DNA from: Pseudomonadota bacterium
GTDB lineage: Bacteria > Pseudomonadota > Alphaproteobacteria > UBA828
NCBI GenBank assembly: GCA_027624955.1
Contig: JAQBTG010000028.1
Coordinates: forward strand, 1 to 52,019
Reading direction: 5' to 3'
Length of the DNA: 52,019 nt
In this document: piece by piece, positions 1 through 52,019 of the stretch
How positions within the stretch are numbered: position 1 is the first letter of the stretch
How the letters are laid out: each line of letters begins with the position of its first letter
Notes under the pieces: model-generated
Database searches by the model: none
What the model was told of the DNA's origin: nothing
What the model saw: only the letters and a program-made list of their open reading frames with translations
Position numbers and translations under genes: made by a program

Positions 1-116
1 ATACGGCATTTCAACAGCTTAATCTACGCTCACCGACCCTATCACGACACGCCGTGAATAATCCGGGCTAGCGCATCGCGCACCAATTTATGGTCGTCCG
101 CGAGCAAAACCCGCAT
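1..116 (-). pseudogene. Response regulator N-terminal remnant
   Basis: On the minus strand an ATG at 116, preceded by a GGGAGA ribosome-binding site, opens 24 codons reading MRVLLADDHKLVRDALARII and then HGVS before a TGA at 44-42. This is the beta1/alpha1 start of a LuxR/NarL-type receiver domain with the acidic pair D7-D8. After the stop a shifted frame still reads like receiver sequence (GSVSVD, stop, AVEMPY), so one frameshift and one nonsense change, probably Glu to stop, would explain the decay. The window edge cuts off the rest. It could instead be a live gene with sequencing errors. The family assignment is fairly clear; the broken state is inferred. Confidence 0.55.
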
Positions 117-451
117 ATGCCTCTCCCGGCGCCAGTTTGGTCAGAACGCCCGATTCGCCGCTATTTTCCCATATTCGTGCGCGCCACGAAATGGAGGCGT
201 TCGCAGTCGCCAAGCGACGTCATGTGCCAACTGCCCACCCAACAAAAAAATGCAAATTCGACTGATCGTATCAATTGAAACAATTACCACTTGGCGATGT
301 AAAAATCCTATTCATTGGAATATAGAACCTATCTTTTAGTATAGATACCCAATACATAATGGTGTCTTTGATATCCCTATGTTTCAATTAACTTTATAGT
401 TAAGAAAGTATTATTTGCAGGTTCCATATTCCATGTGGGGAGCTTGCAAAA
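117..451. other. AT-rich intergenic control region
   Basis: About 335 bases without a convincing gene. The part from roughly 240 to 430 is far richer in A and T than the flanking genes, as expected for promoters serving the protease gene to the right and the response-regulator remnant to the left. I see no promoter boxes good enough to place. A perfect inverted repeat lies at 388-403. Confidence 0.5.
388..403. promoter_or_regulatory. Inverted repeat upstream of the protease gene
   Basis: TTAACT-TTAT-AGTTAA is a perfect 6-base inverted repeat 48 bases before the protease start. It could be an operator. The two TTAA cores are separated by 8 bases, so it does not match the CtrA box (TTAA-N7-TTAA). 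A regulatory role is inference only. Confidence 0.25.
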
Positions 452-1264
452 ATGAGTATTACTAATGGTGGACCATTCCGTTTTCTTGGCGGATATGGCG
501 CGCGCAATCGCTGCATTCGCAATGAATCGAACTCAGCCAAGCGAACCAGCTACATATTTGACCTCAGCGCCGCGCGCGTTTGCCGCGCTATCGTTCTTTC
601 CCCCGTTTTTATCCTCGTGCTCGGCCTGGCAATTGGATTTATCGGCGTCGGCGAAGCCGCGGCCGGCGACACCACGTTCGCCTCAAATATGGATTCCGTC
701 TCAGTCTTCGGCGCCAACGAATTGAAGGTTAAGAAATCCAATACCTTCCGTCGTTGGGACAGTATGCTGGAGCGTTATGCCGAACAAGAATTGCGCCTTG
801 CCAAGGGACACGGTCGGATCAACGAAGAGCGTGGCTCGAAGCTGTGGGACGCCGTCATTAATAGCCTTAAAGATTTGGACCCTGTTACGCAGATTAAGGA
901 AATTAATAGCTATTTCAATGCCTTCACCTATCAGTCCGATGCAAAAAATTATGCCATTCAGGATTACTGGGCGACCCCATTTCAGTTTCTAAGCCGGGCC
1001 AAAGGCGATTGTGAGGATTTCGCCGCAGCGAAATATCTGGCGCTCCGGGCGCTCGGATTCCATTCGAACCAACTGCGTCTCGTGGTTGGCTATGACCGCT
1101 CGCGCGGTAGCGCCCACACGGTGATCCTGGTCGTCGTCAAGGGCCGCGTGCTGACGCTCGACATTGGTGACGACAGCATTGTTGAGATGTCGGGCGTGAA
1201 ACTGTTCGATCCGTTTTACTCGGTCACCGAGTCCGAAGGCTGGATGCACTTGAAGCGCGCTTGA
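452..1264 (+). CDS. Transglutaminase-like cysteine peptidase (BTLCP, LapG-like)
   Basis: A 270-residue exported protein of the bacterial transglutaminase-like cysteine proteinase family (PF06035), whose best-known member LapG cleaves a surface adhesin in the periplasm under c-di-GMP control. The family triad is visible: Cys187 in GDCEDFAAAKY, His222 in SAHTVIL and Asp237 in TLDIGDD. A hydrophobic stretch at about 46-66 ending in GEAAAG fits a signal peptide or anchor, but it follows an unusually long 45-residue N-terminal part. The ATG has a GGGGAG site 9 bases upstream. No LapD-like or large adhesin gene lies nearby, so the target is unknown. The family is clear; a biofilm role is inference. 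Confidence 0.9.
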   Translation: MSITNGGPFRFLGGYGARNRCIRNESNSAKRTSYIFDLSAARVCRAIVLSPVFILVLGLAIGFIGVGEAAAGDTTFASNMDSVSVFGANELKVKKSNTFRRWDSMLERYAEQELRLAKGHGRINEERGSKLWDAVINSLKDLDPVTQIKEINSYFNAFTYQSDAKNYAIQDYWATPFQFLSRAKGDCEDFAAAKYLALRALGFHSNQLRLVVGYDRSRGSAHTVILVVVKGRVLTLDIGDDSIVEMSGVKLFDPFYSVTESEGWMHLKRA

Positions 1265-1294
1265 GGGTGAACCGCAAGCTCCCTTCTCAAGCGC
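1257..1294. terminator. Possible hairpin between convergent genes
   Basis: GCGCTTGAG at 1257-1265 pairs perfectly with CTCAAGCGC at 1286-1294 across a 20-base loop. It overlaps the protease stop codon and sits before the converging response-regulator gene. There is no T-run, so it is a weak terminator candidate. Confidence 0.3.
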
Positions 1295-1340
1295 AAATCA
1301 TGTGTAAGCAGCCAAATAGTGCCGCGCGGAGCCCGCCGGG

Positions 1341-1730
1341 TTAATCGGCGGCCGAGCGAAGGGCAGTTCTTATGGCGTCGATAAGTTCGCGTAACCCCAC
1401 CGGCTTCAGAAGGACGGTGGAGACGCCGAGTCCTTTGAGCTCGCGCTCCATTTCGCCTGTGAAAAATCCGGTGACGACGACGATCGGAAGATTGGCATGT
1501 TGCGCGCGCGCTTCACGTACCAGCTCCGAGCCGCTGCCGCGCGGCATTTTGAGATCAGTGATCATGGCATCGGGCGGCTCCTCCGCCATCTGTTCGAGCG
1601 CGCTCACGCCGTCCGGTGCGGTCGTGACGCGGTAGCCTTCGAGGCCGAGAATGCGGGCGAGCATCTTCGACGCAACAGGCTCGTCTTCGACCAGCAGCAG
1701 ATGGGTGCCGGATACGGTATCAGCGCTCAT
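1341..1730 (-). CDS. Single-domain response regulator
   Basis: A 129-residue protein consisting of one CheY-like receiver domain. The acidic pocket is E15-D16-E17, the phospho-acceptor is D59 (MITDLKMP), with T87 and K109 (LLKPVG) at the switch positions, so it should be phosphorylatable. No DNA-binding or enzymatic output domain follows, which points to a phosphorelay shuttle or a protein-protein output. It overlaps the kinase gene upstream by 4 bases, so the two are almost certainly co-transcribed and the kinase is its likely partner. Confidence 0.92.
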   Translation of the reverse strand: MSADTVSGTHLLLVEDEPVASKMLARILGLEGYRVTTAPDGVSALEQMAEEPPDAMITDLKMPRGSGSELVREARAQHANLPIVVVTGFFTGEMERELKGLGVSTVLLKPVGLRELIDAIRTALRSAAD

Positions 1731-3667
1731 GACTCGCTGGATTCATTTACAATCGCGTAGGGCAGGGTGATAGAGAAGGACGTGCCTGCGCCACTAGCCG
1801 AGGCAGCCAGTTCGCCGCCCATCTCGCTGACGATGCTCTGACTGACGGAGAGCCCAAGGCCCATGCCCTGGCCGACTTCCTTGGTGGTGAAAAACGGTTC
1901 AAAGATTGAAACGAGCTTATCCTCAGGAATGCCGCCGCCATTGTCGCTCACCGTCACACATATATTCTCAGCCTGTTTGTCGTCGATCAGGGCTACAGAG
2001 ATGCGACCCTTTGCGCCATTTGGGTCGGCCGCCAATCTATCCAAAATGGCGTCGTGTGCGTTGCTGAGGAGATTGACCAGCACCTGTTCGAGGCGGATGG
2101 GATGGCCCATGACGAGATGCGCCGTCTGTGGGATTTCGGCGTTGATTTCGATGTCTTTGACGCGGTATTGCTCGATCATCATCTCGACAGCGCGGCGGAT
2201 TGAGGTGGCGGGGTCCATCAAGCAGGGCTCAAGCGCATCGTGCCGCCCAAATATGCGCAAGTGGCCAATAATATCGGCCATGCGCTGGCACTGCCCGACA
2301 ATGATTTCGAAATGCTCGCGCTCGGTTTCGGGCTCGAGCGTTCCCGCATCAATTTCCATCAGGCAGCGGTCGGCGGCCATGCGGATAATGTAGAGCGGTT
2401 GGTTGAGCTCATGCGCCATGCCGGCGGCCATCTGGCCGAGGGTGGCGAGCTTCGAGGTTTGAATCAGCTGCGCCTCGACTTGCTTGCGGTCGCTGATGTC
2501 ATCGATGATCGAGAGAAAATGCGTTACCTCGCCGTCGCTATCGCGAATGACGCTGGTCATGGCGCGGCACCAATAGGCGCCTCCATCGCCGCGCCGCAAT
2601 TGAAATTCGCGCTGTGCCGAGCCGTCTTGCGTTGCTTCGGAAAGGATTTGCTCTGGATTCTGTGGCGGTGAGGCGGCGCGGTGCCAGGCGAATAGGTTGC
2701 CGCCAATAAAGTCTTCGCCGTTCAGGCCGGTGATGTCGCCGAAGCGCGAATTGACATACTCCACTGTGCCGTCCGGATCGGCGATCAGCACAGCATTGGG
2801 GCTTTGGGCGACGGCGCTCGAAAGTTTGTGGAGCTGGCGCTCCGCTTCCTTGCGCTCGGTAATGTCGAGCGACACCGTAATCACGTTGCGCACGCCGCCA
2901 TCCTGATCGCGGAGCGGCGATTTTGTCGTGAGCAACGTGCGGGCGATGCCGCCGCCATCGTCGAAGCCTTCCTCGATCGAGGCGATCGTCTCGCCGCCCT
3001 CAAAAACCTGGTGGTCGATCTCTTGACTGCGGCGGCCGAAGTCTTGGCCCATCAGGTTGCCGACGGTCTTGCCCACCGCTTGCTCCGGTTCAACGCCGAG
3101 CGTTTCGGCGAGTTTGCGGTTAACGAATTCAAATTTGGAATTGCTGTCGGTGGCGCTAATCAGGGCGGGCACCGTATCGATCACCAGACGCAGCATTTCT
3201 TCGCTCTCGCGCAGCGCTTGATCGCCCAGGCGGGTTTTCTTTTCCAGCCTCTCCTGCAAGTGTGCGCCGTGGCGTTGCAGATCAAGCTGGTGGCGGCGCA
3301 TCCGCAACAAATTGCGCAGCCGCGTGCCGAATTCGCGCGCATCGACCGGGCTGGTGATGAAGTCAGTGGCGCCGGCATCGAGAGCCCGGTAGCGGAACGA
3401 TTTGTCTTCAAACGCGGTCACGATAATAACCGGTACATCGGCACAGTCTTTTTGCGTGCGGAAAGCTGCCGTGAAGGCGGCGCCGTCCATGGTGCCCATC
3501 TTGAAATCACTGATGACGATATCGGGGATATTGTCCTTGCACCATTCCAACGCCTTGATGGGATCGGCAAAACTTTGCACTTCGGCATCCGGCACGATCG
3601 ACGCCGCCAAACGTGAATAGATGCGCCGGTTGGTAATCTGGTCGTCGATGATGGCGATCAGGGTCAT
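1727..3667 (-). CDS. Hybrid sensor histidine kinase (REC-PAS-PAS-HisKA-HATPase)
   Basis: A soluble 646-residue kinase with no membrane segment. Order: receiver domain at 1-125 (phospho-acceptor D54), coiled linker, PAS at about 155-272, PAS with PAC at about 283-398, a HisKA dimerisation domain with phospho-accepting H419 in the motif [10 protein letters not shown], and an HATPase with N-box N532/N536, G1 box DNGGGIPED at 575-583 and G2 box GMGLGLS at 601-607. The N-terminal receiver has Ser106 where nearly all receivers carry Lys (ITSPVD, not xTKPVD). An N-terminal receiver suggests the kinase is itself downstream in a relay. It overlaps the response-regulator gene (ATGA) and the small gene upstream by 4 bases each. 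Confidence 0.93.
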
Positions 3668-3885
3668 GGCGCTGTCCGTCCGACTATCTGATGTCCGGCC
3701 TGAACCTTGCCGAGAATATCCTCGAGAATGCGCTTTTCGAACGCCGCGTAGGGGGCGAGCGCGATATCGCGCAGCTCCCGGCGCTCGGCAGGAGAGGTTT
3801 CACGAAATCGCTCATCCGCGGGCGCCTCGACGGCATCTATCCCTTGTTCGGCATGGTTCTTTTTATTACCCATTTCGCAGGCCAT
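3664..3885 (-). CDS. Small hypothetical protein ahead of the kinase
   Basis: About 73 residues from the ATG at 3885 (a TTG at 3927 would give 87). It is hydrophilic, with a charged probably helical C-terminal half rich in Glu, Arg and Ala. It overlaps the kinase start by four bases, the same coupling used between kinase and regulator, which is the main argument that it is real. I recognise no domain. It may be an accessory or regulatory partner of the kinase; that is inference. The ribosome-binding site is weak and the start is uncertain. Confidence 0.5.
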   Translation of the reverse strand: MACEMGNKKNHAEQGIDAVEAPADERFRETSPAERRELRDIALAPYAAFEKRILEDILGKVQAGHQIVGRTAP

Positions 3886-4004
3886 GTTTTCGCCGCAAGC
3901 ACTCAGGTTAAATAGTATACTTTGCAACTAATTCAGCCAACCAAAGCTTGCTGCTCCATCTGCCAGGAGCATAATACCCGCATGAATTCTTGAGGAGAGA
4001 ACGC

Positions 4005-5171
4005 ATGACCGCTTGCATCGTTGGCTGGAGCCACACCCCGTTTGGCAAACATGAAAATGAAGATGTCGAATCATTGATCGTTAAGGCGGCGCAGGGCGCG
4101 CTTGCCGATGCGGGCCTGGAAGCGACGGATATCGACGAAATCCTCGTCGGACATTGCAATGCGGGCTTTTCGCGCCAGGAATTTACCGCCTCTCTTGCCT
4201 TACAAGCCGACGACGCCTTCCGCTTTATCCCGGCGACCCGAGTTGAAAATGCCTGCGCCACCGGCAGTTCCGCGATCTATCAGGGCATTAAGACGATTGA
4301 GGCCAAACGCGCGCGTTTTGTGCTGGTCATCGGCGTCGAGAAAATGACCGACACAAAAGGCCCGGCGATTGGCGAAAATCTGCTGCGCGCCTCTTATGTA
4401 AAGGAAGAGGCTGATATCGAGGGCGGCTTTGCCGGCGTCTTCGGCACCGTTGCCGAGAATTATTTTCAGCGCCATGGCGATCAATCGGACGCCCTGGCCA
4501 AGATCGCCACCAAGAACCACAAGAACGGCGCGCGCAATCCGTTGGCGCAGATCCAAAAAGACCTGGGCTATGATTTTTGCCGCAATGTCTCGGACAAAAA
4601 TCCGCTCGTCGCCGGGCCGCTCAAGCGCACCGATTGCTCGCTCGTCTCCGACGGCGCCGCCGCCGTAATTCTGAGCGATGTCGAAACCGCGCTTCGTATG
4701 CCCAAGGCGGTGATCTTCCGCGCCGCCGCCCATGTGAACGACTATCTGCCGATGAGCCGGCGCGATATTCTGATGTTCGACGGCTGTGAGAAAGCCTGGG
4801 GCAAGGCCCTCGGCGATGCCCGCCTGACGCTCGACGATCTCGATTTCGTCGAAACCCATGACTGCTTCACCATCGCCGAGCTGATCGAATATGAGGCGAT
4901 GGGCCTGACGCCGCGCGGCGAAGGCGCAAGAGCGATTCATGAAGGTTGGACGGAGATGGACGGCAAGCTGCCGGTGAATCCCTCGGGCGGCCTCAAATCA
5001 AAGGGCCACCCGATCGGCGCCACCGGCGTTTCGATGCATGTCCTCAGCGCCCAACAACTGACCGGCACCGCCGGTGGCATTCAGGTCAAGGACGCCAAAC
5101 TCGCCGGGATTTTCAATATGGGCGGGACGGCGGTGGCCAACTTCTGCTCAATTTTGGAGCCGCTCAGATAG
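4005..5171 (+). CDS. Thiolase (acetyl-CoA acetyltransferase / lipid-transfer type)
   Basis: A 388-residue thiolase of the SCP2/lipid-transfer branch, expected to cleave a 3-ketoacyl-CoA or act as a related acyltransferase. The acylated cysteine is C84 (VENACATGSS) and the GHPIGATG histidine is H335. The second cysteine of classical thiolases (CxGG) is replaced by Asn371 in FNMGGTAV. The ATG at 4005 follows AGGAGAG by about 8 bases; an in-frame TTG at 3990 lies upstream of that site and is rejected. The gene converges on a minus-strand operon with all other beta-oxidation activities, so it probably supplies the terminal cleavage step. Confidence 0.9.
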   Translation: MTACIVGWSHTPFGKHENEDVESLIVKAAQGALADAGLEATDIDEILVGHCNAGFSRQEFTASLALQADDAFRFIPATRVENACATGSSAIYQGIKTIEAKRARFVLVIGVEKMTDTKGPAIGENLLRASYVKEEADIEGGFAGVFGTVAENYFQRHGDQSDALAKIATKNHKNGARNPLAQIQKDLGYDFCRNVSDKNPLVAGPLKRTDCSLVSDGAAAVILSDVETALRMPKAVIFRAAAHVNDYLPMSRRDILMFDGCEKAWGKALGDARLTLDDLDFVETHDCFTIAELIEYEAMGLTPRGEGARAIHEGWTEMDGKLPVNPSGGLKSKGHPIGATGVSMHVLSAQQLTGTAGGIQVKDAKLAGIFNMGGTAVANFCSILEPLR

Positions 5172-5330
5172 TGACAAAACCCTTTCCCCGCAGGGGAGAG
5201 GGCTTGGGAGAGGGGAGAACCAAAGCGCGCCAGCGCTAGGCGCCATCCGCAATGGCAAAAAGCGCTTCGCGCTTGGTTCGCCCCATCTCCCCAACCCCTC
5301 GTTCCCCTCCGGGGAAGAGCGGCTTGTCAC
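5171..5330. repeat. Long imperfect palindrome (MITE/REP-like, probable terminator)
   Basis: Almost the whole gap between the converging thiolase and MaoC genes is one imperfect inverted repeat. The arm from 5171 (GTGACAA, then CCCGCAGGGGAGAGGG) to about 5238 matches the reverse complement of about 5264-5330, which ends in TTGTCAC. The centre continues as AAGCGC.../...GCGCTT. It can fold into a hairpin of more than 60 base pairs with mismatches. The GGGGAGAGGG / CCCCTC blocks resemble dispersed intergenic palindromes of alphaproteobacteria. It probably also ends transcription from both sides. Confidence 0.75.
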
Positions 5331-5339
5331 GCTCCGACT

Positions 5340-5861
5340 CTAGTAAAGCTCCGACTTATCATCCACCGCGTGGCCCCTCTTTGGGATCAGCATGTTGCGC
5401 TCAAACGTCATAAACACCGTGCCGTCTTCTTTGTGGCCGGTGGTTTTGATTGTGACGATGCCGGCGGTCGGGCGGGATTTAGACTCGCGCTTGGAGAGCA
5501 CTTCTGATTCGGCGTAGATCGTATCGCCGGCGAACACCGGGGCGGTCAGCTTGATATCGTCCCAGCCGAGATTGGCGATGGTTTTCTGGCTCACATCCGA
5601 GACGCTCATCCCGGCCACGACCGCGAGGGTGAAGGCGCTGTTCACCAGCGGTTTGCCGAACTCGCTGTCTTTCGCGTAGTTGAGGTCGAAATGCAACGGA
5701 TGCTTGTTCATGGTGAGGAGCGTGAACCAGGTGTTGTCTGCCTGGGTAATGGTGCGCCCGGGCCGGTGTTCGTAAATATGGCCGATCTCGAAATCTTCAT
5801 AGTAGCGGCCATAATCCTCACGGAAGCGGTTCGGGCCGACCTCTTTCATGCGTGCAACCAT
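5340..5861 (-). CDS. MaoC-like hydratase
   Basis: A 173-residue single hot-dog-fold protein of the MaoC dehydratase family, which adds water to 2-enoyl-CoA (R-specific) or acts on mesaconyl/methylmalyl-CoA type substrates. The hydratase segment with the catalytic Asp and His is visible at about 40-62 (ITQADNTWF ... KHPLHFD), followed by the GKPLVNSAFT turn. The ATG has GGGGAGAGACGAA directly upstream. It is the last gene of the minus-strand CoA operon, 33 bases after the acyl-CoA dehydrogenase, which fits the dehydrogenation-then-hydration order. Confidence 0.88.
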   Translation of the reverse strand: MVARMKEVGPNRFREDYGRYYEDFEIGHIYEHRPGRTITQADNTWFTLLTMNKHPLHFDLNYAKDSEFGKPLVNSAFTLAVVAGMSVSDVSQKTIANLGWDDIKLTAPVFAGDTIYAESEVLSKRESKSRPTAGIVTIKTTGHKEDGTVFMTFERNMLIPKRGHAVDDKSELY

Positions 5862-5894
5862 TTCGTCTCTCCCCTTTTCTAGTTTGCCGTTTGG

Positions 5895-7070
5895 TCAATA
5901 GGATCGCGGCAGCCCGAGCACATGCTGGGCCAAGTGATTATAAGCCATTTCCTGGCTGACCGGCGCGATCTGCAGCAGTCGAAGCTCACGGAAATAGCGC
6001 TCAACATCGAATTCACGCACATAGCCATAGCCGCCATGGGTTTGCACCGCGCGGTCAGCGGCAAAGAACGCGGCATCGGATGCCAGCACCTTTGCCATGT
6101 TTGATTCGGCGCCGCATGGCTCACCGCGGTCGAACAACCAGGCTGCCTTATAGGTCATCAGCCGCGCCGCTTCGAGGCGGCTATAGGCATCGGCGAGAGG
6201 AAATTGGATTGCCTGATTCTGGCCAATCGGGCGGCCGAACACGACGCGCTCCTTGGCATACTCGACCGCGCGGGCGACACAGGTATGGCCGAGGCCGACC
6301 GCTTGCGCGGCAACCGCGATGCGCTCCGGATTAAGCGTGTCGATCAGATAATGGAACCCACGCCCGACCTCGCCGCATACGTCGGCGGCGGGAATCTCCC
6401 AATCATCCATGAAGAATTGATAGGTCGGCACGGCGTTCCGCCCCATCTTGTGCATCTCATGTGCTTCGAGCGCGCCGGTGCTCCAGTCGAGTTCGGTGAA
6501 AAAAAGCGTGATGCCCTGGGTGCGCTTCTCGGCCTCCTCATACGGCGTTGTGCGCGCGACTAGCATGAGGATTTGCGATTCCTTGACGCGCGAGCAGAAC
6601 GCCTTTTGGCCGTTGATGATATATGTGTCGTCGCCCGTCGGCACCGCCGATGTGGCGACGCGCGTGGTATCGAAGCCGATATCGGGCTCGGTGATGGCGA
6701 AGGCGATGAATTCGCCCTTGGCGATGCGCGGCAGCACCCGTTGTTTAAGCTCTTCCGAGCCATGCAGCATCAGCGGCCACGGCCCAAAGATGGAGGTGTG
6801 CACGGCGGTGGTGGCGTTGATGCCGGCATGGCGGCCGATTTCCTCGATCAGGATACAGCCTTCGGTGAGGCCCATGCCGGAGCCGCCATATTCCTCCGGA
6901 ATGAGCGCGCCGAGCCAGCCGCCTTCCGCCATGGCGGTGCAGAACTCAATCGGCCATTCGGCCTTTTCCTCTTTCTCACGCCAATAGGCATTGTCGAACG
7001 GCAGTTTGTTGAGGAAATCCACAATGGCGGATTGCAGAATCTTCTGATCCTGGGTGAATTCGAAATTCAT
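5895..7070 (-). CDS. Acyl-CoA dehydrogenase
   Basis: A 391-residue FAD-dependent acyl-CoA dehydrogenase of normal length, with N-terminal helical, middle beta (FAITEPDIGFDT flavin motif) and C-terminal helical domains (FGRPIGQNQAIQFPLAD; QTHGGYGYVREFDVERYFRE). The end reads RLLQIAPVSQEM instead of the IYEGT motif that carries the catalytic Glu in short/medium-chain enzymes; this variant, ending VLGLPRSY, is common in a side branch of the family, so the base probably lies elsewhere or the substrate is unusual. A GGAG site precedes the ATG. It lies 21 bases downstream of the CoA-transferase in the same operon. Confidence 0.92.
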   Translation of the reverse strand: MNFEFTQDQKILQSAIVDFLNKLPFDNAYWREKEEKAEWPIEFCTAMAEGGWLGALIPEEYGGSGMGLTEGCILIEEIGRHAGINATTAVHTSIFGPWPLMLHGSEELKQRVLPRIAKGEFIAFAITEPDIGFDTTRVATSAVPTGDDTYIINGQKAFCSRVKESQILMLVARTTPYEEAEKRTQGITLFFTELDWSTGALEAHEMHKMGRNAVPTYQFFMDDWEIPAADVCGEVGRGFHYLIDTLNPERIAVAAQAVGLGHTCVARAVEYAKERVVFGRPIGQNQAIQFPLADAYSRLEAARLMTYKAAWLFDRGEPCGAESNMAKVLASDAAFFAADRAVQTHGGYGYVREFDVERYFRELRLLQIAPVSQEMAYNHLAQHVLGLPRSY

Positions 7071-7091
7071 GCTGAGCTCCGTGTTTTTATA

Positions 7092-8266
7092 TTAGACGAC
7101 GCCGGAATCTTTGAGGCGCGCGCGCGCCGTTGCGTCATAACCGAGTGCCTGCAGAATTTCCTCGCTGTGCTCGCCGAGATCGGGCAGGTGATCGAACACC
7201 GGCGCTTGGCCCGTGATGCGGATCGGGCTTAAGAATTCCTTTAGCGGCCCGACTGAAGAACTCAGCTCGCCGATGGCGCCCCGCGCCTTCAACTGTGGAT
7301 GTTCAAGCACTTCGCCCAGGGTGTTGACCCCGCCGCAGGGAATGCCGGCGGCGCGCAGGCGTTTCAACCATTCGGCCTTGGGCTGTCCCATAAACAGCTC
7401 GACCAGGCGGCCCTCAAGGCTGGCGCGGTTGGCGATGCGCGATTCATTGGTCTTGTAGCGCGGGTCGGCAAGCATCTCCGGCGCCTCGATCACTTCTTCG
7501 CAAAATTTGCGCCACGCCGGTTCGCTGAGCACGGCAATTGAAAACCACAGATCGTCGGCGGCTTTATAGGGGCCGTAGGGAGTAGAAGACCATGGCGCAG
7601 GCCCGTGCGGAGCGGCTCTTCGCCGCGGTGCCACATAAAGTGCGGCGCATAGCCGAGCAGCGTGGCGGCGCATTCCAGCATCGACACTTCGAACTCGCCG
7701 CCTTCGCCGCTCTGATGACGGCGGTTCAACAGACCCAGAATGCCGAGCGCGGCATAAAAGCCGGCGGTCTCATCGCAAATCGAGACGGGAATTTTGGCCG
7801 GCGCCTCGTCCGTGCCGGTCATCAGGATATAGCCGGCCTCGCCCTGGATGATCATGTCGTAGGCTTTTTCGTCGCGGTAGGGGCCGTCTTGACCGAAGCC
7901 CGAAATATGGCCGTAGATGATGTCCGGCTTAACCGCGCGCACTGCCTCGTAGTCGATGCCGAGGCGGGACATCGCGCCGGGTCGGAAGTTTTCTATCACC
8001 ACATCGGCCTCGGCGGCGAGCTTGAGGAATATCTCGCGGCCCTCGTCGGACTTGAGGTTAAGTGTCAGAGATTTTTTGTTGCGGTTGAGAAAGACATGGG
8101 CGGCGGAAAAGCCGTTGCAAACGCTGTCCCAATGGCGCGACACATCGCCTTCCAGCGGCTCGACCTTGACGACCTCGGCCCCCATATCGGCCAACATGCG
8201 TGAACACCACGGCCCCGCGGCACCGATCTCGACGGCGAGGACTTTGATTCCGGCAAGCGGCGTCAT
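7092..8266 (-). pseudogene. CaiB/BaiF family CoA-transferase, frameshifted
   Basis: A family III CoA-transferase, which would move CoA between carboxylic acids and here probably activates the operon's substrate. The N-terminal part (8266 to about 7595) has the MLADMGAEVVKVEP start, NRNKKSLTLNLK, and the catalytic Asp in AYDMIIQGEAG. The C-terminal part (about 7590 to 7092) continues as STPYGPYKAADDLWFSIAV in another frame. The join falls near 7582-7597, where one missing base after RHG breaks the frame; restoring it gives LRHGSSTPYGPYKAADDLW, a normal family sequence. Both halves otherwise look well kept, so it is either a very recent mutation or a sequence error. The gene starts inside the stop of the CitE-like gene. 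Confidence 0.85.
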
Positions 8267-9135
8267 CGCGTGCTGGCGGCGATTTTATCGGCGATCGCAA
8301 GCGCTCTTCGCATCGTCCGCACCACTGGCATTTCGACCACCTTGCCATCAAGCAGGGTGACGCCATGGGCGCTGCTCTCATAAGCTTCGATCACCCGGCG
8401 TGCGAAATCGATGGTTTCGGCGCTCGGCGAAAAGGCTTCGTTGATCGGCGGCAATTGAATCGGGTGGATCGCCGCCTTACCGGTAAAACCCATGCGCTGG
8501 GCGAGGCCCGCCTCGCGCTTTAGCCCGTCCTCGTCCTTGATATCGAGGCTCGGCACGTCGATCAGATCAAGTCCGGCGCTCGATGCGGCGTGAACAGCCC
8601 GGCCGCGGGCATAATGCAGCGCCTCCCAATCGAGCGATGAACCAAACTCGGCCGAAAGGTCGGCCGCGCCGAACAGCATGGTGTCGATGCGGTTGGAGGC
8701 GACCGCGATATCTAGCGCCGCCTCGAGCGCGCGGCCGGTTTCGATGATCACCATCAGCCGAGTTGCTTCGTAGCCGGCCTCATCCAAGAGTTCTGCCGCC
8801 CAGCGCACTTCCTCGGGCGAGTCGATCTTCGGCAGCAGCAGAGCAGGCGGTGGCGCGCCGAAATCGCATAGCGCCAATAGATCGCGCATCCCAAGCTGGC
8901 TTTTGATCGGGTTGATGCGCATGGCGCGCGCGGCGCTACCGCCAAGCGTAGCGTCGAACAGGGCAGGGATGGCCTTGTCGCGCGCCTCGACCTTGAAATC
9001 AGGCGCGACGCCGTCTTCGAGATCGATGCACACCATATCGGCCGGCCCAGAAAGCGCCTTGGCGAAACGCTCGGTGCGCAAGCCCGGGGTGAAGAGCAGG
9101 CTGCGGCGCAATACCGGGTCGCTATTTTGAAGCAT
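8263..9135 (-). CDS. CitE/HpcH/HpaI family CoA-ester lyase
   Basis: About 290 residues of the citrate lyase beta / malyl-CoA lyase family, Mg-dependent enzymes that cleave or form C-C bonds in 3-hydroxyacyl-CoA esters such as malyl-CoA. Visible motifs: CIDLEDGVAP (metal and substrate Asp/Glu), MRINPI, MVIIETGRAL, MLFGAADLSAEFG and GKAAIHPIQL. I prefer the ATG at 9135 because AGGGA lies 6 bases before it; the ATG at 9141 would touch that site. The stop overlaps the CoA-transferase start by 4 bases. It may split a hydroxyacyl-CoA intermediate or act as a thioesterase in this pathway. Confidence 0.87.
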   Translation of the reverse strand: MLQNSDPVLRRSLLFTPGLRTERFAKALSGPADMVCIDLEDGVAPDFKVEARDKAIPALFDATLGGSAARAMRINPIKSQLGMRDLLALCDFGAPPPALLLPKIDSPEEVRWAAELLDEAGYEATRLMVIIETGRALEAALDIAVASNRIDTMLFGAADLSAEFGSSLDWEALHYARGRAVHAASSAGLDLIDVPSLDIKDEDGLKREAGLAQRMGFTGKAAIHPIQLPPINEAFSPSAETIDFARRVIEAYESSAHGVTLLDGKVVEMPVVRTMRRALAIADKIAASTR

Positions 9136-9144
9136 ATCCATTCC

Positions 9145-10089
9145 CTATTGGTTACCCATTTTATCATGCTTTACGCGCAAGCGCTTGAGATGGCGGATAA
9201 CTTCCTGATTGCGCTCGGCGATGACGGCGGCGCTGCGTTCTGGAGTCCAGTCGTAAAATCCGCGCCCGGCCTCGGCGCCACTATCGCCGTCCAGGATCAT
9301 ACCGGTCAAATCCTCAGGCGTCTGACTGCTGTCGAGATCGGGGTATATATAGCGCGCCACACTGGCGACCAAGGAAAGACCGGCGAGATCGGCCTTCTCA
9401 AGTGGCCCTTCGGCCGCGAGGCGAAGCGCATAACCCTCTTTCACCACCTTGTCGATGTCTTCCGCATCGGCGACTCCGCTCCGCACCAGGGCGAAGGCCT
9501 CGCGCATTAGGGCAAATTGCAGGCGGTTAAACAAATGTCCGGCAAGGTCGCGTTTGAGACGGACCGGCTGTTTACCGAGACCGCTCACGAATGTGCAGAG
9601 CCGGTCCATGACGGTGCTATCCGTGGCACTGCCCGGTACCACTTCGACGACCGGCATCAAATGCGGTGGATTGGCGAAATGGGCTACCGCGATCCGCTCC
9701 TTCCGGCTGCATTGTGCGGCAATGATATTGACCGCCATGCCGGAAGTGGTGCTGGCGAGGATCGCCTCAGGCGGTGCAATGGCGTCAAGCGCCGCGAATA
9801 GCGCCTGCTTTTCGGCGGCAATCTCGGAAATTGCCTCAAACGCGACGTCGACATTCTGTGCCGCTACCGCAATGTCGGTGGTGAATGAGAGACGGCCGCG
9901 CCAGCCCTCGGCAGCACCAGGCAAAAGCTCCGCGTCGGCAAGCTCGCGATAGCCGATTTCGATAGCGCCCTCGGCCCCGGCCAGCGCTTCGCTGCGCCGC
10001 GCCGCAAGCACCGTATGATGGCCTGCGAGGGCCAAACAAAGCGCCAGGCTCGGCCCCATCGTGCCGCTCCCAATAACGAGCGTATTCAT
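9145..10089 (-). CDS. 3-hydroxyacyl-CoA dehydrogenase
   Basis: About 314 residues with an N-terminal Rossmann domain (VIGSGTMGPSLAL at about 4-16) and a C-terminal helical dimerisation domain, the layout of NAD-dependent 3-hydroxyacyl-CoA / 3-hydroxybutyryl-CoA dehydrogenases. The catalytic His is in VAHFANPPHLMPVVEVV. The protein starts at ATG 10089 or GTG 10104; neither has a good ribosome-binding site, which suggests a leaderless or weak start for the first gene of this minus-strand operon. It oxidises a 3-hydroxyacyl-CoA to the keto form, the step before thiolysis. The order matches the other operon members: dehydrogenase, lyase, CoA-transferase, acyl-CoA dehydrogenase, hydratase. Confidence 0.9.
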   Translation of the reverse strand: MNTLVIGSGTMGPSLALCLALAGHHTVLAARRSEALAGAEGAIEIGYRELADAELLPGAAEGWRGRLSFTTDIAVAAQNVDVAFEAISEIAAEKQALFAALDAIAPPEAILASTTSGMAVNIIAAQCSRKERIAVAHFANPPHLMPVVEVVPGSATDSTVMDRLCTFVSGLGKQPVRLKRDLAGHLFNRLQFALMREAFALVRSGVADAEDIDKVVKEGYALRLAAEGPLEKADLAGLSLVASVARYIYPDLDSSQTPEDLTGMILDGDSGAEAGRGFYDWTPERSAAVIAERNQEVIRHLKRLRVKHDKMGNQ

Positions 10090-10472
10090 GGCTTGGTCGG
10101 TCACGGTTCGAGTTTGTTTTATTTGGCGCGCCGCTGTCCAGTGGATAGAGCCTCAGGCAACAAATTCACAAATATCTCAGGGTGAAAATGGCGATCGGTC
10201 TTGGCGTACCATGCCGGAGTTACGGCATTATTATTAATCTAATATATTAATAAAAACGTATATACATCTGTAAACAAATGAAAATATATTGATATTATTT
10301 CCAATATAAGGATGCGCGAAGACGGTTTTGATAGGTACGAGGATTTCGTCGGCGTCACTCGGGCCCTGCCGAAGCGGCCTACAGACACGTTCAGAGAAAT
10401 ATTGCTTGGGTGTTTGGGTTCCTGCGGACACAATGCGGCGCAGAAGCGAACAAAATTGGGGAGACGGGAACA
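10090..10472. other. AT-rich divergent promoter region
   Basis: About 380 bases separate the two divergent catabolic operons. From about 10220 to 10315 the sequence is almost entirely A and T (TTATTATTAATCTAATATA and similar), in sharp contrast to the GC-rich genes. This is the natural place for both promoters. It contains one clear inverted repeat at 10285-10308. No regulator gene is encoded next to it. Confidence 0.6.
10285..10308. promoter_or_regulatory. Candidate operator between the divergent operons
   Basis: TATATTG-N10-CAATATA is a perfect 7-base inverted repeat with a 24-base span, the size expected for a dimeric regulator. It lies centrally in the AT-rich gap and could control both operons. 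The binding protein is unknown. Chance occurrence in AT-rich DNA is possible. Confidence 0.35.
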
Positions 10473-11927
10473 ATGGCGAATGGCAATGAAATCTGCCGCA
10501 TGGACGCGGTTACGCTGGCTAGCAAGGTACGCGCCAAGGAGCTTTCGCCGGTCGAGGTGATCGACGCCAATATCGCGCGCATGGAAAAACTTGAGCCTGT
10601 GCTGCACGCCTTTTGCACCCCCGGGCCCGAGCTGGCGCGCGCCGCGGCCAAGCAGCTTGAGGCCGACATCATGGCGGGCAAGGATCCGGGGCCGCTTGCC
10701 GGGGTTCCGGTCAGCGTCAAGGATTTGATCTGTACGAAGGATTTGCCCACCGCTTCGGGCTCGTTCATCTATAAGGATTTCAATGGCGGCGTCGATGATA
10801 TCGTGGTCGAGCGCCTGCGCGCCGCCGGCGCCATCGTCACCGGCAAAACTAATGTGCCCGAGTTCGGCTATAGCGGCGTCGGTCATAATCCGGTGTTTGA
10901 GACGACCCGCAATCCGTGGAATCTGGAGCGCACGCCGGGCGGTTCAAGCGCTGGCGCCGGCGCGGCGGTGGCGTCCGGCATGGGGCCGTTCGCGATCGGC
11001 AGCGACGGCGGCGGCTCGGTACGTATTCCGGCTTCGTTCAGCGGCCTGGTCGGCATCAAGGCATCGATGGGCCGCGTGCCGCTGTGGCCGGGCACAAAAG
11101 ACGAGACCCTGCCCGGCGTCTCAAGCTGGGAAAGCCTCGAATGCATCGGCCCGATCAGCCGCACCGTCGCTGACAGTGCTCTCATGCTCTCCGTTATCTC
11201 CGGCCCTGACATGCGCGACCGGCGCACGCTGCCCGAGGCCAATTTCGATTGGATGGAAAGCCTTAAGGGCGACCTCAAGGGCCTCCGCGTTGCCTATAGC
11301 GCCGACTGGGGCTATGCGGCAGTTGATCCTGAAGTGCGCCAGATTGTCGGCGACGCGGCCCAGGTATTTGCCAGCGAACTCGGCTGCACCGTGGAAGAAG
11401 CCGATCCCGGTTGGGAAGATCCCTATGCCGCGTTCTGGGGCCTTGTCGCCGCCGAATCCGATCTGGTCGGATTGCGCAAGCTGGTCGATGAGCATGCTCA
11501 TCATATGACGCCGCATCTCGTTGATTTCATCCGCGCACCGTGGACCGCGGAAGCTTTCACCGACGCCTTGATGGCGCGCAAAGCGGTCGCCAACAGATCG
11601 GCGGAATTCATGGCGAATTATGATTTGCTGCTGACGCCGACGCTCACGGTTCCGGCGTTTGGTCTGCATATCCAGGGCATCGAAAAGATCGACGGGCAGA
11701 TTGTGCCGCCGTTCCAATGGCTGGCGTTTACCTTCCCCTTCAACATGACCGGTCAACCGGCGGCCTCCGTCCCCGCCGGCTTCACCAAAGACGGCCTGCC
11801 CGTTGGTTTACAAATCATCGGCCGCCATCTCGACGATCCGGCGGTAATTCGCGCCTGCGCCAATTTCGAGAAAGCCCGTCCCTGGGCCGATAAATGGCCG
11901 CCGTTGTTGGATGAGATGGGGCTGTAG
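10473..11927 (+). CDS. Amidase (amidase signature family), copy 1
   Basis: A 484-residue amidase signature enzyme that hydrolyses a carboxamide to acid and ammonia through the Ser-cisSer-Lys triad: K83 (VSVKDLICTK), cis-Ser S158 (GGSSAGAG) and nucleophile S182 (DGGGSVRIPASFSG). The ATG at 10473 follows GGGGAGA by 8 bases; a GTG at 10410 lies upstream of that site and is rejected. It is the first gene of the long plus-strand catabolic run. No transamidosome partner (GatB/GatC) is adjacent, so it is a stand-alone catabolic amidase and not a tRNA amidotransferase subunit. Substrate unknown. Confidence 0.92.
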   Translation: MANGNEICRMDAVTLASKVRAKELSPVEVIDANIARMEKLEPVLHAFCTPGPELARAAAKQLEADIMAGKDPGPLAGVPVSVKDLICTKDLPTASGSFIYKDFNGGVDDIVVERLRAAGAIVTGKTNVPEFGYSGVGHNPVFETTRNPWNLERTPGGSSAGAGAAVASGMGPFAIGSDGGGSVRIPASFSGLVGIKASMGRVPLWPGTKDETLPGVSSWESLECIGPISRTVADSALMLSVISGPDMRDRRTLPEANFDWMESLKGDLKGLRVAYSADWGYAAVDPEVRQIVGDAAQVFASELGCTVEEADPGWEDPYAAFWGLVAAESDLVGLRKLVDEHAHHMTPHLVDFIRAPWTAEAFTDALMARKAVANRSAEFMANYDLLLTPTLTVPAFGLHIQGIEKIDGQIVPPFQWLAFTFPFNMTGQPAASVPAGFTKDGLPVGLQIIGRHLDDPAVIRACANFEKARPWADKWPPLLDEMGL

Positions 11928-12001
11928 CCGAAACCTGAAGCCATGACTGGCACAGTCTTCGCCGCTTTTAAGGAGACGTTGGCGCGCGCGGGCAAGGTGG
12001 C

Positions 12002-13186
12002 GTGACGGCGCGCTTGGCGCGCGGTTATGCAGGTGTCGCCGCTGCGGTGCCGGTTACCATTCCCTATGCGCGGCGCTCCGAACATGGCGTGCATTGGTGG
12101 TTTGGCCGAGCGCTCGCCGAACTCGTAAAACAATCGGGCATCGCCAAGCACGAGATCGACGGCCTGATCACCGCCAGCTACACACTCAGGCCCGATACCG
12201 CTGTGTCGCTGACCGAGTATTTCGGCCTCACTGTGCGCTGGCTCGAAGATTTACCGATGGGCGGCGCCTCGGGGCCGATTGCGCTCCGCCACGCCGCCCG
12301 CGCAGTCGAAGCTGGCGACGCCGAAATCGTGGCCTGTCTTGCCGCTGATGTTCTGGGCGGTAACGCCTTCGGTTCGTTGATGGAGAATTACAGCAGCTTT
12401 TCGCGCGACGGCGCGATGCCTTACGGCGAGGCCGGCCCCAATCTGCCTTTCGCCCTCATCACGCGCCATTATATGGAACGCACCGGCGCCACACGGGAGG
12501 ATATGGGGCGTATCTGTGTTGCCGAGCGCCACAATGGAGCGGCATTTCCGCACGCGCTTTTAAAGAAGCCGCTGACCATCGAAGAATATTTGGGTTCGCG
12601 ACCCATTGCTGAGCCGTTGCACCTTAACGATTGTGTCATGCCGTGCAGCGGGGCGGAGGCTTTCCTGGTGATGAGCGAAGACCGCGCGAAAGCTTGCCGG
12701 CTACCCTATGGGCGCATTCTGGCCGGCATAGAGCGCCACAACGCCTACCCCGAGAACGACGTGCAAATTTCTGGCGGCTGGGCAATGGATCGCGACGTCC
12801 TCTACCAGGCCGCCGGGCTCGGGCCGGGCGACATGGCGTTTCTCCAGGCTTATGACGATTATCCGGTAATCGTGATGTTCCAGCTTGAGGGCTTAGGCTT
12901 CTGTGCTGCCGGCGAAGCGCCGGCATTTGTCCGCGCGACCGACCTTACCGCCGATGGCAGCGGCCTGCCGCTCAATACCGGCGGCGGGCAATTGTCGCTC
13001 GGGCAGGCCGGCGCCGTCGGCGGCTTTGTCGGTATGACGGAAGGCCTGCGCCAAGTGACAGGGCAGGCGCTGGGCATTCAAGTGGAGAACGCCGGTGTCG
13101 GGCTGGTTTCAGGCTACGGCACAGTGAATTTCGACCGCGGCCTTTGTTCCTCGGCGGTTATTCTGGCTGCCGGGGGTGGCGGATGA
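12002..13186 (+). CDS. Thiolase-like protein lacking the thiolase residues
   Basis: About 394 residues with thiolase fold landmarks, beginning at a GTG that overlaps the stop of a 20-codon reading frame (11943-12005) and so may be translationally coupled. The position of the acylated cysteine reads MGGASG near residue 88 (Gly instead of Cys), the GHPxGATG motif is LSLGQAGAVGG (no His), and the C-terminal CxGG motif is VSGYG. It therefore cannot be a classical thiolase. The four-base overlap with a DUF35 gene recalls thiolase-fold/DUF35 complexes such as the steroid side-chain aldolase Ltp2-ChsH2, so a retro-aldolase or non-catalytic scaffold role is possible (inference). Confidence 0.82.
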   Translation: MTARLARGYAGVAAAVPVTIPYARRSEHGVHWWFGRALAELVKQSGIAKHEIDGLITASYTLRPDTAVSLTEYFGLTVRWLEDLPMGGASGPIALRHAARAVEAGDAEIVACLAADVLGGNAFGSLMENYSSFSRDGAMPYGEAGPNLPFALITRHYMERTGATREDMGRICVAERHNGAAFPHALLKKPLTIEEYLGSRPIAEPLHLNDCVMPCSGAEAFLVMSEDRAKACRLPYGRILAGIERHNAYPENDVQISGGWAMDRDVLYQAAGLGPGDMAFLQAYDDYPVIVMFQLEGLGFCAAGEAPAFVRATDLTADGSGLPLNTGGGQLSLGQAGAVGGFVGMTEGLRQVTGQALGIQVENAGVGLVSGYGTVNFDRGLCSSAVILAAGGGG

Positions 13187-13527
13187 CAGCAGGCACCCTC
13201 AGTTTGCCGCATTGCCAGTCCTGCCACCGCGCGCATTGGCCGCCGCGTGAAATCTGCCCGCATTGTTTGAGCGAAACCGTCGCCTGGCAGCCGGCGGATA
13301 ACGGTGGGCGGGTGCAGACAACGGCCACACTCCACCACAGCTTGTCGCCCAATTTTCGCCCGCATTTGCCTCTGCAGGTCGCAACGGTTTGGCTCGATTG
13401 CGGCGTGCGGGCGGTGGTGTTTTTGGCTGATGGGCCGCTGCCGGCCGGATCGCGCGTACATGTGGAATCCGCCGCCGGCCCGACTGGCAAAGAGGCTTTT
13501 GTAGCAACGCCGGGCGCGCCGCGATAA
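13183..13527 (+). CDS. DUF35 / OB-fold zinc-ribbon protein
   Basis: A 114-residue protein with an N-terminal rubredoxin-like zinc ribbon (CQSCHRAHWPPREICPHC, four cysteines) and a C-terminal OB-fold, the standard DUF35 layout. Such proteins bind thiolase-fold partners and acyl-CoA substrates. The ATG at 13183 overlaps the thiolase-like stop by four bases; a TTG at 13144 lies inside that gene and is rejected. The pair should form a complex. Confidence 0.88.
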   Translation: MTAGTLSLPHCQSCHRAHWPPREICPHCLSETVAWQPADNGGRVQTTATLHHSLSPNFRPHLPLQVATVWLDCGVRAVVFLADGPLPAGSRVHVESAAGPTGKEAFVATPGAPR

Positions 13528-13552
13528 GTTTAGAAAAATCGAAAGGAACGTT

Positions 13553-15118
13553 ATGTCGATAGGTCCAAATCTCCCCAGCGTCGCGCAATTGCTCGACATC
13601 GCCGAGGATTTCGGCATCGAAATGACGGCTGAGCGCGCCGGCGAATATCGCGACGCCATGTCGGGCGGCATCCGCGCGCTCAGGCGTATCGACGACATGG
13701 TCGAGGAGCGTCCGGAGGTCAAATATCCGCGCACGCCAGGACGCCGCGCGAGGCCGGAGGAAAATCCCTACAATGCCTGGTATTGGCTGACCGATATCAA
13801 GGGCGCTCCAAGCGGCCCGCTGGCCGGTGAGCGGGTTGGCATCAAAGACACGGTTTCCGTGGCCGGCGTGCCGATGATGAACGGCTCGCGGGTGCTCGAG
13901 GGCTACGTGCCGCAAATCGACGCCACGGTCGTCACCCGCTTGCTCGACGCCGGCGCGGTGATCGCCGGCAAAACCGCATCGTCAGATTTCTCGTTTTCTT
14001 CTGGCGGCCACACCAGCGCCTACGGCCCGGTCCGCAACCCGCACAACCCCACCCATTCACCGGGCGGCTCGTCGAAGGGCAGTGCTGCGGCACTTGCGGC
14101 CGGCGATGTCGAACTCGCGCTCGGTGGCGATCAGGGCGGTTCGATCCGTATCCCTGCCGCCTGGTGCGGGGTTGTGGGCCTCAAACAGACGTTTGGCCTG
14201 GTGCCCTATACCGGCTGCATGGGCATCGAAATGTCGCACGATATTGTCGGGCCGATGGCCAACAGCGTCGAGAATGTGGCGCGCCTCCTATCGGTGCTGG
14301 CCGGGCCAGACCCATTCGATCCACGCCAGCGCGGCGTCATCCCCGAGGATTATGTGCGCGACTATATGCCGGCCATCGGGCAAGGCTGTAAGGGGCTCAA
14401 AATTGGCGTGCTCGAGGAGGGTTTTGGCCATAAGGCGGACACCTGGCCCGACATTCAACTGCAGCCAAGCGACCGCCGTGTCGATGCCAAGGTGCGCGCC
14501 GCGCTGAAAGGTCTCAAGAAGAACGGCGCGGTGGTGCAGAAGGCTTCGGTGCCGATGCATTTTGATGGCATACGAATTTGGTTCGCGTTGGTGGCAGAAG
14601 GTGCGGTCGAGACGCTGTTTCACGGCTCCGGCCTCGGCACCAATTGGCAAGGGTATTACGACACGCCCATGCTCGATCACGTCGCGAGCAGCTTCCGCGC
14701 CCGACCGAACGACATCCCGCCAACGGTGATCAATGTCCTATTAATGGGCGAATATCTCAGGCGCCATTATCACGGGCGCTACTATGCCAAAGCCCAGAAC
14801 CAGCGCGGCAGCCTGAAGCGCGCTTATGATGCGGCGCTGGAGGAGAATGACGTCCTGGTCATGCCAACCATTCCGCAACTGCCCGGGCCTATCCCGCCGC
14901 CCGACGCGCCGTTCAAGGAATATATGTTCCGCGCTCTCAATATGCTTAACAATGTCCCCCAATTCAGCACCACCGGCCATCCGGCGATCAGCGTACCCTG
15001 TGGCATGATCGATGGCATGCCCGTCGGCCTGCAGATTGTCGGTCGCCATTTCGATGACCTCACGGTGCTGCGCGTCGCCGACGCGGTCGAAAAGCTTGGT
15101 GATTGGCGCGCCAAATGA
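13553..15118 (+). CDS. Amidase (amidase signature family), copy 2
   Basis: A 521-residue amidase with triad K98 (VGIKDTVSVAG), S173 (GGSSKGSAAA) and S197 (DQGGSIRIPA). It carries an N-terminal helical extension of roughly 70 residues before the catalytic core that copy 1 lacks, and the text after the nucleophile (WCGVVGLKQTFG) differs clearly, so it is a distinct subfamily and not a tandem duplicate. GAAAGGA precedes the ATG. It ends 15 bases before HyuA and probably belongs to the same transcript. It likely hydrolyses a linear amide generated in the pathway. Confidence 0.92.
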   Translation: MSIGPNLPSVAQLLDIAEDFGIEMTAERAGEYRDAMSGGIRALRRIDDMVEERPEVKYPRTPGRRARPEENPYNAWYWLTDIKGAPSGPLAGERVGIKDTVSVAGVPMMNGSRVLEGYVPQIDATVVTRLLDAGAVIAGKTASSDFSFSSGGHTSAYGPVRNPHNPTHSPGGSSKGSAAALAAGDVELALGGDQGGSIRIPAAWCGVVGLKQTFGLVPYTGCMGIEMSHDIVGPMANSVENVARLLSVLAGPDPFDPRQRGVIPEDYVRDYMPAIGQGCKGLKIGVLEEGFGHKADTWPDIQLQPSDRRVDAKVRAALKGLKKNGAVVQKASVPMHFDGIRIWFALVAEGAVETLFHGSGLGTNWQGYYDTPMLDHVASSFRARPNDIPPTVINVLLMGEYLRRHYHGRYYAKAQNQRGSLKRAYDAALEENDVLVMPTIPQLPGPIPPPDAPFKEYMFRALNMLNNVPQFSTTGHPAISVPCGMIDGMPVGLQIVGRHFDDLTVLRVADAVEKLGDWRAK

Positions 15119-15133
15119 GAATGCGTTGACACG

Positions 15134-17218
15134 ATGAGTTATCGTTTGGGCGTCGATATCGGCGGCACCTTCACCGATTTCGCCTTGTTCGACGAGGCGC
15201 GCGGCGAAATGTTCATCCATAAGCAACTGACCACGCCGGACGATCCGTCGCGCGCGGTGCTGGAAGGCTGCAAACATCTATTGGCGCGTAAGAATGTCGC
15301 CATCGCCGAGCTTGAATCGATCGCTCATGGCACCACGTTGGTGACCAACGCGGTCATCGAGCGCCGTGGTGCGCGCACCGGAATGGTGGTGAGCGAAGGC
15401 TTCCGCGACGTGCTCGATATGGCGCGCGAGACTCGCTACGAAGTGTTCGATCTTCGCCTAAAATTCCCCGAACCGCTGGTGCCGCGCCAACTCCGTCGCG
15501 AAGTGGCGGAGCGGGTGAAGTTCGACGGTTCAGTGGAAACTGCGCTCGATGAGGCAGCCGTCCACGCCGCCATCGCCGAACTGGTAGATGAGGGCATCGA
15601 GGCGCTGGCCATCTGTTTTCTCCATTCTTATGCCAACCCGGCGCATGAAAACGCGGCGCGGCAAGTGGCCGAGCGCGATTTTCCCGATCTCTACGTATCG
15701 ACCTCGGCCGATATCTTTTCCAACATGCGCGAATTCGAGCGCTGGACCACGGCGACGATAAACGCCTACACCCAGCCGTTGTTCGACAGTTACTTGCAGC
15801 GCTTGGCGGATGGCCTGGAGGCGGCCGGGTTTTTGGGCCGCCTGCTGGTGATGACCTCATCCGGCGGCATGTTGACGCCCGACGTAGCGCGGCGCTATCC
15901 GGTGCGTGTGCTTGAATCCGGGCCGGCGGCGGGCGCGCTGATGTCAGCATTTCACGGCCGCGCGCTTAACCTTCCCGCGCTGTTGTCGTTCGACATGGGC
16001 GGCACCACAGCCAAGGGCGCTCTGGTAAACAATTTTCAGCCGCTCAAACAGTATGATCTCGAGATCGCGCGGCTACATGATTTTAAGCGCGGCAGCGGCT
16101 TGCCGGTCAAAGTGCCGGTGATCGACATGGTCGAAATCGGCTCGGGCGGCGGCAGCCTCGCCGAAGTTGACGAGCGCGGCCTGATCCGCGTCGGACCGCG
16201 CTCGGCTGGTGCCGATCCGGGCCCGGCGTGCTACGGCAAAGGCGGCAGCCAGGCGGCGTTGACCGATGCCAATTTGGTGCTGGGCTATCTCGACGCGGAT
16301 TTTTTCCTCGGCGGCGATATGAAGCTCGACGTAGCAGCGGCACGCACCGCGATAGACACAAGCGTCGCCAAACTCCTCGGCGTAACGGTTGAGCGCGCCG
16401 CCTGGGGCATGCATGAAATTATCAATGAAGACGTGGCACGCGCCTTCCGCATCCATGCTTCTGAGCGCGGCTTCGATTATCGCGGCGCCAGCATGGTGGC
16501 ATTCGGCGGATCGGGCCCGGCGCACGCCATGGGCGTGGCGCGCAAGCTAAAAATTTCACGCGTCGTCTTTCCGGCTGGCGCCGGCGTGATGTCGGCATTT
16601 GGTCTGTTGGTGAGCCCGCTCGCTTTTGAGCTGGCGCGTTCTGAGCCCTGTCTGATCACCTCCGTCGACAGTGAGGGATTCGCCGCTGGCTTCCGGGCGA
16701 TGGAACAGGAGGCATCGGAACTCCTGCTCCAGGCTGGCGTTGGTGCTGCAGAAATTCGTCTGCGCCGCCGCCTCGATATGCGCTACCAAGGGCAAGGATA
16801 TGAAGTCGAGGTCGACCTGCCGGACGGTGCTGCGATGGCGGATCTTTTTGCACGCCTGCCCGAGTTGTTTCGCCAGACCTATGCCGCGACTTTTTCCTCT
16901 AGTAGCCTGGACGAGCCGCTCGAAATCATCACCTGGAAGGTCGAGGCGGTCGGGCCGGACGTGAGCCTGGCCGACGGTTTTGTGCTGGAGGATGCCGCCG
17001 CGTCGGGGGACGCACGCAAAGGCAGCCGCAAAGCCTATTTCAACGATAGGTACCACGATTGCCCAGTTTATACGCGCGGCCTTCTGGCGCCGGGTACCGA
17101 GGTGATCGGCCCGGCGCTGATCGAAGAACGCGAATCGACCTGCGTGATTGGCCCGGGGGACGTGGTACGGGTCGATGAAAGGCGTAACCTGATCGCCGAA
17201 TTGGCAGCGCAATCATGA
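15134..17218 (+). CDS. hyuA: Hydantoinase/oxoprolinase A subunit, copy 1
   Basis: A 694-residue HyuA-type subunit (Hydant_A_N followed by Hydantoinase_A), an ASKHA-fold ATPase part of the 5-oxoprolinase / N-methylhydantoinase / acetone carboxylase superfamily. Phosphate motif DIGGTFTDF lies at 8-16 and a second one, FDMGGTTAKGAL, in the central domain; GSGGGSLAEVDERG and GGSGPAHAMGVA follow. With HyuB it would phosphorylate and open a cyclic amide or imide at the cost of ATP. It overlaps HyuB by four bases, so the subunits are coupled. The superfamily is certain; hydantoin as substrate is not. Confidence 0.9.
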   Translation: MSYRLGVDIGGTFTDFALFDEARGEMFIHKQLTTPDDPSRAVLEGCKHLLARKNVAIAELESIAHGTTLVTNAVIERRGARTGMVVSEGFRDVLDMARETRYEVFDLRLKFPEPLVPRQLRREVAERVKFDGSVETALDEAAVHAAIAELVDEGIEALAICFLHSYANPAHENAARQVAERDFPDLYVSTSADIFSNMREFERWTTATINAYTQPLFDSYLQRLADGLEAAGFLGRLLVMTSSGGMLTPDVARRYPVRVLESGPAAGALMSAFHGRALNLPALLSFDMGGTTAKGALVNNFQPLKQYDLEIARLHDFKRGSGLPVKVPVIDMVEIGSGGGSLAEVDERGLIRVGPRSAGADPGPACYGKGGSQAALTDANLVLGYLDADFFLGGDMKLDVAAARTAIDTSVAKLLGVTVERAAWGMHEIINEDVARAFRIHASERGFDYRGASMVAFGGSGPAHAMGVARKLKISRVVFPAGAGVMSAFGLLVSPLAFELARSEPCLITSVDSEGFAAGFRAMEQEASELLLQAGVGAAEIRLRRRLDMRYQGQGYEVEVDLPDGAAMADLFARLPELFRQTYAATFSSSSLDEPLEIITWKVEAVGPDVSLADGFVLEDAAASGDARKGSRKAYFNDRYHDCPVYTRGLLAPGTEVIGPALIEERESTCVIGPGDVVRVDERRNLIAELAAQS

Positions 17219-18864
17219 CCGCTAGGGGAAAACAATTGGACGCTATCAGCCTCGGCATCATGTGGGATCGATTGATTTCGATCACCGATGAGATCGTCTC
17301 GACCCTGGTGCGCACATCTTTTTCGACGATTGTGCGCGAGGCCTATGATCTAACCGCTGTGGTGACCGACGCCGAAGGGCATTTGCTCGCGCAAGGGCGC
17401 TGGAGCGCGCCACCCTTCATCGGCACCGCGCCGCTCACCATGGCCCACACCATGGCAAAATTTCCGCCGCACACGCTCAAGCCCGGCGATGTGCTGGCGA
17501 CCAACGATCCCTGGATCGGCACCGGGCATATGTACGATATCACCGTGATGCGTCCGGTGTTCCGCGGCGAAAAGCTGGTCGGTTACACCATGAGCATCAC
17601 CCATCTGCCCGATGTCGGCGGCACCGGCTTCGGTACCATGGCCACGGAAATCTATCATGAAGGACTGCGTCTGCCGCTTTGCAAACTGGTACGCGAGGGC
17701 GAGGTCGATCAGTTCATCCTCGATCTGATCGCCGTCAATGTGCGCGTGCCGGAACAGGTGATCGGCGATGTGATGGCCAATGTCGCCTGCAACGAGGTCG
17801 GCGGCCGGCAACTGCTCGAGTTCATGGAGGAGTACGACCTCGATGATCTCAGCGAATTGTCCGGCGCCATCCGCGACCAGTCGGAGCGTATGACGCGCGC
17901 GGCGATATTGAACATCCGCGACGGTACCTATCGCAACAGCATCCGTATCGAGGGCATCGACGAGGCCATCATCCTGGCCTGCCGTGTCGATGTCGAAGGC
18001 GACAGCGTGCGCATCGATATGGATGGCACCGATGCGGCCGTGCAACGCGGTATCAACGTGCCCTATTGCTACACCAACGCCATGTCGCTTTATTCCATGA
18101 AATGCCTGACCGTGCCGTCGCTGCCCAACAATGAAGGCTCGACCAAACCGATCCATGTCAGCGCACCCAAGGGCTGCATCCTTAATGCTCAGCCGCCGTC
18201 GCCAACTGGTGGGCGCCATATCATCGGCCATTTTGTGTCGCCGCTGATCTTTGGTGCTTTGGCCGAGGCCGCGCCGCAAGACGTGCAGGCCGATACCGGC
18301 ATGATTGATCTGATGAATTTCGTCGGCACCCATAAAGACGGGCGCGGCGTCTCCACCATCTATTTTGCCGCCGGCGGTTTTGGCGCGCTCGATGGCCATG
18401 ACGGCCCGGCGACAGTGCCTGGTCCGTCTAACATGGCGGTGGTGCCGACCGAAGTCTGGGAAGGGGTCACCAGCACGCTGGTTGAGCGGCGCGCCCTGCT
18501 GCCGGATTCAGGCGGTGCCGGCGCGGCGCGCGGCGGCCTCGGCCAGGAGATCATCATTCGCAATGACAGTGGCCACCCGATGACGGTTTTCTCGATGGCC
18601 AACCGCAGTGAGTTTCCGCCGATGGGCCTGTTGGGCGGTGGCAACGGTCCGTTGCGCGAGCATCTAGTCAATGGCAAGACGGTCCACCCCAAGGGCCAAC
18701 AGGTGCTGGCGCCCGGCGACCGCGTGGCATTGCGCCAACCGGGCGGCGGCGGCTTCGGCCCGGCAAAGGATAGGCCGCGCGACAAAATTCTCGCCGATAT
18801 CCGCAATGGCTATGTCACCCGCGAAGGGGCAAAGCGCGATTACGGCTTCGAAGAGAAGGAATAA
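17215..18864 (+). CDS. hyuB: Hydantoinase/oxoprolinase B subunit, copy 1
   Basis: A 549-residue Hydantoinase_B subunit, full length for the family (HyuB/N-methylhydantoinase alpha type). Recognisable pieces are TSFSTIVREAYDLTA near the N-terminus, NDPWIGTGHMYDITV, the C-terminal GGAGAARGGLGQE and PGGGGFGPAKDR, and a tail ending in KRDYGFEE. It couples with HyuA to form the ATP-dependent ring-opening amidohydrolase. Only 7 bases separate it from the amidohydrolase gene. It is one of two B subunits in the same operon. Confidence 0.9.
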   Translation: MTARGKQLDAISLGIMWDRLISITDEIVSTLVRTSFSTIVREAYDLTAVVTDAEGHLLAQGRWSAPPFIGTAPLTMAHTMAKFPPHTLKPGDVLATNDPWIGTGHMYDITVMRPVFRGEKLVGYTMSITHLPDVGGTGFGTMATEIYHEGLRLPLCKLVREGEVDQFILDLIAVNVRVPEQVIGDVMANVACNEVGGRQLLEFMEEYDLDDLSELSGAIRDQSERMTRAAILNIRDGTYRNSIRIEGIDEAIILACRVDVEGDSVRIDMDGTDAAVQRGINVPYCYTNAMSLYSMKCLTVPSLPNNEGSTKPIHVSAPKGCILNAQPPSPTGGRHIIGHFVSPLIFGALAEAAPQDVQADTGMIDLMNFVGTHKDGRGVSTIYFAAGGFGALDGHDGPATVPGPSNMAVVPTEVWEGVTSTLVERRALLPDSGGAGAARGGLGQEIIIRNDSGHPMTVFSMANRSEFPPMGLLGGGNGPLREHLVNGKTVHPKGQQVLAPGDRVALRQPGGGGFGPAKDRPRDKILADIRNGYVTREGAKRDYGFEEKE

Positions 18865-18871
18865 ATCGAAG

Positions 18872-20101
18872 ATGGGCGGAATTCTCTTCAACAATTGCCG
18901 CATCTTCGATGGCGCCGCGATGGTGCCCGGCGAGAGTATGGCGGTGCTGGTCGAAGACGGCCGCATCAAGGAAATATCTGATCAGCCGATTTCGCTATCG
19001 GACGCCCGGCTGATTGAGGCCGAGGGACGGACGCTGATGCCGGGCCTGATTGATGCGCATTACCATGCGTTGCTGGCAGATTTGAACGTCGCCAATCTCG
19101 ATATCATGCCGCCGTCGCTGCTGCATCAGCACGCCAATGTGAATTTGAAGGCGACGCTCGACAGAGGCTACACCAGCGTGCGCGATGCCGGCGGCGCCGA
19201 TATTGGCCTGGTGCGGGCAGTGGAAGATGGTTTGATTCCCGGGCCACGCATTTTTCACGCCGGCAAGGCATTGAGCCAAACCGGCGGTCACGGCGATATG
19301 CGCCCCAACACACATTTCGAGCCCTGCGCCTGCGCCGCCTATCACGGCCCGATCTGCGCTGTTGCCGATGGCGTGGACGAAGTCCGGAAGGCGGCGCGCG
19401 AAGAACTGCGCAAGGGCGCAACGCAAATAAAGCTGATGCTGTCGGGCGGGGTGCTTTCCCCGTCAGACCCGGTGTGGATGGATCAATATTCGGAAGCCGA
19501 GATCCGCGCCGCAGTAGAGGAGGCGGCGACGCGACGCACCTATGTCATGGCCCACGCCCACACGGCAAGCGCGGCGCGGCGCTGCGTCGACTACGGCGTG
19601 CGCTCGATCGAACATGGCAGCTTGATTGATCGCGAGACGGCGGAATATGTCGCTGCCAGCGACGCCTATGTGGTGCCGACACTCTCAACCATTCACATGA
19701 TGAAGGCGCGCGGCCCGAGCCTCGGCTTGCCCGCCATCTTCGCCGACAAACTCGGCACCCTGTTCGAAGACGCCCAACGCGCCGTCGCCCATTGTCAGGC
19801 CGCCGGCGTCAAGCTCGGCCTCGGCAGCGATTTAATCGGGCCGCTCCATGAATTTCAGGCAATGGAACTAGTGCTCCGTGCCGAAGTCACGTCAACAGCC
19901 GAGGCACTCACTGCCGCCACCCGAACCAATGCAGCACTGCTCAATAGGGCAGGGCAGTTGGGCACCGTCGCAACCGGCGCCATCGCCGATCTGCTGCTGG
20001 TGGACGGCGACCCCCTCGCCAATATCGATCTCCTGCAGCATCAGGGGGCGCATCTGTCCGTTATCATGAAGGCCGGCACCCTGCATAAATGCACGCTGTG
20101 A
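18872..20101 (+). CDS. Metal-dependent amidohydrolase (imidazolonepropionase/prolidase-like)
   Basis: A 409-residue amidohydrolase-superfamily enzyme. Metal and catalytic residues are visible: H63 and H65 (DAHYHAL), Lys187 (TQIKLMLSGG, probable carboxylated bridging lysine), H228/H230 (MAHAH), H248 (SIEHGS) and D320 (GLGSDLIG). The C-terminal small beta domain (GAIADLLLVDGDP) is present. The group includes imidazolone-propionase-like and aryl/prolyl-dipeptidase-like enzymes that hydrolyse cyclic or N-acyl amides. The ATG at 18872 follows a GAAG-like site; the open frame continues upstream only inside HyuB. It sits at the centre of the mirrored Hyu arrangement, overlapping the next HyuB. Confidence 0.87.
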   Translation: MGGILFNNCRIFDGAAMVPGESMAVLVEDGRIKEISDQPISLSDARLIEAEGRTLMPGLIDAHYHALLADLNVANLDIMPPSLLHQHANVNLKATLDRGYTSVRDAGGADIGLVRAVEDGLIPGPRIFHAGKALSQTGGHGDMRPNTHFEPCACAAYHGPICAVADGVDEVRKAAREELRKGATQIKLMLSGGVLSPSDPVWMDQYSEAEIRAAVEEAATRRTYVMAHAHTASAARRCVDYGVRSIEHGSLIDRETAEYVAASDAYVVPTLSTIHMMKARGPSLGLPAIFADKLGTLFEDAQRAVAHCQAAGVKLGLGSDLIGPLHEFQAMELVLRAEVTSTAEALTAATRTNAALLNRAGQLGTVATGAIADLLLVDGDPLANIDLLQHQGAHLSVIMKAGTLHKCTL

Positions 20102-21831
20102 GCATCGACCCGGTTACGCTCGCCGTTTTGCAGGGCCGCTTCGAGCAGGTGGTTGATGAGATGGACGCGACGCTGTTCCGCAGCGCTTTCAATCCGATCA
20201 TTGCCGAGGCGCATGACGCCTCGCACGGCATTTACCACCGCAATAGCGGCGCGACCCTGGCGCAAGGCAAGTCAGGCCTGCCGATCTTCGTCGGCGCCAT
20301 GTCGTTCGCGGTGAAAATGGTGATCGACAAAGTGGCGCGCGGGGCGAGCCTCGGCGACGGCGATGTTTTTATTTTCAACGACCCCTATGAGGGCGGCACG
20401 CATCTTTCCGATTTCAAGCTGGTGCGGCCGATCTTCCGTGGCGGTGAACTTTATTGTTACATGGCATCGGTCGGCCATTGGCACGATGTCGGCGGCAATG
20501 TGCCGGGGAACTATAATCCCGCCGCCGTCGAGAGCTTCCAGGAAGGCATGCTGATCCCACCGGTCAAACTGATCGAAGGCGGCGCGCTGAATGAGGATAT
20601 CGTCGATATCCTCAAAGCAAATTCACGCCAGCCGGTCAGCCTTTACGGCGATTTGAACGGCCAGATAAATGCCCTCGATCTCGGCGTCGGGCGGTTCTGC
20701 GAATTGCTCGACGAATATGGCGATGCGCTGGTGGAGGAGGCATTTACCGAATTGCGCGCGCGCGCCGCACGCCTGATGCGGGCGCATATCACCGCGCTGC
20801 CGGACGGCGTTTATTCCTGCGACGATTGGCTCGACAATGACGGCATCGTTGATGAACCGTTGCCCATCGCGCTCGATATGAAAATCCAAGGCGACTGCAT
20901 GACGCTGGATTTTGCCCGCTCCGCGCCAGCCTGCGCCGGCCCCGTCAACATCTCGCGCGCGACCGCCATCGCCGCCTGCTATGTGGCGCTCAAACATATC
21001 TTCCGCGATGTGCCGGCCAATGCCGGCGTGCTCGAGCCGATCGAATTCGTCATCCCCGATGGCTCGATCCTGCATGCCACGGCGCCGCGGCCAGTCGGCG
21101 GGTATACTGAAACCATCCTACGTCTGATCGATGTGGTGTTCGGCGCCTTGGCCGAAGCCGCGCCAGAGCGCTCCAACGGCTGCGCCTATGGCACCATCAA
21201 CGCGCTCTCGCTCACCGGGCATCGCGAAGATGGCCGGCGCTGGGTGATGTTCTCGTTTTTCGGCGGCGGCCATGGCGGCCACCCTGAAGGCGACGGCCTC
21301 AGTCACGGCAATGCACCGATCTCGACTGCCACCATTCCGCCAGTCGAAATTCTAGAGGCCGCCTATCCCGTGATGTTCAGCCAATGGGCGCTGCGGGTCG
21401 ATAGCGGCGGGCCAGGCCGGCATCGCGGCGGCCTTGGCGGTGTCTATGAGATTGAACTATTGGAGCGCTCGGCGGACGTGTTTTTGTTTGGCGAGCGCGG
21501 GCGCTATCCCCCGCAAGGCGTGGTCGGCGGCGGTCCCGGTGCCTGCAATATATTTGAATATGACAGTGACGGTGGCAGACGCACGCCGCCGCTGGTTTCC
21601 AAAATGACCGGGCTGAAGATCACCCGTGGCCAGCGCTTGCGCCTCGAAAGTCCAGGTGGCGGCGGCTATGGCAACGCCTTCGAACGCACACCTGACGCGG
21701 TCGCGGAAGACGTGCGCCTCGGCTATGTCAGCCGCGATGCTGCGGCCCGCGACTACGGTGTGGCGCTCGATGAACAGGGGCAGGTAGACGCGGCGGCAAC
21801 GCAAGCCTACCGAACGGCGGCACGAACATGA
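20089..21831 (+). CDS. hyuB: Hydantoinase/oxoprolinase B subunit, copy 2
   Basis: A 580-residue Hydantoinase_B subunit, clearly related to but diverged from copy 1. It has FNPIIAEAHDASHGIY (in the place of copy 1's FSTIVREAYDLTA), NDPYEGGTHLSDFKLVRP, GGPGRHRGGLGGV and SPGGGGYGNAFERTP, and a longer acidic/Ala-rich tail. The ATG overlaps the amidohydrolase end by 13 bases; GTG 20098 is an alternative start. It is coupled by four bases to HyuA copy 2. In this pair B precedes A, the reverse of the first pair. Confidence 0.9.
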   Translation: MHAVSIDPVTLAVLQGRFEQVVDEMDATLFRSAFNPIIAEAHDASHGIYHRNSGATLAQGKSGLPIFVGAMSFAVKMVIDKVARGASLGDGDVFIFNDPYEGGTHLSDFKLVRPIFRGGELYCYMASVGHWHDVGGNVPGNYNPAAVESFQEGMLIPPVKLIEGGALNEDIVDILKANSRQPVSLYGDLNGQINALDLGVGRFCELLDEYGDALVEEAFTELRARAARLMRAHITALPDGVYSCDDWLDNDGIVDEPLPIALDMKIQGDCMTLDFARSAPACAGPVNISRATAIAACYVALKHIFRDVPANAGVLEPIEFVIPDGSILHATAPRPVGGYTETILRLIDVVFGALAEAAPERSNGCAYGTINALSLTGHREDGRRWVMFSFFGGGHGGHPEGDGLSHGNAPISTATIPPVEILEAAYPVMFSQWALRVDSGGPGRHRGGLGGVYEIELLERSADVFLFGERGRYPPQGVVGGGPGACNIFEYDSDGGRRTPPLVSKMTGLKITRGQRLRLESPGGGGYGNAFERTPDAVAEDVRLGYVSRDAAARDYGVALDEQGQVDAAATQAYRTAART

Positions 21832-23858
21832 GCGCCGGCGTTATCGTTGGTGTTGATGTCGGCGGCACCTTCACTGATGTGTTCGCCATTGACCGCGCGA
21901 GCGGCCGCGCCACCATCGTCAAAGTACCTACGACACCCGACAACCAGGCGGATGGCTTCGCGCGTGGCGTCAGCCAAGCTGCAGGCGCAGTGGCGGGTAT
22001 AGAGACCATCGTGCATGGCACCACGGTCGGCACCAACGCGCTCCTCCAACGGCGCGGCGGGCGCACCGGCATGATCGTCACCACGGGATTTCGCGACGTG
22101 CTTGAAATGCGGCGTCGCGACCGACCGGAAACTTGGGGCCTGTGGGGCAGCTATGCGCCGGTAGTGCCACGCGATTTCAGCCTCGAAGTCGCAGAGCGCA
22201 CCCTGGCAGACGGCACCGTGCGCCAAGTGGTTGATGGCGCGGAAGTGCGTGCGGCGGCGGCGCAATTGGCGGCGCAGGGCGCCGAGGCGCTGGTGATCTT
22301 TTTCGTTAACTCCTACGCCAACAACGCCAATGAACGGGCCGCGTTGGCAGCGGCGCGCGATGTTTGGCCGAATGACTTCGTCATGGCGTCGAGCGAAATT
22401 CTACCTGAAATCCGCGAGTTCGAGCGCGCCTCGACGGCTGCCCTTAACGCTTACCTGCAACCGGTCTTGGGCCATTATCTCGAGCGCCTGGAAGCGGCTT
22501 TGGCGGCGGACGGGTTTGGCGGTGAAGTGTTTATCCACCAATCCAATGGCGGCATTATGCATGTGGCAACGGCGCGCCGGTTGCCGATTCGTACCGCGCT
22601 GTCGGGGCCGGCAGCGGGTGTCGTCGCCGGCGGCCATATCGCCCGCGCCGCCGGTTTTGATAACGTCATCACTTGCGACATGGGCGGCACCAGTTTTGAT
22701 GTCTCGGTCGTCACCAACGGCGTGCACGCCACCAGTCCGCAAACATCGATTGATTTTGGCCTGGTCATCCGCACCCCGATGGTCGAGATCACCACCATCG
22801 GCGCCGGCGGCGGCTCGATCGCCTGGGTCGATGGCGGCGGGCTGTTGCGGGTCGGGCCTGAATCGGCTGGGTCGGACCCCGGGCCGGTGTGTTATGGCTT
22901 GGGCAATTCACGCCCAACCGTGACGGATGCCAATGTGGTGCTCGGCCGCATCAATGCCGAGCGCCCGATCGGCGATAAACTCCAGCGCCTCGACAAGGCG
23001 GCGGCAGCGGCGGCGATCCATGCCCATGTCGGGGTGCCACTCGGGCTCGATGTGACAGCCGCTGCCGCCGCCATCATCCGGGTTGCCAACGGCCTCATGG
23101 CCGGCGCTATCCGCCTCGTCTCCATCGAGCGCGGGCATGATCCGCGCAAATTCGTTGCCATGATGTTCGGCGGCGGCGGCGCGCTCCATGCCGGCGCGTT
23201 GCTGCACGAGGTCGGCCTCGCCGAGGCGTTGGTGCCGCGCTATCCCGGCGTGATCAGCGCGCTTGGCTGCGCCATCGCGGATATGCGCCACGATGCGGTG
23301 GTGACGGTCAACTGGCTGTTGCCAGAACTCGACCTGACGGACATGAAGGCGCGCATGGCGGCGATGGCACGCGAGGGTGGTGATCTTGTCGGCGCGGGCG
23401 CGAGTTATTCATACGCCGCTGATATGTCGTATCAAGGTCAGAGCCATACGGTCGATGTAAAACTGACCGATGGCCCCGATAGCGATGCGGCGGCTCTCCG
23501 CAGCGCTTTTGAGGCGCGCTACCGTGAGGTCTATGGCCGCCTGCTCGACGGCATTCCCATCCGCCTGCTGAATTTGCGCCTGACCGCGTTGGTGCCGCGC
23601 GAAGGGTTCGACCTTGCGGTGCTCGCCCCGCCGGCTGATGCCAGCCTGGAAAACGCGCGCGCCGGCAGCCGTCCGGTATGGTCCGACGGAGAGTGGCGCG
23701 ATACCGCGATCTATGATCGCCTTGCGCTCCCGGCCGGTGCTATCGTGCCGGGGCCGGCCATCCTAGAACAGCCGGACGCAACGATCTTCATTGATCCCGG
23801 TCTGATTGGCGAAGTCGACAGTTTTGGAAATCTCGTTATGGCGCGAAGCAATGACTAA
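21828..23858 (+). CDS. hyuA: Hydantoinase/oxoprolinase A subunit, copy 2
   Basis: A 676-residue HyuA subunit with both phosphate motifs (DVGGTFTDVFAID near 8-20 and CDMGGTSFDVSVV), GAGGGSIAWVDGGG and FGGGGALHAGALLHEVG. Compared with copy 1 the text differs throughout, so the pairs probably have different substrates or act on successive bonds. It begins inside the end of HyuB copy 2 and its last 8 bases overlap the HpaB-type monooxygenase, which ties the ring-opening and oxygenation genes into one transcript. Confidence 0.9.
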   Translation: MSAGVIVGVDVGGTFTDVFAIDRASGRATIVKVPTTPDNQADGFARGVSQAAGAVAGIETIVHGTTVGTNALLQRRGGRTGMIVTTGFRDVLEMRRRDRPETWGLWGSYAPVVPRDFSLEVAERTLADGTVRQVVDGAEVRAAAAQLAAQGAEALVIFFVNSYANNANERAALAAARDVWPNDFVMASSEILPEIREFERASTAALNAYLQPVLGHYLERLEAALAADGFGGEVFIHQSNGGIMHVATARRLPIRTALSGPAAGVVAGGHIARAAGFDNVITCDMGGTSFDVSVVTNGVHATSPQTSIDFGLVIRTPMVEITTIGAGGGSIAWVDGGGLLRVGPESAGSDPGPVCYGLGNSRPTVTDANVVLGRINAERPIGDKLQRLDKAAAAAAIHAHVGVPLGLDVTAAAAAIIRVANGLMAGAIRLVSIERGHDPRKFVAMMFGGGGALHAGALLHEVGLAEALVPRYPGVISALGCAIADMRHDAVVTVNWLLPELDLTDMKARMAAMAREGGDLVGAGASYSYAADMSYQGQSHTVDVKLTDGPDSDAAALRSAFEARYREVYGRLLDGIPIRLLNLRLTALVPREGFDLAVLAPPADASLENARAGSRPVWSDGEWRDTAIYDRLALPAGAIVPGPAILEQPDATIFIDPGLIGEVDSFGNLVMARSND

Positions 23859-25329
23859 AACCGGTGAGATGCATCTAAACGCTTTGCGCGATGGGCGCGA
23901 GGTGTTTTTAAAAGGCGAGCGGGTTGAGGACGTCACGAGCCACCCGGCGTACCGCAATTCAGTGGCGACCTCGGCTCGGCTCTATGATTTTCAGGCGGCA
24001 CCGGAGAATGTCGAGGCCTTGACCTTCGTGTCACCCGATAGCGGTGGGCAGGTCAATCGCTGCTGGCAGCTCGCGGAAAACTACGAAGAGCTGGTGGCGC
24101 GTCGCCGCGCCCTGGAAAGATGGGCCGAATGTCATTTCGGCTTTTTCGGGCGTTCGCCGGACCATGTCGCTTCGGGCCTCGCTGGGATGATCATGGGCGG
24201 TACAGCCTTCGACGAATGGAACCCGGCGCGCGCCGGCGCGCTGCGCGATTATTTCCGCTACGCGCGCGATAACGATCTGTACTTAAGCTATGTCATCATA
24301 AATCCCCAGGCTGACCGCTCAAAGAGCGCTGGCGATCAGGACGATCCGTTCCTCACCGCCCGGCTGGTCGACGAGGATGCCGAGGGCATCACCGTTCGCG
24401 GCGCCAAGATGCTGGGTACCAGCTGCATCATGTCGAACGAAGTCTGGGTGACCACGATCCAACCCTTGAAGGAAGGTGAAGAGCCTTACGCGCTTTCCTT
24501 CGCCATCCCGATGAACCAAAAGGGTTTAAAGATCCTGTCGCGCAAGTCTTACGAAGAAGCGGCAGTCTCGGAGTTCGACAATCCGCTTTCCTACCGTTTT
24601 GATGAGAATGACGCGGTGCTCTATTTCGATGATGTCAAAGTGCCGTGGGAGCGAGTGTTTATCGCCGGTGACGTGACCATGTGCAGCCAGCAATTCCACG
24701 TCACGCCGTCGCATGTGCACCAAAACTACCAATGCCAAATTCGCCTCAATGTGAAGATGCGCTTCTTGCTTGGCTTGGCCCATAAGGTCGCTGAGGCCAA
24801 CGGCATCATCGGCCTGCCGTCGGTGCGCGAGATGTTGGGTCAATTGGCGGCGGACGCGGCCCTGGTCGATGCCATGTTGAACGCGATGGAAGTGAAGGGA
24901 CAACAATGGGGGCGCTATTTCGTCGTTGATCGCCACACCCTCTACGCTGCCCAGGTGCAAACCCAACAGCTTTATCCGCGCGTAATCGCCACGCTTCGGG
25001 AATTGGCTGGTGGTGGGATGATCATGCTGCCGTCTGCGGCGGCGGATTTCGCTAACCCGGAAATCGCCAAATATATTCAGCGCACTCAGGGGTCACCGGT
25101 GTTTGAACCGGAGGAGCGGGTAAAATTTTTCAAACTGGCATGGGATGCAGTGGGCAGCGAATTCGCCTCGCGCCATGTGCAATATGAGATGTTCTATGCT
25201 GGCGCCAGCTTCGTCACCAAGGGACATTCCTATCGCACCTATGATTGGGACAGCGCGGCCGAGCTCATGGGCCGCATGATGAATAGTTACAGCCTGCAAG
25301 ACTCGCTCGACAAATCGAGCGAAAAATAG
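23851..25329 (+). CDS. 4-hydroxyphenylacetate 3-monooxygenase-type flavin oxygenase
   Basis: A 492-residue HpaB/PvcC-family oxygenase, which uses reduced FAD to hydroxylate an aromatic or heteroaromatic ring. The start ALRDGREVFLKGERV, the flavin region RGAKMLGTSCIMSNEVWV, YFDDVKVPWERVFI and the end FYAGASFVTKGHSYRTYDWD are typical. The ATG at 23851 lies in the last codons of HyuA; TTG 23806 is rejected because it is inside that gene. No flavin reductase (HpaC type) is encoded anywhere in the window, so a reductase must come from elsewhere. Co-transcription with ring-opening hydrolases suggests an N-heterocycle as substrate, and not 4-hydroxyphenylacetate. Confidence 0.9.
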   Translation: MTKTGEMHLNALRDGREVFLKGERVEDVTSHPAYRNSVATSARLYDFQAAPENVEALTFVSPDSGGQVNRCWQLAENYEELVARRRALERWAECHFGFFGRSPDHVASGLAGMIMGGTAFDEWNPARAGALRDYFRYARDNDLYLSYVIINPQADRSKSAGDQDDPFLTARLVDEDAEGITVRGAKMLGTSCIMSNEVWVTTIQPLKEGEEPYALSFAIPMNQKGLKILSRKSYEEAAVSEFDNPLSYRFDENDAVLYFDDVKVPWERVFIAGDVTMCSQQFHVTPSHVHQNYQCQIRLNVKMRFLLGLAHKVAEANGIIGLPSVREMLGQLAADAALVDAMLNAMEVKGQQWGRYFVVDRHTLYAAQVQTQQLYPRVIATLRELAGGGMIMLPSAAADFANPEIAKYIQRTQGSPVFEPEERVKFFKLAWDAVGSEFASRHVQYEMFYAGASFVTKGHSYRTYDWDSAAELMGRMMNSYSLQDSLDKSSEK

Positions 25330-25343
25330 GGAGACAAAACGCA

Positions 25344-25724
25344 ATGGCTATCGATAAACAGCACCTTGAATTCCATGCCCTCGATATGGAGGCAGGATGG
25401 GAGACGCCGCCTGGTTATCCGCTCGGCATCGAGCAGAAAATTTTGGCCGGCAATCTCGACGAAGACAAGAAAACCGGCGGGCGGACGCGGCTGCTGCGCA
25501 TCAAGCCCGGTGTCTACACCACAGCGCCCTTCCGTCATGATTATTGGGAAGAGGTCTATCTGCTGTCGGGCGATTTAACCGTCGGTAATGACGCCGCCGG
25601 AGAGGGCGGTGAGAACTTCAAGCCACCGACCTATGCTTGCCGACCGCCCGAGACCGACCATGGGCCGTTTAAATCAGAAGGCGGCTGCGTGATGTTCGAA
25701 ATTCACTATTACGATCCAGCCTGA
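25344..25724 (+). CDS. Cupin-domain protein
   Basis: A 126-residue single cupin of the small metal-binding type. The conserved barrel is visible as FRHDYWEEVYLLSGDLTV at about 63-80 (His and two Glu of motif 1) and PPETDHGPFKSEGGCVMFEI (motif 2 His). It begins 14 bases after the monooxygenase with a GGGAGA site. It could be an isomerase, a small dioxygenase or a metal-dependent hydrolase acting on the oxygenase product. Function is not recognised beyond the fold. Confidence 0.8.
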   Translation: MAIDKQHLEFHALDMEAGWETPPGYPLGIEQKILAGNLDEDKKTGGRTRLLRIKPGVYTTAPFRHDYWEEVYLLSGDLTVGNDAAGEGGENFKPPTYACRPPETDHGPFKSEGGCVMFEIHYYDPA

Positions 25725-25852
25725 CGCTCGAACATCGGTTGGCCGATGACCTCCTGCCCCTATTCAAAGCACGCTTCTTAAGTCGCGGTATCTACGACAC
25801 ACTTTCACAGGCTAGAATTGCCAGGTCTTCAATCAGGCTACAGGAGCACCCG

Positions 25853-26488
25853 ATGACCGAATATGCAGTCGACCCGGCGCGAATGGCGCTCATCAATGTG
25901 GATATGCAGGTTGCATTTATCGAAGGCACGCCGCTCTCGGCCCCCGATGGCCTCGCCCTGTTGCCGGTCGTGAATCGTTTGGCAGAAGCCTGCCGCCAGG
26001 CCGGCATCATGGTCATCCATACCCGCCACGTGACCAGGCCAGATGGCAGCAATCTCGGAACCATGGGTGAGCTGGTCGATGCGGTGCGCGAGGGCTATAT
26101 TATGAATGGCTCCGAGACTGCTAAGCTGCATCCCGGGCTCGAGGTCAGGGCCGGCGACATCGTTCTCGAAAAACCGCGTTACGGCGCCTTCAGCGGCACC
26201 GACCTCGACAATGTGCTGCGCGCCAACGGCGTCGACACCATCATCGTCAGCGGCATTTGCACAAATATCTGCTGCGAGACGACGACGCGCGAAGCCGGCA
26301 TGCGCGACTATCACGTCTTCTTCATGGAGGACGGTACGGAGACGTTCCCAGCCGGCGGCCTGACCGTGGAAGAAATCAAGCGCGCCGTGCACACCACCCT
26401 CGGGCTCGCCTTCGCCAATGTCGTCCCTGTTGACGACATGATTTCCCGTATCGAACGCGCCAGCGGTAAGGCGGTGGCAGCCGAATAG
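25853..26488 (+). CDS. Isochorismatase-family cysteine hydrolase
   Basis: A 211-residue hydrolase with the Asp-Lys-Cys triad D17 (INVDMQVAF), K107 (LEKPRYGAFSGT) and C140 (CTNICCETTTREA). The family includes N-carbamoylsarcosine amidase and ureidoacrylate hydrolase RutB, which remove carbamoyl nitrogen after ring opening of hydantoins or uracil. The ATG at 25853 follows AGGAG by 6 bases, so the longer frame from 25739 is rejected. It is the last gene of the plus-strand run, 128 bases after the cupin. A nitrogen-release step after HyuA/HyuB fits well but is inferred. Confidence 0.9.
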   Translation: MTEYAVDPARMALINVDMQVAFIEGTPLSAPDGLALLPVVNRLAEACRQAGIMVIHTRHVTRPDGSNLGTMGELVDAVREGYIMNGSETAKLHPGLEVRAGDIVLEKPRYGAFSGTDLDNVLRANGVDTIIVSGICTNICCETTTREAGMRDYHVFFMEDGTETFPAGGLTVEEIKRAVHTTLGLAFANVVPVDDMISRIERASGKAVAAE

Positions 26489-26548
26489 GACAAATTCCGA
26501 GCGGGTAGAATCACCTGTGACGACGCATTTGCTTGAATTAAAAGTGCT

Positions 26549-27244
26549 TCAGCCGGCGATTGGCAACTCGATAATATCGTAGCCGCCCCAAATACGGCGG
26601 TCCAGAACCGGATCAACGAGTTCGAACTCAAATCTCTCGGCTGGCGCGACGCCGCCGATTGCTGGCAGGGTGCCGCCGAACATGACGGTGCCCGGGGGTA
26701 GCGCCTGGCCGTCGGTATAGCGCCCGATAAGGTCGTCCGGCGCGCGCATCGCAGCGACGCTGCCTTCCTGATAGAGCCGCCGTGCGCCTTGCGATATCGC
26801 CCAAGACCGTACCACCAGCTCGTCCCAATGGCCGGCGACTTCGGCATAGGGCCACACGCGGCTCGAAATCGGCTTGTCGCACATTTGTTTGGAAACCGTG
26901 ATCCCGTACGTTTCCACCTCTCGGTCGGTGTGATCAGAGCCAACGCCGATGTAAAGGCCAGTCGCGTTTTGCAGGAGCACGAACTCGACCTCGCCGCTCG
27001 ATTGTCCGCCGCTGGTTTCAATGGCATCGGCCAAGGTCAGGCGCGCGGCGGCGACGCGGTAAAATAGGGGCGTCGCGGCCGGGCGGGTGACGCCAAGTTT
27101 TTCCAATTCCTGAATATGCTCTTCCATTTTCGCCGTATCGCGTCCAGTCCAACCGGCGATGACCGCCTGTTCGACCGAGATCCTGAGTGGCTGACTTGTG
27201 CTGCGGCTTTTTAGGGTGAGCGGTAGAATTGTTTGCGGCGCCAT
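26549..27244 (-). CDS. DUF2848 family protein
   Basis: A 231-residue protein I place in DUF2848 from VGSDHTDREVETYGITVSKQ, which resembles the GSDHTDR/SKQ core of that family, and the central GHWDELVVRSWA. The family is uncharacterised; its fold is thought to be related to fumarylacetoacetase-type hydrolases (from memory, not checked here). It has no signal peptide. It converges on the isochorismatase gene and lies 39 bases downstream of the pseudouridine-phosphate glycosidase, probably in the same transcript. A hydrolytic role in the same catabolism is inference. Confidence 0.75.
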   Translation of the reverse strand: MAPQTILPLTLKSRSTSQPLRISVEQAVIAGWTGRDTAKMEEHIQELEKLGVTRPAATPLFYRVAAARLTLADAIETSGGQSSGEVEFVLLQNATGLYIGVGSDHTDREVETYGITVSKQMCDKPISSRVWPYAEVAGHWDELVVRSWAISQGARRLYQEGSVAAMRAPDDLIGRYTDGQALPPGTVMFGGTLPAIGGVAPAERFEFELVDPVLDRRIWGGYDIIELPIAG

Positions 27245-27283
27245 CTTAAAGTCCTTTCGGTACGGTAATTTATTCCCGGTAAG

Positions 27284-28213
27284 TTATTTTGCGGAAAAAC
27301 GCGACAGCGCCACCGCAATCTGCCCTGCCACGGCCGCGTTTGCCGTGGCCAGCGCCTGGTTTGCCGCCAGCGTGCGGCTGGCGCTCAACGCGCCGATATG
27401 TTGCAGCAGATAGGGCGTAATTGCCTTTCCGCTCACCTGATCGGCCGCCGCCGCCGCTTCAGCGTGCGCCGTCCAGGCGTCAAGCTCCGGCCACGGAATG
27501 GCGAACTCCTCGGCGATCGGGTTGGCGATCACGATGCTGCTGTCGAGGCCCAACTCACGATGACCGTGCAACAGCCGCGCCGCTTCCTCCGGCCCATCAA
27601 CGCGCTGTTCCAAGGCTATGCCGCAATCGCGCGCATAGAAAGCGGGGAATTGATTTGTTCCGTAGCCGATCACCGGAACGCCATGACTTTCAAGTACCTC
27701 CAGAGTTTTCGGCAAATCGAGAATAGATTTGGCGCCGCTGCATATAACGCCGATTCCATGGCTGCCAAGCGCCGCTAAATCCTGCGAAACATCGAATGTC
27801 TCGGGCGCGCCGCGGTGAACGCCACCGATGCCGCCTGTGGCAAACAGCTTAATTCCAACTGCGGCGGCGCAGTGCAGCGTGGCGGAGACAGTTGTGCCGC
27901 CGCATTCCGGCGCCCCCCCGTGGCGCTTGATCGCGCTGGAAAGGTCGCGCAAACTCACTTTGAGAGCGTTTTTGGAACGGGCGAATATCTCCAGCAATGA
28001 GGCGCCGCAACCAATATGAATTTTGCCGCGATATATGCCAATTGTTGCGGGCACTGCGCCTTGCGCGGTGACGGCGGCCTCCATCGCATGTGCCGTTTCT
28101 AGATTCTGCGGCCACGGAAGACCGTGCGAAATGAGCGAGGTTTCCAGCGCCACGACCGCCCGCCCTTCGTCCAACGCCGCGCGGACGGGAGGGGAACATT
28201 CATAATATTTCAT
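27284..28213 (-). CDS. psuG: Pseudouridine-5'-phosphate glycosidase
   Basis: A 309-residue protein of the PsuG/IndA family, which splits the C-C glycosidic bond of pseudouridine 5'-phosphate to uracil and ribose 5-phosphate. Catalytic and metal residues can be matched: E24 (ALETSLISHGLP), K85, D145 (FDVSQDL), K162 (CSGAKSILDL) and the C-terminal Asn292 (ATANAAVAGQIA). No pseudouridine kinase (PsuK) or nucleoside transporter is adjacent, so substrate supply is unexplained. It starts a minus-strand pair with DUF2848, with an AT-rich divergent region upstream. Confidence 0.9.
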   Translation of the reverse strand: MKYYECSPPVRAALDEGRAVVALETSLISHGLPWPQNLETAHAMEAAVTAQGAVPATIGIYRGKIHIGCGASLLEIFARSKNALKVSLRDLSSAIKRHGGAPECGGTTVSATLHCAAAVGIKLFATGGIGGVHRGAPETFDVSQDLAALGSHGIGVICSGAKSILDLPKTLEVLESHGVPVIGYGTNQFPAFYARDCGIALEQRVDGPEEAARLLHGHRELGLDSSIVIANPIAEEFAIPWPELDAWTAHAEAAAAADQVSGKAITPYLLQHIGALSASRTLAANQALATANAAVAGQIAVALSRFSAK

Positions 28214-28492
28214 ATGGCTATTGTATTTTTTGATATTGATGGTGTTTACAAGGTTGGTTATGATAATGTACTAACTGGATAAGCATTCCATTTGATCTAA
28301 TTTGCTTGGTCTAAATTTATTGTTTAGTGATTATTAACTTAAACGGATAATACTTTAGGTTAATCGACCATCTTGACTGCGGACGAGCCTACCGCGCCGT
28401 CCCGAAGAATTCAGTTCTTTATCGGAACGGACCAAATTGATTGTCGCAGACGTAAAAGCGCCGCTTTGGTTTGATAACGAATCGAGAAGCAT
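28214..28492. other. AT-rich divergent promoter region
   Basis: About 280 bases between psuG (minus) and the LuxR-type regulator (plus), strongly AT-rich from 28214 to about 28370. An ATTAAC ... GTTAAT inverted repeat spans 28333-28364 with a 20-base spacer. Promoters for both genes presumably lie here. I cannot place -35/-10 boxes with confidence. Confidence 0.4.
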
Positions 28493-29161
28493 ATGAAGTA
28501 CCTAGTTGCCGATGATCATGCGGTTTTTCGCGTTGGTCTCCTCCATTTATTGCAGAGACTAGATCCCGAAGCGAACGTCTTGGAAGCAAGCGACTACGGC
28601 GAGGCGCTCGACATCACCGCGCGTGAAGAGAGTCTGGATTTGATCCTGGTTGATTTGCTGATGCCCGGTTCGGACGGCTTCAGCGGCATTTCCAGCTTAC
28701 GTGATCAGGCCCGCGCGGTACCGATCATCGTCGTTTCGGCGCGGGAAAATTCGGCCGATGTTCAGGCCGCCCTCGACAATGGCGCGATGGGATATTTGCC
28801 GAAATCTTCCTCTTCGGAAGTCATGCTGAACGCCATCCGGTTGGTTCTGGCGGGCGGTATGTATTTGCCGCCGGCGCTGCTGGGACATCGCCATGGAGAT
28901 CAACCCGCCGATCGCCTGGAAGCCAGTTTCGGCCTACCGCGCCTGTCGGAACAAGTCGCGCGCAGTCTGACGCGGCGCCAGCGCGACGTCATGCGGCTCC
29001 TGGCGTTGGGGCGCTCCAACAAAGCCATCGCACAGGAACTTGATCTGGCGGAAGGCACCGTAAAAGTGCATGTGTCCGCCATATTCAAGGCGCTGAATGT
29101 CACAAACCGCACCGAAGCGGTGATCATTGCAGGGAAGTTCGAGGCCGAAGAGAACAGTTAA
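28493..29161 (+). CDS. LuxR/NarL-family response regulator (orphan)
   Basis: A 222-residue regulator with receiver domain (acidic pair D7-D8, phospho-acceptor D54 in LILVDLLMPG, switch Lys in GYLPKSS) and a C-terminal LuxR helix-turn-helix at about 155-215 (LTRRQRDVMRLLALGRSNKAIA ... VKVHVSAIFKALN). No histidine kinase gene is next to it. It is the only DNA-binding regulator found between the catabolic island and the ABC importer, so it is the best local candidate for their control, though this is only proximity. Confidence 0.92.
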   Translation: MKYLVADDHAVFRVGLLHLLQRLDPEANVLEASDYGEALDITAREESLDLILVDLLMPGSDGFSGISSLRDQARAVPIIVVSARENSADVQAALDNGAMGYLPKSSSSEVMLNAIRLVLAGGMYLPPALLGHRHGDQPADRLEASFGLPRLSEQVARSLTRRQRDVMRLLALGRSNKAIAQELDLAEGTVKVHVSAIFKALNVTNRTEAVIIAGKFEAEENS

Positions 29162-29173
29162 CTCCGCCAATCA

Positions 29174-29199
29174 GCGCCAACCGGCTTGAAGATTGGCGC
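29174..29199 (+). terminator. Hairpin after the LuxR-type regulator
   Basis: GCGCCAA (29174-29180) pairs with TTGGCGC (29193-29199) around a 12-base loop, 13 bases after the regulator stop. There is no strong T-run, so it may be a weak terminator or an mRNA end stabiliser. Confidence 0.4.
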
Positions 29200-29245
29200 C
29201 ATTCAGCGCAAATTTACATGATCATTCACTATAGGGACGGTGCCG

Positions 29246-29461
29246 ATGTCGATCGTGCGGCATTTAATGTGGAACGTTTTCAGACGCGCTGCGGCAAACC
29301 CAAGGGTGCAGCAGAAGGCGGTTAAGACTGCTGTGACCGTCGATAAGGCCCTGACCGAAACCGCTGACAAAATTGTCGGGTTCGCAGTCGAGAAAGACCC
29401 TGTGCGCGAAGCCGGGCGGATGTTTGGCAAGTTGATGTCCGGCGGCAACGACAAGGATTAG
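29246..29461 (+). CDS. Small basic hypothetical protein
   Basis: A 71-residue protein from the ATG at 29246, which follows AGGGACGG by about 6 bases. It is probably mostly helical and amphipathic: an Arg/Lys-rich N-terminal third, a middle of alternating Lys/Thr/Asp/Val and a C-terminal GRMFGKLMSGGND. No cysteine, no membrane segment and no recognised domain. The good ribosome-binding site and balanced composition argue that it is real. Function unknown. Confidence 0.55.
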   Translation: MSIVRHLMWNVFRRAAANPRVQQKAVKTAVTVDKALTETADKIVGFAVEKDPVREAGRMFGKLMSGGNDKD

Positions 29462-29489
29462 GCGTGCGCTGCTCGCCATTCAATCGACT

Positions 29490-30245
29490 TTAAAGAAATA
29501 TATCTCCGCCATTCGGGCTCAAACATTGGCCGACATAATGGTCCGCGTCGCTTGATGCGAGGAAGACAAAAGTTGGCGCGATCTCCTGGACCACGCCGAA
29601 GCGGCCACGCGGAATGGACTGGCGTATCGCTTCAATAAGGCTTGGATCCATGCCATCGAGGATCGGCGTCGTCGTTGCGCCGGGCGCCACGCAATTCACA
29701 TTCACCCCGCGGCTGCCAATTTCCAGAGACAAAGAGCGCGTAAAGGAAACGATCGCGGCCTTGCTAGCGGTGTAGTGGGCAAGGCCCGGCGCGCCCTTAT
29801 AGGCCAGTTGCGAGGCGGTGTTGATAATCTTGCCGTGGCCCTGGGCATACATCAGCGGTAGCACTTTGTGGGTGGCGAGAAAGACGCTGCGCAAATTGAC
29901 CGCGATCATTTCGTCCCACATCTCGACGGTCATATCTTCCACCATCGCGGTGCGCCCGATGCCGGCATTGTTTACCAAAATATCGATATGGCCGAACGCT
30001 TCCATGAACTGGTCGACCATCGCCGCGTTCTCGTCCGCCTTCGACACGTCGGCGCGGATGGCGATCGCTCGGCGGCCGCGTTTCTCAACCTCTGCCACCA
30101 CAGCGCGGGCGTTCTCGGCCTGCGAATCATCGGGATAGTTGACCGCCACGTCGGCGCCTTCGTCGGCGAAAGAGCACGCCACTTCTTTTCCGATGCCGCT
30201 GCTGGCGCCGGTGATCAAAGCGGTTTTGTCTTGCAGTTTGCCCAT
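29490..30245 (-). CDS. SDR-family NAD(P)-dependent dehydrogenase
   Basis: A 251-residue classical short-chain dehydrogenase/reductase of the glucose-1-dehydrogenase / FabG-like type. Cofactor motif TGASSGIG at about 14-21, NNAG at about 91-94, catalytic Ser in NTASQLAY and the YxxxK pair in HYTASKAAIV are all present, so it should be active. The run VNYPDDSQAEN after beta2 hints at NADP or mixed preference. It is the last gene of the ABC importer operon, 17 bases after the second ATPase, and probably oxidises or reduces the imported compound or its first product. Confidence 0.9.
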   Translation of the reverse strand: MGKLQDKTALITGASSGIGKEVACSFADEGADVAVNYPDDSQAENARAVVAEVEKRGRRAIAIRADVSKADENAAMVDQFMEAFGHIDILVNNAGIGRTAMVEDMTVEMWDEMIAVNLRSVFLATHKVLPLMYAQGHGKIINTASQLAYKGAPGLAHYTASKAAIVSFTRSLSLEIGSRGVNVNCVAPGATTTPILDGMDPSLIEAIRQSIPRGRFGVVQEIAPTFVFLASSDADHYVGQCLSPNGGDIFL

Positions 30246-30262
30246 GGTGATCTTCCCAATGT

Positions 30263-31300
30263 TTACTGTTGGCCGGAACTCAAAAGTTTTTCGGCTTCCG
30301 CTTGGAAGCGCTCGTAATAGTCTAGGGTCGCTTTTTCATCGTCGATCACGTCGCGATGTTTGAAACAATGTACCAGATGGCCGCCACCGATGTCGTCCGC
30401 ATCGGGCATGCGCTCTGAGCAATGCGCTTCCACGAACGGGCAGCGACTGGCGAGATAACAGCCATTCGGCAGATCGATGGGGCTCGGAATTTCGCCTTGC
30501 AGGCTGACCTCCGAATGGCGCTCTAAACGTGGGTTCGGCAATAAAACCGAGGACAGCAGCCCGATGCTATAGGGGTGGCGTGGCCGGCTGAAAATATCCT
30601 GCGAAGAGCCCTGCTCGACGATCATGCCGAGATACATTACCGCGACGCGGTGGCTCAAATAGCGCACCGTGCTGAGATCGTGCGATATGAACAGATAGGC
30701 TGTGTTCAATTCCTTTTGCAGCGCGATCAACAGATCGATGACTTCTGAGCGTGCGGTCGGGTCGAGCGCCGATGTTGGCTCATCCAGAACGATGAGTTCG
30801 GGGTCTGTGATGATGGCTCGCGCGATGCCGACGCGCTGCTGTTGGCCAGCGCTTAATTCCGCCGGATATTGATAGAGCGCCTCTTCTTCAAGGCCGACAC
30901 GCCGCGCCATTTCGCGCACCTGTTTGTCGCGGTCCTCGCGCGCGCTGCCGAGCGAACGCAGCGGCTCGCCGATGGTCACGCCAATGCGAATTCTAGGGTC
31001 AAGGGATTCCGCCGGTTCCTGAAAAACCAATTGGATTTTGCCTCTAAGGTGGCGGCTTCGCACGTTGTTGCGCTTGTCGATGCGATTGCCCTGAAAATTG
31101 ATTTCGCCGCCAGTCGGATCGATCAACCCGAGAATGCTCCGCCCAACCGTGGTCTTGCCCGAGCCAGATTCTCCGACCAGCGCGAGCGTTTCGCCGCGCG
31201 AGACGGTGAAGCTAACATTGTTGACTGCCTGAACCACAGACCGCGAACCGGCGATCGGAAAATGCTTCACCAGATTTTGCACTGAAAGAACAACAGACAT
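30263..31300 (-). CDS. Peptide-type ABC transporter ATPase (DppF/OppF-like)
   Basis: A 345-residue ABC ATPase with Walker [11 protein letters not shown]-loop [12 protein letters not shown], signature [14 protein letters not shown], Walker [13 protein letters not shown] and H-loop FISHDLSTV all intact, then the C-terminal Oligo_HPY region with the cysteines of an Opp-type Fe-S-like motif. It should carry out the productive hydrolysis in the heterodimer with the altered DppD-like ATPase encoded three bases upstream. The signature has Ala in place of the second Gly position (LSAGQ), a common conservative variant. Confidence 0.93.
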
Positions 31301-31303
31301 GGG

Positions 31304-32290
31304 CTAGCGCTCCACCGGGTGATGGCAGCGCACGCTATGCCCCGGCCCCATGACGCGCATTTTTGGATGCTCTTTAAGGCAGGTGTCGCTGGCGCGCACG
31401 CAGCGCCCAGCGAACAGACAGCCGCGTCCCGCCTCGGCGCCCGCTACCAATTCCGCCGGTTTTGACCACATGCCGCGCAATTTCGGATTGTGCGAAAAAG
31501 CCGATAGCAGCATCACACTGTAAGGGTGCTGAGGATTGTCAAAAAAGCTGGCTGTATCGGCGATCTCGACGATCTCTCCGGAGTAAATGATGGCGACCTG
31601 GTGGCAATAATGCGCCGTGATGCCGATGTCGCGCGTGATGAACAGCAACGAGGCGCTATGTTGCTGCACCAAATCCTGTAACAGCTCCAACACCTGGGTT
31701 TGCACCGTAACGTCGAGGCCACTGGTGGCGTCGTCGGATATGATGAAGCGCGGCGAGCAAATCAAGGCGATCGCCATGACCACGCGCTGCGCCATACCAC
31801 CGCTCAATTCGTGCGGATACGCCTTGAAGCGCCGCTTTGGGTCGGGAATTTGCACCGCGTCGAGCATCGCCATCGCCATGGCGTCGGCCTCCTTGCGCGG
31901 CAGTGACAGGTGATAGCGCGCCACGTTGGCGATTTGCTTGCCGACCGTCACCAGCGGGTTGAGCTCGGTGCGTGGATTGGGAATGACCATGGCGATGTCG
32001 TTGCCGCGGATAGCGCGCAATTCCGCTTCGTTGAGGGTGCTCAAATCGCGCCCGTCAAATTCGATGCGCCCTTTATCGACCCGGCCAGGGCGTGAAATCA
32101 GCTGCATGATCGAGCGTGCCAACGTCGTCTTGCCGGAGCCCGATTCGCCAACCAGGCCGATGTTTTCACCTTCAAGTACCTTGAGGTCGATTCCCCGGAG
32201 CGCGCGCACCGGCGCGGTTTCATAAACTGGGTAGGAGACATGCAAATCCTCAATATTGAGGATCGTGGCGGGTTCGGGGGTAGTCGCCAT
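31304..32290 (-). CDS. Peptide-type ABC transporter ATPase (DppD/OppD-like), altered catalytic motifs
   Basis: A 328-residue ABC ATPase with intact Walker A (GESGSGKTT at 48-56) and signature (LSGGMAQR at 162-169) but three changed hydrolysis residues: the Q-loop Gln is Pro104 (MVIPNPRTELNP), the Walker B catalytic Glu is Asp187 (IISDDATSGLD) and the H-loop His is Arg220 (FITRDIGI). It probably binds ATP but hydrolyses it poorly, making the importer asymmetric. The C-terminal Oligo_HPY segment with Cys is kept. The frame is clean, so this is not simple decay. It is encoded between the permeases and the DppF-like ATPase. Confidence 0.93.
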   Translation of the reverse strand: MATTPEPATILNIEDLHVSYPVYETAPVRALRGIDLKVLEGENIGLVGESGSGKTTLARSIMQLISRPGRVDKGRIEFDGRDLSTLNEAELRAIRGNDIAMVIPNPRTELNPLVTVGKQIANVARYHLSLPRKEADAMAMAMLDAVQIPDPKRRFKAYPHELSGGMAQRVVMAIALICSPRFIISDDATSGLDVTVQTQVLELLQDLVQQHSASLLFITRDIGITAHYCHQVAIIYSGEIVEIADTASFFDNPQHPYSVMLLSAFSHNPKLRGMWSKPAELVAGAEAGRGCLFAGRCVRASDTCLKEHPKMRVMGPGHSVRCHHPVER

Positions 32291-32292
32291 GC

Positions 32293-33306
32293 TTAACCCC
32301 TAACCCTGGGGTCGATGGCAAAATAAATCAGATCGACGATCAGATATATGATCAGCGACAGCACGGCAGCGAAAAACACGAAGCCGAGGACCGGGTTGAT
32401 ATCGGCGTTTAGCACGCCCTGCACGGCATATTGGCCGGCGCCGCCCCAGCTAAAGACAATCTCCACCAGCACCGCACCACCGATCAAAAAGCCATACAAC
32501 ACGCTGACGATGGTGACCACCGAGGGCAGCGAGTTGCGCAGTGCATGGCGAACGATGACCGATTTCGGCAGGCCGCACATTTCCTCATAGCGGCTGTAAT
32601 CGGATTCGAGCATGCGGTCCATCGTCGATTGGGTCATTTTGAGAATGGGTCCGCCACTGATCAAGCCGAGCGTGATGACCGGTAATATGAGATGGCCGAC
32701 AGCCGAGACGAATGCCGACCAATTGCCGTCCAACAAGCTGTCAATCAGCAGCGCACCGGTGACGGTGGGCGGTGCGAGGATGAAAAAATCAAGTCGGCCG
32801 AGAGGCGCCGGCACCCAACCGAGGATCGTGTAGAACAGAAATATCAAGACGAGGGCAAGCCAAAAATCGGGCAGAGCGCCGGCGAGAAGGCCGTAATAAT
32901 CAGAGAATTTCGCCACGATGCCGCGCTTTAAATAAGCCGCGCCAACACCGAGCGGCACACCGATCAAAAGGCCAAGCAATAGACCCAGAGTGATCAATTC
33001 AAGTGTCGCCGGCATACGCTGGAAAAGATCCTCGGTGACCGGCCGCGTGGTTTGCCACGATTTGCCGAGATCACCGTGCAGCGCCAGATTCTTGATATAG
33101 ATGAAAAATTGTTCGGGTAGGCTGCGGTCGAAGCCCATTTCGGTGCGCAGTTCCGCGAGCGTGGATTCTGTTGCGAGCGGCCCCAGCATCATCACCGCCG
33201 GGTCGCCCGGAATGAGCTTCACCAGAAAGAAGCTGACCAGCGTAATACCGAACAGCTGCGGCACAATGAACAGCATACGCTTGCCGATATATCTCAGTAC
33301 CCGCAT
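32293..33306 (-). CDS. Peptide-type ABC transporter permease (DppB/OppB-like)
   Basis: A 337-residue inner-membrane permease with about six membrane segments. The N-terminal MLFIVPQLFGITLVSFFLVK helix, the following IPGDPAVMM periplasmic segment and the EEMCGLPKSVIVRHALRNSL coupling (EAA-type) loop are typical of DppB/OppB. It pairs with the DppC-like permease, whose gene ends one base upstream. The order here is C before B, the reverse of the common dpp/opp arrangement. Confidence 0.92.
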   Translation of the reverse strand: MRVLRYIGKRMLFIVPQLFGITLVSFFLVKLIPGDPAVMMLGPLATESTLAELRTEMGFDRSLPEQFFIYIKNLALHGDLGKSWQTTRPVTEDLFQRMPATLELITLGLLLGLLIGVPLGVGAAYLKRGIVAKFSDYYGLLAGALPDFWLALVLIFLFYTILGWVPAPLGRLDFFILAPPTVTGALLIDSLLDGNWSAFVSAVGHLILPVITLGLISGGPILKMTQSTMDRMLESDYSRYEEMCGLPKSVIVRHALRNSLPSVVTIVSVLYGFLIGGAVLVEIVFSWGGAGQYAVQGVLNADINPVLGFVFFAAVLSLIIYLIVDLIYFAIDPRVRG

Positions 33307-33307
33307 G

Positions 33308-34312
33308 TCAGGCTTCCTTGACGCGGCGCTCGCGCATGCTACCGGTCATGGCGCGGCGCCGCGCTGGATCGGCCAAGACCTCGACGCTGGCGCCCACCAG
33401 GGCAAATCCAAATACGGTGACGGCCAGGGCAATACCCGGGAAAACCGACGGCCACCATTGGCCGGTGATAATATTTTGGAAGCCCGAGGCAATCATGCTG
33501 CCCCATTCAGGCGTCGGCGCAACAACGCCAGCGCCGACGAAGCTGAGGCCCGCCGTTAGCAGCACCGACCAGCCGATATTCACCGAAAGCTGTGCCAACA
33601 CCGGCGCCATCGAATTCGGTATGATATGGCGCAGAATAATGTACCTGTCTGGCGTGCCGGCAACGTAAGACGCCTCAACGAAGCGCATGCGTCGGATCGA
33701 CATGACCTGGCTGCGCATCAGGCGGAGATAAATCGGAATGTTCAAAAAGGCGATTGCGGCGATGATGCTTTGCAGGCTCTGCCCAAATATCGCCACCAAG
33801 GCGATAGCGAAAACAAATACCGGAAAGGCCTGCAGCACATCGGCGGAGCGCATGACGAAACCGGAAAAGAAACTCGGCGCGCCGCCAACTTCTTGGTAAT
33901 AGCCAACCGCAGCACCGATCAGCGAGCCAACGATTGCGGAGATCGCCGTTCCGGCGATGGCAATGGTGAGGTCGATACGCGGGGCATAGAGGATGCGGGT
34001 GAAGATATCCATGCCGGTTGCGTCGGTGCCGAGAAGATGGCGCCAGCTCGGCGCTTGCAGAAAATCATCCGGATTCGCCGTTTCCGGCGGATAGGGCGCG
34101 ATCAGCGGCGCGAATATCGCCATCAGGATGACTGTCGCAACAATGCCATATCCAACGGCAAACAGCGGCCGTGCCCTGAGCACATCGAGCAGGTAGCGCA
34201 GGCGGCTCAAATAGATATCGACGCGCCGCTCGTCCGCGTGCAGACCCGGCCCAGCCATCATGTCATGCTTGGGTGTGCGCCCGTCCGCGCCGTCGCCTTG
34301 TGAGTTCGTCAT
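33308..34312 (-). CDS. Peptide-type ABC transporter permease (DppC/OppC-like)
   Basis: A 334-residue permease with a hydrophilic N-terminal extension of about 50 residues, then the OppC_N segment ARPLFAVGYGIVATVILM and HLLGTDATGMDIFTRI, and the coupling loop FVEASYVAGTPDRYIILRHI. It has about six membrane helices. It is separated from the binding-protein gene by 61 bases that hold a strong stem-loop, so its expression is probably lower than that of the binding protein. Confidence 0.92.
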   Translation of the reverse strand: MTNSQGDGADGRTPKHDMMAGPGLHADERRVDIYLSRLRYLLDVLRARPLFAVGYGIVATVILMAIFAPLIAPYPPETANPDDFLQAPSWRHLLGTDATGMDIFTRILYAPRIDLTIAIAGTAISAIVGSLIGAAVGYYQEVGGAPSFFSGFVMRSADVLQAFPVFVFAIALVAIFGQSLQSIIAAIAFLNIPIYLRLMRSQVMSIRRMRFVEASYVAGTPDRYIILRHIIPNSMAPVLAQLSVNIGWSVLLTAGLSFVGAGVVAPTPEWGSMIASGFQNIITGQWWPSVFPGIALAVTVFGFALVGASVEVLADPARRRAMTGSMRERRVKEA

Positions 34313-34330
34313 GTTTTACATGCGCCAGGA

Positions 34331-34356
34331 TGCCGGGCCGCAGGTGCGGCCCGGCA
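34331..34356 (-). promoter_or_regulatory. Strong stem-loop between binding protein and permease genes
   Basis: TGCCGGGCCGCA pairs perfectly with TGCGGCCCGGCA across two bases. It lies 18 bases after the binding-protein stop and before the permease start. No T-run follows on the minus strand. Such intercistronic hairpins often stabilise the upstream binding-protein mRNA and attenuate the permease genes. Confidence 0.7.
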
Positions 34357-34373
34357 CGTCTTCAGCGGCTGAC

Positions 34374-36041
34374 TTAGCTCGCCCTGTAGAAGTCCTGGAA
34401 GCGCATATTGTTCGACGTGTAATAGGTCCACCCCATCAGATCGGCTGAACGCGCCATGGTGTAGTTCGGGAACACACCAAATACCCAAGGCGCCTCTCTC
34501 ATGACGTGCTTCTGCACCTCATCCATCATCTCCAAACGGGCCGCCTGATCAGCGGTTTTTGCCGCCGCGTCGATCAACTCGTCAACCCGTGCATTCTCAT
34601 AATTGCTGTAGTTGATGAAGGATTTGGAGTGGAAGTAGAGATTCATCGAATACCCAGGGTCCGGGCACCACGGCGAATCCACATAGAAGATCATCGGTTG
34701 CTTGCGCTCAGTGACGTTGTTGTAGAACGTCGCCGCCGGGACCTTCTTGAGCTCGAGATTGACGCCGATCTCTTTGAGCGCACTCTGATAGAGAATGGCC
34801 GTCGGCTCCTGCACCGGATCGCCGGCATTGTAGGCGAGGGATGTGGTGAAGCCATCGCCCAGACCGGCACCCTTGAGCAGTTCACGCGCTTGCTCGAGGT
34901 CGTGTTTGCCATATTCCCAATAGTCGGCGTTATAACCAGGGTAGATGTCCGGCATGCAGGCAGTGAGCGGACTGGCAAGACCCTGAAATACGGCCTTGAT
35001 GACCTGCTCTTGCGGGAAGGCGAAATTCATCGCCCGCCGTACATCGATGCTGTCGAACGGCTCGATCTTGGCGTTGAGCTCGATCCAGATCATGAACGTC
35101 GCCGGAATCGTCTCGACCGCCACGTTCGGTGCGTTTCTGAGCTGGAGGATTTCTAGCGGCTGGAGATATTGGGCGATATCGACGGCGCCGCCCTGCAGCA
35201 GTTGCACGCGGTTGGCCGAGGTCGGCACTTCCTTGAAGATGACGTTCTCCATCTTCGGCTTGCCGCCCCAATAATCGGCCCGGCCTTTGTAGACTGCCTG
35301 TTGGCCGCGCACCAGCGAGGCCAGTTCATAGGGGCCATGGCCCGCCGAATTATTCTCCAGGAAGCTCCTGCTCCAGGGGTCGTCGTCGGTGGCGACTTCC
35401 TTGAGCTTCTTGGAATCATAGATCGGGTTGTAGAGGTTGGGCTGAAGCTTCAGCAGCAATGGATTGGGATGGTCGAGCTTAAAGGTGACCGTGTGGCTGC
35501 CTTCGGCGGTAATCTGTTCCGGCCGTGTGAGGCTGATGGTGTTGGCCAAAAATCCGCCGATCGCGCCGAGCCCCAATTTGCGATGCCAGGTCCAGACCAC
35601 ATCCTCGGCAGTCAACTCGTTGCCCCAATTGCTCTTCACGCCCTTGCGCAAATGAAAGCGCGCCCATGTGCCGTCGGGGGCGATTTCCCAGCTTTCGGCC
35701 AATTTGCCGACCATGTTCACGCCGCCCGGCTTGTCGGGATAATCGGTGATGTCCTCGCGCGACGCGGTGGAGATCCCGGCATCCGGCTTCTTTTCGAATT
35801 CAACCAGGGAATCATAGAGACACGCGACGGCTTCGAAAGTGCCGAGACTGACGTCAAATTCAGAATCGAGGCTTTGCGGTGTTGCCGGCGCGGCAACTAC
35901 CATGGTGTTGGCCCGGTCCTGCGCTTGCGCTTGGCCGAGGCTGAGCGCACCCGGTGCCAGCGCGGCGCCGGCGACGGCGGCGCTGCCTTTGAGAATAGAA
36001 CGGCGGCTAACTTTAAATGTGCGGCTATCATCCTGTGGCAT
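34374..36041 (-). CDS. ABC transporter substrate-binding protein (SBP_bac_5), Tat-exported
   Basis: A 555-residue periplasmic binding protein of the DppA/OppA family 5. The N-terminus has a twin-arginine signal (SRRSILKGSAAVAGAALAPG) with an AQA cleavage site near residue 42, so it is exported folded. Family text such as YDSLVEFEKK, WTWHRKLG, SGHGPYE-like AGHGPYELASL and FYVDSPWCPDPGYSMNLYF is present. The ATG at 36041 follows AGGGAGA; a start at 36110 would put 23 residues before the signal and is rejected. It leads the importer operon and, from its partners, probably brings in a small peptide or amide-like compound. Confidence 0.92.
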   Translation of the reverse strand: MPQDDSRTFKVSRRSILKGSAAVAGAALAPGALSLGQAQAQDRANTMVVAAPATPQSLDSEFDVSLGTFEAVACLYDSLVEFEKKPDAGISTASREDITDYPDKPGGVNMVGKLAESWEIAPDGTWARFHLRKGVKSNWGNELTAEDVVWTWHRKLGLGAIGGFLANTISLTRPEQITAEGSHTVTFKLDHPNPLLLKLQPNLYNPIYDSKKLKEVATDDDPWSRSFLENNSAGHGPYELASLVRGQQAVYKGRADYWGGKPKMENVIFKEVPTSANRVQLLQGGAVDIAQYLQPLEILQLRNAPNVAVETIPATFMIWIELNAKIEPFDSIDVRRAMNFAFPQEQVIKAVFQGLASPLTACMPDIYPGYNADYWEYGKHDLEQARELLKGAGLGDGFTTSLAYNAGDPVQEPTAILYQSALKEIGVNLELKKVPAATFYNNVTERKQPMIFYVDSPWCPDPGYSMNLYFHSKSFINYSNYENARVDELIDAAAKTADQAARLEMMDEVQKHVMREAPWVFGVFPNYTMARSADLMGWTYYTSNNMRFQDFYRAS

Positions 36042-36245
36042 GAAAATCTCCCTATTTCTTCCGTGGACTTTTGCTACCCCGTGGCGAGTTGGGATAGAGT
36101 GCATGTTCAATGCCTGAAATATATATCAATCGCCTGGGATAGCCATCTCTGGATTTAGCTTTTTTGTGTATTTTGCAAAAAAAAGTGTACGCGATTTTTG
36201 GGCGCCGTTGAGCCGCAAAAAATTTACACATAAGGAACATACGAA
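36042..36245. other. Divergent promoter region of the importer and NnrS genes
   Basis: About 200 bases, AT-rich from 36112 to 36190. It contains an imperfect CTTTTTTG ... CAAAAAAAAG inverted repeat at 36159-36185. AAGGA at 36232-36236 precedes the probable NnrS start. No placed promoter boxes. Confidence 0.35.
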
Positions 36246-37442
36246 ATAAGCGTTTCCACGCCTGGCGGCAGCCGCCCGCCAATTCTTGGCTTCGGCTTTC
36301 GGCCGTTCTTTTTCCTGGCCGGCGTGCATGGCGTGGTGGCGCTGTTGCTGTGGCTCGCCATCCAGGCCGACAGTTTAAGCGCGCCCGGCCATTGGCCGGG
36401 TGTGACCTGGCATGGCCATGAGATGCTGTTCGGCTATGCGCCGGCGGTATTGGCCGGATTCTTGCTGACTGCAGTGCCCAACTGGATCGGCGTGCCGCCG
36501 CTGCACCGCGGCGCCTTGGCGGCGCTGGTGGTGCTGTGGCTCGCCGGGCGGGCGGCCGTCGCGCTCGCCGGATATCTACCGATGCTTGCCGTCGCCGCGA
36601 TCGACGCCGCGTTTCTCCCCGCTGTGATGGCGACCTTGCTGCCACCGCTGATTGCGCGCAAACAGTGGCGCAATGTGATTTTCATGATTCCGCTGACGGC
36701 GCTTACATTGACCAATCTGGCGCTGCATTTCAGTGTCGCCGGTGAACTCGATGTCCTGCCGCGCGATGCCTTCATCGTCGCCACCGGCTTGTTTGCGCTG
36801 TTCATCACCGTGATGGGCGGGCGCATCATTCCTTCCTTCACCGCCAATACTTTGCGCGCACGCGGCGAAGAACCTGGCCTGCGCAATATCGCGCCGCTCA
36901 ATGTCGTCTCCATCGCCGCCGTGGCCGTAATGATCGTCGTCGATGCCGTAGCGCCGCTTTCCGTGGCCGGCGGCGCGATCAGCCTTTTCGCGGCGCTTGC
37001 TGTCTTCGCCCGTCTCTCCGGCTGGCAAAGTTGGCGCACGCGTGGTGAGCCGCTGTTGTGGATCTTGCATCTCGGTTATCTGGCACTTGCCGCCGGACTG
37101 GCTCTCAAGGGCGTCGCCGCCTTGACCGAGGCTGTGCCGCTCGATGTCGGCCTGCATATGCTGACAGTCGGCGCCATCGGGATGCTGACCTACGGCGTCA
37201 TGACGCGGGTCGTCCTCGGCCATACCGGCCGCACGCTGAAACTGCGGCCAAGCATCGTCACCGCTTACTATCTCCTGCTCGCCGCTCTCATCCTGCGGCT
37301 GATCGCGCCGTTCCTGCCCGAACGCCTTTACAATGGCGATTTGCACCTGTCGGGCGGGCTGTGGTCTGCGGCGTTTATCCTGTTCCTGGTCGTCTATGCC
37401 CCGATGCTGTGGCGCGCCCGGCCGGACGGAAAAAGCGGCTGA
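36246..37442 (+). CDS. NnrS family membrane protein, start codon uncertain
   Basis: A NnrS-family haem- and copper-containing inner-membrane protein linked to nitric-oxide stress. The conserved GFRPFFFLAG, WHGHEMLFGYAPAVLAGFLLTAVPNW and TYGVMTRVVLGHTGR segments and about 12 membrane helices are visible. The first normal start, GTG 36324 (372 residues), would cut off the conserved GFGFRPFFFLAG coded at 36291-36323. The open frame reaches back to a TAA at 36231 without any ATG, GTG or TTG. ATA at 36246, nine bases after AAGGA, would give 398 residues, the usual family length. So either a rare ATA start, or an ATG-to-ATA change, or an error. No denitrification genes are nearby. Confidence 0.85.
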   Translation: MSVSTPGGSRPPILGFGFRPFFFLAGVHGVVALLLWLAIQADSLSAPGHWPGVTWHGHEMLFGYAPAVLAGFLLTAVPNWIGVPPLHRGALAALVVLWLAGRAAVALAGYLPMLAVAAIDAAFLPAVMATLLPPLIARKQWRNVIFMIPLTALTLTNLALHFSVAGELDVLPRDAFIVATGLFALFITVMGGRIIPSFTANTLRARGEEPGLRNIAPLNVVSIAAVAVMIVVDAVAPLSVAGGAISLFAALAVFARLSGWQSWRTRGEPLLWILHLGYLALAAGLALKGVAALTEAVPLDVGLHMLTVGAIGMLTYGVMTRVVLGHTGRTLKLRPSIVTAYYLLLAALILRLIAPFLPERLYNGDLHLSGGLWSAAFILFLVVYAPMLWRARPDGKSG

Positions 37443-37509
37443 GACAGGCGGCGGACGTTGGGCTAAAGTGCCTGTCGAGAATCAGCCCGCGAATAGATGA
37501 GAGATCAGC

Positions 37510-37716
37510 ATGAGAAGCCCGATTACGCCAAAAACCCTCCAATCCGTCGCTGCCGAGCTTGCCGGACAACCGATCAGCGCAGAAAAAGCCGCGGCCCACG
37601 CCGAGATGTTCGAAAGCATCATGAAGTCGATCGAGAGCTTGCGCGACCTGCCGATCAAGAATGTTGAGCCGGCCGTGGTCTTTCGCCCGGTCGAGCGTGG
37701 GGGCGTTTCCAGATGA
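37510..37716 (+). CDS. AtzG-like small subunit (DUF4089/GatC-like)
   Basis: A 68-residue protein resembling the small GatC-like AtzG/DUF4089 family: a predicted helical body (TLQSVAAELAGQPISAEKAAAHAEMFES) followed by a short extended end with VEPAVVFRPV. AtzG wraps around and stabilises the amidase AtzE in cyanuric-acid catabolism. The gene overlaps the following amidase by four bases, which supports a stoichiometric complex. It has no GatB partner, so a tRNA amidotransferase is unlikely. Confidence 0.75.
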   Translation: MRSPITPKTLQSVAAELAGQPISAEKAAAHAEMFESIMKSIESLRDLPIKNVEPAVVFRPVERGGVSR

Positions 37717-39119
37717 GCGATATCACCGAACTTTCGATTGCCGACCTGTCCCTGGGTTTCCGCGATAAGTCATTCTCTCCAGTTGATGCCGCTCAGGCCT
37801 ATTTCACCCGCATCGCCAAACATAACGACAAGGTCAACGCCTTCGTGACCCTGCGTGAAGAAGATGCGATGGCCGAAGCCAAACAGGCCGAGACGGAAAT
37901 TGCCGCCGGCAAGTGGCGCGGCCCGATGCATGGCATACCAATCGGCCATAAAGATCTCTACCAAACCGCCGGTGTCCGCTCGACCGCGGGCTCGCGCGTG
38001 CTGGAAAATGATGTGCCAGACACCGATGCCACCGCAGTTACGCGGCTCAAGCAAGCTGGCGCGGTAATGCTCGGCAAGCTCAACACCCATGAGTTCGCCT
38101 ACGGCCCGACCAATGATTCTTCCATGTTCGGCCCGTGCCGCAATCCGTGGGACAATGCGCGCTTCAGTGGCGGTTCAAGCGGTGGCTCTGGCGCGGCAGT
38201 GGCGCTACGCCTTTGTGCTGGGGCGACCGGCTCCGACACCGGCGGCTCGATCCGCATGCCGTCGGCATGCTGTGGCATCACCGGCCTGAAACCGACCTAT
38301 GGCCGCGCCAGCCGCGCCGGCATTTACCCACTGTGCTGGACCATGGATCATCCGGGGCCGATGACGCGTTCGGCCGAGGATGCGGCGCTGATGTTTCAGC
38401 CCATGCCGGGGCCGGATGGGCAGGACGCCGCGGTTGCAGACCGCGCCGTGCCCGATTATGCCGCCGCACTTACGGGCGATATCAAAGGCCTCAAGATCGG
38501 CGTGCCGAATCATTATTTCTTCGACCGCGCCATCCCCGAAATCGCCGCAGCGGCGATGGATGCGATTGCCGTGCTCGAAGGTCTCGGCGCGGAAGTGCGC
38601 GAGGTCGATATTGCGCATATCGATTATGCTGCGGCTGCGGCGCTGGTGCTTTATCTCTCTGAGGGCACGGCCTATCACGACGATCATATCGCCACCATTG
38701 GCGAACTCTATACCGATCAAGTCAGGCTCTTTCTTGAAATCGGCAATTACGTTCTCGCCAAAGATTATCTCCACGCCCAGCGCTACCGCACCTTGCTCGG
38801 CCACGCTATGGCCGATGTGCTGGCGGAGGTCGATGTGCTGTGTACGCCGACGCTGCCGATCACCGCGCAGCCGCTCGGCCAGGAAGCCATCGACATTCGC
38901 GGTGAGACGGATTCGGTGTTCGGCGCCATCCTGCGCAATACCGAGCCGTTCGACCTGACCGGCCTACCGGCGCTTGTCGTGCCGTGCGGCAACGCCTCGG
39001 ACGGCATGCCGATGAGCCTGCAAATCGCCGGGCGTCCATTTGACGAATCCGGCGTGCTCAAGGTCGGCCACGCATTTCAGCAGGCGAGCGATTGGCACCT
39101 CCGCCGGCCGCCGGACTAA
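37713..39119 (+). CDS. Amidase (AtzE/GatA-like), copy 3
   Basis: A 468-residue amidase signature enzyme with triad K80 (IGHKDLYQTAG), cis-Ser S155 (GGSSGGSGAA) and nucleophile S179 (DTGGSIRMPS). Its length, the LKPTYGRASRAGIYPLCWTMDH segment and its coupling to an AtzG-like protein place it near AtzE-type enzymes that hydrolyse carboxybiuret or similar urea derivatives. It is not a copy of the other two amidases in the window. Pyruvate carboxylase follows after 18 bases. Exact substrate unknown. Confidence 0.91.
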   Translation: MSDITELSIADLSLGFRDKSFSPVDAAQAYFTRIAKHNDKVNAFVTLREEDAMAEAKQAETEIAAGKWRGPMHGIPIGHKDLYQTAGVRSTAGSRVLENDVPDTDATAVTRLKQAGAVMLGKLNTHEFAYGPTNDSSMFGPCRNPWDNARFSGGSSGGSGAAVALRLCAGATGSDTGGSIRMPSACCGITGLKPTYGRASRAGIYPLCWTMDHPGPMTRSAEDAALMFQPMPGPDGQDAAVADRAVPDYAAALTGDIKGLKIGVPNHYFFDRAIPEIAAAAMDAIAVLEGLGAEVREVDIAHIDYAAAAALVLYLSEGTAYHDDHIATIGELYTDQVRLFLEIGNYVLAKDYLHAQRYRTLLGHAMADVLAEVDVLCTPTLPITAQPLGQEAIDIRGETDSVFGAILRNTEPFDLTGLPALVVPCGNASDGMPMSLQIAGRPFDESGVLKVGHAFQQASDWHLRRPPD

Positions 39120-39137
39120 GAAAAGGAAAGACGCGCT

Positions 39138-42100
39138 ATGTCCGCTCGTCCGCAGCGAAAAATTACCAAGATTCTCGTCGCCAACCGCAGTGAAATCGCC
39201 ATCCGGGTCATGCGCGCGGCGACCGAACTGGGCATCCGCACCGTCGCCATCTATTCGCAGGAGGACCGCTTCGCCCTGCATCGTTTCAAGGCGGATGAAA
39301 GCTATTTGGTCGGTGCGGGCAAGGGGCCGGTCGAAGCTTATTTAAGCATCGAGGATGTGCTGCGCATCGCCTGTGACGCTAAAGTTGATGCCATCCATCC
39401 GGGCTATGGTCTGCTATCAGAAAACCCGGATTTCGCCGACGCCTGCGCGGCGGCAAATATTCTCTTCATCGGGCCGACGCCGGATGCCATGCGTTTGCTC
39501 GGCAACAAGGTCTCGGCGCGGGCCCTCGCTGAGCGTGCCGGCGCGCCGGTCATGCCGGCGACCGGGCCGCTGCCGCACGATCTCGCCGGCGCCCAGGCGT
39601 TGGCGGCTGAGGTCGGTTATCCCCTCATGTTGAAGGCCAGTTGGGGCGGCGGCGGGCGCGGTATGCGAGTGATCGAGGACGAAGCCGCGCTGGCCGAGGG
39701 GCTCGACGCAGCGCGGCGCGAAGCCGCTGCGGCGTTTGGCAATGATGAGGTCTATCTCGAAAAACTGGTGCGCCGCGCGCGCCATGTCGAGGTGCAGATT
39801 TTCGGTGATAGCCACGGCAATATCGTGCATTTGCATGAGCGTGATTGCACCATGCAGCGGCGCAACCAAAAGGTGGTTGAGCGCGCACCGGCACCCTATC
39901 TCGATGCTGAGCAGCGCGCCGGTCTGCACAGCGCTGCCGTGCGTATTGGCCATGCGGCGGAGTACAGCAATGCCGGCACCGTCGAATTCCTCATGGATGT
40001 CGACACCGGCGCGTTTTATTTCATCGAGGTCAATCCGCGTATTCAGGTCGAGCACACGGTCACCGAAGTGGTAACCGGAATCGATCTGGTGAAGGCCCAG
40101 ATCCGCATCACCCAGGGCGCGAAAATCGGCACGCCCGAAAGCGGCATGCCCGTGCAGGAAGAAATCCGCGTAAACGGCAATGCCATCCAATGCCGGGTGA
40201 CGACGGAAGATCCGGAGAATAATTTCATTCCGGATTACGGTCGCCTGACCGCCTATCGCGGCGCCACCGGCTTCGGTATCCGGCTCGACGGCGGCACCGC
40301 CTATTCGGGCGCAGTGATCACCCCGTTTTACGATTCTCTGTTGGAGAAAGTAACCGCTTGGGCGCCGACTCCCGACGAAGCGATTGCGCGCATGGACCGG
40401 GCGCTGCGGGAGTTCCGCATCCGCGGCGTGCGCACCAATTTGATGTTTCTCGAAACCCTCCTCAGCCATCCCAAATTCCGCGGTGGCGATTACACCACCC
40501 GCTTTATTGACGAGACGCCGGAGCTATTCCATTTTGCCAAGCGGCGCGACCGTGCGACGCGGCTGTTACGCTTCATCGGCGAAGTGATCGTGAATGGCAA
40601 TCCAGAGGTCGCGGGCCGCCCTGTCGGCCCGCAGGCCAGGCTGCCGGTTAAGCCCGCTGGTCCAGGTGCCGGTGGCGGTGAGATACAGCCCGGATCACGC
40701 CAGCGCTTGGCCGAACTGGGGCCCGCCGGTTTTGCCACTTGGATGCGTGCTCAGGATCAAGTTTTGATCACCGACACCAGCCTCCGCGATGCCCATCAAT
40801 CGCTCTTGGCAACTCGTATGCGGAGCTATGATCTGCTGGCGGCGGCACCGGCTTATGCCCGCCTTCTTCCTGATCTGTTGTCGGTCGAATGCTGGGGCGG
40901 CGCCACCTTCGACGTGGCGATGCGCTTCCTCAAGGAAGACCCGTGGCAGCGCCTGAGTGCGTTCCGCGAGGCGATGCCCAATCTCCTTCTGCAAATGCTG
41001 CTGAGGTCTTCCAACGGCGTCGGCTACACCAACTATCCCGATAATGTTGTGCGCTATTTTGTGCAGCAGGCGGCCGAAGGCGGGATCGATCTGTTCCGGG
41101 TTTTCGATTCCCTAAATTGGGTGGAAAACATGCGCGTCGCCATGGATGCGGTGATTGAATCCGGAAAACTATGCGAAGCGGCAATTTGTTACACCGGCGA
41201 CATTTCTGACCCGGCCCGCTCTAAATACGATCTCGCCTATTATCTCAGCATGGCACGCGAGCTTGAAGCGGCGGGCGCGCACATCATCGCGGTCAAGGAT
41301 ATGGCCGGCCTGTGCAAACCGGCAGCGGCGACCATCCTGATCAAGGCACTCAAACAAGAGACCGACCTGCCGATTCATTTTCATACGCATGACACCAGCG
41401 GCATCGCCGCCGCCAGCGTAATCGCCGCGGTCGAAGCCGGCGTTGACGCGGTGGATTTGGCGATGGACGCGCTCTCCGGCTTGACCTCGCAACCGAGCTT
41501 CGGCTCGGTCAATTCGGCGCTGGAGCACACGCCGCGCGCCACTGGCCTCGATCAAGGCGCGGTGCGTGAGTTATCGCATTATTGGGAGCAGGTGCGGCGC
41601 GGCTATTACGCCTTCGAAAGCGATATTCGCGCCGGCACTTCAGACGTTTACATCCACGCCATGCCGGGCGGGCAGTACACCAATCTCCGGGAGCAGGCGC
41701 GTGGGCTCGGCGTTGCCGATGAACGCTGGCCGGAAGTAGCGGCGGCCTATGCCGAGGTCAATGAGATGTTCGGCGATATCGTCAAAGTGACGCCGAGTTC
41801 CAAGGTCGTGGGCGATATGGCGCTCTTTATGGTGACCAGCGGCCTGACGCCCAAAGACGTGCAAAATCCGGAGCGTGATATCGCCTTTCCGGAATCGGTG
41901 GTGTCGTTTTTCGCCGGCGAATTGGGCCAACCTTACGGTGGCTTCCCGGAGGCATTGCAGAAGAAGGTGCTGAAAGGCCGCGCGCCGTTGACGGTGCGTC
42001 CCGGCTCTGTGTTGGCCGATGCGGACCTGTCGGCGCTCCGTGCAGAGGCGGAGCATAAGGTCGGCCGGCATATCCGCGATACCGAATTCGCCTCTTACCT

Positions 42101-42614
42101 GATGTATCCCACGGTATTTGCCGACTATGCCGCGCACCGCCGGCGCTTTGGCGATCTCAGCGTGCTGCCGACCCAAACTTTCTTCTACGGCATGACGCCG
42201 GGCGATGAAGTCACGCTCGATATTGGGCGCGGCCGGCAGTTTATCATCCGCTTTCTGGCTCTTGCGGAGGCCGACGACAAAGGCCGACGCACGGTATTTT
42301 TCGAACTCAACGGTCAGCCGCGTACGGTTCAAGTGGAAGATCTAAGCGCCGGCGCAACCCATGAAGCGCTGCCCAAAGCGGAAGAGGGCAATACGGCGCA
42401 TGTCGCGGCGCCGATGCCGGGCATGGTGGTCAAGGTGTTCCATAGCGCGGGCGAGAAGGTGGCGAAGGGCGACGTGCTGTTTGCCATCGAGGCGATGAAG
42501 ATGGAGACCGCGGTGCACGCCGAGCGCGCCGGCATCGTGCAGCGTATAGTCACGCAAGCCGGGGTGACGGTCGAGGCCAAAGACCTGATGATGGAATTGG
42601 CCGACGAATCTTAA
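39138..42614 (+). CDS. pyc: Pyruvate carboxylase
   Basis: A complete single-chain pyruvate carboxylase of 1158 residues, which converts pyruvate, bicarbonate and ATP to oxaloacetate. Biotin carboxylase occupies about 1-460 (KILVANRSEIAIRV start, ATP-grasp GGGGRGM, catalytic RDCTMQRRNQKVVE, EVNPRIQVEHTVTE). The carboxyltransferase follows at about 540-1040 (DTSLRDAHQSLLATR metal site, FRVFDSLNW, VKDMAGL with the carboxylated Lys, HFHTHD). The biotin carrier domain ends the chain with biotinyl Lys1121 in EAMKMETA. All motifs look intact. It is placed directly after an amidase and before a crotonase, so it may refill the citric-acid cycle during growth on the imported substrate. Confidence 0.96.
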   Translation: MSARPQRKITKILVANRSEIAIRVMRAATELGIRTVAIYSQEDRFALHRFKADESYLVGAGKGPVEAYLSIEDVLRIACDAKVDAIHPGYGLLSENPDFADACAAANILFIGPTPDAMRLLGNKVSARALAERAGAPVMPATGPLPHDLAGAQALAAEVGYPLMLKASWGGGGRGMRVIEDEAALAEGLDAARREAAAAFGNDEVYLEKLVRRARHVEVQIFGDSHGNIVHLHERDCTMQRRNQKVVERAPAPYLDAEQRAGLHSAAVRIGHAAEYSNAGTVEFLMDVDTGAFYFIEVNPRIQVEHTVTEVVTGIDLVKAQIRITQGAKIGTPESGMPVQEEIRVNGNAIQCRVTTEDPENNFIPDYGRLTAYRGATGFGIRLDGGTAYSGAVITPFYDSLLEKVTAWAPTPDEAIARMDRALREFRIRGVRTNLMFLETLLSHPKFRGGDYTTRFIDETPELFHFAKRRDRATRLLRFIGEVIVNGNPEVAGRPVGPQARLPVKPAGPGAGGGEIQPGSRQRLAELGPAGFATWMRAQDQVLITDTSLRDAHQSLLATRMRSYDLLAAAPAYARLLPDLLSVECWGGATFDVAMRFLKEDPWQRLSAFREAMPNLLLQMLLRSSNGVGYTNYPDNVVRYFVQQAAEGGIDLFRVFDSLNWVENMRVAMDAVIESGKLCEAAICYTGDISDPARSKYDLAYYLSMARELEAAGAHIIAVKDMAGLCKPAAATILIKALKQETDLPIHFHTHDTSGIAAASVIAAVEAGVDAVDLAMDALSGLTSQPSFGSVNSALEHTPRATGLDQGAVRELSHYWEQVRRGYYAFESDIRAGTSDVYIHAMPGGQYTNLREQARGLGVADERWPEVAAAYAEVNEMFGDIVKVTPSSKVVGDMALFMVTSGLTPKDVQNPERDIAFPESVVSFFAGELGQPYGGFPEALQKKVLKGRAPLTVRPGSVLADADLSALRAEAEHKVGRHIRDTEFASYLMYPTVFADYAAHRRRFGDLSVLPTQTFFYGMTPGDEVTLDIGRGRQFIIRFLALAEADDKGRRTVFFELNGQPRTVQVEDLSAGATHEALPKAEEGNTAHVAAPMPGMVVKVFHSAGEKVAKGDVLFAIEAMKMETAVHAERAGIVQRIVTQAGVTVEAKDLMMELADES

Positions 42615-42627
42615 CGGGAGCGGAATC

Positions 42628-43440
42628 ATGGCGACGCAAAAAGCGGATCTAACTGAGGCGGCGGAAGCGGTTCTCCTGCGCAGGGACCAGGGCGGCATCA
42701 CCACGCTGACCTTGAACCGGCCAAAATCCGGCAACAGCCTGTCACATGAATTGGTGCACGCGTTGCAGGCGGCATGGGACGAAATCGATGGCGACGCGAG
42801 CGTGCGCGTCGTTGTCCTGGCCGCCTCGGGCCGTTTGTTTTGCACTGGCCACGACCTCAATGAATCGATCGACGCCATGGCAGACCCGCCGGTAAAGCTG
42901 GCGGGCAACCGCGCCTGCTCGCGCATGATGCAAAGCATGCTCAAGCTTTCCAAACCGATCATCGCCAAGGTGCACGGCGTGGCGACGGCGGCGGGATGTC
43001 AGCTCATGGCGACCTGCGATCTTGCTGTTGCTTCAACCGAAGCGCGTTTCGCCACACCGGGCGTAAACATCGGCCTCTGGTGTCTGTCGCCGCAAGTGGC
43101 ATTGAGCCGCACCATCGCGCCCAAGCACGCCATGCAGATGCTGCTGACCGGCAAGCTGCACGACGCCGAAACCGCGCTCCGCTTTGGCCTTATCAACGAG
43201 GCAGTGGCGCCCGATCAGTTGGACGCGCGGGTCGATGAATTGGCGGCAGAAATCGCCAGCAAATCACCGCATTCCCTCGCCATGGGCAAGCGCTCCTTCT
43301 ACCGCCAGCTCACCATGCCGCTCGACGAAGCCTATGAGTATGTCGACGAAGTTATCGTCCGCGCCATTCAATCGGAAGACGCGAAAGAGGGAATTTCCGC
43401 CTTCCTAGAAAAGCGCAAACCGGAATGGACGGGCCGCTAG
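42628..43440 (+). CDS. Enoyl-CoA hydratase-like protein (ECHDC3 type)
   Basis: A 270-residue crotonase-fold protein with LTLNRPKSGNSLS, the oxyanion-hole segments RLFCTGHDL and HGVATAAGCQLMATCDLAVA, and RFATPGVNIGLWCLSP. The catalytic Glu that follows RFGxPE in true hydratases is absent (GVNIGLWC), which matches the ECHDC3 group of unknown reaction. It may be a CoA-ester isomerase, lyase or a non-hydratase crotonase. It lies 13 bases after pyruvate carboxylase with a GGGAG site, apparently the last gene of that transcript. Confidence 0.88.
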   Translation: MATQKADLTEAAEAVLLRRDQGGITTLTLNRPKSGNSLSHELVHALQAAWDEIDGDASVRVVVLAASGRLFCTGHDLNESIDAMADPPVKLAGNRACSRMMQSMLKLSKPIIAKVHGVATAAGCQLMATCDLAVASTEARFATPGVNIGLWCLSPQVALSRTIAPKHAMQMLLTGKLHDAETALRFGLINEAVAPDQLDARVDELAAEIASKSPHSLAMGKRSFYRQLTMPLDEAYEYVDEVIVRAIQSEDAKEGISAFLEKRKPEWTGR

Positions 43441-43564
43441 GGCTGTTCAGTAATCTCTGTGAGCGCCCGCTGCCGCTTTATACATTTAGCCTATAAAACC
43501 GCGATGCCAAGCTGGAGCATGCTCAGCACATGGTTCAGCTGAAATTTCCACGTCCGCCGGTCTC

Positions 43565-43933
43565 TCAGCTTGCGGCGAGCCACGCCTCCGCGTCTTCAGC
43601 CTCTTGGAGTGTAAAACTCTTGATCTCAACGCCGGGGAACAGTGCGCCCTCGATCTCGGCAGCGGTTCGGAGCCAGCTTGCATCGCTGAGGACTGCGCAA
43701 CGATCAAATTTACCGAGCAGTCCGAATAGCTTCGGAAGGCGCGAGAACTCGACGCCGATGGCCCCGAGGGTCGGTATGGAAAGCTCGGTGATCGTGTAGA
43801 GCATCCGCCCGTTGGTTATGTCCTCGGACTTCGCGGTCAAATCGTCGAGAGCAACGCGCATCGTCTCTGAGTCCAACGTTCCGCTGAGCTCGATATCGAT
43901 GCGGTTCGGCGTCGGTTTGGTAACTGTCAGCAT
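43565..43933 (-). CDS. SpoIIAA-like (STAS-fold) protein
   Basis: A 122-residue protein of the SpoIIAA-like family (PF11964), with NRIDIELSGTLDSETMR at the start, an internal SEDITNGRMLYTI and the tail LFPGVEIKSFTLQEAEDAEAWL. These are small lipid- or ligand-binding STAS-fold proteins; there is no anti-sigma partner here. The ATG at 43933 follows GGGAG; a longer frame to 43975 is less likely. It converges on the crotonase gene across about 120 bases in which I see no feature. Confidence 0.8.
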   Translation of the reverse strand: MLTVTKPTPNRIDIELSGTLDSETMRVALDDLTAKSEDITNGRMLYTITELSIPTLGAIGVEFSRLPKLFGLLGKFDRCAVLSDASWLRTAAEIEGALFPGVEIKSFTLQEAEDAEAWLAAS

Positions 43934-44459
43934 CGGAAACTCCCACAATCGGTGTTTCGAAACGCCGCTCCCCAACTAACCGTGGAGATCGGCTGGCCGC
44001 CTGGCGGCACGACTGCTTTGTTGAGCTATGCAGACGTTTGCTACGCGACACCAGCTTAATGTGGCCAACCTCCTTGCGGCAATCAAGGGCTGAAATCACT
44101 ATTGGCCCCAGGCGGAAGAGCGCGACACTTTCGGTGTCAGTTGAAAAGTATCGATCTATTGGTGGAAATTTTTCGAGCGGCTGGCCGCCCGCTTTCTCCA
44201 TTTATTTCAGATCGGATAGGCGCTCCGCCGTGACCCCCATGGAAAGCCCCTCTATGTCCTCCCAATTTCTATAGTTACGTTTGATTGCCACGGAGATTTT
44301 GTTGCTCATAGCAATGGTCCTAAATGTGCAAATGTGACCCAGATCAATGTAGGGCTCGGCTCCAGCCTTTAGTGTCTTGAGCAATAGTCGGCCGGCGGGA
44401 GTTTGCATGATGCGCTCCTGCCTCATGCCAAAGCCGTGCATTTTGGGAGGCCTTTCTCG
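43934..44459. other. Intergenic stretch with no firm gene
   Basis: About 525 bases between the SpoIIAA-like and MBL genes. A minus-strand frame (44202-44408 if begun at an internal ATG, about 68 residues, basic, no known domain) is open but has weak support. Base composition is more even than in the catabolic islands on either side. The remainder holds nothing I can name. Confidence 0.4.
44202..44408 (-). CDS. Doubtful small hypothetical protein
   Basis: An open frame that from the ATG at 44408 gives 68 residues, with basic and hydrophobic segments and the phrase NYRNWEDIEGLSMG. No domain is recognised and the ribosome-binding site (GGAG, about 10 bases upstream) is mediocre. The divergent MBL gene begins only about 50 bases away. 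It may be real or a chance frame; I include it at low confidence. Confidence 0.25.
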   Translation of the reverse strand: MQTPAGRLLLKTLKAGAEPYIDLGHICTFRTIAMSNKISVAIKRNYRNWEDIEGLSMGVTAERLSDLK

Positions 44460-45362
44460 ATGCCACCAATAACTTCCGAGAAGCCCATTGCAGCCGTTCA
44501 TGTAATTTCTACCGGTTCAGCCGAACAGCATAAGGAGCACCGCTACGGCAGCAAGCTTCCACGAATATGGTGGGCATTGGCGTCACGGAGCTGGGTAGAA
44601 GTTCCGATCAATGTTTACGTGATTGAGCATCGCGATGGCCTCGTGTTGTTCGATGCCGGTCTAGATCCAGCGATAGCGTCGGATCCAAACTATGTGACTC
44701 AGGCGATCGGCCGATTTTTCCTGCGCAAGGTCTTTCGCATTCACATCGGGCCGGATGACGCGCTAAGCAAAAAGCTTGAAGGACTGGGGCACGCCCCCGC
44801 CGACGTCCGCAGGGTCGTCGTCTCCCACCTACACTTCGATCATATTGGCTGTATCAAGGAGGTCTCCCAGGCCGAATTGCTCGTAAGTCGTGAAGAGTGG
44901 AAACGGTTATCCAGGCCGCATCCCGAACGGGATTGGATATTGCGCGAGCACGTCGAATTGCCGGGCGCCAACTGGCAGCCGATAGACTTTGTCCCGACCG
45001 AGGATGCGTTGATTGCACCCTTCGGAGCTTGTTACGACGTGATGGGGGATGGCTCGATGGTGTTGCTGCCTACCCCCGGCCACACACCGGGGTCCCTATC
45101 CATGCTGGTGCGATCGGATGGGTTTCCGCCGCTGCTGCTTGTGGGAGACCTCACCTATGAAGTCGATTTGTTGATGAGAGACCAGGTCCCCGGGGTCGGC
45201 GACAAAACTCAGCTGCGGTCGTCCTTCGCCAAAGTTCGTGCCCTAAAAAAGCAATTGCCAGACCTTGTCATCTTGGCAAGCCACGACCCCGCGGCTGAGG
45301 GAGCGTTGAGATCAGCATCAAGCTTAATGCAAATCGAGGGAGCTGAAGGTCATGCACATTGA
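44460..45362 (+). CDS. Metallo-beta-lactamase-fold hydrolase (lactonase-like)
   Basis: A 300-residue MBL-fold enzyme with the two-metal motif HLHFDH (H123, H125, D127, H128), His in TPGHTPGS, Asp in VGDLTYE and a last His in ASHDP. The layout resembles N-acyl-homoserine lactonases and related lactonases (AttM/AiiA type), but the substrate is not decided by sequence. The ATG at 44460 follows GGGAGG by 9 bases; a TTG at 44403 is rejected. The last 11 bases overlap the FAD oxidoreductase gene, so the two are coupled and likely act on the same compound. Confidence 0.88.
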   Translation: MPPITSEKPIAAVHVISTGSAEQHKEHRYGSKLPRIWWALASRSWVEVPINVYVIEHRDGLVLFDAGLDPAIASDPNYVTQAIGRFFLRKVFRIHIGPDDALSKKLEGLGHAPADVRRVVVSHLHFDHIGCIKEVSQAELLVSREEWKRLSRPHPERDWILREHVELPGANWQPIDFVPTEDALIAPFGACYDVMGDGSMVLLPTPGHTPGSLSMLVRSDGFPPLLLVGDLTYEVDLLMRDQVPGVGDKTQLRSSFAKVRALKKQLPDLVILASHDPAAEGALRSASSLMQIEGAEGHAH

Positions 45363-46908
45363 TTACGACGTAATCGTGATCGGATCGGGTTTGGGCGGAT
45401 TGACCGCTGGAGCCCTGTTCGCGAGGGCCGGTCACCGGGTATTGATCCTGGAGCGCAACGCGGAATTCGGCGGGGCGGCGACAACCTATCAGCATGGGTC
45501 GTTGACCATTGAAGCCTCGCTGCATGAAACGACCGACCCGCATAATCCGCGCGATTGGAAGTCACGCGCCTTTCGAGCGCTCGGCATCCTCGATGATCTC
45601 GAGTTCGTACCCGTTGGTGATTTCTACCAGGTCCGTGGCCGTCTCTTCGACCCGCCGTTCTCTCTGCCGCACGGATTCGATGCGGTAGAGAAGGCGCTGG
45701 CCGCACGCTTTCCCAGCCATCGCAAGGCCTTCCGGCGCCTCTTCGAGCGCATGGAAGCGGTCCAGAACGCCACGGCACTGGTGGGCGAGCAGCATGACAG
45801 TCTGTGGTGGTTCCTGCATGCGCCCATGCTGCCGTTGAAACTCTGGCCATTATTACGGGGCATGCGGCAGAGCGTGTCCGACGTGTTTACGGAGCTGTTC
45901 GGCGACGACGAGTTGCCGAAGATTGCCCTCGCCGCAAATCTGGCGTACCACGCGGACGATCCCGATAAGCTGTGGTGGATCCTGTACGCGGTCCTATGGG
46001 GGGAATTCCTTGCCAGTGGCGGGACCTACATCCGGGGCGGCTCGGGAACGCTCAGCCGCCGGCTCGTTGGTGTCGTCGAGGAAGAAGGGGGTGCGGCGCA
46101 GTCTGGCCGTACCGTGACCGATATCCTTCTGGACGAAGATGGCCATGCGGTCGGTGTCGCGCATGCGGCATCTGACGGCAGCGATCGCCAAGAGGAACGG
46201 GCGCCTGTCCTGTTCGGCAACGCCGCGCCCGCGGTATTGGCGGACGCTCTTCCCCCGGAAGCACGGGAGAGGTTCTCGCGGCAATATGAGGGGCGGAAAC
46301 AATCGATCTCCCTGTTTACCGTGTCTCTGGGGCTGAACCGGCGCCCCAGCGAGTTGGGGTTCACGCATTACTCCACCATGCTGATTCCCGATTGGCTGGA
46401 GTCACTTTCGGATTATTCACGCAGCGCGATATTGCTTGCCGACCCGCCCGCCGAGCGCATGCCGGTCATGAGCGTTGTTGACTACAGCGCTGTCGACAGC
46501 GGTCTGAACCCGCAAGGCCCATACCTGGTTTCCGTCGTCGGCGTCGATCGCGTGGCGAACTGGGAGGGGCTCGACGAACAGGCTTACCAGTCCAAACGAG
46601 ATACTTGGCTTGCCGCGATCATCGCCGAGATCAATCGGACATTCCCCGGATTCGCCGACGCCGTGGTGCAGCGGGAAATGGCGACTGCGCTCACCATGCG
46701 GCGCTACCTCAATACGCCCGAAGGTGCTGTTTATGGATTTGCGGCAGAGCCGCCTTCTGGCAGGCGAACAGCGCGCACCGAGAAAGCGGTGGAAACGAAC
46801 GTTCCCGGGTTGTGGTTGGCATCGGCTTATGGCGGTTTCGGCGGCTTTACCGGCGCAATGATGACGGGTTGGCAGGCGGCGCAGGCGGCATTAAGGGCGA
46901 GCCGATAG
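45352..46908 (+). CDS. FAD-dependent oxidoreductase (phytoene desaturase/CrtISO-like)
   Basis: A 518-residue flavoprotein of the NAD(P)-binding Rossmann / phytoene-desaturase-like group. The N-terminal dinucleotide motif VIGSGLGGLTAGALFARAG (residues 8-26) is followed by LERNAEFGGAA and, at the C-terminus, GLWLASAYGGFGGFTGAM, which positions the flavin. The middle is more like carotenoid isomerase/all-trans-retinol-type enzymes than true phytoene desaturase. No carotenoid genes are nearby. With the lactonase-like hydrolase it forms a two-gene unit of unknown pathway. Confidence 0.85.
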   Translation: MHIDYDVIVIGSGLGGLTAGALFARAGHRVLILERNAEFGGAATTYQHGSLTIEASLHETTDPHNPRDWKSRAFRALGILDDLEFVPVGDFYQVRGRLFDPPFSLPHGFDAVEKALAARFPSHRKAFRRLFERMEAVQNATALVGEQHDSLWWFLHAPMLPLKLWPLLRGMRQSVSDVFTELFGDDELPKIALAANLAYHADDPDKLWWILYAVLWGEFLASGGTYIRGGSGTLSRRLVGVVEEEGGAAQSGRTVTDILLDEDGHAVGVAHAASDGSDRQEERAPVLFGNAAPAVLADALPPEARERFSRQYEGRKQSISLFTVSLGLNRRPSELGFTHYSTMLIPDWLESLSDYSRSAILLADPPAERMPVMSVVDYSAVDSGLNPQGPYLVSVVGVDRVANWEGLDEQAYQSKRDTWLAAIIAEINRTFPGFADAVVQREMATALTMRRYLNTPEGAVYGFAAEPPSGRRTARTEKAVETNVPGLWLASAYGGFGGFTGAMMTGWQAAQAALRASR

Positions 46909-46981
46909 AACCCTGCTGGTTTTGGTTTGGATCCTGTCTGGGCCTCAGTGAATGCCAGCCTCTGGTAAACCTGTTGAATAC

Positions 46982-47006
46982 TGGCGGAAGGACGGGGATT
47001 CGAACG
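46982..47006 (-). tRNA. tRNA-Ser-like 3'-end fragment
   Basis: Read on the minus strand, TTCGAATCCCCGTCCTTCCG followed by CCA looks like the T-loop, the 3' side of the T-stem, the acceptor strand TCCTTCC and CCA of a tRNA-Ser. The bases before it (CGGCG) pair with four of the five T-stem bases. The anticodon arm and the 5' acceptor strand (expected GGAAGGA) are absent upstream, so it is a fragment, not a tRNA gene. Such fragments often mark integration or recombination endpoints. Confidence 0.45.
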
Positions 47007-47041
47007 CCGGAGCGACTGTCAGAGAAGCGAGCAACCCTCAA

Positions 47042-47648
47042 TCAGAAGTGATCTGGGAAATGGGGGATAGTATTGTCGGTGCGGTCGGGCATTTCGTTGC
47101 ACCGATCATGCCGGTAAGCCAGGCCAGCAGCATCTAGCTCAGAATATCGTTGATCACTGTCGCCGAGACGATGGTCTGGCCGATACGGTGATCGAGTAAG
47201 TTGAGGTCGTATAGCATTCACACTGTCGCCGGGACTGCGGTTATCGCCAATGCAATGTCGATGAAAAGACATTGCTCGATGCGTAGCGGTGACTCCGGCA
47301 GAAAGATCCGTCCCAGCTCCACGCCGAGTGCGCGCGGGAGCACCATGCCGCCGAACGCGACCGCCAGCGACGTTGCTGAGCGCCCGAATACCCTGTGCGG
47401 TTGTATCTCCACGCCGACAAACAACATGAGAAAAAACATGCCGAGATCGGTGATGGTATTGAATATCTGGTTGCCGTTGAGACCGGAGAGGGAGGGAAAG
47501 GTATCGGGGAATCTGGTACCGACGGCGCTGAGCGAGACGCCGGCGATCAGTTCGCCGATGAGGGAAGATGATGGCGACAGTTGTTCCGCCCCTTCGCCGA
47601 AGGCGCGCGTGGCGGCCAGGAGGGTGAGGACGACGTAAAAAGCTCCAT
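47042..47648 (-). pseudogene. Cation/proton antiporter (CPA2/KefB type) pseudogene
   Basis: A decayed N-terminal half of a monovalent cation:proton antiporter. From ATG 47648 the text is MELF; after a one-base loss in the T-run it continues YVVLTLLAATRAFGE, then LIGELIAGVSL, TDLGMFFLMLFVGVEI, and FIDIALAITAVPATV. An in-frame TGA (47220-47218) and TAG (about 47150) interrupt MLYDLNLLDHRIGQTIVSA and VINDILS. After a further frameshift it continues as LTGMIGATKCPTAPT, ending near 47042. The second half of the gene is missing, and its end lies next to the tRNA-like fragment. At least two frameshifts and two stops mean it is dead. Confidence 0.8.
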
Positions 47649-47772
47649 CCTAACATTCCGGAGTGCGCCGGCGATCATCGTGGTAGGCGCTGCAATTTTC
47701 GAAGCTGTAAGCGCCCTTGCGGAAGGCCGGTGTAAGCGCCGAAGCGCCGCCGGCATCGCGCGGAGCGCGCCG

Positions 47773-48309
47773 TCAGCTCTGCTCGGGATACCAATATTCC
47801 GGTGCCGGGCGCTCAAAATCGGCGGGGCGGTCGATCACTTCGATGGTGGTGCCGCTCGCCTCCAGCGTGTCGTAATAGCAAAAGCGGACGCGCTTCCAAC
47901 TGCCTTCCATGATCGGCTCGAAGCCGCGCGACCTAAAATTTGCGTGGCATTCGTCCCACGTCATACCGAGATCGCTTAGCAACACGCCGACATGCTGCAC
48001 GCCTTCTTGGTTGCGCTCCAAATAATCCTTATAGATGCTCGGCCCCTCAAGCGGCTGAATGATTTCCCAATTGAGCGCGCCGGTCCAAGCCAGGGCCAGA
48101 CGCATACTGAATTTTGCTGGCTTGCCGCGATAGCTGGTGTCGAAGAGGTCCGGCGCGCGGTACTCATTTACCCACCACGGGCCGATGCCGAGTTGATCTG
48201 CATAGCGCCGCACCATGGCGTCCAAATCGCGCGTGACGATGCAAATTTGCCGCGTCTCAGGAATGAAATCATTGGCCAGACTAAGTGTCGCGGGATCGGG
48301 GCTGGTCAT
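47773..48309 (-). CDS. VOC/glyoxalase-fold protein
   Basis: A 178-residue protein with two betaalphabeta modules of the vicinal-oxygen-chelate superfamily: ETRQICIVTRDLDAMVRRYAD-type start, IGPWWVNEYRAP, then EGVQHVGVLLSDLGMTWDE and FCYYDTLEASGTTIEVIDRP. Metal ligands of methylmalonyl-CoA epimerase or lactoylglutathione-lyase type enzymes are plausible (His in QHVGV, Glu in TTIEVI). The ATG at 48309 follows GGAGG; the upstream open frame is inside the molybdenum-subunit gene. It probably shares a transcript with that gene. Confidence 0.85.
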   Translation of the reverse strand: MTSPDPATLSLANDFIPETRQICIVTRDLDAMVRRYADQLGIGPWWVNEYRAPDLFDTSYRGKPAKFSMRLALAWTGALNWEIIQPLEGPSIYKDYLERNQEGVQHVGVLLSDLGMTWDECHANFRSRGFEPIMEGSWKRVRFCYYDTLEASGTTIEVIDRPADFERPAPEYWYPEQS

Positions 48310-48323
48310 GTCAGGGGCCTCCT

Positions 48324-50654
48324 TCAACCGGCCTGCACGGCGCGCCAAACGCGCTCCGGCGTGAGCGGCATGTCGATATGCTCGACGCCGCGCACGGCCA
48401 GGGCGTCCAACACCGCATTGACCACCGCTGGCACCGACGGAATGCAACCGGCTTCGCCGCAGCCTTTGACGCCGAATACATTTTGGTTGGTGAGCACCTC
48501 ATTGGTGGCGAGGTAGAACTCCGGCATGTCGTCGGCGCGCGGCATGCAATAATCCATGAACGAACCGCTGATCAATTGGCCGCTCTCGGAATCATAATTG
48601 CAGTTTTCGAACACCGCCTGGCCCAATCCCTGAGCGAGGCCGCCATGAATCTGGCCTTCCAGCAACTGCGGATTGACGACGCGGCCGAAATCATTGACCG
48701 CGGTGTAGCTATCAAGCGTCAGCGCACCGGTTTCGGGGTCCACTTCTACTTCGCAAATATGACAGCCGTTGGGCAAGGTCGGATCGGAAATCTCCGATTG
48801 CGCGCTCTCGTCCAGCCCCGGCGTCATGCCTTCGGGCAAGTTGGTGGCAACGCGGGCCTTCGCGGCAAGCGCCATCACGTCGATTGAGCGGTCGGTCCCG
48901 GCGACGGTAAATGCACCGTCGTCGAAGCGGATATCCGCCACCGATGTTTCGAGTAGATGGGCGGCGAGCCGTTTGCCCTTCTCGATGATCTTGTCAGCGC
49001 CAAGCTTGACCGCCACACCGACCATATAGGTTGAGCGCGATCCGCCGGTTCCACCGCCTTGCGGCAGACTATCGCTGTCGCCCTCTTCGTAGAAAATCTT
49101 GTCGAACGGCACACCGAGGGTCTCGTTGAGGAACTGCGCAAAGATCGTGCTATGGCCCTGGCCGGAGGATTTGGTGCCGGCGGTCAGAGTGACACTGTCG
49201 TCGCCATTGAAGCGGATCGATACACTCTCATTCGGATCGCCGACTGTGGATTCGACATAGAGCGCCATGCCGATGCCGCGCAATCTGCCGCGTTCGAGAG
49301 CCAGCGCACGGCGCTGATTAAAGCCGAACCAATCGGCAAACTTCATGCAGCTGTCCATGTTCTCTTCGAACTGACCACAATCATATTCGATGCCCATCGG
49401 GCTGGTGTAAGGCATCTGCTCTGACGGGATGATGTTGCGGCGGCGAATTTCAATTGCGCCGAGGCCGGTCTCGCGCGCTGCCTTATCAACCAAGCGCTCC
49501 ACCACATAGACGCTTTCCGGAATGCCGGCGCCGCGGTACGCATCGGTGAATACGGTGTTGGTCAACACGCCGCGCACTTCGGCATGGATCGCCGGCGTGC
49601 GGTAGGCATTGGCGAGCATACGGGTGTAGAGAAGGGTCGGGCTGACCGGTCCCAAATTCGATACATAGGCGCCGAGATTGGCTGTGGTGCTGACGCGAAT
49701 GCCGAGGAAATTGGCTTCTGCGTCGAGCGCCAGTTCGGCATGGGTGACGTGATCGCGCGCCTGAGTGTCGCTGACCATGCCCTCGCCGCGCTCGCTCATC
49801 CATCGCACCGGGCGCCCGGTCTTGCGCGCCGCCCAAGCGATCAGCGGTTGCTCGGGGTGGACCATATGTTTCATGCCGAATCCGCCGCCGAGGGCTGGCG
49901 AGAGAATGCGCACCGCGTCTTGCTCAACGCTGAGAATATTGGCGACGATGGCACGCGTGTCGAACGGATGCTGGGTATTGGTGTGCAGCGTGTAGCGCCC
50001 ACTGGCTTGATCGAAAATGCCGAGCGCGCCGCGCGTCTCGATCGGGTTGACGATCACGCGGCTATTCACCAAATCGACCGCGACAACACGCGCTGCATTG
50101 TTGAACGCCGCGTCCACGGCGTCGCGGTCGCCATGCTCCCAGACGAAAGACAAATTGCCAGGCGCCTCAGGCCACAGTGTCGGCGCGTCTGGTGCTTCAG
50201 CGCGGCCGGTTTCCACCACGCACGGCAGCGCGCGGTATGTCACCGCAATTTGTTCTGCCGCGTCTCGTGCTTGGCTCGACGTCTCGGCAATCACCATCAC
50301 CACCGCCTCACCGACGTGACGCACGCGCTCCGCAGGCAAAAGGTAATTGGGCGGATAATAGGCACGACTGCCGTCGGGTCGATTTAACGGCACGAAGGCG
50401 TCCATGTTGCATGGCACGGTACCGAGCCCGTCGGCTTCGACATCGGCGCCAGTAAAGATCGCCACCACGCCGGGCATCGCCAGAGCTGCGGTGCAATCGA
50501 TGTTTCCAATTTCCGCATGGGCATGCTCCGAGCGCAAGAAATGTGCGTGCGTCTGGCCGGGCAGGTTGAGGTCATCTTGAAATTTGCCCGCGCCGCGCAG
50601 CAAATCATTGTCTTCTTTGCGTTTGACCGATTGTCCGACACCGAATTTTGCCAT
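48324..50654 (-). CDS. Molybdopterin-binding subunit, xanthine dehydrogenase/CoxL family
   Basis: A 776-residue large subunit of the xanthine oxidase / aldehyde oxidase / CO dehydrogenase family, which hydroxylates its substrate at a molybdenum-cytosine-dinucleotide centre. It has KRKEDNDLLRGAGKFQDD at the start, GGGFGMKHMVHPEQ, AYRGAGIPES (where many homologues read AYRGAGRPE and CO dehydrogenases AYRCSFR) and the active-site Glu in GVKGCGEAGCIPSVPA. The lack of the AYRCSFR loop excludes CO dehydrogenase. The usual FeS and FAD subunits are not encoded nearby, which is unusual. The ATG at 50654 follows GGGAGA. Confidence 0.92.
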   Translation of the reverse strand: MAKFGVGQSVKRKEDNDLLRGAGKFQDDLNLPGQTHAHFLRSEHAHAEIGNIDCTAALAMPGVVAIFTGADVEADGLGTVPCNMDAFVPLNRPDGSRAYYPPNYLLPAERVRHVGEAVVMVIAETSSQARDAAEQIAVTYRALPCVVETGRAEAPDAPTLWPEAPGNLSFVWEHGDRDAVDAAFNNAARVVAVDLVNSRVIVNPIETRGALGIFDQASGRYTLHTNTQHPFDTRAIVANILSVEQDAVRILSPALGGGFGMKHMVHPEQPLIAWAARKTGRPVRWMSERGEGMVSDTQARDHVTHAELALDAEANFLGIRVSTTANLGAYVSNLGPVSPTLLYTRMLANAYRTPAIHAEVRGVLTNTVFTDAYRGAGIPESVYVVERLVDKAARETGLGAIEIRRRNIIPSEQMPYTSPMGIEYDCGQFEENMDSCMKFADWFGFNQRRALALERGRLRGIGMALYVESTVGDPNESVSIRFNGDDSVTLTAGTKSSGQGHSTIFAQFLNETLGVPFDKIFYEEGDSDSLPQGGGTGGSRSTYMVGVAVKLGADKIIEKGKRLAAHLLETSVADIRFDDGAFTVAGTDRSIDVMALAAKARVATNLPEGMTPGLDESAQSEISDPTLPNGCHICEVEVDPETGALTLDSYTAVNDFGRVVNPQLLEGQIHGGLAQGLGQAVFENCNYDSESGQLISGSFMDYCMPRADDMPEFYLATNEVLTNQNVFGVKGCGEAGCIPSVPAVVNAVLDALAVRGVEHIDMPLTPERVWRAVQAG

Positions 50655-50832
50655 GTCTTGTTTCTCCCTGTTCCCTGTCACGCCGACCCGTGGCGGTAAT
50701 AATATGCCAATGCACAAGCCAACGACACGTCGTTGTTTAGTTATTTAGGCCGTGGCGAAGAATCTCTTTGACCGCCCGGATGCGCTGTCACACTCTTTCG
50801 CTCCAACATTAACCCACGAGATGAGGATAACC

Positions 50833-51297
50833 ATGGCCGAACCCACATTGGAACAACAAGTCGCACGCTTAACTGCGATCGAGGACATCAAACAGTTGAA
50901 GGCGCAGTACTGCGCTTATTGCGATGACGGCTACGACCCAGAGGGTATTGGCGCCCAGTTCGTCGAAGACGGTATCTGGGACGGTGCCGCTTTCGGCCGC
51001 CATGTGGGCAGGGCGGCGATAAAGGAGTTTTTCAGCGGTATTTCAGGCGATATCACCTTCGCCGGTCATCTGGTGCTGAACCCGATCATCACTGTGGACG
51101 GCGATACCGCCAACGGCAAATGGTGGTTGATCATGCCATGCACCACAAACGAAGATGGCAAGAAGGAAGCGAAATGGTTGGCGGCGGAATATAACGATGA
51201 CTACGTCAAGCAAGACGGGCGCTGGCTGTTCAAGCATCTCCGTCTAGAAATTAGATTCTTTGCGCCCCATCTCGAGGGCTGGGCGGCGATGACCTAA
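50833..51297 (+). CDS. SnoaL-like (NTF2-fold) protein
   Basis: A 154-residue single-domain protein of the SnoaL_4 / NTF2-like group, with IEDIKQLKAQYCAYCDDGYD at about 15-34, FVEDGIWDG, and the C-terminal DGRWLFKHLRLEIRFFAP. Such proteins act as small isomerases, dehydratases or ligand binders, often beside ring-modifying oxygenases. The ATG at 50833 follows GAGG by about 6 bases; the GTG at 50752 would add 27 residues and has no such site. It diverges from the molybdenum-subunit gene. Confidence 0.85.
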   Translation: MAEPTLEQQVARLTAIEDIKQLKAQYCAYCDDGYDPEGIGAQFVEDGIWDGAAFGRHVGRAAIKEFFSGISGDITFAGHLVLNPIITVDGDTANGKWWLIMPCTTNEDGKKEAKWLAAEYNDDYVKQDGRWLFKHLRLEIRFFAPHLEGWAAMT

Positions 51298-51322
51298 GAG
51301 AGCGCTTGAGCCACCGCACAAT

Positions 51323-51349
51323 ATTAGGGGCGCCTCAGGCGCCCCTAAT
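51323..51349. terminator. Bidirectional terminator hairpin
   Basis: ATTAGGGGCGCC-TCA-GGCGCCCCTAAT is a perfect 12-base-pair stem with a 3-base loop in the gap between the convergent SnoaL-like and LivM genes. Flanking bases are symmetrical (ATT / AAT), giving short T-runs on each side. It should terminate both transcripts. Confidence 0.85.
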
Positions 51350-51383
51350 TCGTTGCTCTAAAGATTGGCTGGCGCGCTGCTGA

Positions 51384-52019
51384 TCAGGACTGGCGCTTCA
51401 TGGCCGCGGAAGCGCTGATATCTGCCTTGAACGGAAAATAGATCTCTTGGTTGCCGGTGATGCCGGTGCGCCGGAAGATAAGGATCAGAAGTAGGATCAG
51501 ACCAACGCCGACTTCGGCGGAGCTGCTCGGGATGGTGATCCCGGCCACTCCGCTCTCCAGGCGCCGGAGAACGTCGATCACGACGGTGAGCAAGACCACG
51601 CCAATCACCGCCCCGGACAGACTTTGCATGCCGCCGACGACGAGCATAGAGAGCGTGATGAAAGTCATGCCGAGATAAAAACTGTCGACCGTCAGCATGC
51701 CGAGGAAATGGCCGAACAGGCCACCGGCCATACCGCAGAAGAAAGCGCTCACAACAAAGGCGAGCAACCGTTGCCCAAAGACATTGACGCCGGCCGCCTT
51801 GGCAGCGACCTCGTCGTCCCGCGAGGCGCGCAGCGCCAATCCATATTTAGAGCGCGAGTACAAGAATGCCCCGGTGAGTGCGATGACGGCATAGACATAT
51901 CCGACCCAGGGCGTCGTCGTCGTCGGCAGGCCGATGACGGAGCTGGCGCCGGACGTCCATGTGCTCCAACGGAGATAAGCAGAATAGAGCACCATCATAA
52001 AGGCAAAGGTGCCGATCGA
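51384..52019 (-). CDS. livM: Branched-chain amino acid ABC transporter permease (LivM-like), partial
   Basis: The C-terminal 211 or so residues of a LivM-type inner-membrane permease; the reading frame is still open at the window edge, so the start lies outside. Visible are the coupling-loop text SKYGLALRASRDDEVAAKAAGVN and membrane helices such as LLAFVVSAFFCGMAGGLFG, FITLSMLVVGGMQSLSGAVIG and VGLILLLILIFRRTG. The tail IYFPFKADISAS is cytoplasmic. Its Liv partners must lie to the right of the window. It converges on the SnoaL-like gene across a terminator. Confidence 0.9.
   Translation of the reverse strand, partial: SIGTFAFMMVLYSAYLRWSTWTSGASSVIGLPTTTTPWVGYVYAVIALTGAFLYSRSKYGLALRASRDDEVAAKAAGVNVFGQRLLAFVVSAFFCGMAGGLFGHFLGMLTVDSFYLGMTFITLSMLVVGGMQSLSGAVIGVVLLTVVIDVLRRLESGVAGITIPSSSAEVGVGLILLLILIFRRTGITGNQEIYFPFKADISASAAMKRQS

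Follow-up and report, generated by a model that had tools for sequence, protein, structure and literature searches.

Can an importer of the Opp/Dpp class run on two ATPases when one of the pair has changed at three of its conserved ATP-site motifs? The question is raised by a DppD-like subunit (D) encoded in the window, the whole 52,019-nucleotide stretch of alphaproteobacterial DNA analysed here. Its gene belongs to a minus-strand operon, ordered binding protein, C permease, B permease, D, partner ATPase (F) and SDR, with intergenic gaps of 1 to 61 bases:

34374-36110, minus strand: SBP_bac_5 substrate-binding protein (operon listing, domain search)
33308-34312, minus strand: DppC-like permease (ORF, profile matches)
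32293-33306, minus strand: DppB-like permease (ORF, profile matches)
31304-32290, minus strand: DppD-like ATPase of 328 aa with degenerate Q-loop, Walker B and H-loop (ABC_tran and oligo_HPY domains)
30263-31300, minus strand: DppF-like ATPase, the partner of D, canonical in Walker A, Walker B, Q-loop and H-loop (alignment, domain search)
29490-30245, minus strand: SDR (FabG-like) oxidoreductase, the last gene of the operon (ORF, domain search)

A binding protein, two permeases and two nucleotide-binding domains (NBDs) with oligo_HPY tails in one operon identify an ABC importer of the Opp/Dpp type. Pfam and NCBIfam models placed all transporter parts in this class, with scores under the equivalog cut-offs. 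D, for example, scored 274 bits against the DppD equivalog (NCBIfam NF008246), short of the cut-off of 541, and judged by this profile is Dpp-like and not DppD proper. Heterodimeric ABC exporters are built from exporter-fold half-transporters with fused TMD and NBD, whereas the permeases here are separate, of the importer type and accompanied by a binding protein. The listed start of the binding-protein gene is a TTG; an internal ATG at MPQDDSRTF, ahead of a twin-arginine-like SRRSILKG sequence, is the likelier start.

The D gene translates into a clean 328-residue reading frame. The closest folds to its AlphaFold model, which is of moderate quality (pLDDT 68.8), are the OppD/DppD chains 8j5s_D (Z 24.6) and 8z1y_C (Z 24.3). 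Alignment with orthologues and with the sequences of solved OppD/DppD proteins placed three unexpected residues at the positions of the Q-loop Gln, the catalytic Glu and the switch His:

31979-31981, minus strand: Q-loop Pro104 (CCC), Gln expected (Pro in 15, Ala in 2 and Ser in 3 of 20 family members)
31730-31732, minus strand: Walker B Asp187 (GAC), catalytic Glu expected (Asp in 20 of 20)
31631-31633, minus strand: H-loop Arg220 (CGC), switch His expected (Arg in 20 of 20)
31793-31807, minus strand: D signature LSGGM, intact, which would complete the partner's canonical ATP site (alignment)
31325-31420, minus strand: four invariant C-terminal Cys (C291, C297, C304 and C322; invariant alignment columns)

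The first-pass annotation had described this triple in an otherwise clean, full-length ATPase that keeps its Walker A and signature, and translation and alignment confirmed both points, with Lys54 and LSGGM in place; Asp186 of Walker B is kept as well. The four cysteines form the iron-sulfur-type tail typical of OppD/DppD, with a putative cluster. In ABC transporters with one degenerate site the catalytic Glu is replaced in one NBD, as it is in D.

NBD dimers have a conserved head-to-tail arrangement, in which ATP bound to the Walker, Q and H motifs of one subunit is closed by the signature of the other. Checking the motifs of a single subunit overlooks half of a composite site. The partner F had been described as keeping every motif, which turned out to be wrong because its signature is LSAGQ and not LSGGQ:

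30842-30856, minus strand: partner signature LSAGQ, altered, which would face the ATP bound by D (alignment, pair survey)

The first Gly of LSGGQ is missing in every complete family partner examined (LSAGQ, LSMGL, LPSGQ, LSSGQ and LSPGL). Given head-to-tail pairing, the three changes in D and the altered signature of F would fall in one composite ATP site. In transporters with one degenerate site the signature of the opposite NBD is altered, as in F, and the other composite site is canonical, as it is here, where F retains Q, E and H and D retains LSGGM. A built-in asymmetric importer, as first proposed, is thus still the best-supported reading, but the asymmetry is not that of one altered subunit, since F has changed too.

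Orthologues were drawn from genome, plasmid and species-genome collections. All of those found, at 84% to 48% identity, carry Asp187, Arg220 and Pro, Ala or Ser at the Q position. The survey of homologues suggested by the first-pass annotation recovered the Asp and Arg in all 20 D domains examined, with the Q-loop Gln in none. These transporters (family 1) span the Alphaproteobacteria plus one Cupriavidus plasmid, the hosts being Rhodospirillales-type MAGs, Marinimicrococcus, Aestuariivirga, Mesorhizobium, Bradyrhizobium, Aminobacter and Agrobacterium besides Cupriavidus. The family is uncommon. It was found in 6 of 385 sampled alphaproteobacterial genomes, five of which (including that of the window) belong to one family-level group, and in 3 of 398 sampled genomes of the phylum, with the window's own counted.

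To place these pairs within the class, we compiled D/F pairs, whether encoded side by side or fused, from 45 genomes of the phylum and from further loci, and removed duplicates. The 90 pairs outside family 1 and a second family described below were canonical at every position tested, and none had either the D-side or the F-side change. All 32 altered pairs (21 from family 1, 10 from family 2 and one intermediate) combined a degenerate D with an altered F signature. A Fisher test on this co-occurrence gave a very small p, although the sequences are related and hence not independent, so that the number of origins carries more weight. The guess that the triple is unusual in Dpp/Opp importers was borne out by these counts; the trait is rare in the class, but it is not confined to one gene and marks a whole family plus a second one. 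Four Sap-like pairs were counted apart from both the 90 and the 32. These SapD/SapF-type pairs (L162:1300-3096, L161, L124 and L170) have lost the D signature (LTEGE, LTEAL, IPADI), and two of them have Gln at the H-loop of F. Like family 1 they are relatives of Opp/Dpp with altered ATPase motifs, but their main loss, the D signature, would affect mainly the opposite composite site. Asymmetry with one degenerate site is well known among export pumps. A search of open-licence papers turned up no Opp/Dpp importer described as having a degenerate site, and such asymmetry is apparently undescribed in this class and may be new.

The second family is represented in the same genome, on another contig (C37; L194:6237-8117), by a fused DF ATPase. 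Its first half has Q→N, E→N and H→S and its second half has LSAGQ. Orthologues in rhizobia, including RL_RS33735 on pRL12 of R. johnstonii 3841, have Asn, Ser or Ala at the Q position, Asn in place of the Glu and Ser, once Thr, in place of the His. The same composite site is degenerate as in family 1, again with LSAGQ, but family 2 differs in its fused chain, in the replacing residues and in a separate permease ancestry. For each of the five parts, the protein of the window matches canonical transporters with a higher score than it matches family 2. A single origin of both families was not rejected by trees built from the NBDs (p-AU 0.82 with D, 0.85 with F and 0.47 with D+F), but the permease tree rejected it (p-AU 0.0014).

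Searching the class for the LSAGQ pattern yielded an intermediate, L264 (the same locus as L246). At L264:8740-10703, Gln is replaced by Pro and His by Arg and the partner signature is FSAGQ, with the catalytic Glu retained. The permease tree put L264 as sister to family 1 (support 98) and the canonical L044 outside both (support 100); our trees were quick ones, built without bootstrap. This arrangement suggests that the Glu was the last to change, after the signature, the Q-loop and the His. Other ATPases with LSAGQ from the pattern search proved to be of different ABC types and not Opp/Dpp pairs, and a Phaeobacter plasmid relative of the D subunit of L264 had canonical motifs. The permease tree, together with the branching of L044 and L264 with family 1, points to two origins, and two separate losses of the composite site would be the simplest reading. 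Exchange of NBD genes between transporters would be a possible alternative.

How, then, would such an importer work? Most probably, the operon encodes a working Opp/Dpp-class importer with two unequal composite ATP sites, one catalytic and one degenerate. The Walker A, Walker B, Q-loop and H-loop of F with the LSGGM of D would form a canonical site that performs hydrolysis. The Walker A, Walker B (E→D), Q-loop (Q→P) and H-loop (H→R) of D with the LSAGQ of F would form a non-catalytic site that keeps its nucleotide-binding elements, holds ATP and hydrolyses it little or not at all. ATP held there may help to hold D and F to each other, in the manner of heterodimeric exporters that have one degenerate site. 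The residues, their conservation and co-occurrence, the purifying selection and the operon are shown by the sequences, whereas we infer the composite pairing from the conserved head-to-tail NBD dimer and likewise infer the slow hydrolysis and the structural role of the bound ATP.

In human transporters with degenerate sites the partner signature is always altered, the next most frequent change is E→D, and H-loop changes often occur alongside (PMC7756269). In TAP, site II is described as active and site I as degenerate (PMC4242082). Heterodimeric exporters (TAP1/TAP2, TM287/288, BmrCD and CFTR) resemble the system of the window in damage to a single site, E→D, an H-loop change and an altered partner signature (PMC7756269, PMC4242082), but they have exporter-fold TMDs, whereas the window encodes an importer with a binding protein that has additionally lost the Q-loop Gln. 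The importers E. coli DppABCDF and Mtb OppABCD/DppABCD share their subunits, domain make-up, oligo_HPY C-terminus and four Cys with the importer of the window. In E. coli Dpp, however, both sites are canonical, whereas in the importer of the window both halves of one composite site have lost their catalytic residues. When DppA is absent, E. coli DppBCDF binds an ATP analogue in DppF only (PMC12136057), which gives a DppF-centred cycle a structural precedent. With DppA present, DppD and DppF are both able to hydrolyse ATP (PMC12136057), and this would count against one-site operation in the Dpp class. The fused importer ATPases of the RbsA/NupO type, which belong to another class, also have one degenerate ATP site (PMC11466899), but their second domain lacks the Walker A Lys; the importer of the window retains Walker A, and its ATPases are separate chains.

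A different reading is that the D-side site is retuned and not dead, with Asp187 and Arg220 providing a different catalytic geometry in which ATP is still hydrolysed fast enough to be of use. The invariance of both residues in all 20 members suggests a specific role, and exporter sites with E→D still hydrolyse slowly (PMC7756269), so that the D-side site may not be fully dead. Nevertheless, the Q-loop residue drifts among Pro, Ala and Ser and the partner signature among Ala, Met, Ser and Pro, as would be expected once hydrolysis is no longer under selection, and family 2 has other residues instead, Asn for the catalytic Glu, Ser for the His and Asn/Ser/Ala for the Gln. We consider a retuned site unlikely. 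It is very unlikely that D is a regulatory partner outside the energetics of transport, linked for example to the SDR product. Many members do have an SDR gene after F, but none lies next to F in the L032-L039 clade, which rules out the SDR as a universal part of the operon; moreover, every importer part is kept and conserved, and D has kept its Walker A and the full signature required by the site of F.

Decay of the transporter into pseudogenes in the lineage of the window would fit the fact that D evolves faster than any other subunit of the operon (83.5% identity to L031, compared with 89.5-92% for F and the permeases), a pace that would also fit a relaxed subunit. It would fit, too, the Cupriavidus plasmid copy (L109:7489-10500), in which an ORF for a Tn5-type transposase lies between permease B and D and the F gene is truncated. 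Against L031, however, dN/dS is about 0.13 for D and 0.06 for F and stays within 0.06-0.13 for all operon genes, the reading frames are complete and the altered residues are fixed across large divergence, which makes decay extremely improbable. That the three codons reflect a sequencing or assembly error has a negligible chance, and nothing was found in support of it; the CGC of the H-loop and the GAC of Walker B, both singled out for checking by the first-pass annotation, are present in the sequence, and the orthologues have identical residues in many assemblies made independently, among them plasmid sequences from cultured strains. On these comparisons the altered motifs are best described as a fixed trait of the family and not as error or decay.

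The surroundings of the operon allow a guess at the substrate. Two hydantoinase A/B pairs lie at 13553-23858 of the window together with amidase and amidohydrolase genes, and after these come an HpaB-type monooxygenase and an isochorismatase-type hydrolase; in total there are two hydantoinase A/B pairs, two amidases and one each of the amidohydrolase, HpaB and isochorismatase-type genes. Hydantoinases or amidases also lie beside the relatives L033, L233, L110, L111 and L264. L264 has an amidase gene downstream and, upstream, an ORF resembling hydantoinase B, as identified by similarity to the amidase of the window and by ORF reading. With low confidence, these neighbours hint at a cyclic amide or ureide, and not a peptide, as the substrate.

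Returning to the importer with one catalytic and one degenerate site, we give an even chance to the broader proposal that Opp/Dpp importers have abandoned a composite site at least twice independently, both subunits changing in concert, and that one hydrolytic site now drives their cycle; in the lineage of the window, signature, Gln and His would have been lost before Glu. Mutation of symmetric systems has been the main way to study whether importers need both ATP sites. Here, two natural families in which the site at the same position has been dismantled can be compared with canonical relatives and an intermediate. Whether one or two ATP are used per import cycle, and why degenerate sites arise, may thereby become testable in an importer.
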